Shown here piece by piece: positions 1 through 45,578 of a DNA stretch of 45,578 bases. The position numbers and the translations under genes are program-made. Under the pieces are notes generated by a model. It was not told where the DNA came from. It searched no databases and saw only the letters and a program-made list of their open reading frames with translations. How positions within the stretch are numbered: the first letter of the stretch is position 1; each line of letters opens with the position of its first letter. Source of the stretch: Bacteroidales bacterium (GTDB taxonomy: Bacteria > Bacteroidota > Bacteroidia > Bacteroidales > UBA932); the NCBI GenBank assembly GCA_024398365.1, contig JAKSJG010000008.1, positions 1 to 45,578 of the forward strand. The letters run 5' to 3'.

Positions 1-34
1 GTGGCCAGCATTTTGCCCGAAAGGACCATTTTCC

Positions 35-78
35 GGCCACAGAATCACTCTGACGACATCCACACGTATTCTGTGGCC
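35..78. repeat. 11-bp perfect inverted repeat
   Basis: GGCCACAGAAT at 35-45 is the exact reverse complement of 68-78, with a 22-nt loop. The half-site GTGGCCAG also occurs at 1-8 and 73-80. No T-tract follows either arm, so this does not look like a simple terminator. Function unknown. Confidence 0.5.
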
Positions 79-116
79 AGAAATAGCTGAAAGCCGGAGG
101 CGAAAGTGCTGGCGCT

Positions 117-186
117 GGATGTCTGGAGCAGAATGTCGGAGGCTGGATGTCGGAGGCAGAATGTCGGATGTTGGATGTCTGGAGCC
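117..186. repeat. Tandem repeat, five 14-bp units
   Basis: Five consecutive 14-bp units (117-130, 131-144, 145-158, 159-172, 173-186) fit the consensus GRATGTCGGAGGCW. Units alternate between GGATGTC and GAATGTC starts, suggesting that a 28-bp dimer may have been the amplifying unit. The array is intergenic, just past the 3' end of the minus-strand gene that ends at 227. Confidence 0.8.
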
Positions 187-226
187 GGAGGCAATGGAAG
201 CAGAAGAAGGCGGAAGCCGCCGGACA

Positions 227-1030
227 CTATTCCGCAACAGGGGCGGCGCAGAGGACGGATGCGGAGCGTCGGTCTATGCCCCAGAGATTGCCTTCGCTGT
301 CGAGGGCGATGCCCTGGCCGTGGAACGGAATGTCGATGGAGTCCGAGTGGACGAGACGCATGCCGTAAGGCGGGAAATCCAGCACGAAGAGCTTGGTCGC
401 GTCGTGGCCGGTGCAGTAGAAGCGTCCGTCAAGGAAGAGACAGCCCGACACGCTGTTGGGACTTAGCTGCTCCAGCAGCGCCTTCGGCAGAATCCAGCCC
501 TGCACGCGGTGCCAGTACCTGTCGTACTGCACGAACTGCGTCCAAGAATTATCCTTGAGAGGCTCGGCGCCGTTGCTGCCGTTGCCGTAATGTGCGAAGC
601 CGAGATACCAGCAGTTGTCACCCGGGACTATCCATGTGCAGGAGCCGCTCCCTATGCCGAGGCTTATGGTCCTGACGTGCTCCAATGTCGCAGTGTCAAA
701 GACTTCTATTGAGCTGGCCATCGGCACTTCGGGGAAATTGGAGTGCGAGCAGTACAGAAGTCCGTCAACGACTGTCCCACCGTCGAAATGACGTATCAGT
801 TCAGGATTGTCCTCCTCCCACCGGGCCACCTCCCTGCCGCTGGCCTTCTCGCATTTGACAATGACCTGATTGCCTATGCCATAGAAATATTCATCATCCA
901 CGGCCACGCCCTGGGAAGCCTCAGCGCACTTGAATGTCCTGACAGTCCTGTACCCGGCACCGACATTCTGCGCGTCCGCGCCGGAGCAGAGCAGCAGCAC
1001 GGCCATAAGCAGTATTATTTTGTTTCTCAC
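227..1030 (-). CDS. Secreted beta-propeller-like protein of unknown function
   Basis: A 267-residue protein that starts with GTG (1028-1030). Residues 1-21 form a clear Sec signal peptide (basic RNK, hydrophobic core, then a small-residue cleavage site before QNVG). The mature part has repeated short blocks of the kind seen in six- or seven-bladed propellers (SMP-30, NHL or YncE-like): a glycine/aspartate turn, then a phrase such as EVFDTATLEHVRTI. No catalytic motif is identifiable, so the family assignment is only structural. An internal ATG at codon 9 would shorten the signal peptide badly, which favours the GTG start. The gene is divergent from the DUF4199 gene, and a 10-bp inverted repeat separates them. 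No TAnnTTTG box is visible upstream on this strand. Confidence 0.75.
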   Translation of the reverse strand: MRNKIILLMAVLLLCSGADAQNVGAGYRTVRTFKCAEASQGVAVDDEYFYGIGNQVIVKCEKASGREVARWEEDNPELIRHFDGGTVVDGLLYCSHSNFPEVPMASSIEVFDTATLEHVRTISLGIGSGSCTWIVPGDNCWYLGFAHYGNGSNGAEPLKDNSWTQFVQYDRYWHRVQGWILPKALLEQLSPNSVSGCLFLDGRFYCTGHDATKLFVLDFPPYGMRLVHSDSIDIPFHGQGIALDSEGNLWGIDRRSASVLCAAPVAE

Positions 1031-1036
1031 TGTAGT

Positions 1037-1066
1037 ATTAACTTGCGGTTAATGTTGCAAGTTAAT
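1037..1066. promoter_or_regulatory. Perfect 10-bp inverted repeat, possible operator
   Basis: ATTAACTTGC (1037-1046) is repeated in inverted form at 1057-1066, separated by exactly 10 nt. The spacer holds another GTTAAT half-site (1048-1053), giving three ATTAAC/GTTAAT half-sites. It lies 6 bp upstream of the GTG start of the minus-strand gene and 20 bp upstream of the -7 box of the plus-strand gene, so a dimeric regulator bound here could affect both. The role is inferred from geometry only. Confidence 0.5.
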
Positions 1067-1086
1067 GATTTTCCACGGATAATTTA

Positions 1087-1094
1087 TACCTTTG
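1087..1094 (+). promoter_or_regulatory. Bacteroidota -7 box, DUF4199 gene
   Basis: TACCTTTG matches TAnnTTTG. The box ends only 8 nt before the ATG at 1103, so the transcript should have almost no leader. No TTG lies at the usual 19-21 bp upstream. Confidence 0.55.
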
Positions 1095-1102
1095 TAACAC
1101 TA

Positions 1103-1663
1103 ATGGAAAACATCCGGATGGAACAGACAAGGGAAGAAAATCAGGGAATATGGACTGACGCCTCAAGGGACGCGGTCTTTCTCGCCATGATCACGGTGCT
1201 GGCCCAGACGTTGGGCGTACTGCTCAAGGCCCCGGCCTTCGGGCTGCTGCTCAACCTGATCAAGCTCGTAGGATCAATGTGGCTCCTGCTGCGCTTTATG
1301 AAGCGCTACGCGGCCAGCGGCAGATCATGCAGCGTTATGGGCTACGGCCTGCGCGTATGCCTCTTCTCCTCCGTCATCTGCGCTATCTGGGCATTCGCGA
1401 TGTATGAACTCCTCTTCCCCGAGCTGGTGACCGAGGCATTCGAGCAGATCCCGACAATGCTCGAGGGCATGCAGCTTCCACCTGAAGCGGAGGACATGCT
1501 CAACATGATGGAGGACAATTTCGCCCGCTACGCATTCATTGCCGTGCTGCTCTGGGACCTTTTCTGCGGCCTGATATTCAGTGCTATACTCTCCGGACCG
1601 GCAATGCAGTCCGCATTGTTCAGCGGCAGTCAGGACAGCACTGACGAAGAAGACATTTTCTAG
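1103..1663 (+). CDS. DUF4199-type membrane protein
   Basis: A 186-residue integral membrane protein resembling DUF4199, a Bacteroidota family of unknown function. Hydrophobic segments lie at roughly residues 25-60, 77-100 and 140-165, with an acidic hydrophilic tail (STDEEDIF). The frame stays open upstream to 743, but that part is antisense to the signal-peptide gene and lies before the promoter. The ATG at 1103 directly follows a TAnnTTTG box and is the sensible start; a second ATG at 1118 is possible. It ends 6 bp before the glycosyltransferase. DUF4199 genes commonly sit next to such glycosyltransferases, so a joint role in lipid-linked glycan assembly is plausible but unproven. Confidence 0.8.
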   Translation: MENIRMEQTREENQGIWTDASRDAVFLAMITVLAQTLGVLLKAPAFGLLLNLIKLVGSMWLLLRFMKRYAASGRSCSVMGYGLRVCLFSSVICAIWAFAMYELLFPELVTEAFEQIPTMLEGMQLPPEAEDMLNMMEDNFARYAFIAVLLWDLFCGLIFSAILSGPAMQSALFSGSQDSTDEEDIF

Positions 1664-1669
1664 ACGCCT

Positions 1670-2623
1670 ATGGAACTTTCGATAGTCATATCCCTTTTCA
1701 ACGAAGTTGAATCCCTTCCCGAACTGGTGGCCTGGATCGGCCGCGCGCTGGAAGGCAAAGTATCGTCATACGAGATCATAATGGTGGACGACGGCAGCAC
1801 TGACGGGTCCTGGGACAAGATCGTGGAGCTTTCCGCATCCTGCCCGCAGATCCGCGGCATACGCTTCCGCCGCAACTACGGCAAATCCGCCGCGCTCTAT
1901 GAAGGATTCGCGGCAGCGCAGGGCGACATAGTCGTGACCATGGACGCCGACCTGCAGGATGACCCTGAAGAGATCCCGGAGATGATGCGCATGATACGCG
2001 AGGACGGCTACGATCTGGTATCCGGCTGGAAACGCAAGAGATATGACGACGTGCTGACCAAGAACATCCCGTCGAAGATATACAATGCCACCGCGCGCAA
2101 GGTGACGGGCATCAAGCTGCACGACATGAACTGCGGCCTGAAGGCATACCGCAACGAGGTGGTCAAGAACATCGAGGTGTACGGTGACATGCACCGCTTC
2201 ATCCCTTATCTTGCAAAACAGGCGGGCTTCGGCAAAATCGGAGAGAAGGAAGTGCACCACCAGGCCCGCAAATACGGCAAGAGCAAATTCGGCCTCGAGC
2301 GCTTCATCCACGGCTTCCTCGACCTGATGACCATCTGGTTCCTCCAGAAATTCGGCAAGAAGCCTATGCACTTCTTCGGCGCGATGGGCACGGGCACCTT
2401 CCTGGTGGGCTTTGTCATCACACTCTGGATCATCATCGAAAAACTCATCCGCCAGGGCGCCGGACGCCCATTCAGGGCGGTCACTGACCAGCCCCTCTTC
2501 TACCTCGCCCTGCTGGCGATCATACTCGGCACCATGCTCTTCCTGACCGGCTTCATCGCCGAGCTCATCTCACGCAGCAACCAGGACCGCAACCGCTACA
2601 ACATCCGCGAGAGGCTGAGATAA
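1670..2623 (+). CDS. DPM1/GtrB-type family 2 glycosyltransferase
   Basis: A 317-residue membrane-anchored GT-A glycosyltransferase that should transfer a sugar from a nucleotide sugar to a polyprenyl-phosphate on the cytoplasmic face. The N-terminal nucleotide-binding strand ends in VDDGST (39-44) and the metal-binding motif is MDADLQDD (DxD at 92-94). The acceptor region HDMNCGLKAYR (151-161) is typical of the DPM1-like branch. Two C-terminal transmembrane helices (about 235-256 and 275-299) match GtrB-type architecture. The sugar and acceptor cannot be read from sequence. It is probably cotranscribed with the DUF4199 gene, 6 bp upstream. Confidence 0.88.
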   Translation: MELSIVISLFNEVESLPELVAWIGRALEGKVSSYEIIMVDDGSTDGSWDKIVELSASCPQIRGIRFRRNYGKSAALYEGFAAAQGDIVVTMDADLQDDPEEIPEMMRMIREDGYDLVSGWKRKRYDDVLTKNIPSKIYNATARKVTGIKLHDMNCGLKAYRNEVVKNIEVYGDMHRFIPYLAKQAGFGKIGEKEVHHQARKYGKSKFGLERFIHGFLDLMTIWFLQKFGKKPMHFFGAMGTGTFLVGFVITLWIIIEKLIRQGAGRPFRAVTDQPLFYLALLAIILGTMLFLTGFIAELISRSNQDRNRYNIRERLR

Positions 2624-2635
2624 CTGGTAAAAAAA

Positions 2636-2662
2636 GCCCTCCGGACCACTGTCTCGGAGGGC
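2636..2662 (-). terminator. Rho-independent terminator (minus strand)
   Basis: GCCCTCCG (2636-2643) pairs with CGGAGGGC (2655-2662) around an 11-nt loop. On the minus strand the hairpin is followed by seven T residues (complement of 2629-2635), so it should terminate transcription from the serpin remnant side. It also lies just past the glycosyltransferase stop codon, but on the plus strand no T-tract directly follows. Confidence 0.75.
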
Positions 2663-2682
2663 ATGAAATAAAGCGTCTGCCT

Positions 2683-2928
2683 TTATTTTGTCACTGTACC
2701 CATGAAGAGTATTGTGTTGTGGATATCGACGATGGCATAGACGAACGGCCTGTCGGCGGTAAAGGTGTGGATTTTAGGGATGTCCAGCGAAGTCATACCT
2801 TCTTCTACGGCGGTTATGGCAGTTGCCACAGTGCCCTTTTCAGTAACGAGCAATTTCGTTGACTGATGAAGATTATCCAGGCATGCATATTCATCTTCAA
2901 ACATACCATTCAGTGGGACAGAAAGGTT
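2683..2928 (-). pseudogene. Serpin remnant: C-terminal 81 residues only
   Basis: The reading frame directly after the stop codon of the upstream lipoprotein encodes NLSVPLNGMF, then the serpin reactive-loop hinge (TEKGTVATAITAV) and the C-terminal serpin signature (FTADRPFVYAIVD, ILFMGTV). Counting from the conserved hinge Glu as P17 puts P1-P1' near Thr-Ser. A working serpin needs about 370 residues; here the helices and most of sheets A to C are absent. The first ATG (2902-2904) gives 73 residues, but homology starts before it. The piece is in the same frame as the lipoprotein gene, separated by one TAA. Serpins inhibit serine and some cysteine peptidases, notable beside two C10 peptidase homologues. 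It is probably a decayed or recombined gene; expression as a readthrough tail cannot be excluded. Confidence 0.75.
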
Positions 2929-3573
2929 TTAAAACTTCACGTCGGTTGTCAGCGTTATCACTTCATCATCATCGGTGGTAAGAATAATTGAGATAGAATA
3001 TGTACCAGATACTTCCGGATTGGAATCAAAATGAAGATAGAAGAGTGGTATATATGCCGGCAGCAATGTCAGGTCAGCCGGAGCCAGATCCTTCACACTT
3101 TTCTCAATGTTTCTCGTTTCTTCACCGGCATAGCCTTTTGAAATGTATTCTGATACCGATGTTGTGGAGAAAGTGATGATATCATTAAGTGATGATCCTG
3201 CCGGATGACTCTTGTCGAAGGATTCCTCGCAAACGATATCCAGGGACTTGAAGTCCTTATAATAACACTCGTTGTATAAAGTCTCCGGAACGAATTCCTC
3301 AGGATAGGACGTATCTGAATGCTTTGCACAGAGCGAGTGATAGATATCAATATCGCCGCCCTTGGATTTATTTGAATAATATGGATAATCCTCCGACTTG
3401 GAATCAACCATCACAATGCTCAACACATTCCCGTTTCCAACCTCAACGGACAAAGGATTGTAGCCATAAGCCAGAACATATGAATCGGAAGCCTGCTTGG
3501 GAAATTCATCGGAAGAGCAGCCGGAAAATATGAAGCAGACAGTAACAACAAAGAATAATACACACTTTTTCAT
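2929..3573 (-). CDS. Unrecognised lipoprotein
   Basis: A 214-residue predicted lipoprotein. I chose the ATG at 3571-3573 because it starts a classic lipoprotein signal: MKKC, a hydrophobic core, then the lipobox FSGC with SSDE after the cysteine, an acidic start that in Bacteroidota often marks surface export. The open frame 22 codons further upstream is isoleucine-rich and lacks support. The C-terminal part (SGTYSISIILTTDDDEVITLTTDVKF region) reads as beta strands of an immunoglobulin-like fold. I do not recognise the family. The base composition is clearly more AT-rich than the flanking genes, suggesting acquisition. The stop codon is followed in frame by a serpin fragment. Confidence 0.75.
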   Translation of the reverse strand: MKKCVLFFVVTVCFIFSGCSSDEFPKQASDSYVLAYGYNPLSVEVGNGNVLSIVMVDSKSEDYPYYSNKSKGGDIDIYHSLCAKHSDTSYPEEFVPETLYNECYYKDFKSLDIVCEESFDKSHPAGSSLNDIITFSTTSVSEYISKGYAGEETRNIEKSVKDLAPADLTLLPAYIPLFYLHFDSNPEVSGTYSISIILTTDDDEVITLTTDVKF

Positions 3574-3648
3574 AATATGTATGTTTAAATTAATATACAA
3601 TGGTTCTATGATAATAATTATGATTGTGAACGCCATCATCTTCCGTCA

Positions 3649-3656
3649 CAAATCTA
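3649..3656 (-). promoter_or_regulatory. Candidate -7 box, lipoprotein gene
   Basis: Read on the minus strand this is TAGATTTG, matching TAnnTTTG. It is 75 nt upstream of the lipoprotein ATG. A TTTG lies further upstream but at a 28-bp spacing, longer than usual, so support is moderate. Confidence 0.4.
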
Positions 3657-3883
3657 CCATAATGAATCGTACATTTATTAAACGCAAAGAACATTGTTTT
3701 ACTGCATAAATTTAATGAAATTAATTTTTGAAATGAATCAAAAATGTTATTAATACGTGTAATTTGTCGAATTTCTGTAGGTTAATTAAATATTTATTCG
3801 CAGCATAACGAAAGCTGGACAATTACGTTATTGTTTTGGCCGGCAAATACTAGTCCTTCATGCCTAATTTGACACTAGGCAAT

Positions 3884-3913
3884 AGCCCCCCGGACAGCTT
3901 GTTCCGGAGGGCT
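3884..3913 (-). terminator. Hairpin after the C10-like operon
   Basis: AGCCC-C-CCGGA (3884-3894) pairs with TCCGG-A-GGGCT (3903-3913), with one C/A mismatch and an 8-nt loop. It sits 37 bp past the stop of the C10-like gene. Unlike the related hairpin at 2636-2662, no T-tract follows it on the minus strand, so termination may be weak. Both hairpins are preceded on the minus strand by a similar CGCTTTWTTTCA sequence. Confidence 0.5.
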
Positions 3914-3949
3914 GAAAAAAGCGTTAGTCGTAAAGTATAATCCTTACGT

Positions 3950-5506
3950 TTATCTCTGGCCGCCGCCGTTGCCGCCCGGCTCGCTTCCGTCCATACGGAA
4001 GGACAGCATTGCTTCGCGGTTGGAATGGTCGAGTTCGCCCACGTGCCAGTCACCCGAGTCAACGACCCAGACATCATCGCCGTTGCCATAATTGCCCCAG
4101 TTCATGTGGAAATATGAAGTGACTGCATCAGCGATGGTTTCCGCAGCCACTAAATTAGTATAAAGTGGGAAATGAGACAGGTCATCGGGTATGAAATGGT
4201 AGATAATATTATAATATGACAATCCCGTGCGGCAGCCGTCCACGATATATGTATGCGGATCTGTAAACTGTGAACCGCCGGAGTGGACGATTGAAGGCAT
4301 AGCGTGATCCTGCAGCATCGATGCGATCTCATCGTAAGGATTCACCTCGGAATCATTGAACCCCACAAGATAGCTTTCAAGGCCATACTCATCGTGAATA
4401 GCACGCTTGAGAGCTTCGAATTCGCCATACGAGAATCTGACGCCATAGGTCATATCCATCTTCTTGCCGATATTGGCCAGCATTACAGCAGCCATCCTGA
4501 CGGAATCCGAAGAATTGAAGAATGCCCAGTTGGCCTCAGATTTGTCGGTCTGCTCCATACCGCTGCAAGCAGCATCCTCTCCAATGAATGATGTCACGCT
4601 GGCATATCTGTAAACCTCCGGACAGCAATCGCCATTGTGGTGCATGAAATAAACCATCTGTCCGCCGGCCACAGCCTCGCTTCCGGCAGGGGCGTGTCCG
4701 TATGTATCATGATTGACAGGGCAATACTGGTTATACCCGTCCATTTCACCCCATTGGGTTGTGGTAAGTGGGCCTACCTGGGAAGAAATCTGCGTATATG
4801 AATATACTCCTGTCAGATATTCGTAATGTCCCGGTTCTGGATGATATGAAGTGTCAAGCGGAGATCCGGCTCTTGTATTAACGGATTCTTTCAATTCAGG
4901 CAAATATGGTAAGATAGGCTTAGGATCGAACAAACCCGGCATTGTTTTGAAAAGTTCTTTCATACGCTCTCCCTCTTCCAGAATGGCGCACCATATGCCA
5001 TAGTTTTCCCTGCCATTCCTGATTTCTCCGGAGTATGTGCGCAATGCGGCAACCTCTGCAGCCAGATCCTTGACACAAGCGGCCAGATTAGGATTCACCT
5101 CATCGAAGTCAAAACGCCCGTCACCGGCCGCCAATACGATTGGAGTGCGCTTGTCGGATGAAACAATCTCCCAATGGCCAGTCGGGTAGTTTATTATAAA
5201 GACAGACGGTTTTTCCGGATACCCCGGATAGCAGGCAATTCCGCAGCTGCCTGGTTCCGGAAAAAACCTGTCCTTGTGATCATACTTTACCTTTGCAAAG
5301 TTCCATCCCTGGCCCGTTGCCTTGAAGATGACATATGACTCCACATCCTCATAAACGACACCGAATTCATCCGGTCTCAAATCGTCATAACTTCGGGTCT
5401 CAGGAATGAGGTCATCGTCCCCGTCGGTCTGATTCTGAATATCAACCTTGTTACAGGACATCGCCATTGCGGCAGCAAGCAATGAATAAACAATTAAACG
5501 TCTCAT
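3950..5506 (-). CDS. C10 (streptopain/Spi) family lipoprotein, catalytic Cys replaced
   Basis: A 518-residue lipoprotein (copy A). Residues 1-18 are a lipoprotein signal with lipobox AMSC. A Spi-like propeptide follows (about 45-160; hallmark HWEIVSSDKRTPIVLAAGDG). The C10 peptidase fold covers about 240-505: TTQWGEMDGYNQYCP, the nucleophile helix, the His loop DPHTYIVDG (His418) and FHMNWGNYGNG. In active C10 enzymes the nucleophile motif reads GCVAVA..Q; here it is GSEAVAGGQ, so Ser276 stands in the Cys position. The protein is probably not a normal cysteine peptidase; it could be a binding protein or pseudo-enzyme. The tail is Gly-rich (EPGGNGGGQR). It is last in the sigma operon, 31 bp after copy B, and parts are nearly identical to copy B. 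Confidence 0.85.
   Translation of the reverse strand: MRRLIVYSLLAAAMAMSCNKVDIQNQTDGDDDLIPETRSYDDLRPDEFGVVYEDVESYVIFKATGQGWNFAKVKYDHKDRFFPEPGSCGIACYPGYPEKPSVFIINYPTGHWEIVSSDKRTPIVLAAGDGRFDFDEVNPNLAACVKDLAAEVAALRTYSGEIRNGRENYGIWCAILEEGERMKELFKTMPGLFDPKPILPYLPELKESVNTRAGSPLDTSYHPEPGHYEYLTGVYSYTQISSQVGPLTTTQWGEMDGYNQYCPVNHDTYGHAPAGSEAVAGGQMVYFMHHNGDCCPEVYRYASVTSFIGEDAACSGMEQTDKSEANWAFFNSSDSVRMAAVMLANIGKKMDMTYGVRFSYGEFEALKRAIHDEYGLESYLVGFNDSEVNPYDEIASMLQDHAMPSIVHSGGSQFTDPHTYIVDGCRTGLSYYNIIYHFIPDDLSHFPLYTNLVAAETIADAVTSYFHMNWGNYGNGDDVWVVDSGDWHVGELDHSNREAMLSFRMDGSEPGGNGGGQR
4236..4576. repeat. 341-bp identical block, copy A
   Basis: This stretch is identical base for base to 5824-6164, 1588 bp away. 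It covers the centre of the C10 domain, ending just after the His loop codons. Flanking parts of the two genes are clearly diverged, though similarity continues with scattered mismatches on the 4577-4760 side. Confidence 0.9.
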
Positions 5507-5537
5507 ACCATGAATAGATTGAAGTTACCTCACACAT

Positions 5538-7082
5538 TTATCTCTGGCCGCCACCGTTGCCGCCCGGCTCGCTTCCGTCCATACGGAAGGACAGCATTGC
5601 TTCGCGGTTGGTATAGTCCAGTTCGCCCACGTGCCAGTCACCCGAGTCAACGACCCAGACATCATTGCCGTTGCCATAATTGCCCCAGTTCATATGGAAC
5701 ATTGAGACAGGTCCGAGTGCGGCGGTCTCGAGAGCGTACAGATTAAGATATAGCGGCTGATTGGCCAGATTATCCGGGACAAAACGATACATTCTGTTTA
5801 CATACTGTACAGATCTGGCATATCCGTCCACGATATATGTATGCGGATCTGTAAACTGTGAACCGCCGGAGTGGACGATTGAAGGCATAGCGTGATCCTG
5901 CAGCATCGATGCGATCTCATCGTAAGGATTCACCTCGGAATCATTGAACCCCACAAGATAGCTTTCAAGGCCATACTCATCGTGAATAGCACGCTTGAGA
6001 GCTTCGAATTCGCCATACGAGAATCTGACGCCATAGGTCATATCCATCTTCTTGCCGATATTGGCCAGCATTACAGCAGCCATCCTGACGGAATCCGAAG
6101 AATTGAAGAATGCCCAGTTGGCCTCAGATTTGTCGGTCTGCTCCATACCGCTGCAAGCAGCATCGTCTCCAATGAATGATGTCACGCTGGCATATCTGTA
6201 AACCTCAGGACAGCAATCGGCATTATGGTGCATGAAATATACCATCTGTCCGCCGGCAACAGCCTCGCTTCCGGCAGGGGCGTGTCCGTATGTATCAGGA
6301 TTGATAGGGCAATACTGATTATACCCGTCCATTTCACCCCATTGGGTTGTAGTAAGGGGATATACACGAGGAGCTACGGCAGCGTATGTATAAAACGAGT
6401 CAGCCAATTCATAATGACCGGCTTCAGGATGGTATGTTGTGTCGAGTAGGGAGCCGGCTCTTGTCGGGGAATTGAAATTCATCAGCGTGAGTGCATTCTT
6501 CGGATCGAACAGGAACGGTGTTGTGCGGAAATCTTTAAACGCTTTGTCACCTGCTTCAATGACAGCACACCAGACATCGAAATTCTCCCTGGCATTCCTG
6601 AGCTTTCCGTAATAATGGCGCAACGCGGCGACCTCGGCAGCAAGATCTTTGACACAAGCGGCCAGATTAGGATTCACCTTATCGAATTCAAAACGCCCGT
6701 CACCGGCCGCCAATACGACCGAAGTGCGCTTGTCGGCTGAAACCACCTCCCAACTGTTGGGATAATTGATGATATAGACAGCCGGATTTTCCGGGTCCGG
6801 ATAGCAGGTGATCTCAAAACTGCCTGTTTTCGGATAGAACCTTTCATCGAAAGCGTAAACTTGTTTTGACCAGTTTTTGGCAAGTCCCCTGGCCTTCAAA
6901 ATGACATATCTGTAAACCTCGGGATAGGTGACACGCAATTCTTCCGGATTCAATTCGTCATAACTGCGGGTCTCCAGAATGAAGTCGGACTCGTCTCCGT
7001 CAGGCTGATTCGGAATGTCAACCTTGGTGCAGGCCACCGCCATTGCAGCAACAAGCATCGAATAAATGAATAGACGTTTCAT
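5538..7082 (-). CDS. C10 (streptopain/Spi) family lipoprotein, catalytic Cys replaced
   Basis: A 514-residue paralogue (copy B) of the downstream gene with the same plan: lipoprotein signal with lipobox AVAC (Cys18), Spi-like propeptide (about 45-160; SWEVVSADKRTSVVLAAGDG), then a C10 domain. The nucleophile position is again Ser (Ser272 in GSEAVAGGQ) and the catalytic-type His is kept (His414). The two copies differ most in the propeptide, the 190-240 linker and about 40 residues after the His loop (YARSVQYVNRMYRFVPDNLA versus CRTGLSYYNIIYHFIPDDLS), which could be a ligand-facing surface. It lies 32 bp after the anti-sigma/barrel gene and 31 bp before copy A. Ser in both copies argues against a sequencing error. 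Confidence 0.85.
   Translation of the reverse strand: MKRLFIYSMLVAAMAVACTKVDIPNQPDGDESDFILETRSYDELNPEELRVTYPEVYRYVILKARGLAKNWSKQVYAFDERFYPKTGSFEITCYPDPENPAVYIINYPNSWEVVSADKRTSVVLAAGDGRFEFDKVNPNLAACVKDLAAEVAALRHYYGKLRNARENFDVWCAVIEAGDKAFKDFRTTPFLFDPKNALTLMNFNSPTRAGSLLDTTYHPEAGHYELADSFYTYAAVAPRVYPLTTTQWGEMDGYNQYCPINPDTYGHAPAGSEAVAGGQMVYFMHHNADCCPEVYRYASVTSFIGDDAACSGMEQTDKSEANWAFFNSSDSVRMAAVMLANIGKKMDMTYGVRFSYGEFEALKRAIHDEYGLESYLVGFNDSEVNPYDEIASMLQDHAMPSIVHSGGSQFTDPHTYIVDGYARSVQYVNRMYRFVPDNLANQPLYLNLYALETAALGPVSMFHMNWGNYGNGNDVWVVDSGDWHVGELDYTNREAMLSFRMDGSEPGGNGGGQR
5824..6164. repeat. 341-bp identical block, copy B
   Basis: This block is identical to 4236-4576. The first mismatches are at 5823 (T versus G at 4235) and 6165 (G versus C at 4577). 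A second near-identical stretch joins the gene ends (5541-5700 with 3953-4110), with only a handful of differences. Confidence 0.9.
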
Positions 7083-7114
7083 ATTGTATTATATTTTGTT
7101 AATGTTTCGATGTA

Positions 7115-8323
7115 CTACAGGGTGAATCTCAATCCCGTCTGGAATGTAAACAGCAACGGGGACTCATTGTATATTATGCCATTGCCTTCTCCGTTATCAA
7201 AATGATATGACACGCCAGGCTCCAGATATATGCCACAGCATCCGGCAAAGCGGTACTGGTATCCGGCAGATCCCGAGACGGACCACAACAATCCGGAAGG
7301 TTCAATGATGTTTTCGGTGGAAGCACCGACGAACTTCTCCGCCATACCGCCGGCCTTGGTATAGAAATTCGATTTCCCCATGCTGTATATATCATATTTC
7401 AGGGCAAGCGGAATGCCCAGGTAGTGATAGGTTGTCCGTAGCGATTTACCTCCGCTTGTTATTGTTTCAGCAAGCACTGTGTAATTGACGCCGCTCTCGA
7501 CCGATAACCTGTCGGACAGACCATAAGACAGTGTCACAGCGGCAACTACCGGAACGGAGAGCTGACGGTTCAACAATTTGAGGACATACTTCGGATCCGG
7601 ATTGAAGCCGTTACTTTCCGCTGTGCTTCTGACCTGCGCTGCAGGATAGTTGTCCACATTGTCAGACGAGACCGGTACCATTGCCGGAAAAGTATTACTG
7701 CTATTGATAATGGGGGCAGACGATCCAGAGTTAACCGCTATGCTGAGCCTTCTGCCGCGCGGCTTCTCTTCGTACAGCGATGCGATGTAACGCTCCGGTG
7801 AGACGCCGTTGTCCTGTCTGCCGGTCTGAGGAGCCGGAGTGGATTCAGGATGCGCTGCCGATGGATCCGATGTATTGGCAGGGGTGGCGGAAACTGCCGG
7901 AGTGGCAGGGTCGTCCGCCGGGCGGACCTCAGATATCACAGTCTCAGAAGCATCTGACGGGCGGACATCCGCAGCGGATGCCTCCGCGGCGGCAAGCCGC
8001 TTCCTTGCAACCGTTGCTGCCGGAGTCACAGGCTCCGAAGTCTCCGGTCCGACGGTTTCAACAGTATGGTTTTCAGCCAACAGGCCGGTTGCATTCTGCA
8101 GGTCATCGACGGCTCCTTTCGGAATCAGGAAAAGCGCCGAGACAGCCGCGGCCGCTGCGAGACCGGTCACCATAGCGATGGTCCTGCGGGCACGGGCACG
8201 CCTGCGCTGCGCGGCCGCGAGAGTGGAAACTGCCTTCCACATATCCTCGCCGCCATCTTCCCGTACTGTGCTGACCTTTTCAGCCATCACCTCCAGCCAA
8301 TCCATGTTACCATTTGTCTTCAT
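7115..8323 (-). CDS. Anti-sigma-like protein with C-terminal outer-membrane barrel
   Basis: A 402-residue protein directly after, and overlapping by 17 bp, an ECF sigma gene. Residues 1-46 are a charged cytoplasmic segment (MDWLEVMAEKVS, then a RRRARARR stop-transfer cluster). Residues 48-67 form one transmembrane helix. Residues 70-240 are a long Ala/Thr/Pro/Ser/Glu linker. From about 245 to the end, alternating aromatic/polar strands match an eight-stranded OmpA/OMP_b-brl-type barrel (GYQYRFAGCCGIYLEPGVSY, TFQTGLRFTL). Taken literally, one chain would be anchored in the inner membrane, cross the periplasm and insert in the outer membrane. Similar sigma-plus-barrel pairs occur in Bacteroidota but are poorly characterised. 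The anti-sigma role is inferred from position. Confidence 0.75.
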   Translation of the reverse strand: MKTNGNMDWLEVMAEKVSTVREDGGEDMWKAVSTLAAAQRRRARARRTIAMVTGLAAAAAVSALFLIPKGAVDDLQNATGLLAENHTVETVGPETSEPVTPAATVARKRLAAAEASAADVRPSDASETVISEVRPADDPATPAVSATPANTSDPSAAHPESTPAPQTGRQDNGVSPERYIASLYEEKPRGRRLSIAVNSGSSAPIINSSNTFPAMVPVSSDNVDNYPAAQVRSTAESNGFNPDPKYVLKLLNRQLSVPVVAAVTLSYGLSDRLSVESGVNYTVLAETITSGGKSLRTTYHYLGIPLALKYDIYSMGKSNFYTKAGGMAEKFVGASTENIIEPSGLLWSVSGSAGYQYRFAGCCGIYLEPGVSYHFDNGEGNGIIYNESPLLFTFQTGLRFTL

Positions 8324-8864
8324 TTTGACGATACTGTTTGATTTTCATTGCCATCAGTTTGCGGGCCCTCATCAATTGAGTGGACGATGTCTGCTTCGTG
8401 ATGCCGAGAGCAGCCGCTATTTCATCGTGTTTCATCTTTTCGAAAGCGAACAGGTTGAGCACCGTGCGGCAGCCATCGGGCAGTTCTGAAATCATCTTCA
8501 GAAGGACCTTTTCAGGTATCTTCACCACATCTTCCGGTTCAGGATCCACAATATCCTCCGCAAACTGTTCGGCGAATATTTCAGGACCCTTCTTACGCAG
8601 GCGCATCAGCGACTCATTGACCATTATCTTCACCGCCCAGGCCCTGAGAGACCCCTCACCGCGGAAATTGAAGCGCCCGATATTGTTGATGATCCTGGCA
8701 AATCCCTCCTGAAATACATCCTTGGCATCCGGATCGTTGCGCGAATATCGCCGGCACACGGTCATCAGCTCGGGTTTCAACTGGTCGTACAGAAGCCTCA
8801 TTGCCACCTCCTCCCCTTTCTTGCATCTGCTGACAAGGTCTATTTCCGATATCTGCTGTTCCAT
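8307..8864 (-). CDS. ECF (sigma-70 family) RNA polymerase sigma factor
   Basis: A 185-residue ECF sigma factor. Region 2 covers about 20-95 (CRRYSRNDPDAKDVFQEGF, then FRGEGSLRAWAVKIMVNESL, the core-binding and -10 recognition parts). Region 4 covers about 120-175 (LPDGCRTVLNLFAFEKMKHD, then EIAAALGITKQTSSTQLMRARK, the helix-turn-helix). Regions 1 and 3 are missing, as expected. It is first in an operon with the anti-sigma/barrel gene and the two C10-like lipoproteins, which are its likely targets along with itself. The upstream 66 bp lack a TAnnTTTG box, fitting control by an alternative sigma, possibly itself. Confidence 0.92.
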   Translation of the reverse strand: MEQQISEIDLVSRCKKGEEVAMRLLYDQLKPELMTVCRRYSRNDPDAKDVFQEGFARIINNIGRFNFRGEGSLRAWAVKIMVNESLMRLRKKGPEIFAEQFAEDIVDPEPEDVVKIPEKVLLKMISELPDGCRTVLNLFAFEKMKHDEIAAALGITKQTSSTQLMRARKLMAMKIKQYRQNEDKW

Positions 8865-8880
8865 CTTTCACTAATATAAA

Positions 8881-8903
8881 TGCAGAAAAGTCAAAAGTCT
8901 GCA
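8881..8903. promoter_or_regulatory. Inverted and direct repeats upstream of ECF sigma gene
   Basis: TGCAGA (8881-8886) is inverted at 8898-8903, and between them AAAAGTC occurs twice in tandem (8886-8892, 8893-8899). The cluster is 17-39 bp upstream of the sigma ATG, where an ECF-type promoter would lie. On the minus strand it also follows the pldA stop after a T-rich run, so it may be a terminator for that operon. The two roles cannot be separated by eye. Confidence 0.35.
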
Positions 8904-8930
8904 AAAAGACAGTCAAAAAAACAACAAAAA

Positions 8931-9707
8931 TTAGAAAAAGAGCCTCTGCTGCTTTGAGCCTGGCTGTACGGATACTCCGAAACGGAGCATCCTGCGGAGG
9001 AATACGTCAGGCATGGCGCAGTCTATCTGTGCCTCGTCGTAGCCGTAGTGGTATTGTGCGGTGATGTAGAACCAGTCCCTGTCTCGGAATGGTCTGAATG
9101 CAAGTTCAGCAGTGCAGTTGGCAAGAATGTCACCGTCAAATAGCGGTGTGACGGAAGCCTTGAGCCAGAGCCTGTCCCCCACTCCGGAATATCCGATGCC
9201 GAAATTGAAGTAGCCCTGATATCTGTTGAACATCTCAAGAGAATAATCGTTGCCGATGGAGCCTATGCCCATGCGGCCTGTGGCCTGAATGGCCAGATGC
9301 CTTCCGAATGGTTGTGTATATGAACAGAAGGCGTAGTCAAGAGAACGGGAATCGTCACCGTCACGACCGTTGGAACGGTGCTCGTAACCCGCGAGGAATC
9401 TGTCGTTGGAAGCATACAGACCGTTCATGTAGGTATTCTCCCGGAAGGGATTGGACGGTCTGTATACGTCCCATACTGACAGTTGTGTGTAACCCCAGAA
9501 AAAGTCCCAGCCGTTATAGTCCTGAACGGCATTGAAACGGACACTCAGCTGAAATGTCAGGTCGTTGGTGTCATAGTCCGGAGTTGTGTTGAGAGGCACG
9601 CCGGTGATGAAATAATTCTCCTTGAACGGGCTCAGGAAGGCCTTCTGGGCACTTGCACCGAGGCAGCTCAGCAGGAGGAAAGCTATTGCAGCACAGGCGT
9701 GTCGCAT
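8931..9707 (-). CDS. pldA: Outer-membrane phospholipase A
   Basis: A 258-residue PldA-family beta-barrel that hydrolyses acyl chains of phospholipids in the outer leaflet. The start is at 9707, where a signal peptide (MRHACAAIAFLLLSCLGASAQ) begins 2 bp after the lpdA stop; the longer frame overlaps lpdA and has no signal. Family motifs are present: KENYFITG, FWGYTQLSVWD, NPFRENTYM and the active-site stretch GYEHRSNGRD-SRS. By alignment with E. coli PldA (His142, Ser144, Asn156), His110 and Ser112 are kept, but the Asn position is Asp124 (SRSLDY). The chain ends in Phe, as outer-membrane barrels do. It is the last gene of the secA operon. Confidence 0.85.
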   Translation of the reverse strand: MRHACAAIAFLLLSCLGASAQKAFLSPFKENYFITGVPLNTTPDYDTNDLTFQLSVRFNAVQDYNGWDFFWGYTQLSVWDVYRPSNPFRENTYMNGLYASNDRFLAGYEHRSNGRDGDDSRSLDYAFCSYTQPFGRHLAIQATGRMGIGSIGNDYSLEMFNRYQGYFNFGIGYSGVGDRLWLKASVTPLFDGDILANCTAELAFRPFRDRDWFYITAQYHYGYDEAQIDCAMPDVFLRRMLRFGVSVQPGSKQQRLFF

Positions 9708-9709
9708 CT

Positions 9710-11098
9710 TTAGCAGTGGATGGCCTCGCCATGGATGGCTGCGGCAGCCTCCATTATGGCCTCGCTCATTGTAGGGTGCGGCCATACTGACTTCATGATG
9801 TCAGCAGCCTTGACGCCCATGTTGCGTGCAGTAACGATGCCGCCAATCATCTCTGATACGTTTGCACCTACGAGATGTGCTCCGAGGAGTTCATCCGTGT
9901 CAGCGTCAGCGATGAGCTTGATGAAGCCGTCACGCTCGCCGGCAGCGGTAGCCTTGCCGGATGCGGTGAACGGGAACTTGCCGACCTTGCAGTTGATGCC
10001 CTTCTCCTTGGCGGCGCGCTCTGTCATACCGGCGGAAGCGACTTCCGGAGAGATGTATGTGCAGCCAGGGATATTGTCGTAGCGTACAGGTGCAGGGTTG
10101 AGACCTGCGATAGCCTCGACGCAGTTGATGCCTTCTGCTGAAGCCACGTGTGCGAGAGCCTGTGTAGGGATGATGTCGCCGATGGCATAGAGGCCGTCAA
10201 CGTTGGTCTTGTAGTTCTTGTCAACTACAATCTTGCCGCGGTTCATCTCGACACCGAGGGCCTCCAGGCCGAGATCTTCGGTATTAGGACGTACGCCGAC
10301 AGCTGAGAGTACCTTCTCGGCTTCAATGATTTCGGTACCCTTCTTGGTCTCTACAGTGAGCTTGCAGAGTTCGCCGGTGGTATCCACGCTCTTGACCTGT
10401 GATGATACCATCACCTTCATGCCCATCTTGCGGAATGATCGGCTGATCTGAGCTGAAACATCGTCATCCTCAACAGGGAGTATGCGCTCCTGGAACTCGA
10501 TGATGGTCACATCCACACCGAGGGAACGGTAGAAGAATGCGAATTCGCTGCCGATGGCGCCTGAACCTATGACTGCAAGGCTCTTAGGGAGGCTTTCAGG
10601 AACGAGTGCCTGATAGTAGCAGATGATCTTTTCGCCGTCAACAGGTGCGAAAGGCAGAGATACAGGTCTTGCGCCTGTGGCGAGGATGATGTGGTCAGCC
10701 TCGTATATCTCGGTCTTGCCTTCGGCATCTTCAACGCTTACGCGCTTGCCTGCGAGCACCTTGCCTGAACCTGCGAGTACGGTGACCTTGTTCTTCTTGA
10801 AGAGGTAGCCGATGCCGGCGTTCATAGTGGCTGACACACCGCGGCTGCGGCTTACCATCTTGGCAAGGTCCGGAGTCACGTTCTCGGCGTTGAAGCCGAA
10901 TTCCGCACCGTTCTGTGCATAATGATATGCCTGAGCGCTCTTGAGGAGGGCCTTGGTAGGGATGCAGCCCCAGTTGAGGCAGATGCCGCCGAGTTCGTTG
11001 CGTTCAACGACAGCGGTGTTGAAACCGAGCTGAGCAGCCCTGATTGCGGCAACGTAGCCACCCGGGCCCGCACCGATTACAATAACGTCATATTTCAT
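9710..11098 (-). CDS. lpdA: Dihydrolipoyl dehydrogenase (E3)
   Basis: A 462-residue flavoprotein disulfide reductase that reoxidises dihydrolipoyl groups of 2-oxoacid dehydrogenase or glycine cleavage complexes, with NAD+ as acceptor. Visible are the FAD fingerprint GAGPGG (9-14), the redox disulfide GGICLNWGCIPTK (Cys40, Cys45), an NAD-binding GSGAIGSEFAFFY and the C-terminal His-Glu motif HPTMSEAIMEAA. Length is typical. It lies 23 bp after secA and 2 bp before pldA. No E1 or E2 genes are nearby, so this is probably a shared E3. Confidence 0.96.
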   Translation of the reverse strand: MKYDVIVIGAGPGGYVAAIRAAQLGFNTAVVERNELGGICLNWGCIPTKALLKSAQAYHYAQNGAEFGFNAENVTPDLAKMVSRSRGVSATMNAGIGYLFKKNKVTVLAGSGKVLAGKRVSVEDAEGKTEIYEADHIILATGARPVSLPFAPVDGEKIICYYQALVPESLPKSLAVIGSGAIGSEFAFFYRSLGVDVTIIEFQERILPVEDDDVSAQISRSFRKMGMKVMVSSQVKSVDTTGELCKLTVETKKGTEIIEAEKVLSAVGVRPNTEDLGLEALGVEMNRGKIVVDKNYKTNVDGLYAIGDIIPTQALAHVASAEGINCVEAIAGLNPAPVRYDNIPGCTYISPEVASAGMTERAAKEKGINCKVGKFPFTASGKATAAGERDGFIKLIADADTDELLGAHLVGANVSEMIGGIVTARNMGVKAADIMKSVWPHPTMSEAIMEAAAAIHGEAIHC

Positions 11099-11121
11099 TT
11101 CTGTATGTTTTTTATGATATG

Positions 11122-14100
11122 TTACAAATCTTTACCATGGCAGTTCTTGTACTTCTTGCCGCTGCCGCAAGGGCAAGGGTCGTTGCGGCCCACCTTCTTC
11201 TCGATATGGACAGGCTGATTGCTCTTCGGTTCGGAGCTGTTGCCCTGGAGGTCCGGACGGCTGGTCTGCATGCGGCTCATGTCCGTGCTGCGCTTGCGGG
11301 CTTCCTGAGCCACTGCGTCAGGCTCCTGCTTCTCCACGCGGAGGTAGAGGAATGCACGCATCAGGAACGCGAGCACGTCGCGGCTGATGTTTTCGAGTAC
11401 GGTGATGAAGAGCTCGAAGCTCTCGCTCTTATAGACCAGAATAGGGTCCTTCTGCTCGTATGCGGCGTTCTGCACTGACTGCTTGAGGTCATCCATATCA
11501 CGGAGATGCTCCTTCCAGTATTCGTCGATGACGCGGAGTGTGATGGTCTTCTCGAGGGCGCGTACAACTTCCTTGCCTTCGCTCTCATATGCCTTCTCAA
11601 GGTTGAAGAGCACATTGTAAACCTTCCTGCCGTCGGAGATCGGGAGGACGATGTTCTGGTAGAACATCCTCTTGGTCTCATAGACATGCTTGATGATAGG
11701 CCAGCTCTGCTCTACGAGTGTGTCGCAGCGGCGCTGCAATGTCTCGTGGAGGCTCTTCTCTATGCTTTCGGCAAGCTTCTGCTTGTTCATCCTGTCGAAT
11801 TCCTCTTCGCTGAATGACGGAGTGACGGCGAGCACGCGTGTCATCTCCTCAGAGAAATCCTGATATGGGAGATCCTTGTTGGCATCAGCGAACAATCCGC
11901 ACCAGTCCGTGATCATGTTCATCACGTCCACGTCGATGCGTTCACCGGTGAGGGCGCTGCGGCGCTTGGTATATACCACTTCGCGCTGTGAGTTCATCAC
12001 GTCATCGTAATCGACGAGGTGCTTGCGGATACCGAAGTGGTTCTCCTCGACCTTCTTCTGTGCCTTTTCAATGGCCTTGGCGAGCATTGATGACTGGAGG
12101 GCTTCATCTTCCTTCATGCCCATGCTGTCAACGACCTTGGTGATGCGGTCGGATCCGAAGAGACGCATCAGGTTATCCTCGAGTGATACGTAGAAGATGG
12201 AGGATCCCGGGTCACCCTGACGTCCCGCACGGCCTCGGAGCTGACGGTCCACGCGGCGGCTGTCGTGACGCTCTGTGCCGATGATTGCCAGACCGCCTGC
12301 GGCCTTGACCTCGTCGGTCAGCTTGATATCGGTACCACGGCCGGCCATGTTGGTGGCGATGGTGACTGTGCCGGGCTCACCTGCATGTGCGACAACCTCC
12401 GCCTCACGGGCGTGCTGCTTGGCATTCAATACCTGATGCTTGATGCCGCGCATCGAGAGCATTCGGCTCAGGAGCTCTGAGATCTCGACCGATGTCGTAC
12501 CGACAAGGACAGGGCGTCCCTGTGCAGTTAGTTCGGCGATCTGTGCGATGACGGCGTTGTACTTGGCCTTCTTGGTCTTGTAAACGAGGTCCGCCTGGTC
12601 GTCGCGGATGACAGGACGGTTGGTCGGGATGACCACAACGTCGAGTTTGTATATGCTCCAGAATTCACCTGCCTCCGTCTCTGCCGTACCGGTCATGCCG
12701 GAGAGCTTGTGATACATTCTGAAATAGTTCTGCAGTGTGATGGTCGCGAAGGTCTGGGTGGCAGCCTCGACCTTGACATTTTCCTTGGCCTCGACAGCCT
12801 GGTGGAGACCGTCGCTCCAGCGGCGTCCCTCCATGATACGGCCGGTGCCCTCATCGACGATCTTGACCTTGTTGTCCACGATGACATAGTCAACGTCCTT
12901 CTCGAACATGGCGTATGCCTTGAGCAGCTGATCGACGGTATGCATGCGCTCCGCCTTGAGAGAATAATTGGCGTTGAGCTCGTCGATCTTCTGCTTCTTC
13001 TCCTCTTCGCTGAGGTCGGAATGCTCTATGGCAGCTGTCTCATCGCCGAGGCGCGGCATGAGGAAGAAGTCCGGATCGCCCACTGCCTTGGCGAGGATAT
13101 CATTACCCTTGTCGGTAAGCTCGACGCTGCGCTGGGTCTCGTCGATGACGAAATAGAGTTCGTTGGTGACAACTCTCTGCTCGATGTCGCGGTCGGAGAA
13201 TGCGGCGCGTATCACCTTGCTCTGCGCATCCTGGAGAATCTGCTTGATACCCGGCTCGCTGAGGTATTTGATGAGAGGTCCGTATTTAGGGAGACCCTTG
13301 TGGGCACGCAGGAGTGAGATTTCACCCTTGTCGGTGATCTCGCCTGCAGCGATCTGCTTCTTGGCTTCGTTCAGGAACTGGTTGACCAGCTTGCGCTGCT
13401 CCTCGTAGAGGCGCTGCACGTATGGACGGTACTCGATGAAGGTCTCGTCTCCGCTGCGCTCCACCGGACCTGAAATGATCAGAGGGGTGCGGGCGTCGTC
13501 GATCAGGACTGAGTCAACCTCATCGACTATGGCAAAATGATGCTTGCGCTGCACGAGGTCATCCTGGTTGATGGCCATGTTGTCGCGGAGGTAGTCAAAA
13601 CCGAATTCGTTGTTGGTACCGAAGGTGATGTCGCAGTTGTATGCCTTCTTGCGACCTTCGGAGTTAGGCTCGTGCTTGTCGATGCAATCCACGCTCAGAC
13701 CGTGGAACATGTAGAGAGGGCCCATCCACTCGCTGTCTCGTTTGGCGAGGTAGTCGTTGACGGTGACAACGTGCACACCCTTGCCTGCAAGGGCGTTGAG
13801 GAATACCGGAAGGGTTGCGACGAGGGTCTTTCCCTCACCGGTGGCCATCTCGGCGATCTTGCCGGAGTTGAGCACTATACCACCGATGAGCTGCACGTCG
13901 TAATGAACCATGTCCCAGGTCATCACGTTGCCGCCGGCAGTCCAGCTGTTCTTCCAGACGGCCTTGTCACCATCCACTGAAACGAAGTCGTGGGATGTAC
14001 TCAGGTCGCGGTCGAAATCAGTTGCAGTCACGGTGATGGTGCTGTTCTGGGCGAAGCGGCGGGCAGTGGATTTCATTATGGCGAATGCATCGGGAAGTAT

Positions 14101-14415
14101 CTGCTTGAGCACCTCCTCTATCTTCTCGTCGATCTTCTTGACGAGTTCGTCCTGCTCCGTGGCGAGCTTCACCTTCTGTGAAACCTCAATCTCCACATTC
14201 TGGAGTTTCTCCTTGATCTCGGCCACCTTGGCCTCCTCAGGTGCAATGAAATCCGCTATGCGCTTGCGCAGAGCTGCTGATTCGGCGCGGAGCTGGTCAT
14301 CGCTGAGCTTGTCTATGCGCTCATAGGATGCAAGGCAGGCCTTGAGGACCGGATTGATCTCCTTGAGATCGTGGTCAGCCTTCGTGCCGAACAATTTGGT
14401 CAGAAAATTTGCCAT
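11122..14415 (-). CDS. secA: Protein translocase ATPase SecA
   Basis: A 1097-residue SecA, the ATPase that drives preproteins through SecYEG. Walker A is MATGEGKTL (GEGKT at 193-197), the DEAD-type motif is DEVDSVLIDDARTPLIISGP, and motif VI lies in RQLRGRAGRQGDPG. The C-terminus ends with the zinc/SecB-binding motif CPCGSGKKYKNCHG. The protein is about 200 residues longer than E. coli SecA, as is usual in Bacteroidota, with insertions in the N-terminal part of NBD1 and between the two nucleotide-binding halves. It lies 12 bp after the DUF6512 gene and upstream of lpdA. Confidence 0.98.
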   Translation of the reverse strand: MANFLTKLFGTKADHDLKEINPVLKACLASYERIDKLSDDQLRAESAALRKRIADFIAPEEAKVAEIKEKLQNVEIEVSQKVKLATEQDELVKKIDEKIEEVLKQILPDAFAIMKSTARRFAQNSTITVTATDFDRDLSTSHDFVSVDGDKAVWKNSWTAGGNVMTWDMVHYDVQLIGGIVLNSGKIAEMATGEGKTLVATLPVFLNALAGKGVHVVTVNDYLAKRDSEWMGPLYMFHGLSVDCIDKHEPNSEGRKKAYNCDITFGTNNEFGFDYLRDNMAINQDDLVQRKHHFAIVDEVDSVLIDDARTPLIISGPVERSGDETFIEYRPYVQRLYEEQRKLVNQFLNEAKKQIAAGEITDKGEISLLRAHKGLPKYGPLIKYLSEPGIKQILQDAQSKVIRAAFSDRDIEQRVVTNELYFVIDETQRSVELTDKGNDILAKAVGDPDFFLMPRLGDETAAIEHSDLSEEEKKQKIDELNANYSLKAERMHTVDQLLKAYAMFEKDVDYVIVDNKVKIVDEGTGRIMEGRRWSDGLHQAVEAKENVKVEAATQTFATITLQNYFRMYHKLSGMTGTAETEAGEFWSIYKLDVVVIPTNRPVIRDDQADLVYKTKKAKYNAVIAQIAELTAQGRPVLVGTTSVEISELLSRMLSMRGIKHQVLNAKQHAREAEVVAHAGEPGTVTIATNMAGRGTDIKLTDEVKAAGGLAIIGTERHDSRRVDRQLRGRAGRQGDPGSSIFYVSLEDNLMRLFGSDRITKVVDSMGMKEDEALQSSMLAKAIEKAQKKVEENHFGIRKHLVDYDDVMNSQREVVYTKRRSALTGERIDVDVMNMITDWCGLFADANKDLPYQDFSEEMTRVLAVTPSFSEEEFDRMNKQKLAESIEKSLHETLQRRCDTLVEQSWPIIKHVYETKRMFYQNIVLPISDGRKVYNVLFNLEKAYESEGKEVVRALEKTITLRVIDEYWKEHLRDMDDLKQSVQNAAYEQKDPILVYKSESFELFITVLENISRDVLAFLMRAFLYLRVEKQEPDAVAQEARKRSTDMSRMQTSRPDLQGNSSEPKSNQPVHIEKKVGRNDPCPCGSGKKYKNCHGKDL

Positions 14416-14427
14416 GTATATATGCTG

Positions 14428-15012
14428 TTATTTGTTTTTATTTTCTCGGTTATGATGATGGTGGTGTCTTCCCGTCTTGTGGAAATCAGCGTCGCAGTCA
14501 TGTCCGAGCGGGCCGTATCCGCCAGTGACCGGATCCTTGAAGAGGAAGTTGTGCGGCGCATGATAGGTCAGCGTAAAATATGCCACAATGATCAGGACTG
14601 CCACTATGGCAGACGCCGCCATTCCCCAGGCGCCTATGCAGGCTCCGCTTGTAACGGCATTGTGGAACACCCACATACCCCCTGACACAGCGAGTATGAA
14701 GCAGATGATGTCCGTGATGAGGTAATTCCTGCCCAATATGGCAGTATAACCGTAGAACAGTGCGGGAACCAGGATTATCATGGCGGACATTGAAGCGGTC
14801 AGGGAAAAGAGCAGCAGAGGTGTCCAGCCGTAAACAAAGCCGGATACCACGCCCCATACAAGCGACGGATATATCGTCAACTTGATATGCTCCCATGTGC
14901 TCTCATTGGTTGCGAACAGGAGTCCGCACCACTTGCGGTGGCCACTCCATTCGAAGATAAAATGACCGAGGCAGCCAAATATGATGATGAATATGGCACC
15001 TATTATCTCCAT
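14428..15012 (-). CDS. DUF6512-type membrane protein with His-rich tail
   Basis: A 194-residue protein with about six hydrophobic segments across residues 1-160, resembling DUF6512, of unknown function. The first helix is followed by a conserved-looking polar stretch (GHFIFEWSGHRKW, NESTWEHIKL). The C-terminal tail (about 172-194) is hydrophilic and contains HDCDADFHK and five consecutive His, suggesting metal binding. It lies 4 bp after meaB and 12 bp before secA, so it is translated with housekeeping genes, although its role is unknown. Confidence 0.8.
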   Translation of the reverse strand: MEIIGAIFIIIFGCLGHFIFEWSGHRKWCGLLFATNESTWEHIKLTIYPSLVWGVVSGFVYGWTPLLLFSLTASMSAMIILVPALFYGYTAILGRNYLITDIICFILAVSGGMWVFHNAVTSGACIGAWGMAASAIVAVLIIVAYFTLTYHAPHNFLFKDPVTGGYGPLGHDCDADFHKTGRHHHHHNRENKNK

Positions 15013-15016
15013 AGAC

Positions 15017-16144
15017 TTACTTGCTGAGTTTGTATTTGTCGATAAGTTCGGATGCAGAAGTGAAGGACTCGAGCTTGCCGGCGAGTACGGCCTCTTCGTA
15101 TTCAGGGAGGAGCTTCTCTATCTCAGGGTTCTCGTAGAACATATTCTTGAGGGACTCGTTGATGCTCTCGTACATCCAGTAGCGGGCCTGTTCGCGGCGG
15201 CGTTTCTCATAATAGCCGTTGCCGCGCACGAGCTCGAAATATGAGTCTATCTTCTCCTTGATCTCAGGAAGGCCCTCCTTGGTGACGGATGAGGATGTCA
15301 CCGATGTCGGCACCCAGCCGGACTCTGTAGGAGGGAAAAGATGGAGGGCGTTGATGTAAAGCACCTTCGCCATCTCGGCCTTCTCCTTGTTGGTACCGTC
15401 AGCCTTGGTGACGTTGATCATGTCGGACATCTCCATGATGCCGCGCTTGATGCCCTGGAGGTCGTCTCCCGCACCGGAAATGAGCAGCAGCAGGAAGAAG
15501 TCAGTCATCGAATGCACAGCGGTCTCGCTCTGTCCGACTCCCACTGTCTCCACGAAGATGGTGTCATAGCCTGCGGCCTCGCAGAGGAGAATGGTCTCGC
15601 GTGTCTTGCGCGCCACACCGCCGAGCGAACCTGCGCTCGGGCTGGGGCGTATGAATGCCATAGGGTCGTTGCAGAGTGTCTCCATACGGGTCTTGTCACC
15701 GAGTATGCTGCCCTTGGTCTTCTCCGAGCTCGGGTCTATGGCCAGCACGGCGAGCTTGTGCCCGCATGAGGTCATATATGAGCCGAAGGACTCGATGAAG
15801 GTGCTCTTGCCCGCGCCAGGGACACCGGTGATGCCTATGCGCATGGTCTTGCGCTCAGAGGATATGGGCTGGCAGCGCTTGATGATCTCCTGAGCAACGG
15901 CACGGTGCTCAGGCAGGTAGCTTTCAACGAGAGTGATGGCCTGGCTGAGTATGGTGGTGTTGCCGGCAAGTATGCCTTCCATATACTGGTCAGCAGTGAG
16001 GATCTCCGGACGCTTCTTGTAGAACTTCTTGACATAAGGATTGGTGATAGGCGGCTGTGGCACGCCTTCATTGACTATGAGTTTGCTATCCTTGTTATCG
16101 TAGTCCGGGAAGAAATCCCCCTGATGTTCGACTTGTTTTTCCAT
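15017..16144 (-). CDS. meaB: Methylmalonyl-CoA mutase-associated GTPase MeaB
   Basis: A 375-residue G3E/SIMIBI GTPase of the MeaB/ArgK family, which protects and gates cofactor loading of B12-dependent methylmalonyl-CoA mutase. The P-loop is GITGVPGAGKST (104-115); switch and base motifs include AIDPSSEKTKGSILGDKTRM, ETVGVGQSE and NVTKADG. Length is normal, with an N-terminal arm of about 45 residues. No mutase subunits are in the window. It is 4 bp downstream of the DUF1573 gene and 4 bp upstream of the DUF6512 gene. Confidence 0.93.
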   Translation of the reverse strand: MEKQVEHQGDFFPDYDNKDSKLIVNEGVPQPPITNPYVKKFYKKRPEILTADQYMEGILAGNTTILSQAITLVESYLPEHRAVAQEIIKRCQPISSERKTMRIGITGVPGAGKSTFIESFGSYMTSCGHKLAVLAIDPSSEKTKGSILGDKTRMETLCNDPMAFIRPSPSAGSLGGVARKTRETILLCEAAGYDTIFVETVGVGQSETAVHSMTDFFLLLLISGAGDDLQGIKRGIMEMSDMINVTKADGTNKEKAEMAKVLYINALHLFPPTESGWVPTSVTSSSVTKEGLPEIKEKIDSYFELVRGNGYYEKRRREQARYWMYESINESLKNMFYENPEIEKLLPEYEEAVLAGKLESFTSASELIDKYKLSK

Positions 16145-16148
16145 ATCG

Positions 16149-17273
16149 CTATTTGATTATTATTCCTGTCAGGAAGAGGTTGAGCAGCGGCTTCGCCGGG
16201 GAATTGGTGATGAGGGTCAGCACCACTGCGGTCTCGCCTGACATTTTTGATGTATCGTATTTGAACTTGAGTGCAGCCGCAGCACCGGGCTGTATGGTGA
16301 CCGGGCATTTGCCCTGGAGCTGGATGCCGGCCTTGTCGGCTTCCACCTTGTGGATGACCAGGGGCTCGCTGCCGGTATTGCGTATGCGGAAAGATGCCTC
16401 CACCTTTTTGCCTGCCTTGACGGTGCCGAACTCGAAGTAGGACTGGTCCGGGACAGGCGATGCGGCACGCTCGATCTGGGCGTCGCTGAGGTCGTTGAAA
16501 TTGTCCTTCACGAAGAATGTCAGCCTGAAGCTGCCCTGAGCCCTGCGTCCGTCGAGGTCGAAGGCAAGGTCGAAATTCTGCTTGCCCCACTTCTGAGGAT
16601 GTGCGGCGCGGCTGTCAAAGGTCACTGTCATCCTCGCGGTGCCCTGGGCCGGAACGGGATTCCTGTCGAGTAACATCGAAACGCCAGGTACGGGGCTGGC
16701 CAGCGAGACAGTCAGAGGCCTGCGGGAAATGTTGGCGACAGTGAAGCTGTCGCTCCTGCTCAGGCCCTGGTCAACGTAACCTGCAGAATAGCTCGGCGCG
16801 CGGAAGGCCAGCTGGCCGATGTGGAAAGGATATGACTCCGCAAGCTTCACGCGCTTGTCATGGGCGTAGCCGCGTATGCGGAGAATCACCGGACGGTTGA
16901 CACCGGTGACATACACCGTCAGAGTCTTGTCGAAAGGGACAGCGCCCTGGTCATTGGCGAAAGTCACCTCTATGCTGCCGGTACCGCCCGGCTGGACTGA
17001 GGTCCTTGTCCATTCCGGAGTGGTGCAGCCGCAGGATGAGATGATATTGTTGATCAGTATCGGGCTGTCGCTGATATTCTTGAACTTGAATGAGCACTTG
17101 AGAGGGCCGTCGGACAGCAGCACGTCACCGAAGTCGTGGAGCTTGTCCTCGAAAGCTATCACCTTCTCCTCAGGAAGCGCGGCACCAGCCTCCTGGGCAT
17201 AGCCCGGGCATGGCCGGAACACGAGTGCCGCGGCAAGTGAAGCAAGGTATAGGATGGTACGCAATCTGCCCAT
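16149..17273 (-). CDS. DUF1573 secreted protein, tandem Ig-like domains
   Basis: A 374-residue protein with a signal peptide (about 1-26, cleaved near GYAQ). The first DUF1573 domain follows (HDFGDVLLSDG-FKFKN, SSCGCTTPEW with Cys81 and Cys83, then a PGG turn). The last third is a second copy (YFEFGTVKAGKKVEASFRIR) that lacks the CGC motif. These ASH-like immunoglobulin folds occur in many Bacteroidota periplasmic proteins, function unknown. It is the first gene of the meaB-DUF6512-secA-lpdA-pldA operon and has its own -7 box 24 nt upstream. Confidence 0.87.
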   Translation of the reverse strand: MGRLRTILYLASLAAALVFRPCPGYAQEAGAALPEEKVIAFEDKLHDFGDVLLSDGPLKCSFKFKNISDSPILINNIISSCGCTTPEWTRTSVQPGGTGSIEVTFANDQGAVPFDKTLTVYVTGVNRPVILRIRGYAHDKRVKLAESYPFHIGQLAFRAPSYSAGYVDQGLSRSDSFTVANISRRPLTVSLASPVPGVSMLLDRNPVPAQGTARMTVTFDSRAAHPQKWGKQNFDLAFDLDGRRAQGSFRLTFFVKDNFNDLSDAQIERAASPVPDQSYFEFGTVKAGKKVEASFRIRNTGSEPLVIHKVEADKAGIQLQGKCPVTIQPGAAAALKFKYDTSKMSGETAVVLTLITNSPAKPLLNLFLTGIIIK

Positions 17274-17297
17274 TAGTGCATATTATCTATAATCTTG

Positions 17298-17305
17298 CAA
17301 ATATA
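17298..17305 (-). promoter_or_regulatory. -7 box of the DUF1573-secA operon
   Basis: On the minus strand this reads TATATTTG (TAnnTTTG), ending 24 nt before the ATG at 17273. It lies in the 81-bp AT-rich gap after the LysE-type gene and probably drives the six-gene operon. No good -33 TTG. Confidence 0.6.
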
Positions 17306-17354
17306 AGAAATAAATCGGGAAAAAATCGCCGTTCAGCTATGAATGAAGAGTGTC

Positions 17355-17999
17355 TCAGCCAAGAAACACGACTTCGTATATGCCCTCGAAGAAGGCGGCC
17401 AGTCCGAGGACGGCGATAATGGAGCCTGAAATGCGGTTGAGAAGGAGCAGTCCGCGGAGGCTGAACTTCTTGCGGAAGTGGTTGACACCGGAGCTGAGCA
17501 CGAGCCACCATGTTGATTCTCCGATAAATACGGCGAAGATCATTATGCCCATGGTATATTTGGTATCGAAGGCCTCGGGGTCGATGCCGGCGAAGGCGAA
17601 GAGGCTGAGCATGATCACCAGTGCACCCGGGTTGCTGAGCGTCAGCAGGAAGCCCTGAAGGCTGTCGGTGAAGCGGCCGGAAGTCTCTATGTTGGTACCT
17701 TTCAGCCTGTCCACAGGATTCTTGAAGAAGGTGCTGATGCCGACGAAGATGATCACAAGCCCGCCGATGATCATCACCCAGTCCCTGTTGTCCTGGATGA
17801 ATTCCGCCACGAAGGCCATCGAGAAGAGAGCCACGGCGGCGTATATGATTTCCATTATGGCGGAGCCCAGACCGGTGGCGAATCCGTTCCACATACCCTT
17901 GTTCAGTGTCTTCTGTATGCAGAGTATGCCGACAGGTCCTATCGGAATGCCTGCCACGAAACCCACCAGAAGAGCTTTAACAATTGTAAGTACCGTCAT
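17355..17999 (-). CDS. LysE/RhtB-family exporter
   Basis: A 214-residue membrane protein with six predicted helices, of the LysE/RhtB amino-acid exporter family. The N-terminal signature VGFVAGIPIGPVGILCIQ (Gly/Pro-rich first helix) is characteristic, followed by GFATGLGSAIMEIIYAAVAL and, further on, LLTLSNPGALVIM. The substrate cannot be predicted. It is divergent from lnt, with both -7 boxes in the 77-bp gap. Confidence 0.9.
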   Translation of the reverse strand: MTVLTIVKALLVGFVAGIPIGPVGILCIQKTLNKGMWNGFATGLGSAIMEIIYAAVALFSMAFVAEFIQDNRDWVMIIGGLVIIFVGISTFFKNPVDRLKGTNIETSGRFTDSLQGFLLTLSNPGALVIMLSLFAFAGIDPEAFDTKYTMGIMIFAVFIGESTWWLVLSSGVNHFRKKFSLRGLLLLNRISGSIIAVLGLAAFFEGIYEVVFLG

Positions 18000-18021
18000 T
18001 TACGCTTGATCAAATATTCTG

Positions 18022-18029
18022 CAAATATA
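18022..18029 (-). promoter_or_regulatory. -7 box, LysE-type gene
   Basis: Minus-strand TATATTTG (TAnnTTTG), 22 nt before the ATG at 17999. Confidence 0.55.
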
Positions 18030-18050
18030 CCACATTTGGAGAAAACTGAG

Positions 18051-18058
18051 TACATTTG
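18051..18058 (+). promoter_or_regulatory. -7 box, lnt
   Basis: TACATTTG matches TAnnTTTG and ends 18 nt before the lnt ATG. A TTTG at 18035-18038 is only 12 bp upstream, too close for a normal -33 box. Confidence 0.55.
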
Positions 18059-18076
18059 TGGTAAATCTGACACGCA

Positions 18077-19696
18077 ATGAGAGAATCAAGACACATCAAA
18101 TCGGCCATCTGGACACTTGCAGCGCTGTTCGCAGTACTCATAAGCGTTCCATTTCTCGTGCCCGGACTCGGCTTCCTCGCACTGACAGCCTTCGCACCGC
18201 TCTTCCTGATGGAGGAACTCATCACGCGCAACGGCATCAGAAGAGCCTGGTGGTACTATTTCTGCGCATTCCTCGCATTCAACGTGCTGTCCACCTGGTG
18301 GATATGGAACGTCTCCCCTGCCGGTTCGGTTGCGGCCATCCTCATCAACACCCTTGAGATGTCCCTGGTCTTCGCGGCCTTCCGCATCTTCAAGCGCCGC
18401 TGCAGGCGCGGCGGCAAGGTTCTGCCGTATGTCTTCTTCATCGCGCTGTGGCTCGCATGGGAGCATGTTTACTTCAACATCGAGCTGTCCTGGCCATGGC
18501 TCGTACTGGGCAACGCCTTCGCGACTTCCGTCAATCTGGTGCAGTGGTATGAACTTACCGGCGCCCTCGGAGGTTCGCTCTGGATACTGGTCAGCGGCTT
18601 CCTGACATTCCGTCTCATCTGCGCCATCAATGACAGGGAGCGCGCAAAGGCCCGCAGGCGTGCCGTGGCTCTGGCCTGCACAGTCCTCATTCCGGCAGTG
18701 GCCTCAATGATACGCTACAATTCCTACACGGAGAAAGGCAGCGTTTCGGAAGCAGTGCTGGCTCAGCCGAACATCGACCCGTTCGAGAAATTCGGAGTCC
18801 TCTCCCAGGAGATCATAGACAGCAAGCTGCTCAATCTCTTCGAGAGTCAGATCACCCCTCAGACAAAATACCTCATCACCCCTGAGACATTCACCTACGA
18901 CATAGACATCGACAACCCTGAGTCCAACCCTTCATTCAACAGATATCTGGAATACCTCGGGCAGCATCCGCAGGCTGAAATGCTGCTGGGCGCCCTGACA
19001 CGCCAGGTCTATATGACCGGCACCAAGCCGACAAGCACGGCGCGTGACGGTGGCGTCTGCTGGTATGACATCTACAACACCGCGATGACCATCACCCCCG
19101 CCGGAAAGATTGACTATTACCACAAGTCCAAGCTCGTCCCGGGCGTGGAGATCATACCTTATCAGAACAGCGTGCCCTGGCTCGGCAAGCTCGTGGCCAA
19201 GTTCGGCGGATCCAGCAACAGCTATGGCATAATGCAGAGGATGAAGGCCCTCAACACCGTGGACGGCAGCAAGGTGGCCCCGATGATATGCTACGAATCC
19301 CTCTATGGGGACTATTCCAGGAATGCAGTCCTGGAAGGCGCAGGATTCATAGCCGTGATAACCAATGACGGCTGGTGGGGCGACACGCCGGGATACCACC
19401 AGCACTTCAGGTTCGCAAGACTGCGCGCCATAGAGACCAGACGCGACGTAGCGCATGCCGCAAATACCGGAACTTCAGGCTTCATCAACCAGAGAGGAGA
19501 CATACTCCAGAAGACAGACTGGTGGGTGGAGACAGCCATTCGCGGCGAGGTGCACGTCAATCATCACCTGAGCTTCTTCACAAAGCACGGCGATCTCATC
19601 GGCAGGCTGGCGGGCTGGACAGCGCCGGCCCTCATACTGCTTCTTATTGGTCTTTGCGTTTCGGATAAGATATCCTCGCGTGGTAAATCTGCTTGA
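18077..19696 (+). CDS. lnt: Apolipoprotein N-acyltransferase
   Basis: A 539-residue inner-membrane enzyme that adds the third acyl chain to the N-terminal Cys of lipoproteins. About six N-terminal helices occupy residues 15-215. The periplasmic nitrilase-like domain carries the Glu-Lys-Cys triad: Glu270 in LITPETFTYD, Lys350 in YYHKSKLVPGVE and Cys405 in APMICYESLYGDY. A C-terminal helix follows (WTAPALILLLIGLCV). Its last 53 bp overlap, tail to tail, the 3' end of the 7TM-HD gene. Confidence 0.95.
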   Translation: MRESRHIKSAIWTLAALFAVLISVPFLVPGLGFLALTAFAPLFLMEELITRNGIRRAWWYYFCAFLAFNVLSTWWIWNVSPAGSVAAILINTLEMSLVFAAFRIFKRRCRRGGKVLPYVFFIALWLAWEHVYFNIELSWPWLVLGNAFATSVNLVQWYELTGALGGSLWILVSGFLTFRLICAINDRERAKARRRAVALACTVLIPAVASMIRYNSYTEKGSVSEAVLAQPNIDPFEKFGVLSQEIIDSKLLNLFESQITPQTKYLITPETFTYDIDIDNPESNPSFNRYLEYLGQHPQAEMLLGALTRQVYMTGTKPTSTARDGGVCWYDIYNTAMTITPAGKIDYYHKSKLVPGVEIIPYQNSVPWLGKLVAKFGGSSNSYGIMQRMKALNTVDGSKVAPMICYESLYGDYSRNAVLEGAGFIAVITNDGWWGDTPGYHQHFRFARLRAIETRRDVAHAANTGTSGFINQRGDILQKTDWWVETAIRGEVHVNHHLSFFTKHGDLIGRLAGWTAPALILLLIGLCVSDKISSRGKSA

Positions 19697-21695
19697 GATA
19701 ATTCTTGAGCGAGGCCTTGACCTTGCCGATCTCACTGAGTGAGATATCGGCCTCATCGAACTGGTGCTCAGCCGTCTTGCCGGCCACGATGCCATCCACC
19801 AGCCTGGAAATGCTCTCCTCACTGTAATCCTTCAGAGTGCGTGAGGCCGCCTCGACGGCGTCCGCCATCATGACTATCGCCTGCTCCCTGGTCTGAGGCA
19901 AGTTGCCGTGGTAAGTGAAAGGAGCCACATTCTCAGGGTCTCCGCCATTGTTGCAGTACTGGTTGTAGAAATATCCTGTACGCGAGCGCCCGTGATGAGT
20001 GTTTATGAACTCGACAACCACCTCCGGCAGACCCGCCTTGCGGGCTGCAGTCACGCCGTCATCCACATGGCTTATGATGTCGTGCGCGCTCATTTCAGGT
20101 GTAAGGCTCTTGTGATAGTCGGCTGTGACAGCTGTCTGATTCTCAACGAAGCAGGAAGGATTGTCAATCTTTCCCACATCATGGTACAATGCACCGACGC
20201 GAGTCAGCATATGGTCCGCGCCCAGGTCGCGTGCGGCATTCTCAGCGAGATTGGCCACCTGCAGGCAGTGCTGGAAGGTCCCCGGCGCCTTGCGCTCCAT
20301 TGTGCGCAGCAGCTTGTTGTTGGTATCACTGAGCTCCCAGAGTCGCGAATATGACACGAAGGAGAAGATTTTCTCAAAGATGAAGACAAACGGATAGAAA
20401 ATCACCGTCAGCAGGGAGTTGATGGCCATCTTGAGTATGTCGGACTGCCGCCATGAGAGGGCGTCAACATCCGAGAACCAGTTGAAGGCGCTATAGACGA
20501 GGAACATCGACACGAAGACTATGGCTCCGCTGAGGAACTGCCTCCACCCCTTGCCGAATTTCTCGAAAGAGATGAGCGCCACGCCTCCGGCCACCAGATT
20601 GATGAAGAAGAGCTCCACACCGTTGTCAGGTATTATCAGCAGAGGCAGCAGGCCGGCCACATACGTGGCGAATGATATCGGTTTGTCGAAGAATGAACGC
20701 GAGTAGAGCACCAGCACAGCGAACGGGAATGCCAGCAGGAGGCCGCCTTCCTTCTGGGAGAGCAGTGCGCAGGCGCAGAATGCCAGGAAGTCCATCAGCA
20801 GGAAGAACCCCAGCTGCTTCATATTGTCGATCAACTTGCGGTCAACGGACCAGATGACCAGCGCAAGCAGGGCCAGGAGGATGCAAACCAGCAGAGTATG
20901 GCTGGACAGTACGCTCCAGATGGAACCGCTGTAACCGAAACTGCGGTGATATTCGGCCTTGTACGAATCCAGCACCTGGGCGATGTCGGCAGTCACGATC
21001 TCACCCTTCGATACGATGAGCTGACCGTCATAGAACATGCCCTTGGTCGGTGACACGAAGTCCACCGCCTCGCGGTGCAGCATCTGAGTGGTGGCCTCGT
21101 CGAAATTGAGGTTCGGCGCCAGCACGGTACCGAGGTTGCAAAGGCTCAGCACCGAATCCACGTCAATGTCCGGGAAAGAGAAATTCAGATCGGACTGAAG
21201 GGCCTTCCTCGCACCTTCTATGGTATATACGCTCTGGGCAGGGGCCTCGCTCAGGCGGGCGCCGTCCTTGATGAATATCACCTTGTCGGAAACGTCCTTG
21301 TCGAAAGAAGCCACCATACCAGTCTCATAGAACTTGTTGATGTGGCTTGCAATAGCCTCTGTCAGCTCGTCTCCAAGCCCCTTCTCGGAAGCTATCTTGC
21401 CGAAGAGCATCAGCTGGTCCTCGGCTATGAAGTCGTTGCGCACATAGCAGTCCACCTGCTCGGACGCCTTCTCCTCCTTCTCCTCAAGCATTTCCTTGTC
21501 AGTCTTGAGTATAGGGAAATCTATAGGCGCGACGAGAGTTTCGTATATCCACGGGCTGCCCTTCTGATATTTGTAGAGGAACCTTCCCTTGACAGGGAAA
21601 ATGAGCAGCATCAGCACTGCCGCCACGGCAAACAGTATAACCTGCCTGTAATGGCTGTACTTGCGTATCGAACTGAATTTGATAGGATTCTTCAT
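19644..21695 (-). CDS. 7TM-HD (PgpH-type) cyclic-di-AMP phosphodiesterase
   Basis: A 683-residue protein: N-terminal helix (about 17-37), an extracytoplasmic 7TMR-HDED domain (about 45-265), a seven-helix membrane block (about 270-450), then a cytoplasmic HD domain. The HD metal ligands are visible as ALYHDVGKID (His505, Asp506) and THHGRSR (His567), with HDIISHVDDGV between. PgpH homologues cleave c-di-AMP to pApA, and this architecture matches. The start fits: the -7 box ends 7 nt upstream. It is convergent with lnt. Confidence 0.92.
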   Translation of the reverse strand: MKNPIKFSSIRKYSHYRQVILFAVAAVLMLLIFPVKGRFLYKYQKGSPWIYETLVAPIDFPILKTDKEMLEEKEEKASEQVDCYVRNDFIAEDQLMLFGKIASEKGLGDELTEAIASHINKFYETGMVASFDKDVSDKVIFIKDGARLSEAPAQSVYTIEGARKALQSDLNFSFPDIDVDSVLSLCNLGTVLAPNLNFDEATTQMLHREAVDFVSPTKGMFYDGQLIVSKGEIVTADIAQVLDSYKAEYHRSFGYSGSIWSVLSSHTLLVCILLALLALVIWSVDRKLIDNMKQLGFFLLMDFLAFCACALLSQKEGGLLLAFPFAVLVLYSRSFFDKPISFATYVAGLLPLLIIPDNGVELFFINLVAGGVALISFEKFGKGWRQFLSGAIVFVSMFLVYSAFNWFSDVDALSWRQSDILKMAINSLLTVIFYPFVFIFEKIFSFVSYSRLWELSDTNNKLLRTMERKAPGTFQHCLQVANLAENAARDLGADHMLTRVGALYHDVGKIDNPSCFVENQTAVTADYHKSLTPEMSAHDIISHVDDGVTAARKAGLPEVVVEFINTHHGRSRTGYFYNQYCNNGGDPENVAPFTYHGNLPQTREQAIVMMADAVEAASRTLKDYSEESISRLVDGIVAGKTAEHQFDEADISLSEIGKVKASLKNYLKQIYHARISYPKRKDQ

Positions 21696-21702
21696 AATTA
21701 CG

Positions 21703-21710
21703 CAAACTTA
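21703..21710 (-). promoter_or_regulatory. -7 box, 7TM-HD gene, near-leaderless
   Basis: Minus-strand TAAGTTTG (TAnnTTTG) ends 7 nt before the ATG at 21695, so transcription should start at or within a few bases of the start codon. Confidence 0.55.
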
Positions 21711-21802
21711 CAAAAAATCACGGAACTTGAATCCGTTTCAAATCAATTATTCAGCCAAGCCCCACCGGACACTTCCGCTTCCGTCCGATCCTGCACGGCA
21801 GG

Positions 21803-22444
21803 CTACTGGATGAGCAGGTCTTTCAGGCCGAGCTTCGGGACGTAATGTATGCCGTCCTTGCGGTAATAGTCGTGGTTGTCCTCCGGGCTGATGCGGGTCA
21901 GCTGAATCTTGTCCGTGCCCTTGCCTATGGCCAGCACCAGAAGCGGATCCAGAGGGAGTGCGAGCGCCTCCTTCAGGGCATCTCGGTCGAAGGCTGCGAT
22001 GACCGTACCGTTGAGGCCGGTCTCCACCGCCTTGAGCAGCATGCTCTGAACAGAAATGCCCAGATCGATATCCACAATGCGGTCCTCCGGGGCAATTGAG
22101 CAAATCACAATAAACGCCTCCGGCTCGGTACCGGGCAGAGGAAGATGCAATTCCGGCAGCGCAGCACCGAGCCTTATATGCTTCAGCACTATGTCCGCGC
22201 CGTTGTCCCGGGTGATGAGACGGAAGCGCAACACCTGACGGTTGCGACCGGACGGCAGTTTGTCGTTGACTCCGACAATGGTCTCAAGCATCTGACGTGT
22301 CACCAGCTGCTCTTTGAGAAAGCCGCGGTGGCTGCGGTTGCGCAGCAGCAACGAGTCCAGCGAAGGTCCGCCGATCTTCTTCACTGTCTTCTTTCCCCCG
22401 CCGAAGACCTCGGCATAGCGTTTTTCCAGATAATTGTCTGCCAT
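21803..22444 (-). CDS. Nitroreductase-family protein
   Basis: A 213-residue protein of the FMN-dependent nitroreductase fold. Visible are the N-terminal NRSHRGFLKE (family R-S-x-R motif), LPSGRNRQVLRFRLI (the P-S-x-x-N/Q-x-Q FMN site), the helix DLGISVQSMLLKAVETGLNG and the later LVLAIGKG. These suggest an NAD(P)H-dependent flavin oxidoreductase; the substrate is unknown. Its ATG shares one base with the stop of the phosphoesterase gene (TAATG at 22442-22446), implying translational coupling. Confidence 0.85.
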   Translation of the reverse strand: MADNYLEKRYAEVFGGGKKTVKKIGGPSLDSLLLRNRSHRGFLKEQLVTRQMLETIVGVNDKLPSGRNRQVLRFRLITRDNGADIVLKHIRLGAALPELHLPLPGTEPEAFIVICSIAPEDRIVDIDLGISVQSMLLKAVETGLNGTVIAAFDRDALKEALALPLDPLLVLAIGKGTDKIQLTRISPEDNHDYYRKDGIHYVPKLGLKDLLIQ

Positions 22445-24195
22445 TATTTGTATGCTTCGATTGAAAACTCCTTCGGGCGCTTCACCGTTTCCGTGTAGAC
22501 TCGTCCGAAACGGTCCGTAACCTTTATTTCAACAGTGGAGGTCGGAGATGAAGGGACCACCATGAACCAATGCTTGCACGATGACCTGAGATATCCGGAA
22601 TCCGGTATCTCTCCGATATTGTACCTGACAGCCTCATAAGCGATCAGATGAAGAGGATCGTAAATCGAATTTGAAGTCACCGTAAGCGGCTTGCCCTCTT
22701 CCCACGCCTCTATCTTCCACTGAGGTTCATAATCGTAGACGAGAATGAAGAAGCGGTTGTTCTTCCAGTCGGTGGTAAATTTCCACATAGTCTCGTTGAA
22801 ACTTCCAAGATTGGCCGCAGGCATAGCAGGGGCATATTTCTCCGGAGTGATATGGATGCTGTTGAGGTCATATGTGCGGAACTGCTCGGCGCTGTCGCGG
22901 CCGAATGCCTTGTACTGCCAGCTGACGTCGGTGCCGTCCACCTTGAATATGCGGTAACCGGCCGGTGTACCCTCACGGTTGATATTGATTGTCGGATAAT
23001 AGTAGCCCGTCCACCACCAGGTGCCGCAGACCGAGCCGGAGTTGAGCTCAATAAGATTCATGTCGGCCGAATGGTCGGTAGTATAAATCATGTGCGTATG
23101 ACCGGAAAGGACATATGTCCGGCGTCCTCCGAGGGCATCGATGATGGCCTTGCAGCCCGCCTCGTTGCGGTAGTACTCGCCCTTGTAGGTGAAAAGTGGC
23201 GCGTGCATCTGCAGGACGATAATCTTTGACATATCCACGTATAAAAGGTCATTCTTCAGCCATTCAAGCATATACGGTTCGAGCTCGCAAACGTAACTTG
23301 TAGTGCCGTCACCAGGATTGGTGCAGCGGATATTGTCAAGGCATATATAATGGGCCTGACCGATATTGTATGAATAGAATGTCGGACCAATGGCATCCTT
23401 GTAAGCCTTGGAGCACTCGAGTTCGCCGGCCGGGTATGCGCCCTTCTTCCCCTTTGCATGGTCGTGGTTGCCAATGGCGTGGAATATCTGCAGATGGTTG
23501 GGGCTGAATGCGGCATTGACCTCGGCCACATAGTCCGGCAGCATATAATTGTACTGGTACCATTTCGTGTCCCATCCCATATCACCTCCGGTGGCTGCAA
23601 AGATATTCTCCGAAGGATGGGATGTGATATAGGCGTTGATATCGTCCTCGAATGTCGTAAAAATCTTGAGATCGTTGATGCGGTTTGCAAGATGGAGATC
23701 CGTGAAGAAAAGCATCGTATGCCGTGTCTGGTCTCTGTCGCGCAACAGTTCGAAATCGTGCTGTTCGAGGCTGTTCTTCGGGCATTCCGCCCTGGCGAAG
23801 AACATAGGGATAACGCCTTCCGACGGCACTCTGTAGCCGCTCGGGACAGATATTTCCACGAAGCCATACTCCTTTGCGGACTTGAGCTGATAGAGTCCTT
23901 CCGCATCCGTCCTGGTAAAGGCATAGCCGTCTGTGACAACGACATCACTCACCGGCTCTCCCCCGCACCTGACATAACCGTAATACGTCGTTCCCGCTTC
24001 CAGCACGGGCGCTGCTACCGTATCCACCGGCGGCGTGACTACCGTGTCTTTCGGGGACGGAATGCTGTCCCGGCCATCACCCGGCCCCACCTGATCGGCA
24101 GGATCGACCTCCGGCCCGCATGCCACCGCCAGCATTGCCATCATCACAAGCCTCAGCGGCATAAGAGAAGATACTGATTTCACAAAGTGCTTCAT
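22444..24195 (-). CDS. Calcineurin-like metallophosphoesterase lipoprotein
   Basis: A 583-residue lipoprotein. I start it at 24195 because the codons there give a lipoprotein signal (MKHFVKS, hydrophobic core, lipobox LAVAC) and a TAnnTTTG box ends 6 nt upstream; the longer frame lacks a signal. A carboxypeptidase-like beta domain (about 55-125; YYGYVRCGGEPVSDVVVTD) precedes the phosphoesterase core with metal motifs FFTDLHLA, GDMGWD, GNHDHAKG, LQMHAPLF and SGHTHMIY. A C-terminal beta domain (about 435-583) completes the MetallophosN-Metallophos-MetallophosC plan of secreted Bacteroidota enzymes. The substrate is unknown (phosphodiester, nucleotide or phospholipid). It is coupled to the nitroreductase. 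Confidence 0.88.
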   Translation of the reverse strand: MKHFVKSVSSLMPLRLVMMAMLAVACGPEVDPADQVGPGDGRDSIPSPKDTVVTPPVDTVAAPVLEAGTTYYGYVRCGGEPVSDVVVTDGYAFTRTDAEGLYQLKSAKEYGFVEISVPSGYRVPSEGVIPMFFARAECPKNSLEQHDFELLRDRDQTRHTMLFFTDLHLANRINDLKIFTTFEDDINAYITSHPSENIFAATGGDMGWDTKWYQYNYMLPDYVAEVNAAFSPNHLQIFHAIGNHDHAKGKKGAYPAGELECSKAYKDAIGPTFYSYNIGQAHYICLDNIRCTNPGDGTTSYVCELEPYMLEWLKNDLLYVDMSKIIVLQMHAPLFTYKGEYYRNEAGCKAIIDALGGRRTYVLSGHTHMIYTTDHSADMNLIELNSGSVCGTWWWTGYYYPTININREGTPAGYRIFKVDGTDVSWQYKAFGRDSAEQFRTYDLNSIHITPEKYAPAMPAANLGSFNETMWKFTTDWKNNRFFILVYDYEPQWKIEAWEEGKPLTVTSNSIYDPLHLIAYEAVRYNIGEIPDSGYLRSSCKHWFMVVPSSPTSTVEIKVTDRFGRVYTETVKRPKEFSIEAYK

Positions 24196-24201
24196 ATCGC
24201 A

Positions 24202-24209
24202 CAAATATA
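24202..24209 (-). promoter_or_regulatory. -7 box, phosphoesterase gene, near-leaderless
   Basis: Minus-strand TATATTTG ends 6 nt before the chosen ATG at 24195, so the mRNA would begin at or next to the start codon. It supports that start over the longer frame, whose first ATG would precede the promoter. Confidence 0.55.
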
Positions 24210-24345
24210 CCACAAAAAGCCAAATATTGTAATAATCCATCTTCGCCTTGCGGAATTCGCAAACAGTACCAATAACACAATCTTGCCGTTTTGCAACAGA
24301 ATACAGTCGCACCCAGGAAGACACTCCGAAAGGCAGCCGGACGGC

Positions 24346-24702
24346 TCAGAGCGATATATTCAGGCCGGCGCCGAGGACGTGTTCGGCCGTGCCGGTGACG
24401 AAGGCGAGGCCGCAATGCTTCACCTCATCCCGGTACTGCTTGTAATCATAACAGACTCCGGCACTCAGCCAATCAGTGAACCTGTATCCGAGAGTCGGAC
24501 GCAGGTACCAGAAATCCAGGTCGCTCCAGCCGTTCTTGCAACGGTATTCCGCACGCAGCGAGGTATAAAAACCGCCGCCAAGATTTTTGCTCAGTTGGAT
24601 ATCGCCCCAGCCGCCGAAATCATCCGCCCGCCCGGCATCCTGCGCCAGGGCGGAGAAACCGAGCATGGATGCAAAGACAGCTGCAGCGATACGGCGCATC
24701 AT
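24346..24702 (-). CDS. Short DUF2490-like protein, possibly truncated
   Basis: A 118-residue protein with a signal peptide (about 1-21, cleaved after SALAQ) and beta-barrel-like strands (WGDIQLSKNLGGGFYTSLRAE, DLDFWYLRPTLGYRFTDWLS). It resembles the N-terminal half of DUF2490 proteins, usually about 200-240 residues, and ends after an apparently incomplete set of strands. The next codons past the stop encode nothing similar, so this is a truncated or miniature member. ATGATG at 24697-24702 leaves two possible starts; the first overlaps the batD/E stop by 4 nt (ATGA). It is the last gene of the Bat operon. Confidence 0.65.
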   Translation of the reverse strand: MMRRIAAAVFASMLGFSALAQDAGRADDFGGWGDIQLSKNLGGGFYTSLRAEYRCKNGWSDLDFWYLRPTLGYRFTDWLSAGVCYDYKQYRDEVKHCGLAFVTGTAEHVLGAGLNISL

Positions 24703-27308
24703 ATCTTCCCTATTTCAGATGTCTCCACCCAGCCCTGACGGCCGTCGGAGAGTTCAATCTGGGTCCAGCTGCCAAGTTCATCAAGCAGAGACACCACCGT
24801 GCCTTCGTGCAGCACGAAGAGGGATTTTCCGGCATCGCCCGGAGAACTCTTGACGGAAGATACAGGCTGTATGATCACGGCCTCGTTGCATGCGCGGGCA
24901 TCCTTCCTCTCGCTGAGGCTGAAGGCCAGTCCGGCCACGGCCAGAACGAAGGTGACGCAGGCAGATATGAAGGCTGTCTTTCTGAGATTTTCAGATGAAG
25001 CGAACTTGAATGTCAGCAGCAGAGCCACTGTCAGCAGTGCGAATACCAGAGTGAGCACCGCCCATCCGTCAGGAGAAGCGAGATACTTTATCCGGCGGGC
25101 CCAGGTGACAAGGATGAAATCAGGGATGACATCGATCTTGTCCATGGACATCTGCTGAGCCATCTCAAGATTGTTTGCCGCATCCTTGTGTGAAGGGTTG
25201 AGCTTGAGACACTTCTTGTAGTACAGTATGGCCTGGGCGTTTTCACCGAGCTTGTAGTGGGCATTCGCTGTATTGTAATAGAGTTCCGGGGAGACGAGTC
25301 CCTGCTGCTCGAGGGCCTTGTATGACCTGAGGGCGGCGGCATAATCGCCGGACACATAAGAGTCTGCAGCTGATTTCCATACTTCGGAAACGCTCGCGGC
25401 AGATGCTCCGAAAGCCGAAGTGCAGAGTATCAGGAGGGAAACGACAGCCATTCCGGCCGCCTTGGAATAGTTCTTCTTCACCTTGCCATCAATTTCAGAA
25501 ATGACGTTAATTGCTTCGTTGTAGAGGTTTTCCATAGCTGTGTGTCCGGCATCCGGGGCGTATCTTGCAAATTCGCAGGCATCCAGGATGGCCGTCAGGC
25601 GGGAGTTGAGCTGCTCGTCAACGCCACGTTCCGCAAGCTTTTCGGAGATATTGTCCTTGGAAAGGTCAGATGCCGGGATGGCGAGCTTGTCGGACACATA
25701 TCCGAGGACAGCCTTGTGGAGCTCCTCGTAATATGCTGTAGGCAGGTTGCGTGACAGATAGTCTCCGGCCTGCTTCAGACGGGCGCGGGCCATCTTGTTG
25801 GCACGGCGGTTCCTGTTGCCGACCACGTCACTGCGGCGCGCGATGACAGACCTCAGCGCGAGCGACAATATGAAGAAGAGGGCCACTATCAGCGCCAGGA
25901 GGCCCCAGAAGAGAGGCGAGCCGGCGAAGAACACTCCTTCCTTGCGGAATGAAGGGATATCCTTGTGTATGAAGCGTATGTCTTCGGAGATATTCTTGAC
26001 ATCCTGACGGTTGACGCCAGGCATCACAACTCCGCCGCCATCGATTTCCTCACCCTTGGCAATGTCAAGGTGTATCGGTTGTGACCTCAGGGTAACGTAT
26101 TTGCCCTTTGAGATATCGTAGTATGAATACTCGACAGGCTCGATGTCAAACGAGCCGTGGCTGCGCGGAATGAAAGGCAGCTCGAACGTACGCGTGCCGG
26201 AAGTGCCGTCGTATGAGAAATTGTCGGACACCTTGGTGTCATACAGTTCGAAGTCAGGAGGCAGATTGATCACAGGAGGCTCGAGCATGGAAATATTGCC
26301 CTTGCCTGACACCTTCACGATGAGGGAAGCCGCCTCGTGGGACTTGAGATTGTCCTGGCTGAGCTTGACATCAAGGGTATAATTGCCGACTCCGCCAGCG
26401 AAACTGGCAGGAGCACCTGCAGGAAGGGAATTGACCTTCACCGTAACAGGGGAAGTGGTCAGACGCTTGCGTACTGTCTCGTAGGAATCGAAGAAGCTGT
26501 CAAAGATGGACCTCGGAGCCGCGCTTGTCATGATGCGGACCTGGCAGACCATCTCTGCCGGATCTATCTTGAGCGTGCCGGACTGCTGAGGGATGAGCAT
26601 ATATCTGCGCAGCAGGGCGGAATTGTATATGGTGCCGTTGACATTCTCCCTTGAGAACTCTATGTTCTGAGGGGACTCTATCTCCTTGCTCCAGAAACCG
26701 TCGAATGTCGGGAAATGCACATCCTCGAATCCCGCTATGTCAGCCCTGGTGTAAAGCTTGAGAGTGGCTGTGGTCGGTTCGCCCTTGACGAGGTTGGTCT
26801 TGCCCAGATAAAGCCTGAGGAATATGTCGCCGCTGCTCACAGTGCCTGAAGGAGCGGCTGCATAAGCCTGGTTGTCCGGCTGCTGCTGACGGCTCTGACG
26901 GCTCTGTGCCGGAGCCTGTGCATCCGGTGTACTCTCCCCTTCCACCACTTCGATGGTGAACTGGTGGGAAGAACAGCTATTGTGATCCACTTCGGCTGTC
27001 GCTGCCGGCAGGGTGAACTTGCCGGTACCCCTGGCCTGCATTACGTAGGTGACAGTGGCCTGATAGCTTGAAGTGCGCTTGCCGTTGATGATACTGGTGC
27101 TCGACATCGACCCTGACTGAGGTCCCCAGATGATTGTGAAATCCTGGCTGCCCGGCCAGTTGAAATCCGACATCTTGCCGTCCGCCGTAAATACTATGCG
27201 GAATGTCTCGTCGGCTGTGACAACTCTCGGTGCCTCAACTGTCAATGAGTTCTGGGCAAATGACGTCATGGCGCCCAGAAGCAGCAATAGAGTACAAATA
27301 CGCTTCAT
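24699..27308 (-). CDS. batD: BatD-BatE fusion (BatD, TPR, SH3)
   Basis: An 869-residue protein. Residues 1-18 are a signal peptide and the BatD region runs to about 600, with Ig-like beta domains (SLTVEAPRVVTADETFRIVF; VKVSGKGNISMLEPPVINLP) and a helix at about 475-500. A second signal-like hydrophobic segment (about 617-640, AAGMAVVSLLILCTSAFGAS) then begins what is normally a separate gene: a TPR domain (about 645-725; LYYNTANAHYKLGENAQAIL), two helices, and a C-terminal bacterial SH3 domain (about 805-865; EGTVVSLLDELGSWTQIELS). That second half matches BatE. Bat proteins form envelope complexes linked to aerotolerance and stress. It is 7 bp after batC. Confidence 0.87.
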   Translation of the reverse strand: MKRICTLLLLLGAMTSFAQNSLTVEAPRVVTADETFRIVFTADGKMSDFNWPGSQDFTIIWGPQSGSMSSTSIINGKRTSSYQATVTYVMQARGTGKFTLPAATAEVDHNSCSSHQFTIEVVEGESTPDAQAPAQSRQSRQQQPDNQAYAAAPSGTVSSGDIFLRLYLGKTNLVKGEPTTATLKLYTRADIAGFEDVHFPTFDGFWSKEIESPQNIEFSRENVNGTIYNSALLRRYMLIPQQSGTLKIDPAEMVCQVRIMTSAAPRSIFDSFFDSYETVRKRLTTSPVTVKVNSLPAGAPASFAGGVGNYTLDVKLSQDNLKSHEAASLIVKVSGKGNISMLEPPVINLPPDFELYDTKVSDNFSYDGTSGTRTFELPFIPRSHGSFDIEPVEYSYYDISKGKYVTLRSQPIHLDIAKGEEIDGGGVVMPGVNRQDVKNISEDIRFIHKDIPSFRKEGVFFAGSPLFWGLLALIVALFFILSLALRSVIARRSDVVGNRNRRANKMARARLKQAGDYLSRNLPTAYYEELHKAVLGYVSDKLAIPASDLSKDNISEKLAERGVDEQLNSRLTAILDACEFARYAPDAGHTAMENLYNEAINVISEIDGKVKKNYSKAAGMAVVSLLILCTSAFGASAASVSEVWKSAADSYVSGDYAAALRSYKALEQQGLVSPELYYNTANAHYKLGENAQAILYYKKCLKLNPSHKDAANNLEMAQQMSMDKIDVIPDFILVTWARRIKYLASPDGWAVLTLVFALLTVALLLTFKFASSENLRKTAFISACVTFVLAVAGLAFSLSERKDARACNEAVIIQPVSSVKSSPGDAGKSLFVLHEGTVVSLLDELGSWTQIELSDGRQGWVETSEIGKI

Positions 27309-27315
27309 ATATGCT

Positions 27316-28053
27316 TTACCAATTCTTTTCCTTCTGTTTGGACATCATCTCCAGGGCCTTCGCCTTCTTGACCTTGTCCTGGGTCTCCTTTTCTTTGGCC
27401 TGGATGGCCTGTAGTATAGGCTGGGCGTCCTGCTGGCTCATCTTCGGCTGCTGGCCACCCTTAGGGTTCTGGTTCTGATCTTTGTTTTGATCCTGGTTCT
27501 GGTCCTGGTTCTGATCTTTGTTCTGATCCTTATTTTGGTCCTTGTTCTGGTCCTTGTTCTGGTCCTGATTCTGGTCCTTGTTTTGATCCTGGTTCTGATC
27601 CTGGTTCTGATCCTGGTTCTGCTGGTTCTCCAGCATCTTCTTGGCATAAGCAAGATTTGCCTTGGTCTCCATATCCCCGGGATTGAGTTTCAACGCTGTC
27701 TTGAATGCCTCGACAGCCACCTGCCAGTTGCGCTGCTGGAGCATCGAATTGCCGGCATTGTGGAAGACTCTGGCGGCATTCGCAGGACTTATGGCACCCT
27801 TCATTGCAGCGGAATAAGCTTTGTCCGCCTCCGCGAAGTTGCCCATGCGGTAATATGTGTTGGCCAGGTTGTACTGTGCCGTGGCAGATGTCGAATCGGC
27901 CAGAAGGGCCTTCTTGTAGGATATCTCCGACTCCTCGTATTTCTCCTTGCGGAACTCCTTGTTGCCCTTGCGTACAGGCTTGCGGTCAGTCTGTGCGTAG
28001 GACAGCGCCGAAAGCGTGCAGAGTATGACCAGTATGCTGATTATGCGTTTCAT
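27316..28053 (-). CDS. batC: BatC: TPR protein with DQN repeat
   Basis: A 245-residue protein with a signal peptide (about 1-20) and TPR repeats (about 30-135; ATAQYNLANTYYRMGNFAEA). A low-complexity stretch made of twelve tetrapeptides DQN(Q/K) covers about 145-192. A conserved-looking lysine-rich tail ends the protein (IQAKEKETQDKVKKAKALE). BatC interacts with the VWA proteins of the Bat system in studied species. It overlaps batB by 4 nt (ATGA). Confidence 0.88.
   Translation of the reverse strand: MKRIISILVILCTLSALSYAQTDRKPVRKGNKEFRKEKYEESEISYKKALLADSTSATAQYNLANTYYRMGNFAEADKAYSAAMKGAISPANAARVFHNAGNSMLQQRNWQVAVEAFKTALKLNPGDMETKANLAYAKKMLENQQNQDQNQDQNQDQNKDQNQDQNKDQNKDQNKDQNKDQNQDQNQDQNKDQNQNPKGGQQPKMSQQDAQPILQAIQAKEKETQDKVKKAKALEMMSKQKEKNW
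27474..27620. repeat. 12-bp coding minisatellite in batC
   Basis: About twelve 12-bp units encode DQNQ or DQNK. Third-base and Gln/Lys-codon differences between units show the array is not brand-new, but its unit length (a multiple of three) allows in-frame length change. The antisense strand gives a spurious Leu/Val repeat frame. Confidence 0.85.
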
Positions 28054-29063
28054 TTCCCCTCCTTTTTGAAAAGCTGTCTCCTGTTGCGCACCTGAGGTAT
28101 CACGGCCTCAAGTATCAGGAAGAACAGTGCGATTGCAAAGAAATACATATACTGCTCGTCGTAATCCTCGAATACCATGGAGCTGAACTTCTCTTCGTCC
28201 ATGCTGCGGATATTGTCAATGATTGGGTTGAGACCGAATTCGCTGTTGCCGGCGCGTACATATTCGCCGCCTGCGGTGGCGGCAATGTCGCGGAGTATCT
28301 GCTCATCGAGTCTGGACACCACTATGTTGCCGTCCCTGTCCTTGAGCAGCTCGCCGCCGACCGGAATAGGCTTGCCTTCAGCCGAGCCCACGCCTATGCA
28401 GTAGATGCGTATCCCCTCCTCAGCCACGCTCCTGGCCACTTCCAGCACTTCGCCTTCGTGGTCCTCGCCGTCGGTGATGAGGATGATGGCGCGGCTCTTC
28501 TGACTCTGGCTGCTGAAGCTGCGCGCGCATGTGGTGATGGCTTCGGCCAGCGCAGTGCCCTGCACCGGAACAGAAGCGGTATTGATGGTATTGAGGAAAA
28601 GCTTTGCGGATACGTAGTCCGTGGTGATAGGCAGCTGCACATACGCCTGGCCGGCGAATACCACCAGTCCTATGCGGTCGCCGGACAGTTTGTCCGCCAG
28701 ACGCGAGATGGCAAGCTTGGAGCGCTCCAGCCTGTTAGGCGAATAGTCCTCCGCCAGCATGGAGTTGGACACGTCGAGCGCCACCATGATCTCCACGCCC
28801 TTGCTCTCATGCTCCTTGAGACGTGCGCCCATCTGAGGACGCGCAAGTCCTATTACAAAGAAAAGCCATGCGAGAGCCAGGATCGTCACTTTGAGCCAGC
28901 CCTTGGCAGTCGAAGCATCAGGCATCAGGGCTGAAACGAGCGCCGGGTCACCGAACTTGGCGATGCGCTTCCTCCTGATGCGGAGAACAAGCGCATAAGC
29001 CACAAACAGCAGTGGAATCACCAGCAGCAGAAACAGATATGCAGGTTGTGCAAGATATAACAT
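28050..29063 (-). CDS. batB: BatB: VWA-domain membrane protein
   Basis: A 337-residue protein with two N-terminal helices (about 6-28, 56-76), a von Willebrand A domain with MIDAS motif D97-V-S99-N-S101 (MVALDVSNSM), later metal residues in the VQGTALAEA and ITDGEDHEGE motifs, and a C-terminal helix (about 305-325). The VWA domain faces the periplasm. It is the close relative of the preceding BatA. Confidence 0.93.
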   Translation of the reverse strand: MLYLAQPAYLFLLLVIPLLFVAYALVLRIRRKRIAKFGDPALVSALMPDASTAKGWLKVTILALAWLFFVIGLARPQMGARLKEHESKGVEIMVALDVSNSMLAEDYSPNRLERSKLAISRLADKLSGDRIGLVVFAGQAYVQLPITTDYVSAKLFLNTINTASVPVQGTALAEAITTCARSFSSQSQKSRAIILITDGEDHEGEVLEVARSVAEEGIRIYCIGVGSAEGKPIPVGGELLKDRDGNIVVSRLDEQILRDIAATAGGEYVRAGNSEFGLNPIIDNIRSMDEEKFSSMVFEDYDEQYMYFFAIALFFLILEAVIPQVRNRRQLFKKEGK

Positions 29064-29064
29064 A

Positions 29065-30054
29065 CTACGGTAACCTCCTGATTACAAAAAATCTCAAAAC
29101 AATCTCAAGAAGCAGCGATATGAGCGCCACAAGCGCGAATGCCATGAATTTCTCGGAATAGACCGGGAAGCTCTCGACCGTTGTGCGGCTCTTCTCCATA
29201 TCGTTGATCTCGTCGTATATCTCCATGAGCTTGGTATTGTCCGTCGCACGGAAATACTTGCCGCCCGTCTGGGAGGCGATGTCCTTCAGCAGAGGCTCGT
29301 CTATCTCCACCTGAACCTGCTGGAGCTCCACGCCCCACGGAGTCATCACAGGATAAGGAGCCGTGCCCATCGCACCGACACCTATCGTATAGACCCTTAT
29401 GTCGTAAGCCTTGGCTATCTCCGCAGCCATCATAGGTGAGATCTCACCGGTGTTGTTGACACCGTCGGTAAGCAGTATGACCACCTTGCTCTTGGCATCG
29501 GAGTCCTTGAGTCGTGCCACTGCCGTGCCGAGGCCGTTGCCTATTGCCGTACCGTCCTCGATAAGGCCGGTCTCAATCTCTTTCATGAGGTTGATGAGGG
29601 TCGGACGGTCGGTGGTTAGAGGGCATTGGGTGAAGCTTTCGCCCGCGAATACCGCAATACCCATCCTGTCGGCAGGACGGCTTGCTATGAACTCCACAGC
29701 TATATCCTTGGCTGCGCCGATGCGGTCCGGACTGAAATCACGGGCAAGCATTGACGTGGAAACGTCCATCGCCAGCATGATGTCTATACCCTCGGTATCG
29801 ATTTTCTCAAGGTCAGAGGATGACCTTGGACGCGCTATCGCGAAAATGAGTGCCGCTATCGCCAGTGAGCGCAGCGCGAAAGGCAGATGCCTGACCCAGG
29901 TGAAATGCCTTCCACCCCTGCCCTTCCACGGAGCCGTGGAGGACACGTTGATGGCAGCGCGGCGGCCCTTGAACTGACGCCACACATACCAGCCGATGAA
30001 AGGTATCAGCAGGAGAAGCAGAAACAGAAGTTTGGGATATTCAAAAAACATCAC
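29065..30054 (-). CDS. batA: BatA: VWA-domain membrane protein
   Basis: A 329-residue protein of the same plan as BatB: helices at about 8-26 and 58-76, MIDAS D97-V-S99-T-S101 (MLAMDVSTSM), DGTAIGNGLG, LLTDGVNNTGE, and a C-terminal helix (about 305-325). It overlaps the DUF4381-like gene by 4 nt and ends 1 bp before batB. With BatB and the MoxR ATPase it likely forms an envelope chaperone-like complex. Confidence 0.93.
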   Translation of the reverse strand: MMFFEYPKLLFLLLLLIPFIGWYVWRQFKGRRAAINVSSTAPWKGRGGRHFTWVRHLPFALRSLAIAALIFAIARPRSSSDLEKIDTEGIDIMLAMDVSTSMLARDFSPDRIGAAKDIAVEFIASRPADRMGIAVFAGESFTQCPLTTDRPTLINLMKEIETGLIEDGTAIGNGLGTAVARLKDSDAKSKVVILLTDGVNNTGEISPMMAAEIAKAYDIRVYTIGVGAMGTAPYPVMTPWGVELQQVQVEIDEPLLKDIASQTGGKYFRATDNTKLMEIYDEINDMEKSRTTVESFPVYSEKFMAFALVALISLLLEIVLRFFVIRRLP

Positions 30055-30995
30055 TTGTCCTCCTTTTCATCCTCAAGCTGCTGCAGGAAGGTCGAATTAA
30101 CGAAACGCACTGCAGTAGGGATGGCATTTTCATTCTCCAGATCGGAAGCCGAATGCTTCGCGAATTTGACATAGTCCGCAGTGGAGAGCAGATCCTTGAC
30201 CTCATCCATCAGACGCGGGTCGATATCCCTGCCCTTCAGGCTGTCCATGATCTCGGCTGTGGTCTGCTCCATTGCCGGGAAGTCGTAACGGCCGGCCATA
30301 TACTGGCGCAGCACGTCGGTCACGGCTGTATAGAACTGCTTCTGACGGTTGTTCTGCCAGAGCTTCTGGCCGCGTATCTTCTCCAGGTCGCGCAAAGCCA
30401 CCACATGAGGCGGATCCACCTGCCTGCTTCTGCCGAAGAAGTCCTTGTTGTTGCGGCGGTTGACGATATACCTCACCACGAACCACACAAGAGCTGCTAC
30501 GGCGAATACGAGGAGCACCCACGGAAAGACTTCGCGGAATGTCACCGGATAGGTGATCTGCCCCTTGATGTCGTAAGGCTGGAAAGTGGCCGTGTCGACA
30601 GGTATGGTGTTGACCTCGAGCACTGGTCCCTCGAACACGAGTGTGTCCGCATGTCCCTTCTCCACCATCACCACCGCAAGGGGCGGCATGTGGAAGCTTC
30701 CGCTGTCAAACGATGTGACGACCATCCTGCCTTCCATGCTGAGCTTGCCCTTCTTCGCGGAGATGGTGTCAATATGGAATGGAATGATGGTCTCAATACC
30801 GGGAGCGACAGGTTCCTCAGGTGGGAAGAATGCGGCTGTCTGGCCCTCATTGACCGTGACAGGCACGCTCCAGAGCACCTGGTCGCCTATGAGTATGGAA
30901 TCTCTGTCCAGGCGGCTCCTCCTGCCGGCATCCTGAGCCGGAAGTATTATGCACGCCGCAAAAAGCGCAGAGATGAATGTCAATAATCTTTTCAT
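30051..30995 (-). CDS. DUF4381-like protein of the Bat operon
   Basis: A 314-residue protein with a signal peptide (about 1-20), a periplasmic beta-rich domain (about 22-160; VPVTVNEGQTAAFFPPEEPV), one helix (about 167-190, VFPWVLLVFAVAALVWFVVR) and a cytoplasmic helical domain (about 205-314; QKQFYTAVTDVLRQYMAGRY). DUF4381-type proteins typically lie between DUF58 and batA in such operons, as here. Exact function unknown. It lies 7 bp after the DUF58 gene. Confidence 0.82.
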   Translation of the reverse strand: MKRLLTFISALFAACIILPAQDAGRRSRLDRDSILIGDQVLWSVPVTVNEGQTAAFFPPEEPVAPGIETIIPFHIDTISAKKGKLSMEGRMVVTSFDSGSFHMPPLAVVMVEKGHADTLVFEGPVLEVNTIPVDTATFQPYDIKGQITYPVTFREVFPWVLLVFAVAALVWFVVRYIVNRRNNKDFFGRSRQVDPPHVVALRDLEKIRGQKLWQNNRQKQFYTAVTDVLRQYMAGRYDFPAMEQTTAEIMDSLKGRDIDPRLMDEVKDLLSTADYVKFAKHSASDLENENAIPTAVRFVNSTFLQQLEDEKEDK

Positions 30996-31002
30996 TTATG
31001 AG

Positions 31003-31884
31003 CTAAGCCCTGTTCTTGAAAAACGATATCAGTTCTTTGACGTAATCCTGGTCAGTGCTTATGCTGACCGAATCTATTCTGTACTTGCGCAACAGCTGCT
31101 GAGCACTGTTGCGGGCTGTCAGGTCCCACTTCGCATAATTCTCGCGCATCGCGCGGGAGGACGTGTTGACCCACATGTATTCGCCGCTTTCGGCATCCCT
31201 CACGCAGGCAAGGCCGATGTCCGGTATCTCACGCTCGCGCGGGTCGAATACGTTGATGGCGGACAGATCGTGGCGGCCGGCCGCAATCTTGAGGGCATCC
31301 TCGTAACGCGGTGTGCCGTCGGCGTCAACGTCCATCATGTCCGAAAGCAGGAAAGCCGTGCAGCGCTTCTTTATGGCGTTGGTCAGGAAACGCAGGGCCT
31401 CGCCTATATCCGTGCCCTTGTCCTGCGGCTCGAACTCCACAAGCTCGCGTATGATCCTCAGCAGGTGGCTGCGTCCCTTCTTCGGAGGGATGAACTTCTC
31501 CACCTTGGAGCTGAAGAACAGCGCGCCGACCTTGTCATTGTTGATCGAAGCGGAGAATGAGAGCACTGCGGCAATCTCGGCGATGAGGTCCTTCTTCATC
31601 TGCCCCGTGGTGCCGAACAGCCTCGATCCGCTGACATCCACAAGCAGGACCACCGTCAGTTCGCGCTCCTCCTCGAACACCTTGATGTAAGGTGAACGCA
31701 GGCGCGCGGTGACATTCCAGTCCATGTTGCGAACATCGTCGCCATACTGATATTCGCGCACTTCGCTGAACGCCATACCGCGTCCCTTGAACGCAGAATG
31801 GTATTCACCCGCGAAAATCTGATGCGACAGGGCCTTGGTCCTGATCTCGATCTTCCTGACTTTCTTCAGTAAATCGTTTTCCAT
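31003..31884 (-). CDS. DUF58 (VWA-like) protein
   Basis: A 293-residue DUF58 protein. The family motif SEVREYQYGDDVRNMDWNVT lies at about residues 40-60, followed by a VWA-like fold starting LLVDVSGSRLFG (a MIDAS-like DxSxS) and FLLSDMMD. There is no signal or transmembrane helix, so it acts in the cytoplasm, presumably with the MoxR ATPase encoded just upstream. Start and stop overlap as TAATG at 31882-31886, indicating translational coupling. Confidence 0.92.
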   Translation of the reverse strand: MENDLLKKVRKIEIRTKALSHQIFAGEYHSAFKGRGMAFSEVREYQYGDDVRNMDWNVTARLRSPYIKVFEEERELTVVLLVDVSGSRLFGTTGQMKKDLIAEIAAVLSFSASINNDKVGALFFSSKVEKFIPPKKGRSHLLRIIRELVEFEPQDKGTDIGEALRFLTNAIKKRCTAFLLSDMMDVDADGTPRYEDALKIAAGRHDLSAINVFDPREREIPDIGLACVRDAESGEYMWVNTSSRAMRENYAKWDLTARNSAQQLLRKYRIDSVSISTDQDYVKELISFFKNRA

Positions 31885-32876
31885 TATGGAACCTCGACAG
31901 CATTAAGGATCTCGGAGATAATCTCCTCGGTTGTTACATTCTCGGCTTCCGCCTCGTAGGTCAGGCCGATGCGGTGACGGAGCACTTCGTAGCATACGGC
32001 GCGCACATCCTCAGGGATGACGTAGCCGCGGCGCTTGATGAAGGCGTATGCCTTGGCAGCCATGGAGAGCGAGATGCTGGCACGCGGTGAACCTCCGAAG
32101 GCGATCATGCCCTTGAGCTTCTCCAGACCGTATTCTTCAGGGCGGCGTGTGGCGAAGACTATGTCCACGATGTAGCGCTCGATCTTCTCGTCCATATAGA
32201 CGTCCCTCACCACCTGGCGGGCACGCATGATGTCCTCAGGCTTGAGCACCGTCGAAGGCTTCGGGAACTCATGCTGGTTGTTCATGCGTATGATGAGCTT
32301 CTCCTCTTCCTTCTTCGGATAGGATACCACCACCTTGAGCATGAAACGGTCCACCTGCGCCTCAGGGAGAGGATAGGTTCCCTCCTGCTCGATAGGGTTC
32401 TGGGTAGCCATCACCAGGAACGGTTCCGGGAGCTTGAAAGTCTCGTCACCTATGGTCACCTGGCGTTCCTGCATTGCCTCGAGCAAAGCGGACTGCACTT
32501 TTGCCGGGCTTCGGTTGATTTCATCCGCGAGTACGAAGTTCGCGAAAACCGGACCCTTCTTGATCTGGAACTGTTCATTCTTCTGGCTGTAGATCATCGT
32601 ACCGATGACATCGGCAGGAAGAAGGTCAGGAGTGAACTGAATACGGCTGAACTTGGCATCCATTATCTGGGCCAGAGTGTTGATTGCAAGGGTCTTCGCC
32701 AGGCCAGGCACACCTTCGAGAAGTATGTGGCCGTCAGCGAGGAGACCTATGAGGAGATTCTCCACGAGCTGCTTCTGACCGACGATCACCTTGTTCATCT
32801 CCATCGTGACGATATCGACGAAGGCGCTTTCCTTTTCGATGCGGTCGTTGAGCTCTTTGATGTTTACGCTATCCAT
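31884..32876 (-). CDS. MoxR-type AAA+ ATPase
   Basis: A 330-residue AAA+ ATPase, first gene of the Bat operon. Walker A is LLEGVPGLAKTL (55-62), Walker B lies in FVLADEINRSPAKVQSALLE, sensor 1 in MATQNPIEQEGTYPLPEAQ, and the arginine finger region is DRFMLKV. MoxR ATPases act as chaperones for complex assembly together with VWA proteins, matching the DUF58, BatA and BatB genes that follow. A -7 box lies 41 nt upstream, and the gene is divergent from truA. Confidence 0.95.
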   Translation of the reverse strand: MDSVNIKELNDRIEKESAFVDIVTMEMNKVIVGQKQLVENLLIGLLADGHILLEGVPGLAKTLAINTLAQIMDAKFSRIQFTPDLLPADVIGTMIYSQKNEQFQIKKGPVFANFVLADEINRSPAKVQSALLEAMQERQVTIGDETFKLPEPFLVMATQNPIEQEGTYPLPEAQVDRFMLKVVVSYPKKEEEKLIIRMNNQHEFPKPSTVLKPEDIMRARQVVRDVYMDEKIERYIVDIVFATRRPEEYGLEKLKGMIAFGGSPRASISLSMAAKAYAFIKRRGYVIPEDVRAVCYEVLRHRIGLTYEAEAENVTTEEIISEILNAVEVP

Positions 32877-32895
32877 ATTATTTCTATAAAGTTTT

Positions 32896-32907
32896 GTACA
32901 TTTGTAC
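32896..32907. promoter_or_regulatory. -7 box of truA inside a 12-bp palindrome
   Basis: TACATTTG (32897-32904) is a plus-strand TAnnTTTG box 28 nt before the truA ATG. It lies inside GTACA-TT-TGTAC (32896-32907), a perfect inverted repeat with a 2-bp centre. No TTG is found 19-21 bp upstream. Confidence 0.5.
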
Positions 32908-32917
32908 TATAAAAATG

Positions 32918-32925
32918 CAAATTTA
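32918..32925 (-). promoter_or_regulatory. -7 box of the moxR-bat operon
   Basis: Minus-strand TAAATTTG matches TAnnTTTG, 41 nt before the moxR ATG at 32876. The divergent boxes for truA and moxR are only 13 bp apart, so polymerase binding at one should interfere with the other. Confidence 0.5.
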
Positions 32926-32932
32926 ATATTTT

Positions 32933-33688
32933 ATGCGTTTCTTTATCCAACTTTCATACAATGGTTCGGCCTTCAGCGGGTGGCAGATACAGGACAATGC
33001 CAACAGCGTGCAGGCGGAGCTCGAAAGAGCGCTTTCCATCAGGTGCGGAGAGACCGTAAAGGTCACTGGCGCAGGACGTACGGACAGCGGAGTCAATGCC
33101 CGCAACTACATAGCGCACTTCGACACGGAGTATGTAATTGAAAAAGAACCGGAGGCATTTCTCTACAAAATAAATGCCATTCTGCCACCGGAAATCGTGG
33201 TGACAAATATCTGCCGCACGGCGGATGACGCACATGCCCGTTTCGACGCGTCCGCACGTACCTACAACTACTATCTGCACACCGCAAAGGACCCGTTTGC
33301 GGTACGCTCTCTCTACTGTCCGTACCCTCTCGACGTGGAGAAGATGAACGAGGCCGCCGCGCACATCATCGGACGGAGGGACTTCTCCTGCTTCGAGAAG
33401 GTCGGTGCCGACAACAAGACATCCATCTGCGACGTGAAGCTGTGCAGATGGGAGATGGTGGACGGGCAGCACCTGGTATTCACCGTCACGGCAGACCGAT
33501 TCCTGCGCAATATGGTCCGCGCGATAGTCGGCACGCTGCTTGACATCGGTCGCGGCAAAAGGCCTGTGGAATGGATCGACGAGGTACTCGCATCGGGCGA
33601 CCGCTGCGCCGCCGGGCAGTCCGTCAAGGGAGAACCACTCTTCCTCTCCGACATCCGATACCCCTATCCGCTCGACTGGCTGGCTTAA
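32933..33688 (+). CDS. truA: tRNA pseudouridine(38-40) synthase TruA
   Basis: A 251-residue TruA, which isomerises uridines 38-40 in tRNA anticodon arms. The catalytic Asp is Asp51 in GAGRTDSGVNA. The early SYNGSAFSGWQIQDNANSVQ and later FDASARTYNYYL and FLRNMVRAIVGTLLDIGRGK are typical. Length is normal. The catalytic loop reads DSGVNA rather than the commoner DAGVHA, a mild variant. Confidence 0.95.
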   Translation: MRFFIQLSYNGSAFSGWQIQDNANSVQAELERALSIRCGETVKVTGAGRTDSGVNARNYIAHFDTEYVIEKEPEAFLYKINAILPPEIVVTNICRTADDAHARFDASARTYNYYLHTAKDPFAVRSLYCPYPLDVEKMNEAAAHIIGRRDFSCFEKVGADNKTSICDVKLCRWEMVDGQHLVFTVTADRFLRNMVRAIVGTLLDIGRGKRPVEWIDEVLASGDRCAAGQSVKGEPLFLSDIRYPYPLDWLA

Positions 33689-33702
33689 TTACAGGCATAA
33701 TC

Positions 33703-33733
33703 TTTGCGGAGACGTGGTTTTTTGTTAAATTTG
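33703..33733 (+). promoter_or_regulatory. Full Bacteroidota promoter of exbB operon
   Basis: A TTTG -33 box (33703-33706) and TAAATTTG -7 box (33726-33733) are separated by exactly 19 bp, matching the Bacteroidota consensus. The ATG is 40 nt further, after an AT-rich leader without Shine-Dalgarno, typical of highly expressed genes in this phylum. Confidence 0.8.
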
Positions 33734-33773
33734 TACGTTTATACTGAATATTAATATTTACAAGTTTTATATC

Positions 33774-34499
33774 ATGATTTCATCATTATTACTTCAGGCC
33801 GACATGGCTGAAGAAGCAATTGAAACAGCAGCAAGCGTAGCACCCGCCACTCAGGAATTGTCATTCTCACTCCTCGGAATGGCCGCAAAGGGCGGCTGGC
33901 TTATGATTGTGCTTCTCATACTCTCAATCGTAGCCATCTACATCTTCGGAATGAAATGGTGGTCCATACGCAAGGCCGGTCAGTTTGACAAGAACTTCAT
34001 CAAGGATGTCAACGACTACATCCTCGACGGCAAGATCCGCTCAGCCAAGGCTCTCTGCAAGAGAAACGACTCCCCTGTATCAAGGATGATCGAGAAGGGC
34101 ATCTCCCGCCTCGGCAAGCCTCTGGCAGACATTCAGGCAGCTGTTGAGAACGTCGGCAACCTTGAGGTCGCAAGACTCGAGAAGGGCCTCCCTATCCTCG
34201 CAGCCATCTCCGGCGGCGCGCCTATGATCGGATTCCTCGGCACCGTAATGGGTATGGTCCAGGCATTCTTCAACATGGCTCAGGCAGGCAACAACATTGA
34301 CATTACCCTCCTCTCCGGCGGTATCTACACTGCGATGATCACTACCGTGGGCGGTCTTATCGTCGGCATCCTCGCATACTTCGGATACAACTTCCTGTCA
34401 GCAAGGATCTCCGACCTCGTATTCAAGATGGAGAACAGCACCGTCGAATTCCTCGACACCGTGCTCACCAAGCAGGAACAGGCAGAAAACGCTGAATAA
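33774..34499 (+). CDS. exbB: ExbB/TolQ/MotA-type proton channel subunit
   Basis: A 241-residue protein with three helices: about 40-60 (GWLMIVLLILSIVAIYIFGM), 155-180 (AISGGAPMIGFLGTVMGMVQ) and 190-215 (GIYTAMITTVGGLIVGILAY). The last two hold the conserved G-T-V-x-G-M and T-x-x-G-L motifs of the proton path. With ExbD it energises TonB. It lies 2 bp before exbD and has a consensus promoter. Confidence 0.95.
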   Translation: MISSLLLQADMAEEAIETAASVAPATQELSFSLLGMAAKGGWLMIVLLILSIVAIYIFGMKWWSIRKAGQFDKNFIKDVNDYILDGKIRSAKALCKRNDSPVSRMIEKGISRLGKPLADIQAAVENVGNLEVARLEKGLPILAAISGGAPMIGFLGTVMGMVQAFFNMAQAGNNIDITLLSGGIYTAMITTVGGLIVGILAYFGYNFLSARISDLVFKMENSTVEFLDTVLTKQEQAENAE

Positions 34500-34501
34500 T
34501 C

Positions 34502-34915
34502 ATGGCTCTCAAGAGAACAACCAAGGCGGACGCCTCATTTTCGATGTCGTCGATGACCGACATCGTGTTCCTTCTGCTGATATTCTTCCTGGTCACCTCA
34601 ACACTCGTCAACCCGAATGCCCTCAAGCTCCTGCTGCCTAAGAGCACGGGACAGGTGGCGGCAAAGGCCACGGTGAGCGTGTCCATCAAGCATTATCCTG
34701 AAAGAGGCACCGTGTCATACCACATCAACGGCGACCAGACTCCGGTATCCTTCGACGAGATTGAGCCTGCAGTCTGCGAACTCCTCGCCGAAGAGGACGA
34801 TCCGACCTTCTCAATCTACGCTGACGAGACCGTACCGGTCAAGGAAGTCGTGGCATTGATGAACATTGCAAAGCACAATCATTTCAAGGTAATAATGGCC
34901 ACATCGCCGGAGTAG
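34502..34915 (+). CDS. exbD: ExbD/TolR biopolymer transport protein
   Basis: A 137-residue protein with one N-terminal helix (about 20-38) containing the essential protonatable Asp (Asp20 in SSMTDIVFLLLIFFLV), followed by a periplasmic domain (TVSVSIKHYPERGTVSYHIN; SIYADETVPVKEVVALMNIA). It partners the ExbB encoded 2 bp upstream and the TonB encoded downstream. Confidence 0.95.
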   Translation: MALKRTTKADASFSMSSMTDIVFLLLIFFLVTSTLVNPNALKLLLPKSTGQVAAKATVSVSIKHYPERGTVSYHINGDQTPVSFDEIEPAVCELLAEEDDPTFSIYADETVPVKEVVALMNIAKHNHFKVIMATSPE

Positions 34916-34934
34916 CGGTGTGCAGGGCTCCCCT

Positions 34935-35687
34935 ATGAAGATGAATTCCGATACATTGGCAGGCATCATAGCCACTGTGGCTTTCCACGCGGCCCTGCTA
35001 GTCGTGACCGTCTCAGGCGGCCTCAGCTATACTTTTCCCCCTCCTCCGGAGAAAAGCATAGTGGTGGAGTTCGAGCCCGAAGAAGAGCCGAGACCGGTAA
35101 TCGAAGAGAGAGCCGGCAAGGAGCCCCAGGCCCAGGAGCCGGACGTAACCAAGCCTGTAAAGCTGGTGCAGAAATCCGAGGCGCCGGTGCACAAGGGCAC
35201 AAAGGAGAATGTATCCAAGGAGGCCACTGTCGGCGACAAGGGCGACGTCGAAGTACCAGAACCTCCGCGCAAGAAGGAGATCAACCAGCGCGCCCTCTTC
35301 TCCGCAGCCAACAACAGCAAGAAAGACACACTGGCCCCTCAGACAGCCGAGGCAGTATCTGACGCCCTCAACGCGGGCCACGCAGCCGGCAACACGAAGA
35401 GCGGCAACATCGAGGGCCAGCCGTCAGCCAAACTCGCCGGCCGCAACGCCCTGGGCGAGCTGCCACGTCCTACGGACAATGTCAAGGAGGAAGGCACAGT
35501 GACGGTCAAGATATTCGTGGACCGTCAGGGCAACGTCACCAGCACCCTTATCAAGAGCAGCACCAGCACCAACTCCAAGCTGATGTCAGCCGCCATGGAA
35601 GCGGCGAAGAAAACCAAGTTCAATCCGGATCCGAATGCCCCTGAGATTCAGGAAGGCACCATCACATACAAGTACAGGCTGAAATAA
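34935..35687 (+). CDS. tonB: TonB-like energy transducer
   Basis: A 250-residue protein from the ATG at 34935; a GTG 15 bp upstream is possible but gives no useful extension. One N-terminal helix (about 5-28), then a Pro/Glu/Lys-rich periplasmic spacer (EFEPEEEPRPVIEERA; EPPRKKEINQR) and a C-terminal TonB domain (about 175-250; EGTVTVKIFVDRQGNVTSTL; SAAMEAAKKTKFNPDPN). It transmits ExbB-ExbD energy to TonB-dependent outer-membrane transporters. Its stop codon directly abuts the stop of the convergent capA-like gene. Confidence 0.92.
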   Translation: MKMNSDTLAGIIATVAFHAALLVVTVSGGLSYTFPPPPEKSIVVEFEPEEEPRPVIEERAGKEPQAQEPDVTKPVKLVQKSEAPVHKGTKENVSKEATVGDKGDVEVPEPPRKKEINQRALFSAANNSKKDTLAPQTAEAVSDALNAGHAAGNTKSGNIEGQPSAKLAGRNALGELPRPTDNVKEEGTVTVKIFVDRQGNVTSTLIKSSTSTNSKLMSAAMEAAKKTKFNPDPNAPEIQEGTITYKYRLK

Positions 35688-36794
35688 TCAGGCTCCTCCG
35701 CCTATGCCGGTGGAAGATTTGACCTGATCGAGGATGTGGAGCATCATGTCATAATCCCCTGGATTGTGCCAGTTCCCGCGCGTACCGATATAATCATTTA
35801 CGAATATCGTCCTGTATGAATCACTTAACGTGCCTGGCAGTGTACACCACATGAAATCAAGTTCAGGTTCGAGCATGGTCTTCTCCCCCGTTCCGTTGTT
35901 GCGCACGAAACGCAGGGTGACCATCAGTTCCATGCGTGTCTTCGGCACTGTCATATTTGAGACAGCATTGCCGACAGAATAAATAACAGGCACGCCGGAG
36001 ATATGTGTGGTATCCTGGACTATGTGAGGATGTCCGCCCACTATGACATCTGCACCGTCCTTCACCATTCTTTCCGCCCAGCGCTGCTGGGCTGAGCTGT
36101 GGTGGAACTGATATTCATTGCCCCAGTGGGGAATGGCAACGATGAAATCGGCGCCCTGTGCCTTTGCGCGGCTGAAGGCCGAATCGACCACCGCTCCTTC
36201 AAGCATATTGACCCTCGGCCAGCCGGTCCCGCCAGTACCGCTGTTGGTGCCATAGGTAAAGTTGACGAAGGCTATCCTGATTCCCCTGCGGGAAATGACA
36301 GCAGGAGAGTTTGCCTCCTGTTCAGCACTGCTCCTTGATGTACCGGTGAACAGCACGCCGAGCGAGTCCCGGACCTTGTCATAGACATCCAGAGTGCGCT
36401 TCAGTCCGGCCGTCCCCCGGTCAAGTATGTGGTTGTTGGCCGTCAGGAAGAGGTCCACGCCGCACTGCTGAGCCACAGTCCAGGCATAAGAATCAGGCGC
36501 GGAGAAGCAGGGATAACCGGTATAGGGCTTCCCGCCGAGGGAGAATTCCATATTGGCAACAGCGATGTCAGCTTCCCTGAGGCTTCCGCTAATCCGCTCC
36601 AGGAAAGTCGAGTAATCGTACGGCAACTGTCCGGCATGCATCATCACGTCACCGATTATTACGACTGATACCGTATCCGCTCCATCAACCAACGGCGTAA
36701 CAGGCCGTAAACGTGGAACAATCTGCCCATCAGTTCCGGCAGAGGCCAGCATAATAGCCAATGATGTCACTAAACACAAAAAAGACTTTTTCAT
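35688..36794 (-). CDS. CapA/PgsA-type metallophosphatase-fold protein
   Basis: A 368-residue secreted protein of the poly-gamma-glutamate capsule (CapA) family, a calcineurin-like fold. Motifs are VIIGDVMMHAG, ADIAVANMEFSLGG, LFLTANNHILDRG, AIPHWGNEY and VIVGGHPHIVQD. I start it at 36794 because its -7 box ends at 36809 and transcription should begin near 36802, downstream of the earlier ATG at 36806; the signal peptide (MKKSFLCLVTSLAIMLAS) starts there too. No capB or capC is nearby, so a role in capsule polyglutamate is doubtful; a periplasmic hydrolase is as likely. Confidence 0.88.
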   Translation of the reverse strand: MKKSFLCLVTSLAIMLASAGTDGQIVPRLRPVTPLVDGADTVSVVIIGDVMMHAGQLPYDYSTFLERISGSLREADIAVANMEFSLGGKPYTGYPCFSAPDSYAWTVAQQCGVDLFLTANNHILDRGTAGLKRTLDVYDKVRDSLGVLFTGTSRSSAEQEANSPAVISRRGIRIAFVNFTYGTNSGTGGTGWPRVNMLEGAVVDSAFSRAKAQGADFIVAIPHWGNEYQFHHSSAQQRWAERMVKDGADVIVGGHPHIVQDTTHISGVPVIYSVGNAVSNMTVPKTRMELMVTLRFVRNNGTGEKTMLEPELDFMWCTLPGTLSDSYRTIFVNDYIGTRGNWHNPGDYDMMLHILDQVKSSTGIGGGA

Positions 36795-36808
36795 ATTTTT
36801 CTGCATTG

Positions 36809-36839
36809 CAAATGTATATCTTTCAAAGATGTTTACAAA
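36809..36839 (-). promoter_or_regulatory. Full promoter of capA-like gene with internal palindrome
   Basis: On the minus strand, TTTG (36836-36839) and TACATTTG (36809-36816) are 19 bp apart, a textbook Bacteroidota promoter. The spacer contains the perfect palindrome ATCTTT-C-AAAGAT (36818-36830), well placed for a repressor. The promoter decides the start codon of the gene at 36794. Confidence 0.75.
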
Positions 36840-36899
36840 AATAAGCCGGAGAATTCAGTTGGATGCAGCTGCGACAGGTGATGCGCCACAAATTATGTC

Positions 36900-36929
36900 T
36901 TGGCCTAATAATTATTATCAGTATCTTTG
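36900..36929 (+). promoter_or_regulatory. Promoter of the outer-membrane barrel gene
   Basis: TTG (36900-36902) and TATCTTTG (36922-36929) are separated by 19 bp. The leader to the ATG at 36992 is about 55 nt, AT-rich and without Shine-Dalgarno. Confidence 0.7.
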
Positions 36930-36991
36930 TTAAATAAATCGGCACATTAATTGAAACCCTATTTTTTCACATTACAAAACAAATAAAAATC

Positions 36992-37606
36992 ATGAAGAAA
37001 CTTTTTGCACTTGCAACAGCAGCACTGCTCTTCTCAGGAATGGCAGGCGCTCAGACCTATTTCAATGCCGGCTACGGCAAACCGACCGATGTCGTCACAT
37101 TTGGTGACACAGAAGCTGAAACCACCACGTTCAACACCGCATTCGCAGGCCTTTCCCATAATATTACAATGGGCAAAGCTTTCGGTATTGAGGCCGGTGT
37201 CAACTTTGTATATGGTTTCAACAACGACATAAATGAAATCGCAGGACTCGAGACAAACCTCAAATACACATCATACGGTCTCAATGCCCCTATACTTCTC
37301 AACTACGGCATCCCTGTCGGCAACCTTCTCACTCTCAAGGTGCTTGCAGGCCCTACACTCCACTACGGCATTTCCAGCCAGATAGCTTCCATCGTAGACG
37401 GCAAGGAGATGTACACCGTTGACTACTACGATGAGAACAATTACGAAAGATTCTTTGTTTCCGCAGGTGCAGCCGTTGCTGCAGAATTCAGCAACAAGCT
37501 TCGCCTGAAAGTCGGCTATGACTTAGGCCTCACCGACATTGACAAAGCAGAAAAGATTTCCCTCAGAGAGAATCTCGTCAGCTGCACCTTAAGCTTTATT
37601 TTCTAA
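36992..37606 (+). CDS. Outer-membrane beta-barrel (porin-family) protein
   Basis: A 204-residue protein with a signal peptide (1-20, cleaved after GMAGA) and a C-terminal Phe, as outer-membrane proteins have. Alternating strands such as FGIEAGVNFVYGF, LLTLKVLAGPTLHYGIS and LRLKVGYDLGLTDI match OMP_b-brl-type eight-stranded barrels. Codon choice is visibly narrower than in its neighbours, and it has a consensus promoter and a strong terminator, pointing to an abundant protein. It stands alone as a one-gene unit. Specific function unknown. Confidence 0.85.
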   Translation: MKKLFALATAALLFSGMAGAQTYFNAGYGKPTDVVTFGDTEAETTTFNTAFAGLSHNITMGKAFGIEAGVNFVYGFNNDINEIAGLETNLKYTSYGLNAPILLNYGIPVGNLLTLKVLAGPTLHYGISSQIASIVDGKEMYTVDYYDENNYERFFVSAGAAVAAEFSNKLRLKVGYDLGLTDIDKAEKISLRENLVSCTLSFIF

Positions 37607-37630
37607 CAGAATACTGACATTATCGCAAAC

Positions 37631-37661
37631 AAACAGGCCCGCATTTTATGCGGGCCTGTTT
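37631..37661. terminator. Bidirectional rho-independent terminator
   Basis: A perfect 14-bp stem (37631-37644 with 37648-37661) around a TTT loop. It has A residues at its left end and T residues at its right end, so it works on both strands between two convergent genes (barrel and LOG). Confidence 0.92.
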
Positions 37662-37691
37662 CATATTCTGCAGCCGGATTGCACCTGACCG

Positions 37692-38264
37692 CTATTTCAT
37701 ACAAGCAGTAATCTTCTCCATAAGCTCATCCATAGTATCACAGAATACCATATAGCCGTGAGCTTCTTCCGAGATGAAGCCGCACTCAAACATCTTGTCG
37801 GCCATGGCTTTGAGGGTATCCCAGTAGCCTTCGTAGTTGAATACGAAGATCGGCTTTTCGTCCTTGCCTATGTCACGGTTGACCAGATGGCCCATCAGCT
37901 CATCGACCGTGCCCCATCCGCCAGGCATGATAACGCAGCAGTTGCACAGGTCGGACATGTATTTCTTGCGCTGGGCCATGTTGCGGACCTTCACAATCTC
38001 GGTACATTCGGAGAGCATGACCTGGGAAGGGTCGGAGAAATGTCTCTCCTTCTTGCCGAGGAAGCCCTGCGGGAATACGCCCATCACCCTGCCGCCGGCG
38101 CCGAGCGCACCGTCAGCGAGGGACTTCATCGTACCGACCGAGGCGCCTCCATATACGACGGTGATATGCGCTTCGCCGAGACGGCGTCCCAGGTTGTAGG
38201 CCATCTCACAGAAGGCCGGCTTGCTGCCGCTGCTTGAGCCAAGATATACTGCTACTCTTTTCAT
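37692..38264 (-). CDS. LOG-family nucleoside-monophosphate phosphoribohydrolase
   Basis: A 190-residue Rossmann-type protein of the LOG (TIGR00730) family, which releases free bases such as cytokinins or related adenines from nucleoside 5'-monophosphates. The signature PGGWGTVDELM is present, plus GSSSGSKPAF, VYGGASVGTMK and the catalytic Arg region MAQRKKYM. I start it at 38264, where its ATG overlaps the aroK stop (ATGA); the six-codon longer frame starts inside aroK. It is the last gene of the rluB-era-parC-aroK operon. Confidence 0.9.
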   Translation of the reverse strand: MKRVAVYLGSSSGSKPAFCEMAYNLGRRLGEAHITVVYGGASVGTMKSLADGALGAGGRVMGVFPQGFLGKKERHFSDPSQVMLSECTEIVKVRNMAQRKKYMSDLCNCCVIMPGGWGTVDELMGHLVNRDIGKDEKPIFVFNYEGYWDTLKAMADKMFECGFISEEAHGYMVFCDTMDELMEKITACMK

Positions 38265-38761
38265 CTGATATTCTTGATACATGAGGCTAATTCCGCCGCC
38301 ACCGCCGCGCAGTCCCGGGCCTCAACCGGGAAAATGATGTCCGCAGCCGCCTCGTATGCCGGCATGCGCTCTCTGTAAAGCTTTTCCAGCTCCTCATAAG
38401 CAAGGCCTTCAGCCAGAGGGCGGTCTGAATTGCCTATCTCGCTCCATACGATATCCATCGAGGTGCGCAGCCATATCGTGCGGCATTGAGCCTTGAGCAG
38501 CTGCCGGTTCTCTTCCCGCAGCGGAGTGCCGCCGCCCAGAGCCAGAAGCACATCCTCATCCGCGCCGAGTATCTCGCGCAGCGCCTCGCTCTCCCTCTTG
38601 CGGAAGGCCTCGTTGCCGAGTATGCGCAACGCCTCCCCCGCACTTCTGCCCGGCATGACAAGATCGTCAAGATCCTCGAAACGCCAGCCGAGGCGCTCTG
38701 CCGCAGCCCTGCCGAAAGTGCTCTTCCCGCAGGCCATGAAGCCTATGAGAGCGACTATCAT
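38261..38761 (-). CDS. aroK: Shikimate kinase
   Basis: A 166-residue P-loop kinase that phosphorylates shikimate in aromatic amino acid synthesis. Walker A is GFMACGKSTFGR, the shikimate-binding Asp-Asp lies in RFEDLDDLV, and the GGG substrate motif is ALGGGTPL. Its ATG directly follows the parC stop with no gap, and its stop overlaps the LOG gene start. Confidence 0.93.
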   Translation of the reverse strand: MIVALIGFMACGKSTFGRAAAERLGWRFEDLDDLVMPGRSAGEALRILGNEAFRKRESEALREILGADEDVLLALGGGTPLREENRQLLKAQCRTIWLRTSMDIVWSEIGNSDRPLAEGLAYEELEKLYRERMPAYEAAADIIFPVEARDCAAVAAELASCIKNIR

Positions 38762-41551
38762 TTAGAAGAGCGTAAGGTCAAACGGATCCTTGTCTATATG
38801 CGGTACATCAGGTTCCTCCTCCACAACAGGCTCCTCCTGCTGAGGGACCTCAACTTCAGGCTCCTGTACCGTATCCACAGCAGGCAGTTCCTCCTCCGGC
38901 GCAGTGTCCTGCTCAGGCTCGGCCTTTTCCTTGACCAGTGGCTCCATGAATTCCACCTTGCCCACTTCGAGGTTGCTCACCCTGCGGCCCTTGGCCTTGA
39001 GGCCCTTCTTTTCCACGAATTCGTCAATGTCGAGGGCGTCAGGGTCCTTGGTCTTGCTCTTGCCCTTGTATGTCACCTTGACCTGAGGGAATTCATCGTC
39101 GCAGATGGCCACGAACTTGGAGCCCGGCTCGTCGGCGATGAAGGATGAAGGATTGATATTGTTGTATGGCTCGAAGCTGAATCTCTTGACATAATAGAGC
39201 TTGACGGAACCGTCGTAGTAGAGTGCCGTGAAGAGCTTTTCGCTGTTGAACTTCTCTATGCGCTCAATATCGCCCTGGTAGCGGTTGCTCAGGTCGTAGG
39301 ATGTGGTATAATAGGTACCATTCCTGAGGATGACGAGTATCAGGTCATCTGCCAGGAATTCGCCCAGATAGAGGCCCGAGCCCGTATCGTTCAGGCGGTT
39401 GACGTCAGTGTCGAACCATATCTCCTTGCCGCCGAGGGTGGATACGCCCTTGGACTTGAGGGTTATGCGCTGTATGGTATTGAGCTTGGTGACCAGGTTG
39501 CCCATTGAGGCGCGGCCCTTGATCATCAGGCTTGCGAAGTCAAACTCCTCGGAGAGCTTCTTGATCTTCGGTCTCGGCTTGTAATATATCTTGACGGTCT
39601 CGGCCTCGCCGTTGGCATTGGATGTGAACCATACCACATAGGAGTTCTCCGTGCCCTTGGTCAGGTCATACTCCTTGTCACGCGTGATGCCCGTGATGGA
39701 GAATCTCTTGGCGTAGTATGCGCCCTGCTTGCCGTCGCGGTAAATGACATTATATACGTTACGCTCGTCGTTGCGGTTGAAGACGGCCACGTGAATGATG
39801 TCCTTGCCCACGAAGAGCTTGTCCTTGACCTTGGAGACCATGTACTTGCCGTTCTTGAGGAATACGATGATCTCGGCGATGTCGGAGCAGTCGCAGACAT
39901 ATTCGGCATTCTCGATCTTCTTCTGGTCGATGCCGACGAATCCGTCCGCCTTGTTGGCGTAGAGCTTGGCATTGGCCGCCACGGCCTTCTCCGCCTGTAT
40001 CTGCTCGAAGGTGGCGAGTTCCGTCTTTCGCGGATATGCGGCGCCGTACTTCTTCTTGAGCTGCTGATAGTAGCGTACAGTGTAGTCGGTCAGATGCTCG
40101 AGGTTGTTCTTCACCTCGTCAATGTCCGCCTCTATGCCGCGTATCTTCTCCTCCGCTGCCTTGATGTCGAAGCGGGATATCTTGCGCACCGGCTTCTCGA
40201 CGAGGCGGTTGATGTCCTCGGAGGTAATCTCGCGGCGGAGCAGGTTCTGATACTGCTTCATGCCGCGCTCCACGTCGGCGAGCTGTTCCTCCCAGCTTGC
40301 GGCGTCGTTCTCGAGTATATGGAAGACCTTCTTCTCGAAGAATATCTTCTCCAGTGATGAGAAATGCCAGTCGGCCTCCAGTTCATCGAGCTGTATCTGC
40401 AGCTCCCTCTCGAAGAGGTCCTTGGTATGGAATGCGTTGTACTTGAGTATCTCATCCACACCCATGAAATGAGGGTGGCGGTCCATGATCACGCAGGCAT
40501 TAGGCGACATCGCCACTTCACAGTTGGTGAATGCGTAGAGCGCGTCGATGGTCTTGTCCGGTGAGACGTCGTTCTGGAGCTGGATATTGATCTCCACGCC
40601 CTTGGAGGACATGTCATCCACCTTCTTGATCTTGATCTTGCCCTTGTCGTTGGCCTTGATGATGGAGTCGATCAGGCTCTCGGTAGTCTGGCCATAAGGG
40701 ATCTCGGTGATCGACAGAGTCTTCTTGTCCACCTTGACGATGCGGGCGCGTATCTTGATCTTGCCTCCGCGCAGACCCCTGTTATATTTGGAGCAGTCGA
40801 TGAGTCCGCCTGTCGGGAAATCCGGATAGAGTTCGAAATCCTTCCCGCGAAGAGCGGCGATGCTGGCATCCAGAAGTTCGTTGAAATTATGAGGAAGAAT
40901 CTTCACCGCAAGTCCGACGGCGATACCGTCGGTGCCCTGAGCGAGCAGAAGCGGGAATTTCATCGGAAGGACGACAGGCTCCATATTGGTGCCGTCATAC
41001 GAAGGCACCCATTCGGTGATCTTCTTGTTGAAGGCCACGTCGAGGGCGAATTTGCTGAGCCTTGCCTCGATATATCGGGAAGCGGCGGCAGCGTCGCCGG
41101 TAAAGATATTGCCCCAGTTGCCCTGGCAGTCGATGAGATAATCCTTCTGGCCGAGGCCGACGAGGGCATCCTTGATGGATGCGTCGCCGTGAGGGTGATA
41201 TTTCATCGTATCGCCCACGATTCCGGCCACCTTGTGGTAGTGACCGTCGTCCACCTTGTACATCGCATGCAGAATACGGCGCTGTACAGGCTTCAGGCCG
41301 TCCTCGATGTGAGGCACGGCACGGTCGAGAATCACGTATGACGCATAATCAAGGAACCAGTCCTTGTACATTCCCGACAGTTTGTACTTGTTCTCCCCTT
41401 CTGCTACGAGCTTGTCGTACTTGTCTTCATCGGCAGCATTGAGATCTTCGTCGTCCAGCACCTCGCCGGACTCATCTTCCATCTCTTCCTGAGCGGAATC
41501 AATCTCCTCATCCTGAATCTCTTCAAATCCTTCCTGATCTTCCGTTTTCAT
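38762..41551 (-). CDS. parC: Topoisomerase IV subunit A (ParC-type)
   Basis: A 929-residue type IIA topoisomerase A subunit. After an acidic N-terminal extension of about 45 residues comes the breakage-reunion domain with the catalytic Tyr160 (AAASRYIEARL). The quinolone pocket reads YHPHGDASIKDALV. The second half is a beta-pinwheel C-terminal domain (blades such as NAEYVCDCSDIAEIIVFLKN), followed by an acidic Glu/Pro tail (about 880-929). The GDASI loop and the pinwheel without a clear GyrA box favour ParC over GyrA. No parE is in the window. Confidence 0.9.
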   Translation of the reverse strand: MKTEDQEGFEEIQDEEIDSAQEEMEDESGEVLDDEDLNAADEDKYDKLVAEGENKYKLSGMYKDWFLDYASYVILDRAVPHIEDGLKPVQRRILHAMYKVDDGHYHKVAGIVGDTMKYHPHGDASIKDALVGLGQKDYLIDCQGNWGNIFTGDAAAASRYIEARLSKFALDVAFNKKITEWVPSYDGTNMEPVVLPMKFPLLLAQGTDGIAVGLAVKILPHNFNELLDASIAALRGKDFELYPDFPTGGLIDCSKYNRGLRGGKIKIRARIVKVDKKTLSITEIPYGQTTESLIDSIIKANDKGKIKIKKVDDMSSKGVEINIQLQNDVSPDKTIDALYAFTNCEVAMSPNACVIMDRHPHFMGVDEILKYNAFHTKDLFERELQIQLDELEADWHFSSLEKIFFEKKVFHILENDAASWEEQLADVERGMKQYQNLLRREITSEDINRLVEKPVRKISRFDIKAAEEKIRGIEADIDEVKNNLEHLTDYTVRYYQQLKKKYGAAYPRKTELATFEQIQAEKAVAANAKLYANKADGFVGIDQKKIENAEYVCDCSDIAEIIVFLKNGKYMVSKVKDKLFVGKDIIHVAVFNRNDERNVYNVIYRDGKQGAYYAKRFSITGITRDKEYDLTKGTENSYVVWFTSNANGEAETVKIYYKPRPKIKKLSEEFDFASLMIKGRASMGNLVTKLNTIQRITLKSKGVSTLGGKEIWFDTDVNRLNDTGSGLYLGEFLADDLILVILRNGTYYTTSYDLSNRYQGDIERIEKFNSEKLFTALYYDGSVKLYYVKRFSFEPYNNINPSSFIADEPGSKFVAICDDEFPQVKVTYKGKSKTKDPDALDIDEFVEKKGLKAKGRRVSNLEVGKVEFMEPLVKEKAEPEQDTAPEEELPAVDTVQEPEVEVPQQEEPVVEEEPDVPHIDKDPFDLTLF

Positions 41552-41570
41552 AATGTTGTCTATTATATTG

Positions 41571-42485
41571 TTAATCGAGGATGTATCCGAATTTCTTGAG
41601 TTTCCTCGAATCCTCCCTCCAGTTCGGCTCCACTTTCACGAAGGTCTGGAGGTACACCTTCTTCTCGAAGAACGCCTCCATGTCCTTGCGCGCTTCCGTG
41701 GCCACTTTCTTCAGGGCGCTGCCCTGATGTCCTATGATGATGCCCTTCTGCGAGTCGCGCATCACGTTGATGACGGCGTTGATATCATAGCGGTCCTCGC
41801 CCTCCTTGAAGGACTCGATGACCACTTCCGTGCAGTAAGGGATCTCCTTGGTATAATTGAGAAGTATCTTCTCGCGTATGATCTCGGATGCGAAGAAGCG
41901 CATGCTCTTGTCGGTGAACTGCTCCTTGTCGTACCACGGAGGGCTGACAGGGAGAAGATCGACTATACGGTCGAACAGGTTGTCGAGATTGAACTTCTCG
42001 AGGGCGGACACAGGGATGATCTCGGCCTTCGGCACGAGGGTCTTCCATTCCTCCATCATCTTCAGCACCTGGTTCTGGTCGCTGATGTCAATCTTGTTGA
42101 GCACTATGATGACAGGGCAGTCGAGGCGGTTGAGGCTCTCGACATACTCTATGTTCTTGTCCTTCTTCTCCACCACGTCGGTCACGTAGAGTATGATGTC
42201 CGCGTCGCCGATGGCGACCTGGACGAAATCCATCATGCTCTGCTGCAGCCTGTAATTCGGCTTGAGTATGCCCGGCGTATCGGAATATACTATCTGGAAG
42301 TCCTCTCCGTTGACTATACCCATTATGCGGTGGCGCGTGGTCTGGGCCTTGGCGGTCACGATGGAGAGCTTCTCCCCCACGAGGGCGTTCATCAGAGTAG
42401 ATTTGCCGACGTTAGGGTTGCCTATGATATTGACGAATCCCGCGCGATGCTGGCGCTTTGCAGTTGTTTCTCCGCTGTTCTCCAT
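41571..42485 (-). CDS. era: GTPase Era
   Basis: A 304-residue Era GTPase, which binds the 3' end of 16S rRNA during 30S assembly. G motifs: GNPNVGKST (22-30), DTPGIL, and NKIDIS. The C-terminal KH domain follows (KGIIIGHQGSALKKVATEAR). I start it at 42485 (MENSGETTAK), one base after the rluB stop; the longer frame lies inside rluB. parC follows after 19 bp. Confidence 0.96.
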   Translation of the reverse strand: MENSGETTAKRQHRAGFVNIIGNPNVGKSTLMNALVGEKLSIVTAKAQTTRHRIMGIVNGEDFQIVYSDTPGILKPNYRLQQSMMDFVQVAIGDADIILYVTDVVEKKDKNIEYVESLNRLDCPVIIVLNKIDISDQNQVLKMMEEWKTLVPKAEIIPVSALEKFNLDNLFDRIVDLLPVSPPWYDKEQFTDKSMRFFASEIIREKILLNYTKEIPYCTEVVIESFKEGEDRYDINAVINVMRDSQKGIIIGHQGSALKKVATEARKDMEAFFEKKVYLQTFVKVEPNWREDSRKLKKFGYILD

Positions 42486-42486
42486 A

Positions 42487-43629
42487 CTACTCGAATGATC
42501 CCATCTTGAGTTTGGCAACTTCCTGTTCGGTGAGGAATCTCCATTCGCCACGCTTGATGGCCTTCTTGGTCAGTCCGGCGAAATACACTCTGTCGAGTTT
42601 CTTCACCTTGTAGCCGAAGTGCTCGAAGATGCGGCGCACGATGCGGTTGCGGCCTGAATGAATTTCAATGCCCACCTGTGCGAGGTCATCGTCAACGTAT
42701 GAGAGAGAGTCAGCGTGGATCTCGCCGTCCTCGAGGTTGATGCCTTCGAGTATCTGGTCGAAGTCGGCCTTTTTGAGGTTGCTGTCCAGGAAAACGTGAT
42801 ATATCTTGCGGGCTCCGTATGCAGGATGGGTGAGCTTCTCGGTGAGTTCGCCGTCATTGGTGAACATCAGCACGCCTGTGGTGGCCTTGTCGAGGCGGCC
42901 TACAGGATAGATGCGCTGAGGGCAGCGGGTCGGTGAGATGAGGTCCATCACGGTCTTCTCGGCGTGAGGGTCGGTGAGTGTGGTGACATAGTCCTTAGGC
43001 TTGTTCATCACGAGATAGACCTTGGTCTCGCCCTTGATGCGCTCGCCGTTGAAACGTACGTCGTCATCGTAGCGGACCTTGCGGCCAAGCTCGGTGACAC
43101 GCTCGCCGTTGACGGTCACAAGACCGGTCTGTATGAATTCGTCGGCCTCCCTGCGGGAGCAGATACCGGAATTGGCAATGAACTTGTTGAGTCTTACGAA
43201 CTCCTGCTCCTCAGGCCTTACAGCCTTGGTTGCAGCTGGCTTGGATGCTGGCTTTGCCGCCGGCTTCCTGTCGTATGAAGGCTTTTTGTCATAAGACTTC
43301 TTGTCGTAGGATTTCTTCTCGTAAGTCTTCTTCTCATCGGTCCTGTTGCCGTAAGGCTTCCTGTCGGAAGACTTCCTCTCGTATGGCTTTCTGCCGTTTG
43401 GCCTGCTCTCATCTGACCTTTCGCCGTAAGGCTTCCTGCCTGCAGGCTTTCTGTCATAGGTCTTCTTGGTATAGCTTTTCTCCTCGCCCTCCTCTGAAGA
43501 GCGTCTGGTGTACCTGCGTGCAGGCTTGTCGGAACTTGCGGATTTCTCTCCGCGGAATGGCCTGGCGCTGCGGGCAGGTCTGTCGCTGCGGCCTGTCGCA
43601 GGTTTGCGGCGACTGTAATTCTTTTCCAT
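42487..43629 (-). CDS. rluB: RluB-type 23S rRNA pseudouridine synthase with basic N-terminal arm
   Basis: A 380-residue protein. Residues 143-190 are an S4 RNA-binding domain (RLNKFIANSGICSRREADEF) and the synthase follows, with catalytic Asp247 in YPVGRLDKATTG and a C-terminal RIVRRIFEHFGYKVKKLDRV. These match the RluB/RsuA branch, which modifies 23S (RluB) or 16S (RsuA) rRNA. Residues 1-140 are an unusual low-complexity arm rich in Lys, Arg, Tyr and Ser with repeats such as RKPYG, KKSYDKK. It is the first gene of the era-parC-aroK-LOG operon. Confidence 0.9.
   Translation of the reverse strand: MEKNYSRRKPATGRSDRPARSARPFRGEKSASSDKPARRYTRRSSEEGEEKSYTKKTYDRKPAGRKPYGERSDESRPNGRKPYERKSSDRKPYGNRTDEKKTYEKKSYDKKSYDKKPSYDRKPAAKPASKPAATKAVRPEEQEFVRLNKFIANSGICSRREADEFIQTGLVTVNGERVTELGRKVRYDDDVRFNGERIKGETKVYLVMNKPKDYVTTLTDPHAEKTVMDLISPTRCPQRIYPVGRLDKATTGVLMFTNDGELTEKLTHPAYGARKIYHVFLDSNLKKADFDQILEGINLEDGEIHADSLSYVDDDLAQVGIEIHSGRNRIVRRIFEHFGYKVKKLDRVYFAGLTKKAIKRGEWRFLTEQEVAKLKMGSFE
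43220..43560. repeat. Degenerate coding repeats in rluB N-terminus
   Basis: Tandem, imperfect units of about 15-24 bp encode RKPYG/KKSYDKK-like segments of the basic N-terminal arm. They remain in frame and encode a plausible RNA-binding disordered region; they are not a CRISPR array. Confidence 0.7.
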
Positions 43630-43655
43630 CGTATAGTATAGTTAATTTAATCGGG

Positions 43656-43663
43656 CAAAGTTA
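43656..43663 (-). promoter_or_regulatory. -7 box of the rluB operon
   Basis: Minus-strand TAACTTTG matches TAnnTTTG and ends 26 nt before the rluB ATG. No -33 TTG at normal spacing. Confidence 0.5.
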
Positions 43664-43684
43664 CACACTTTCAAATAATTTTCC

Positions 43685-43692
43685 TATTTTTG
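43685..43692 (+). promoter_or_regulatory. -7 box of the permease gene
   Basis: TATTTTTG matches TAnnTTTG and lies 27 nt before the permease ATG at 43720, divergent from the rluB box 22 bp away. Confidence 0.5.
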
Positions 43693-43706
43693 ACCTGTTA
43701 TAAAAC

Positions 43707-43711
43707 AGGAG
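43707..43711 (+). promoter_or_regulatory. Shine-Dalgarno-like AGGAG
   Basis: AGGAG is 8 nt before the ATG at 43720. Such sites are rare in this window and in this phylum, and it picks this ATG over the earlier one at 43690, which overlaps the -7 box. Confidence 0.5.
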
Positions 43712-43719
43712 ATACGAGG

Positions 43720-44883
43720 ATGGGAGATATTCTGGAAACGGCCTTTGCGGCTATTCGCGCCAACAAGCTCAGGTCAATCATTACAATCTCTATCATAGCC
43801 GTCGGCATAATGTCCCTCGTGGGCATACAGACGGCCATTGAGGTCATCAGCAGCTGCTTCTCGGACAGCTTCAGCCGTATGGGCGCAGAAAGCATGGCGA
43901 TATGCGCGCAGGACGCCCCCGCCAGGCCCGTCAGCCTTGCTCAGGCACGGGCATTCCGCGAAGCGTTCGACTGCGGAAGCAGCAGTGCGTCAAGGCTGGT
44001 CAACCCGGTCGCGCAGATACGCGGCGGGGAAGTCACCACGGACCCCGTGGTCAATGTCATCGCAGCCGATGATGGCTGGCTCCAGTGCAGCGGCAACGCT
44101 CTGGCCTGCGGCCGCAATCTGCCCGCGGAAGGCCGCTGCTGCCTGATTGGCGGCAAACTGGCCGCAAAACTCTTCGGCGGGGACGAGGCCCTCGGCAGAA
44201 ACGTATCCGACGGCAAGGGACGCTGGCGCATAGTCGGGGTGCTGGCCACGCGCGGCCTGTCATTGGGCGGCAACGCCGACAACAGCCTCATCATCCCTGC
44301 CACGGACGACGGCTCACCGCTGGATGCCGAAACGGGGTACACCATCACGCTGCTGCCCGACATCGCTCCGGAGGCGGCCAGGGACAGGGCCACGACCGTC
44401 ATGAGACGCATACGCAGGACAGGCCTGGGATGCGAAGACGATTTCGTCATCCGGGGCAGCGACTCCATGGCCGGAACGCTCGAAGCCATCAAGTCCAAGC
44501 TCTCCACCGCCGCGCTTGCCATTGGCATCATCACCCTGCTCGGATCGGCGGTATGCCTGATGAACATCATGCTGGTCTCAGTCAAGGAACGCCGGAAAGA
44601 GATCGGCCTGCGCAAGGCCATAGGAGCACCCGACGGACGCATCGCGCTGCAGTTTCTGGTCGAGGCCGCAGTCATAGGCCAGGCCGGGGGTATCGCGGGG
44701 ATACTGGCCGGCCTGCTCGGCGGAAACACCGTCGCACTCATACTTGACGGAGATTTTTCAATACCATGGAAATGGCTGGCCGCAGCGCTGCTGATCTGCC
44801 TCTGCGTCAGCCTTCTGTCCGGCCTGCTTCCGGCCCGGAAAGCCGCCGCCCTCAATCCCGTGGATTCGCTGCGGCACGAATGA
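43720..44883 (+). CDS. MacB/FtsX-type ABC transporter permease
   Basis: A 387-residue permease: first helix about 18-45 (RSIITISIIAVGIMSLVGIQ), a periplasmic MacB_PCD domain (about 50-260), then three helices from about 270 (STAALAIGIITLLGSAVCLM; AAVIGQAGGIAGILAGLLGG; WLAAALLICLCVSLLSGLLP). The coupling motif KERRKEIGLRKAIGA and the terminal PARKAAALNPVDSLRHE are typical. These permeases dimerise and pair with an ATP-binding subunit; none is next to it here, so the partner must be elsewhere. The start is chosen from the AGGAG and the -7 box. Confidence 0.9.
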   Translation: MGDILETAFAAIRANKLRSIITISIIAVGIMSLVGIQTAIEVISSCFSDSFSRMGAESMAICAQDAPARPVSLAQARAFREAFDCGSSSASRLVNPVAQIRGGEVTTDPVVNVIAADDGWLQCSGNALACGRNLPAEGRCCLIGGKLAAKLFGGDEALGRNVSDGKGRWRIVGVLATRGLSLGGNADNSLIIPATDDGSPLDAETGYTITLLPDIAPEAARDRATTVMRRIRRTGLGCEDDFVIRGSDSMAGTLEAIKSKLSTAALAIGIITLLGSAVCLMNIMLVSVKERRKEIGLRKAIGAPDGRIALQFLVEAAVIGQAGGIAGILAGLLGGNTVALILDGDFSIPWKWLAAALLICLCVSLLSGLLPARKAAALNPVDSLRHE

Positions 44884-45076
44884 TGCCGCGCGGGACGATC
44901 GAAGTGCCTGTGCAGCAAATGATGCTTCGGCAGACAGACGGGAGCGGTTTTGCCGTTACCGTGCCGGAGTTTGCCGTTTCATGGAGGCTGACAGCCGTTC
45001 ACAATCACGTTTCATCAGACTGATGAAACGATCGGAAAGAAAAAATGGGAATTTACCATCATGGTATCTGTCTCTA
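44884..45076. other. Spacer with palindromes and direct repeats
   Basis: This 193-bp gap between convergent genes holds two perfect palindromes (45008-45030 and 45054-45066), a direct repeat TTTGCCGTT (44949-44957 and 44970-44978, 21 bp apart) and CGTTTCAT at 44975-44982 and 45008-45015. I see no gene. None of the hairpins is followed by a T-tract. Confidence 0.6.
45008..45030. repeat. 23-bp perfect palindrome
   Basis: CGTTTCATCAG (45008-45018) and its exact reverse complement (45020-45030) flank one central base. A stem this long with a 1-nt centre is a poor RNA hairpin loop but a good duplex site for a dimeric protein. A second palindrome, TACCAT-C-ATGGTA (45054-45066), lies 24 bp away. 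Confidence 0.7.
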
Positions 45077-45499
45077 TTAGTCATACATCGATTGAATCCT
45101 GGCCCTCTCTTCTGCATAATTCTGCTCACTTTGCGGGAGAGGGTTTAGAATAATCTTGAAATACCGGGGAGTAATCCCAAATTCATGGTCATATTTTAAC
45201 ATATCAGGCAGGATTACAGCGTGGAAGCGCTCTCCTATGTCTGTGATTCTATATGCTTTTTTTGACAGAGTAATCCAATCTCTGTAATACTTGCCGTTAT
45301 ACTCTATGTCGTAATATGCGGACCCATTATCTTTACTAATGATAGTCGCCACTGCGGGTTGCCCCTCATTTTTAAACAGATAATTATTATAACAGCTCCA
45401 GACAAAATATACGACTCCCCACAATAAGACTGCTGCACTCAATAGTGCCATGGTATATGTGAAGTATTGGGATATTGTCTTTTTTGTAATAGATTTCAT
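45077..45499 (-). CDS. Small membrane protein, DUF3592-like
   Basis: A 140-residue protein with one strong helix (about 16-38, YTMALLSAAVLLWGVVYFVW) followed by a short soluble beta domain (GQPAVATIISKDNGSAYYDI; YNGKYYRDWITLSKKAY; GERFHAVILP). The pattern of a helix followed by an xATIISK-type beta domain resembles DUF3592 proteins, but the match is weak. The gene is more AT-rich than its neighbours, suggesting recent acquisition or different constraints. No full promoter box is visible in the remaining 79 bp. Confidence 0.7.
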   Translation of the reverse strand: MKSITKKTISQYFTYTMALLSAAVLLWGVVYFVWSCYNNYLFKNEGQPAVATIISKDNGSAYYDIEYNGKYYRDWITLSKKAYRITDIGERFHAVILPDMLKYDHEFGITPRYFKIILNPLPQSEQNYAEERARIQSMYD

Positions 45500-45578
45500 T
45501 GAAATTGAAAGTTATCGTGGTGCGCTGCACTTAGGCGTAGAATTCCGTACTGTCGTTTCAAGTTTATTAGTAAGAACT

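What the first reader, a model, noticed from the sequence alone, without database searches (positions are those of the whole stretch)
3950..8864. Four-gene operon: ECF sigma, trans-envelope anti-sigma, two C10-fold pseudo-peptidases
Sequence shows the sigma and anti-sigma/barrel genes overlapping by 17 bp, then two C10/Spi lipoproteins spaced 32 and 31 bp. Known: ECF sigma genes are often paired with a membrane anti-sigma and control adjacent genes. Inference: a signal at the outer-membrane barrel passes through the single-chain protein to the sigma factor, which induces two surface lipoproteins that keep the C10 fold but not its nucleophile. I know of no described system with this set.
Basis: partly seen in the sequence, partly recalled or inferred. 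Interest (0 to 1): 0.72.

Follow-up and report, generated by a model that had tools for sequence, protein, structure and literature searches.

The report
Sigma-controlled surface antiprotease operon, dead proteases
A bacterium of the order Bacteroidales carries a gene switch that spans its whole cell envelope next to two protease look-alikes that have lost their cutting residues, and in its close relatives the same kind of switch often sits beside protease inhibitors (serpins), which suggests a surface defence against proteases.

Summary
The four genes are as described: ECF sigma, a 17-bp-overlapping anti-sigma (one TM helix, outer-membrane barrel), and two SpeB/interpain-like (C10) zymogen lipoproteins without the catalytic Cys. 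The anti-sigma is not a new kind; it has the architecture of the published Dma (dual membrane-spanning anti-sigma) family. The order is not unique: two related operons lie in the same genome and variants in related genomes. The main new result is the cargo. In 40 genus genomes, 42 of 86 Dma genes have a serpin within 3.5 kb (random mean 1.6), and the window keeps a 73-aa serpin remnant (2683-2904) downstream. Only low-scoring (divergent) C10s sit near serpins or Dma genes (19 of 41; 0 of 82 high-scoring). The window's C10s belong to a serine clade with correlated loss of Cys, oxyanion Gln and often His; an ortholog pair of that clade is under purifying selection, so these look like working pseudo-proteases. 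A bipartite ECF-like promoter lies just before the sigma start. Most likely: a Dma-controlled surface anti-protease (inhibitor/decoy) response. Signal, regulation and targets are untested, and no structure could be predicted because the server never accepted a job.

The parts
8875..8903 (-). ECF-like bipartite promoter, TGC-N16-TGCATTTATA, ending 10 nt before the sigma ATG
   Evidence: Aligned with upstream regions of contigs C60, C37 and G031:C43; a looser form of the -10 element is upstream of 15 of 41 sigma genes and 3 of 447 other genes (motif read off these same regions, so partly circular); TGCRTTTATA occurs once in the 45.6-kb window, 0.04 expected
8307..8864 (-). ECF sigma factor, 185 aa
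   Evidence: Pfam Sigma70_r2 and r4_2, NCBIfam sigma70-ECF above its cut-off
7115..8323 (-). Dma-like dual membrane-spanning anti-sigma: residues 1-48 cytoplasmic, TM 49-67, Pro/Ser/Thr/Ala-rich tether, C-terminal barrel
   Evidence: Hydropathy and composition; barrel family in 7 of 8 aligned homologues; 17-bp overlap with the sigma gene
5538..7082 (-). C10-like pseudo-peptidase lipoprotein A: lipobox AVAC at residue 18, SpeB-like propeptide about 97-150, C10 domain 248-474, Ser272, Glu250, Glu273, His414
6267..6269 (-). Codon of Ser272 (place of the catalytic Cys) in pseudo-peptidase A
   Evidence: numbering on the ORF
3950..5506 (-). C10-like pseudo-peptidase lipoprotein B: lipobox AMSC, C10 domain 252-478, Ser276, Glu254, His418
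4679..4681 (-). Codon of Ser276 (place of the catalytic Cys) in pseudo-peptidase B
   Evidence: numbering; read
5824..6164 (-). 341-nt block of gene A exactly identical to 4236-4576 of gene B (gene conversion or recent exchange; assembly artefact not excluded)
4236..4576 (-). 341-nt block of gene B exactly identical to 5824-6164 of gene A
3884..3913 (-). Strong hairpin after the last operon gene, a possible terminator without a T run
   Evidence: Stretch 3855-3949 folds with z -5.08, 0 of 200 shuffles as stable
2929..3639 (-). Putative lipoprotein of unknown family downstream (start probably at 3576); may or may not belong
   Evidence: no Pfam match above cut-off
2683..2904 (-). Serpin remnant, 73 aa, C-terminal part with hinge and reactive-centre loop only
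   Evidence: PF00079 E 2.5e-12, profile 301-368 of 370;

Best explanation
The locus is a Dma-type sigma/anti-sigma operon, one of a family repeated across this Bacteroidales genus, whose commonest recognised cargo is lipoprotein serpins. Here the cargo is a tandem pair of SpeB/interpain-like zymogen lipoproteins that have lost catalysis, and the serpin has decayed to a remnant. Proposed working: a change at the outer-membrane barrel, perhaps proteolysis or ligand binding, is passed along the periplasmic tether to the cytoplasmic N-terminus and frees the ECF sigma, which fires its own promoter just upstream and so makes more sigma, Dma and the lipoproteins. Sent to the envelope surface, the serpins trap proteases and the dead C10/propeptide proteins act as inhibitors or decoys for papain-like (C10) proteases. 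Shown by sequence: gene order, architecture, loss of catalytic residues, purifying selection in one ortholog pair of the serine clade, Dma-serpin and divergent C10-serpin linkage, promoter-like motif. From the literature: Dma loss activates its sigma and its own operon in B. thetaiotaomicron. Inferred: the signal, surface location, anti-protease purpose and decoy role.
For: Dma architecture and sigma overlap; published Dma2 anatomy, and up-regulation of its own operon when dma2 is deleted (PMC13088901). Linkage in 40 genus genomes: 42 of 86 Dma genes have a serpin within 3.5 kb (34 on the same strand, 8 on the opposite strand only) against a random mean of 1.6 and maximum of 7 in 2000 simulations; 28 of 36 genomes with a Dma. 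In 84 distinct Dma loci read, 78 have a sigma gene, 29 a serpin and 9 a C10 in the same-strand chain. On a Dma tree the serpin label needs 8 changes (at least 7 forced) against a shuffled mean of 22.5, so the pairing is clustered yet recurs in several clades. One sigma-Dma-serpin run in another family of the order. Divergent C10s near a serpin or Dma 19 of 41, high-scoring C10s 0 of 82. Linked serpins keep an inhibitory-type hinge and have diverse reactive loops. Ser clade: supported at 100/99, sister to serpin-linked Cys-type C10s; 9 of 9 non-Cys full-length rows have changed at least one more active-site position, 44 of 44 Cys rows keep Gln and His; dN/dS 0.13 between the G013 and G031 orthologs. 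Promoter.
Against: No expression data. The window has no intact serpin and counts among the 44 Dma genes without one near. In 84 Dma loci 55 lack a serpin in the chain, and one large Dma clade lies mostly beside a ChlI-like gene or unidentified genes, so serpins are not the general Dma partner; outside the genus only 1 of 36 Dma genes in the 149-genome sample has a serpin near. The promoter motif was read off the same regions and is absent upstream of most sigma genes (26 of 41) and of 54 of 55 serpins, including those that begin serpin-sigma-Dma operons. Only 12 of 44 lipobox-bearing serpins and 3 of 19 C10s have 3 or more acidic residues just after the lipidated Cys, and the window's two have one each, so surface export is unproven. 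No experiment links dead C10 proteins to inhibition. The 341-nt identical block could be an assembly artefact in this MAG.
Confidence: 0.5

Rival explanations
1. Nutrient or substrate-capture role: the dead C10 proteins are surface binding proteins for proteins or peptides, kept for the C10 groove, and the linked serpins protect the cell's own secreted proteases or their products. The Dma pair senses substrate, as has been proposed for Dma2 and glycans.
For: Published hypothesis that Dma2 senses a glycan at the surface (PMC13088901 discussion). Divergent C10s with an intact Cys-Gln-His set sit in the same kind of operon, so some of these operons make active-looking proteases. The loop 416-460 next to the active site is highly diverged between A and B and between paralogs while the core is not. 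C10 proteases are co-transcribed with inhibitors in B. fragilis (PMC2873492).
Against: Serpins, not transporters or peptidases, are the commonest recognised partner; no SusC/SusD pair was seen in the Pfam scans made around the window operon (not all window ORFs were scanned).
Confidence: 0.22
2. General envelope or vesiculation regulator: the sigma/Dma pair mainly controls OMV production or PULs as in B. thetaiotaomicron, and the neighbours are passengers.
For: Dma1 and Dma2 both raise vesiculation; the genes next to dma2 are not needed for it (PMC13088901).
Against: Serpin linkage far above random and recurring in several Dma clades.
Confidence: 0.17
3. The Ser clade is not dead: Ser272 with Glu250 and Glu273 forms a new active site.
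For: Ser plus two acidic residues is kept in 7 of 7 full-length Ser rows, including one (G011) placed elsewhere on the tree on a long, unsure branch; purifying selection in one ortholog pair.
Against: His is Tyr in 4 and Glu in 1 of the 7; the eighth, truncated Ser row (G031:C43) has Gly instead of Glu250; no such mechanism is known to me in this fold (recalled); no structure could be predicted.
Confidence: 0.06
4. The two C10 genes are decaying pseudogenes or an assembly artefact.
For: The serpin beside them has decayed; the identical 341-nt block is unusual for a MAG contig.
Against: Both frames are open over more than 510 codons; orthologs of the same clade in two other genomes have dN/dS 0.13; the Ser clade is shared by three genomes (plus the truncated G031 copy).
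Confidence: 0.05

Closest known systems
Dma/Das dual membrane-spanning anti-sigma and ECF21 sigma pairs of Bacteroides thetaiotaomicron (Dma1, Dma2; PMC13088901: abstract, introduction, discussion and passages read)
   Same: One protein with N-terminal sigma-binding region, TM helix, disordered tether and C-terminal barrel, encoded beside an ECF sigma; downstream genes of unknown function in the operon
   Different: Published Dma2 operon carries DUF4943 and DUF4858 proteins, no serpin or C10; here the cargo is serpins and/or C10-like proteins. No sequence comparison with Dma1/2 could be made
C10 peptidases SpeB (streptopain), interpain A, Bfp of B. fragilis
   Same: Propeptide plus C10 domain in one chain; profile E 2e-25 to SpeB and 7e-24 to interpain A; lipoprotein C10s with neighbouring inhibitor genes occur in B. 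fragilis (PMC2873492, passages)
   Different: Catalytic Cys is Ser, oxyanion Gln is Glu, His lost in most of the clade (kept in the window pair); partners are serpins rather than staphostatin-like inhibitors
Bacterial serpins: miropin of Tannerella forsythia; serpin of Bifidobacterium under a two-component system (PMC8201313 and PMC6718151, passages)
   Same: Serpin with inhibitory-type hinge in a gut or oral bacterium; miropin inhibits serine and cysteine proteases; serpin expression under a dedicated, autoregulated signalling system in B. breve (title of the cited paper only)
   Different: Here the linked regulator is an ECF sigma with an envelope-spanning anti-sigma

Membership tests
[quoted passage not shown]
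   TM 49-67 after 48 residues, tether with 72% P/S/T/A/E/Q/K/D over 110 aa; barrel family in 7 of 8 homologues; no 3D model
[quoted passage not shown]
   17-bp overlap; sigma in chain for 78 of 84 distinct Dma loci read
[quoted passage not shown]
   No ECF21 model or Das sequence at hand; NCBIfam gives only the general ECF family above cut-off
[quoted passage not shown]
   Needs an experiment; known for Dma2 (PMC13088901)
Peptidase family C10 (as a fold) | Sequence above the family cut-off, propeptide plus catalytic domain | tested here: met
   PF01640 55.8 and 55.2 bits, cut-off 26; SpeB zymogen matched over propeptide and catalytic domain
Peptidase family C10 (as an active enzyme) | Catalytic Cys-His with oxyanion Gln | tested here: not met
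   Ser272, Glu250, His414 kept; 44 of 44 Cys rows have Gln and His
Spi / I69 inhibitor | PF13734 above cut-off | tested here: inconclusive
   22.0 and 20.0 bits against a cut-off of 25; the region aligns with the SpeB propeptide
Serpin (remnant 2683-2904) | Whole serpin fold | tested here: not met
   Only profile positions 301-368 of 370 present, 47 bits

The most novel reading that the evidence does not exclude
A protease-sensing circuit: damage or capture at the outer-membrane barrel of a Dma protein is passed in one chain to an ECF sigma, which induces a quickly diversifying set of surface serpins and catalytically dead protease decoys, the bacterial counterpart of an inducible antiprotease shield.
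Probability: 0.3. Interest if true: 0.82.

Novelty: new variant of a known kind. Interest (0 to 1): 0.62.

Why it matters
What Dma systems sense, and what the genes beside them do, is open in the published work read here. A repeated link to serpins gives a concrete, testable signal (proteases) and output (surface inhibitors) for one branch of the family. The Ser-clade C10 proteins are a well-marked set of pseudo-proteases in the SpeB/interpain fold, with correlated loss of active-site residues, and would be a natural test of whether a zymogen fold can be turned into an inhibitor or decoy.

Tried and rejected
Viral origin: a scan of viral contigs with the Ser-clade alignment found no relative. 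RNA leader: no Rfam match up to E 0.5 in 2600-9900. Dma against solved structures: nothing credible (best E 0.36). Promoter-like motif before the downstream lipoprotein 2929-3639: 3 of 447 other genes have the motif, about what chance gives, so not used. C10-serpin linkage outside the genus: the order-wide C10 list was cut off, so no statement is made. My first attempt to pull canonical C10s by a motif found none and was replaced by a profile. My simple ORF caller first missed some sigma genes under antisense ORFs; searches give HMM hits priority.

Rows dropped before counts: of 118 Dma rows, 86 were used (32 weaker rows left out, mostly second pieces of listed genes plus some weak separate hits); of 126 C10 rows, 123 were used (3 second pieces left out); all 115 serpin rows were used. 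One search printed 85 Dma entries, one of them a cut copy of a gene read whole elsewhere (84 distinct); two of the 86 Dma genes (G007:C39, G015:C176) were not fetched. In the tree, rows under 140 residues and three degenerate or fragmentary ones were left out, and skipped loci that repeat others (L062, L071, L072, L073, L081). Two of the 53 rows are the same protein. Genomes are related, so counts are not independent events.
Full report
Observation. The four minus-strand genes are present at the stated places with the stated spacing. Pfam gives an ECF sigma factor, a protein with only a weak barrel match, and two Peptidase_C10 proteins above cut-off with a sub-threshold Spi/I69 region. The second gene product has 48 residues before a TM helix (49-67), a Pro/Ser/Thr/Ala-rich stretch and a C-terminal region that 7 of 8 aligned homologues match to OMP_b-brl_2. 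A profile of 17 C10-like proteins hits SpeB zymogen (E 2e-25) and interpain A (7e-24); the SpeB match covers propeptide and catalytic domain, and the Cys column falls on residue 272 of C10A.

Pseudo-peptidases. Of 58 aligned rows 53 cover all active-site columns. All 44 Cys rows also have the Gln and His. All 9 non-Cys rows have changed at least one of these two: 8 have Glu instead of Gln250 and 7 lack His414. All 7 full-length Ser rows have an acidic residue at 273. Within this set the window's two proteins keep His; the other four members of their clade have Tyr. The clade (window pair, contigs C68 and C60 of the same genome, G013:C39, G031:C30) is supported at 100/99 and is sister to Cys-type C10s flanked by serpins. 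A truncated eighth Ser row (G031:C43, Gly instead of Glu250) was too short for the tree. Two orthologs in different genomes have dN/dS 0.13 overall and 0.09 in the core, so the clade is maintained. Other non-Cys rows exist in G011 (Ser) and in a horse-faeces MAG (Thr); the tree needs 3 changes of the Cys/non-Cys label.

Mosaic pair. C10A and C10B share a 341-nt exact block and a 96% identical 3' end, while the loop at 416-460 and the region 157-240 are saturated or nearly so at synonymous sites. Gene conversion around a preserved variable loop is the simplest reading; an assembly artefact is not excluded.

The order is not unique. In the same genome contig C60 has sigma-Dma-C10-serpin and contig C68 has Dma-C10-C10-serpin on one strand (213 bp between the two C10 ORFs), ending before any sigma gene can be seen; a third contig, C37, has sigma-Dma divergent from C10-serpin. 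G031, G033, G036 and G029 carry other mixtures of sigma, Dma, C10 and serpin.

Serpins. Ten of ten ~400-aa neighbours chosen for a Pfam scan included nine serpins (the tenth, L053, matched nothing). Across the 40 genomes of the genus, 42 of 86 Dma genes have a serpin within 3.5 kb (34 with one on the same strand), against a mean of 1.6 and a maximum of 7 when positions are random. These are in 28 of 36 genomes with a Dma. Reading 84 distinct Dma loci, 78 have a sigma in the same chain, 29 a serpin and 9 a C10. A Dma tree needs 8 changes of the serpin label (at least 7 forced by well supported branches; shuffled 22.5). Outside the genus, in a 149-genome sample of the order, Dma is in 30 and serpin in 60 genomes (both counts include the window's genome), but only one of 36 Dma genes (G183) is near a serpin; there the run serpin-sigma-Dma was read directly. 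C10s near a serpin or Dma are all low-scoring ones: 19 of 41 against 0 of 82. The window itself has no intact serpin, only the 73-aa C-terminal remnant at 2683-2904, and is not among the 42.

Control region. A looser TGYRTYTA-type -10 element is upstream of 15 of 41 sigma genes, 3 of 447 other genes, 2 of 33 C10, 2 of 38 Dma and 1 of 55 serpin genes. The motif was found in these regions, so the test is partly circular. In the window TGCATTTATA stands 20 nt before the sigma ATG and nowhere else in the 45.6 kb, with a TGC 16 nt further up, as in C60 and C37 and nearly so in G031:C43; other Dma operons have TGC-N18-TGCATCTAT. A hairpin follows C10B.

Mechanism and rivals. Dma loss activates the cognate sigma and its own operon in B. 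thetaiotaomicron (PMC13088901; abstract, sections 3 and 11 and passages read). By analogy this sigma should induce the C10-like genes. The cargo pattern points to a surface antiprotease response. Miropin, a serpin of a related bacterium, inhibits serine and cysteine proteases (passages in PMC8201313 and PMC6718151). B. fragilis C10 proteases are co-transcribed with inhibitors (PMC2873492, passages). Signal, surface exposure, targets and co-transcription are inference.

Novelty. Searches of the open-access library for serpin with anti-sigma (13 papers, 12 listed), serpin with Bacteroidetes and sigma factor (2) and ECF21 with Bacteroid- (2, 1 listed) gave, judged by titles and abstract starts, no description of this link; subscription papers are not held. 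The anti-sigma type is known, the C10 fold is known, and their joint use with serpins appears new: a new variant of a known kind.

Noticed in passing
window 8931-9785 (-): A phospholipase A1 (PLA1) outer-membrane protein gene lies 66 bp upstream of the sigma gene, overlapping the dihydrolipoamide-dehydrogenase-like gene 9710-11098; the sigma promoter lies in the 66-bp gap.
   Followed up: no
window 8875-8884 (-): The -10 element ends about 10 nt before the sigma start codon, as in several sister operons, so the sigma mRNA may be nearly leaderless or the true start lies further in.
   Followed up: no
own genome, contigs C55, C22, C13, C2, C51, C57, C34, C14: Ten high-scoring C10 peptidases in a 1.9-Mb genome, none within 3.5 kb of a serpin or Dma gene.
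   Followed up: partly
L126, L127, L134, L119: A Dma group in many genomes of the genus sits beside a ChlI/Mg-chelatase-like ATPase gene.
   Followed up: partly
L087:7728-9053, L088:7728-9038: Two C10-like lipoproteins of one horse-faeces MAG have Thr instead of Cys, Asn instead of His and Arg instead of Asn, on a separate branch.
   Followed up: partly
L053:5172-6248 and L059:6403-7482: Two roughly 358-aa lipoproteins beside C10 pieces match the C10 profile but show no recognisable active site.
   Followed up: no
L011 (C68), L053 (G031:C43), L059 (G031:C70), L121 (G000:C76): Contigs end in or near Dma/C10/serpin genes, as expected if these genes are repeated; the C76 serpin is split by a stop codon.
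   Followed up: no
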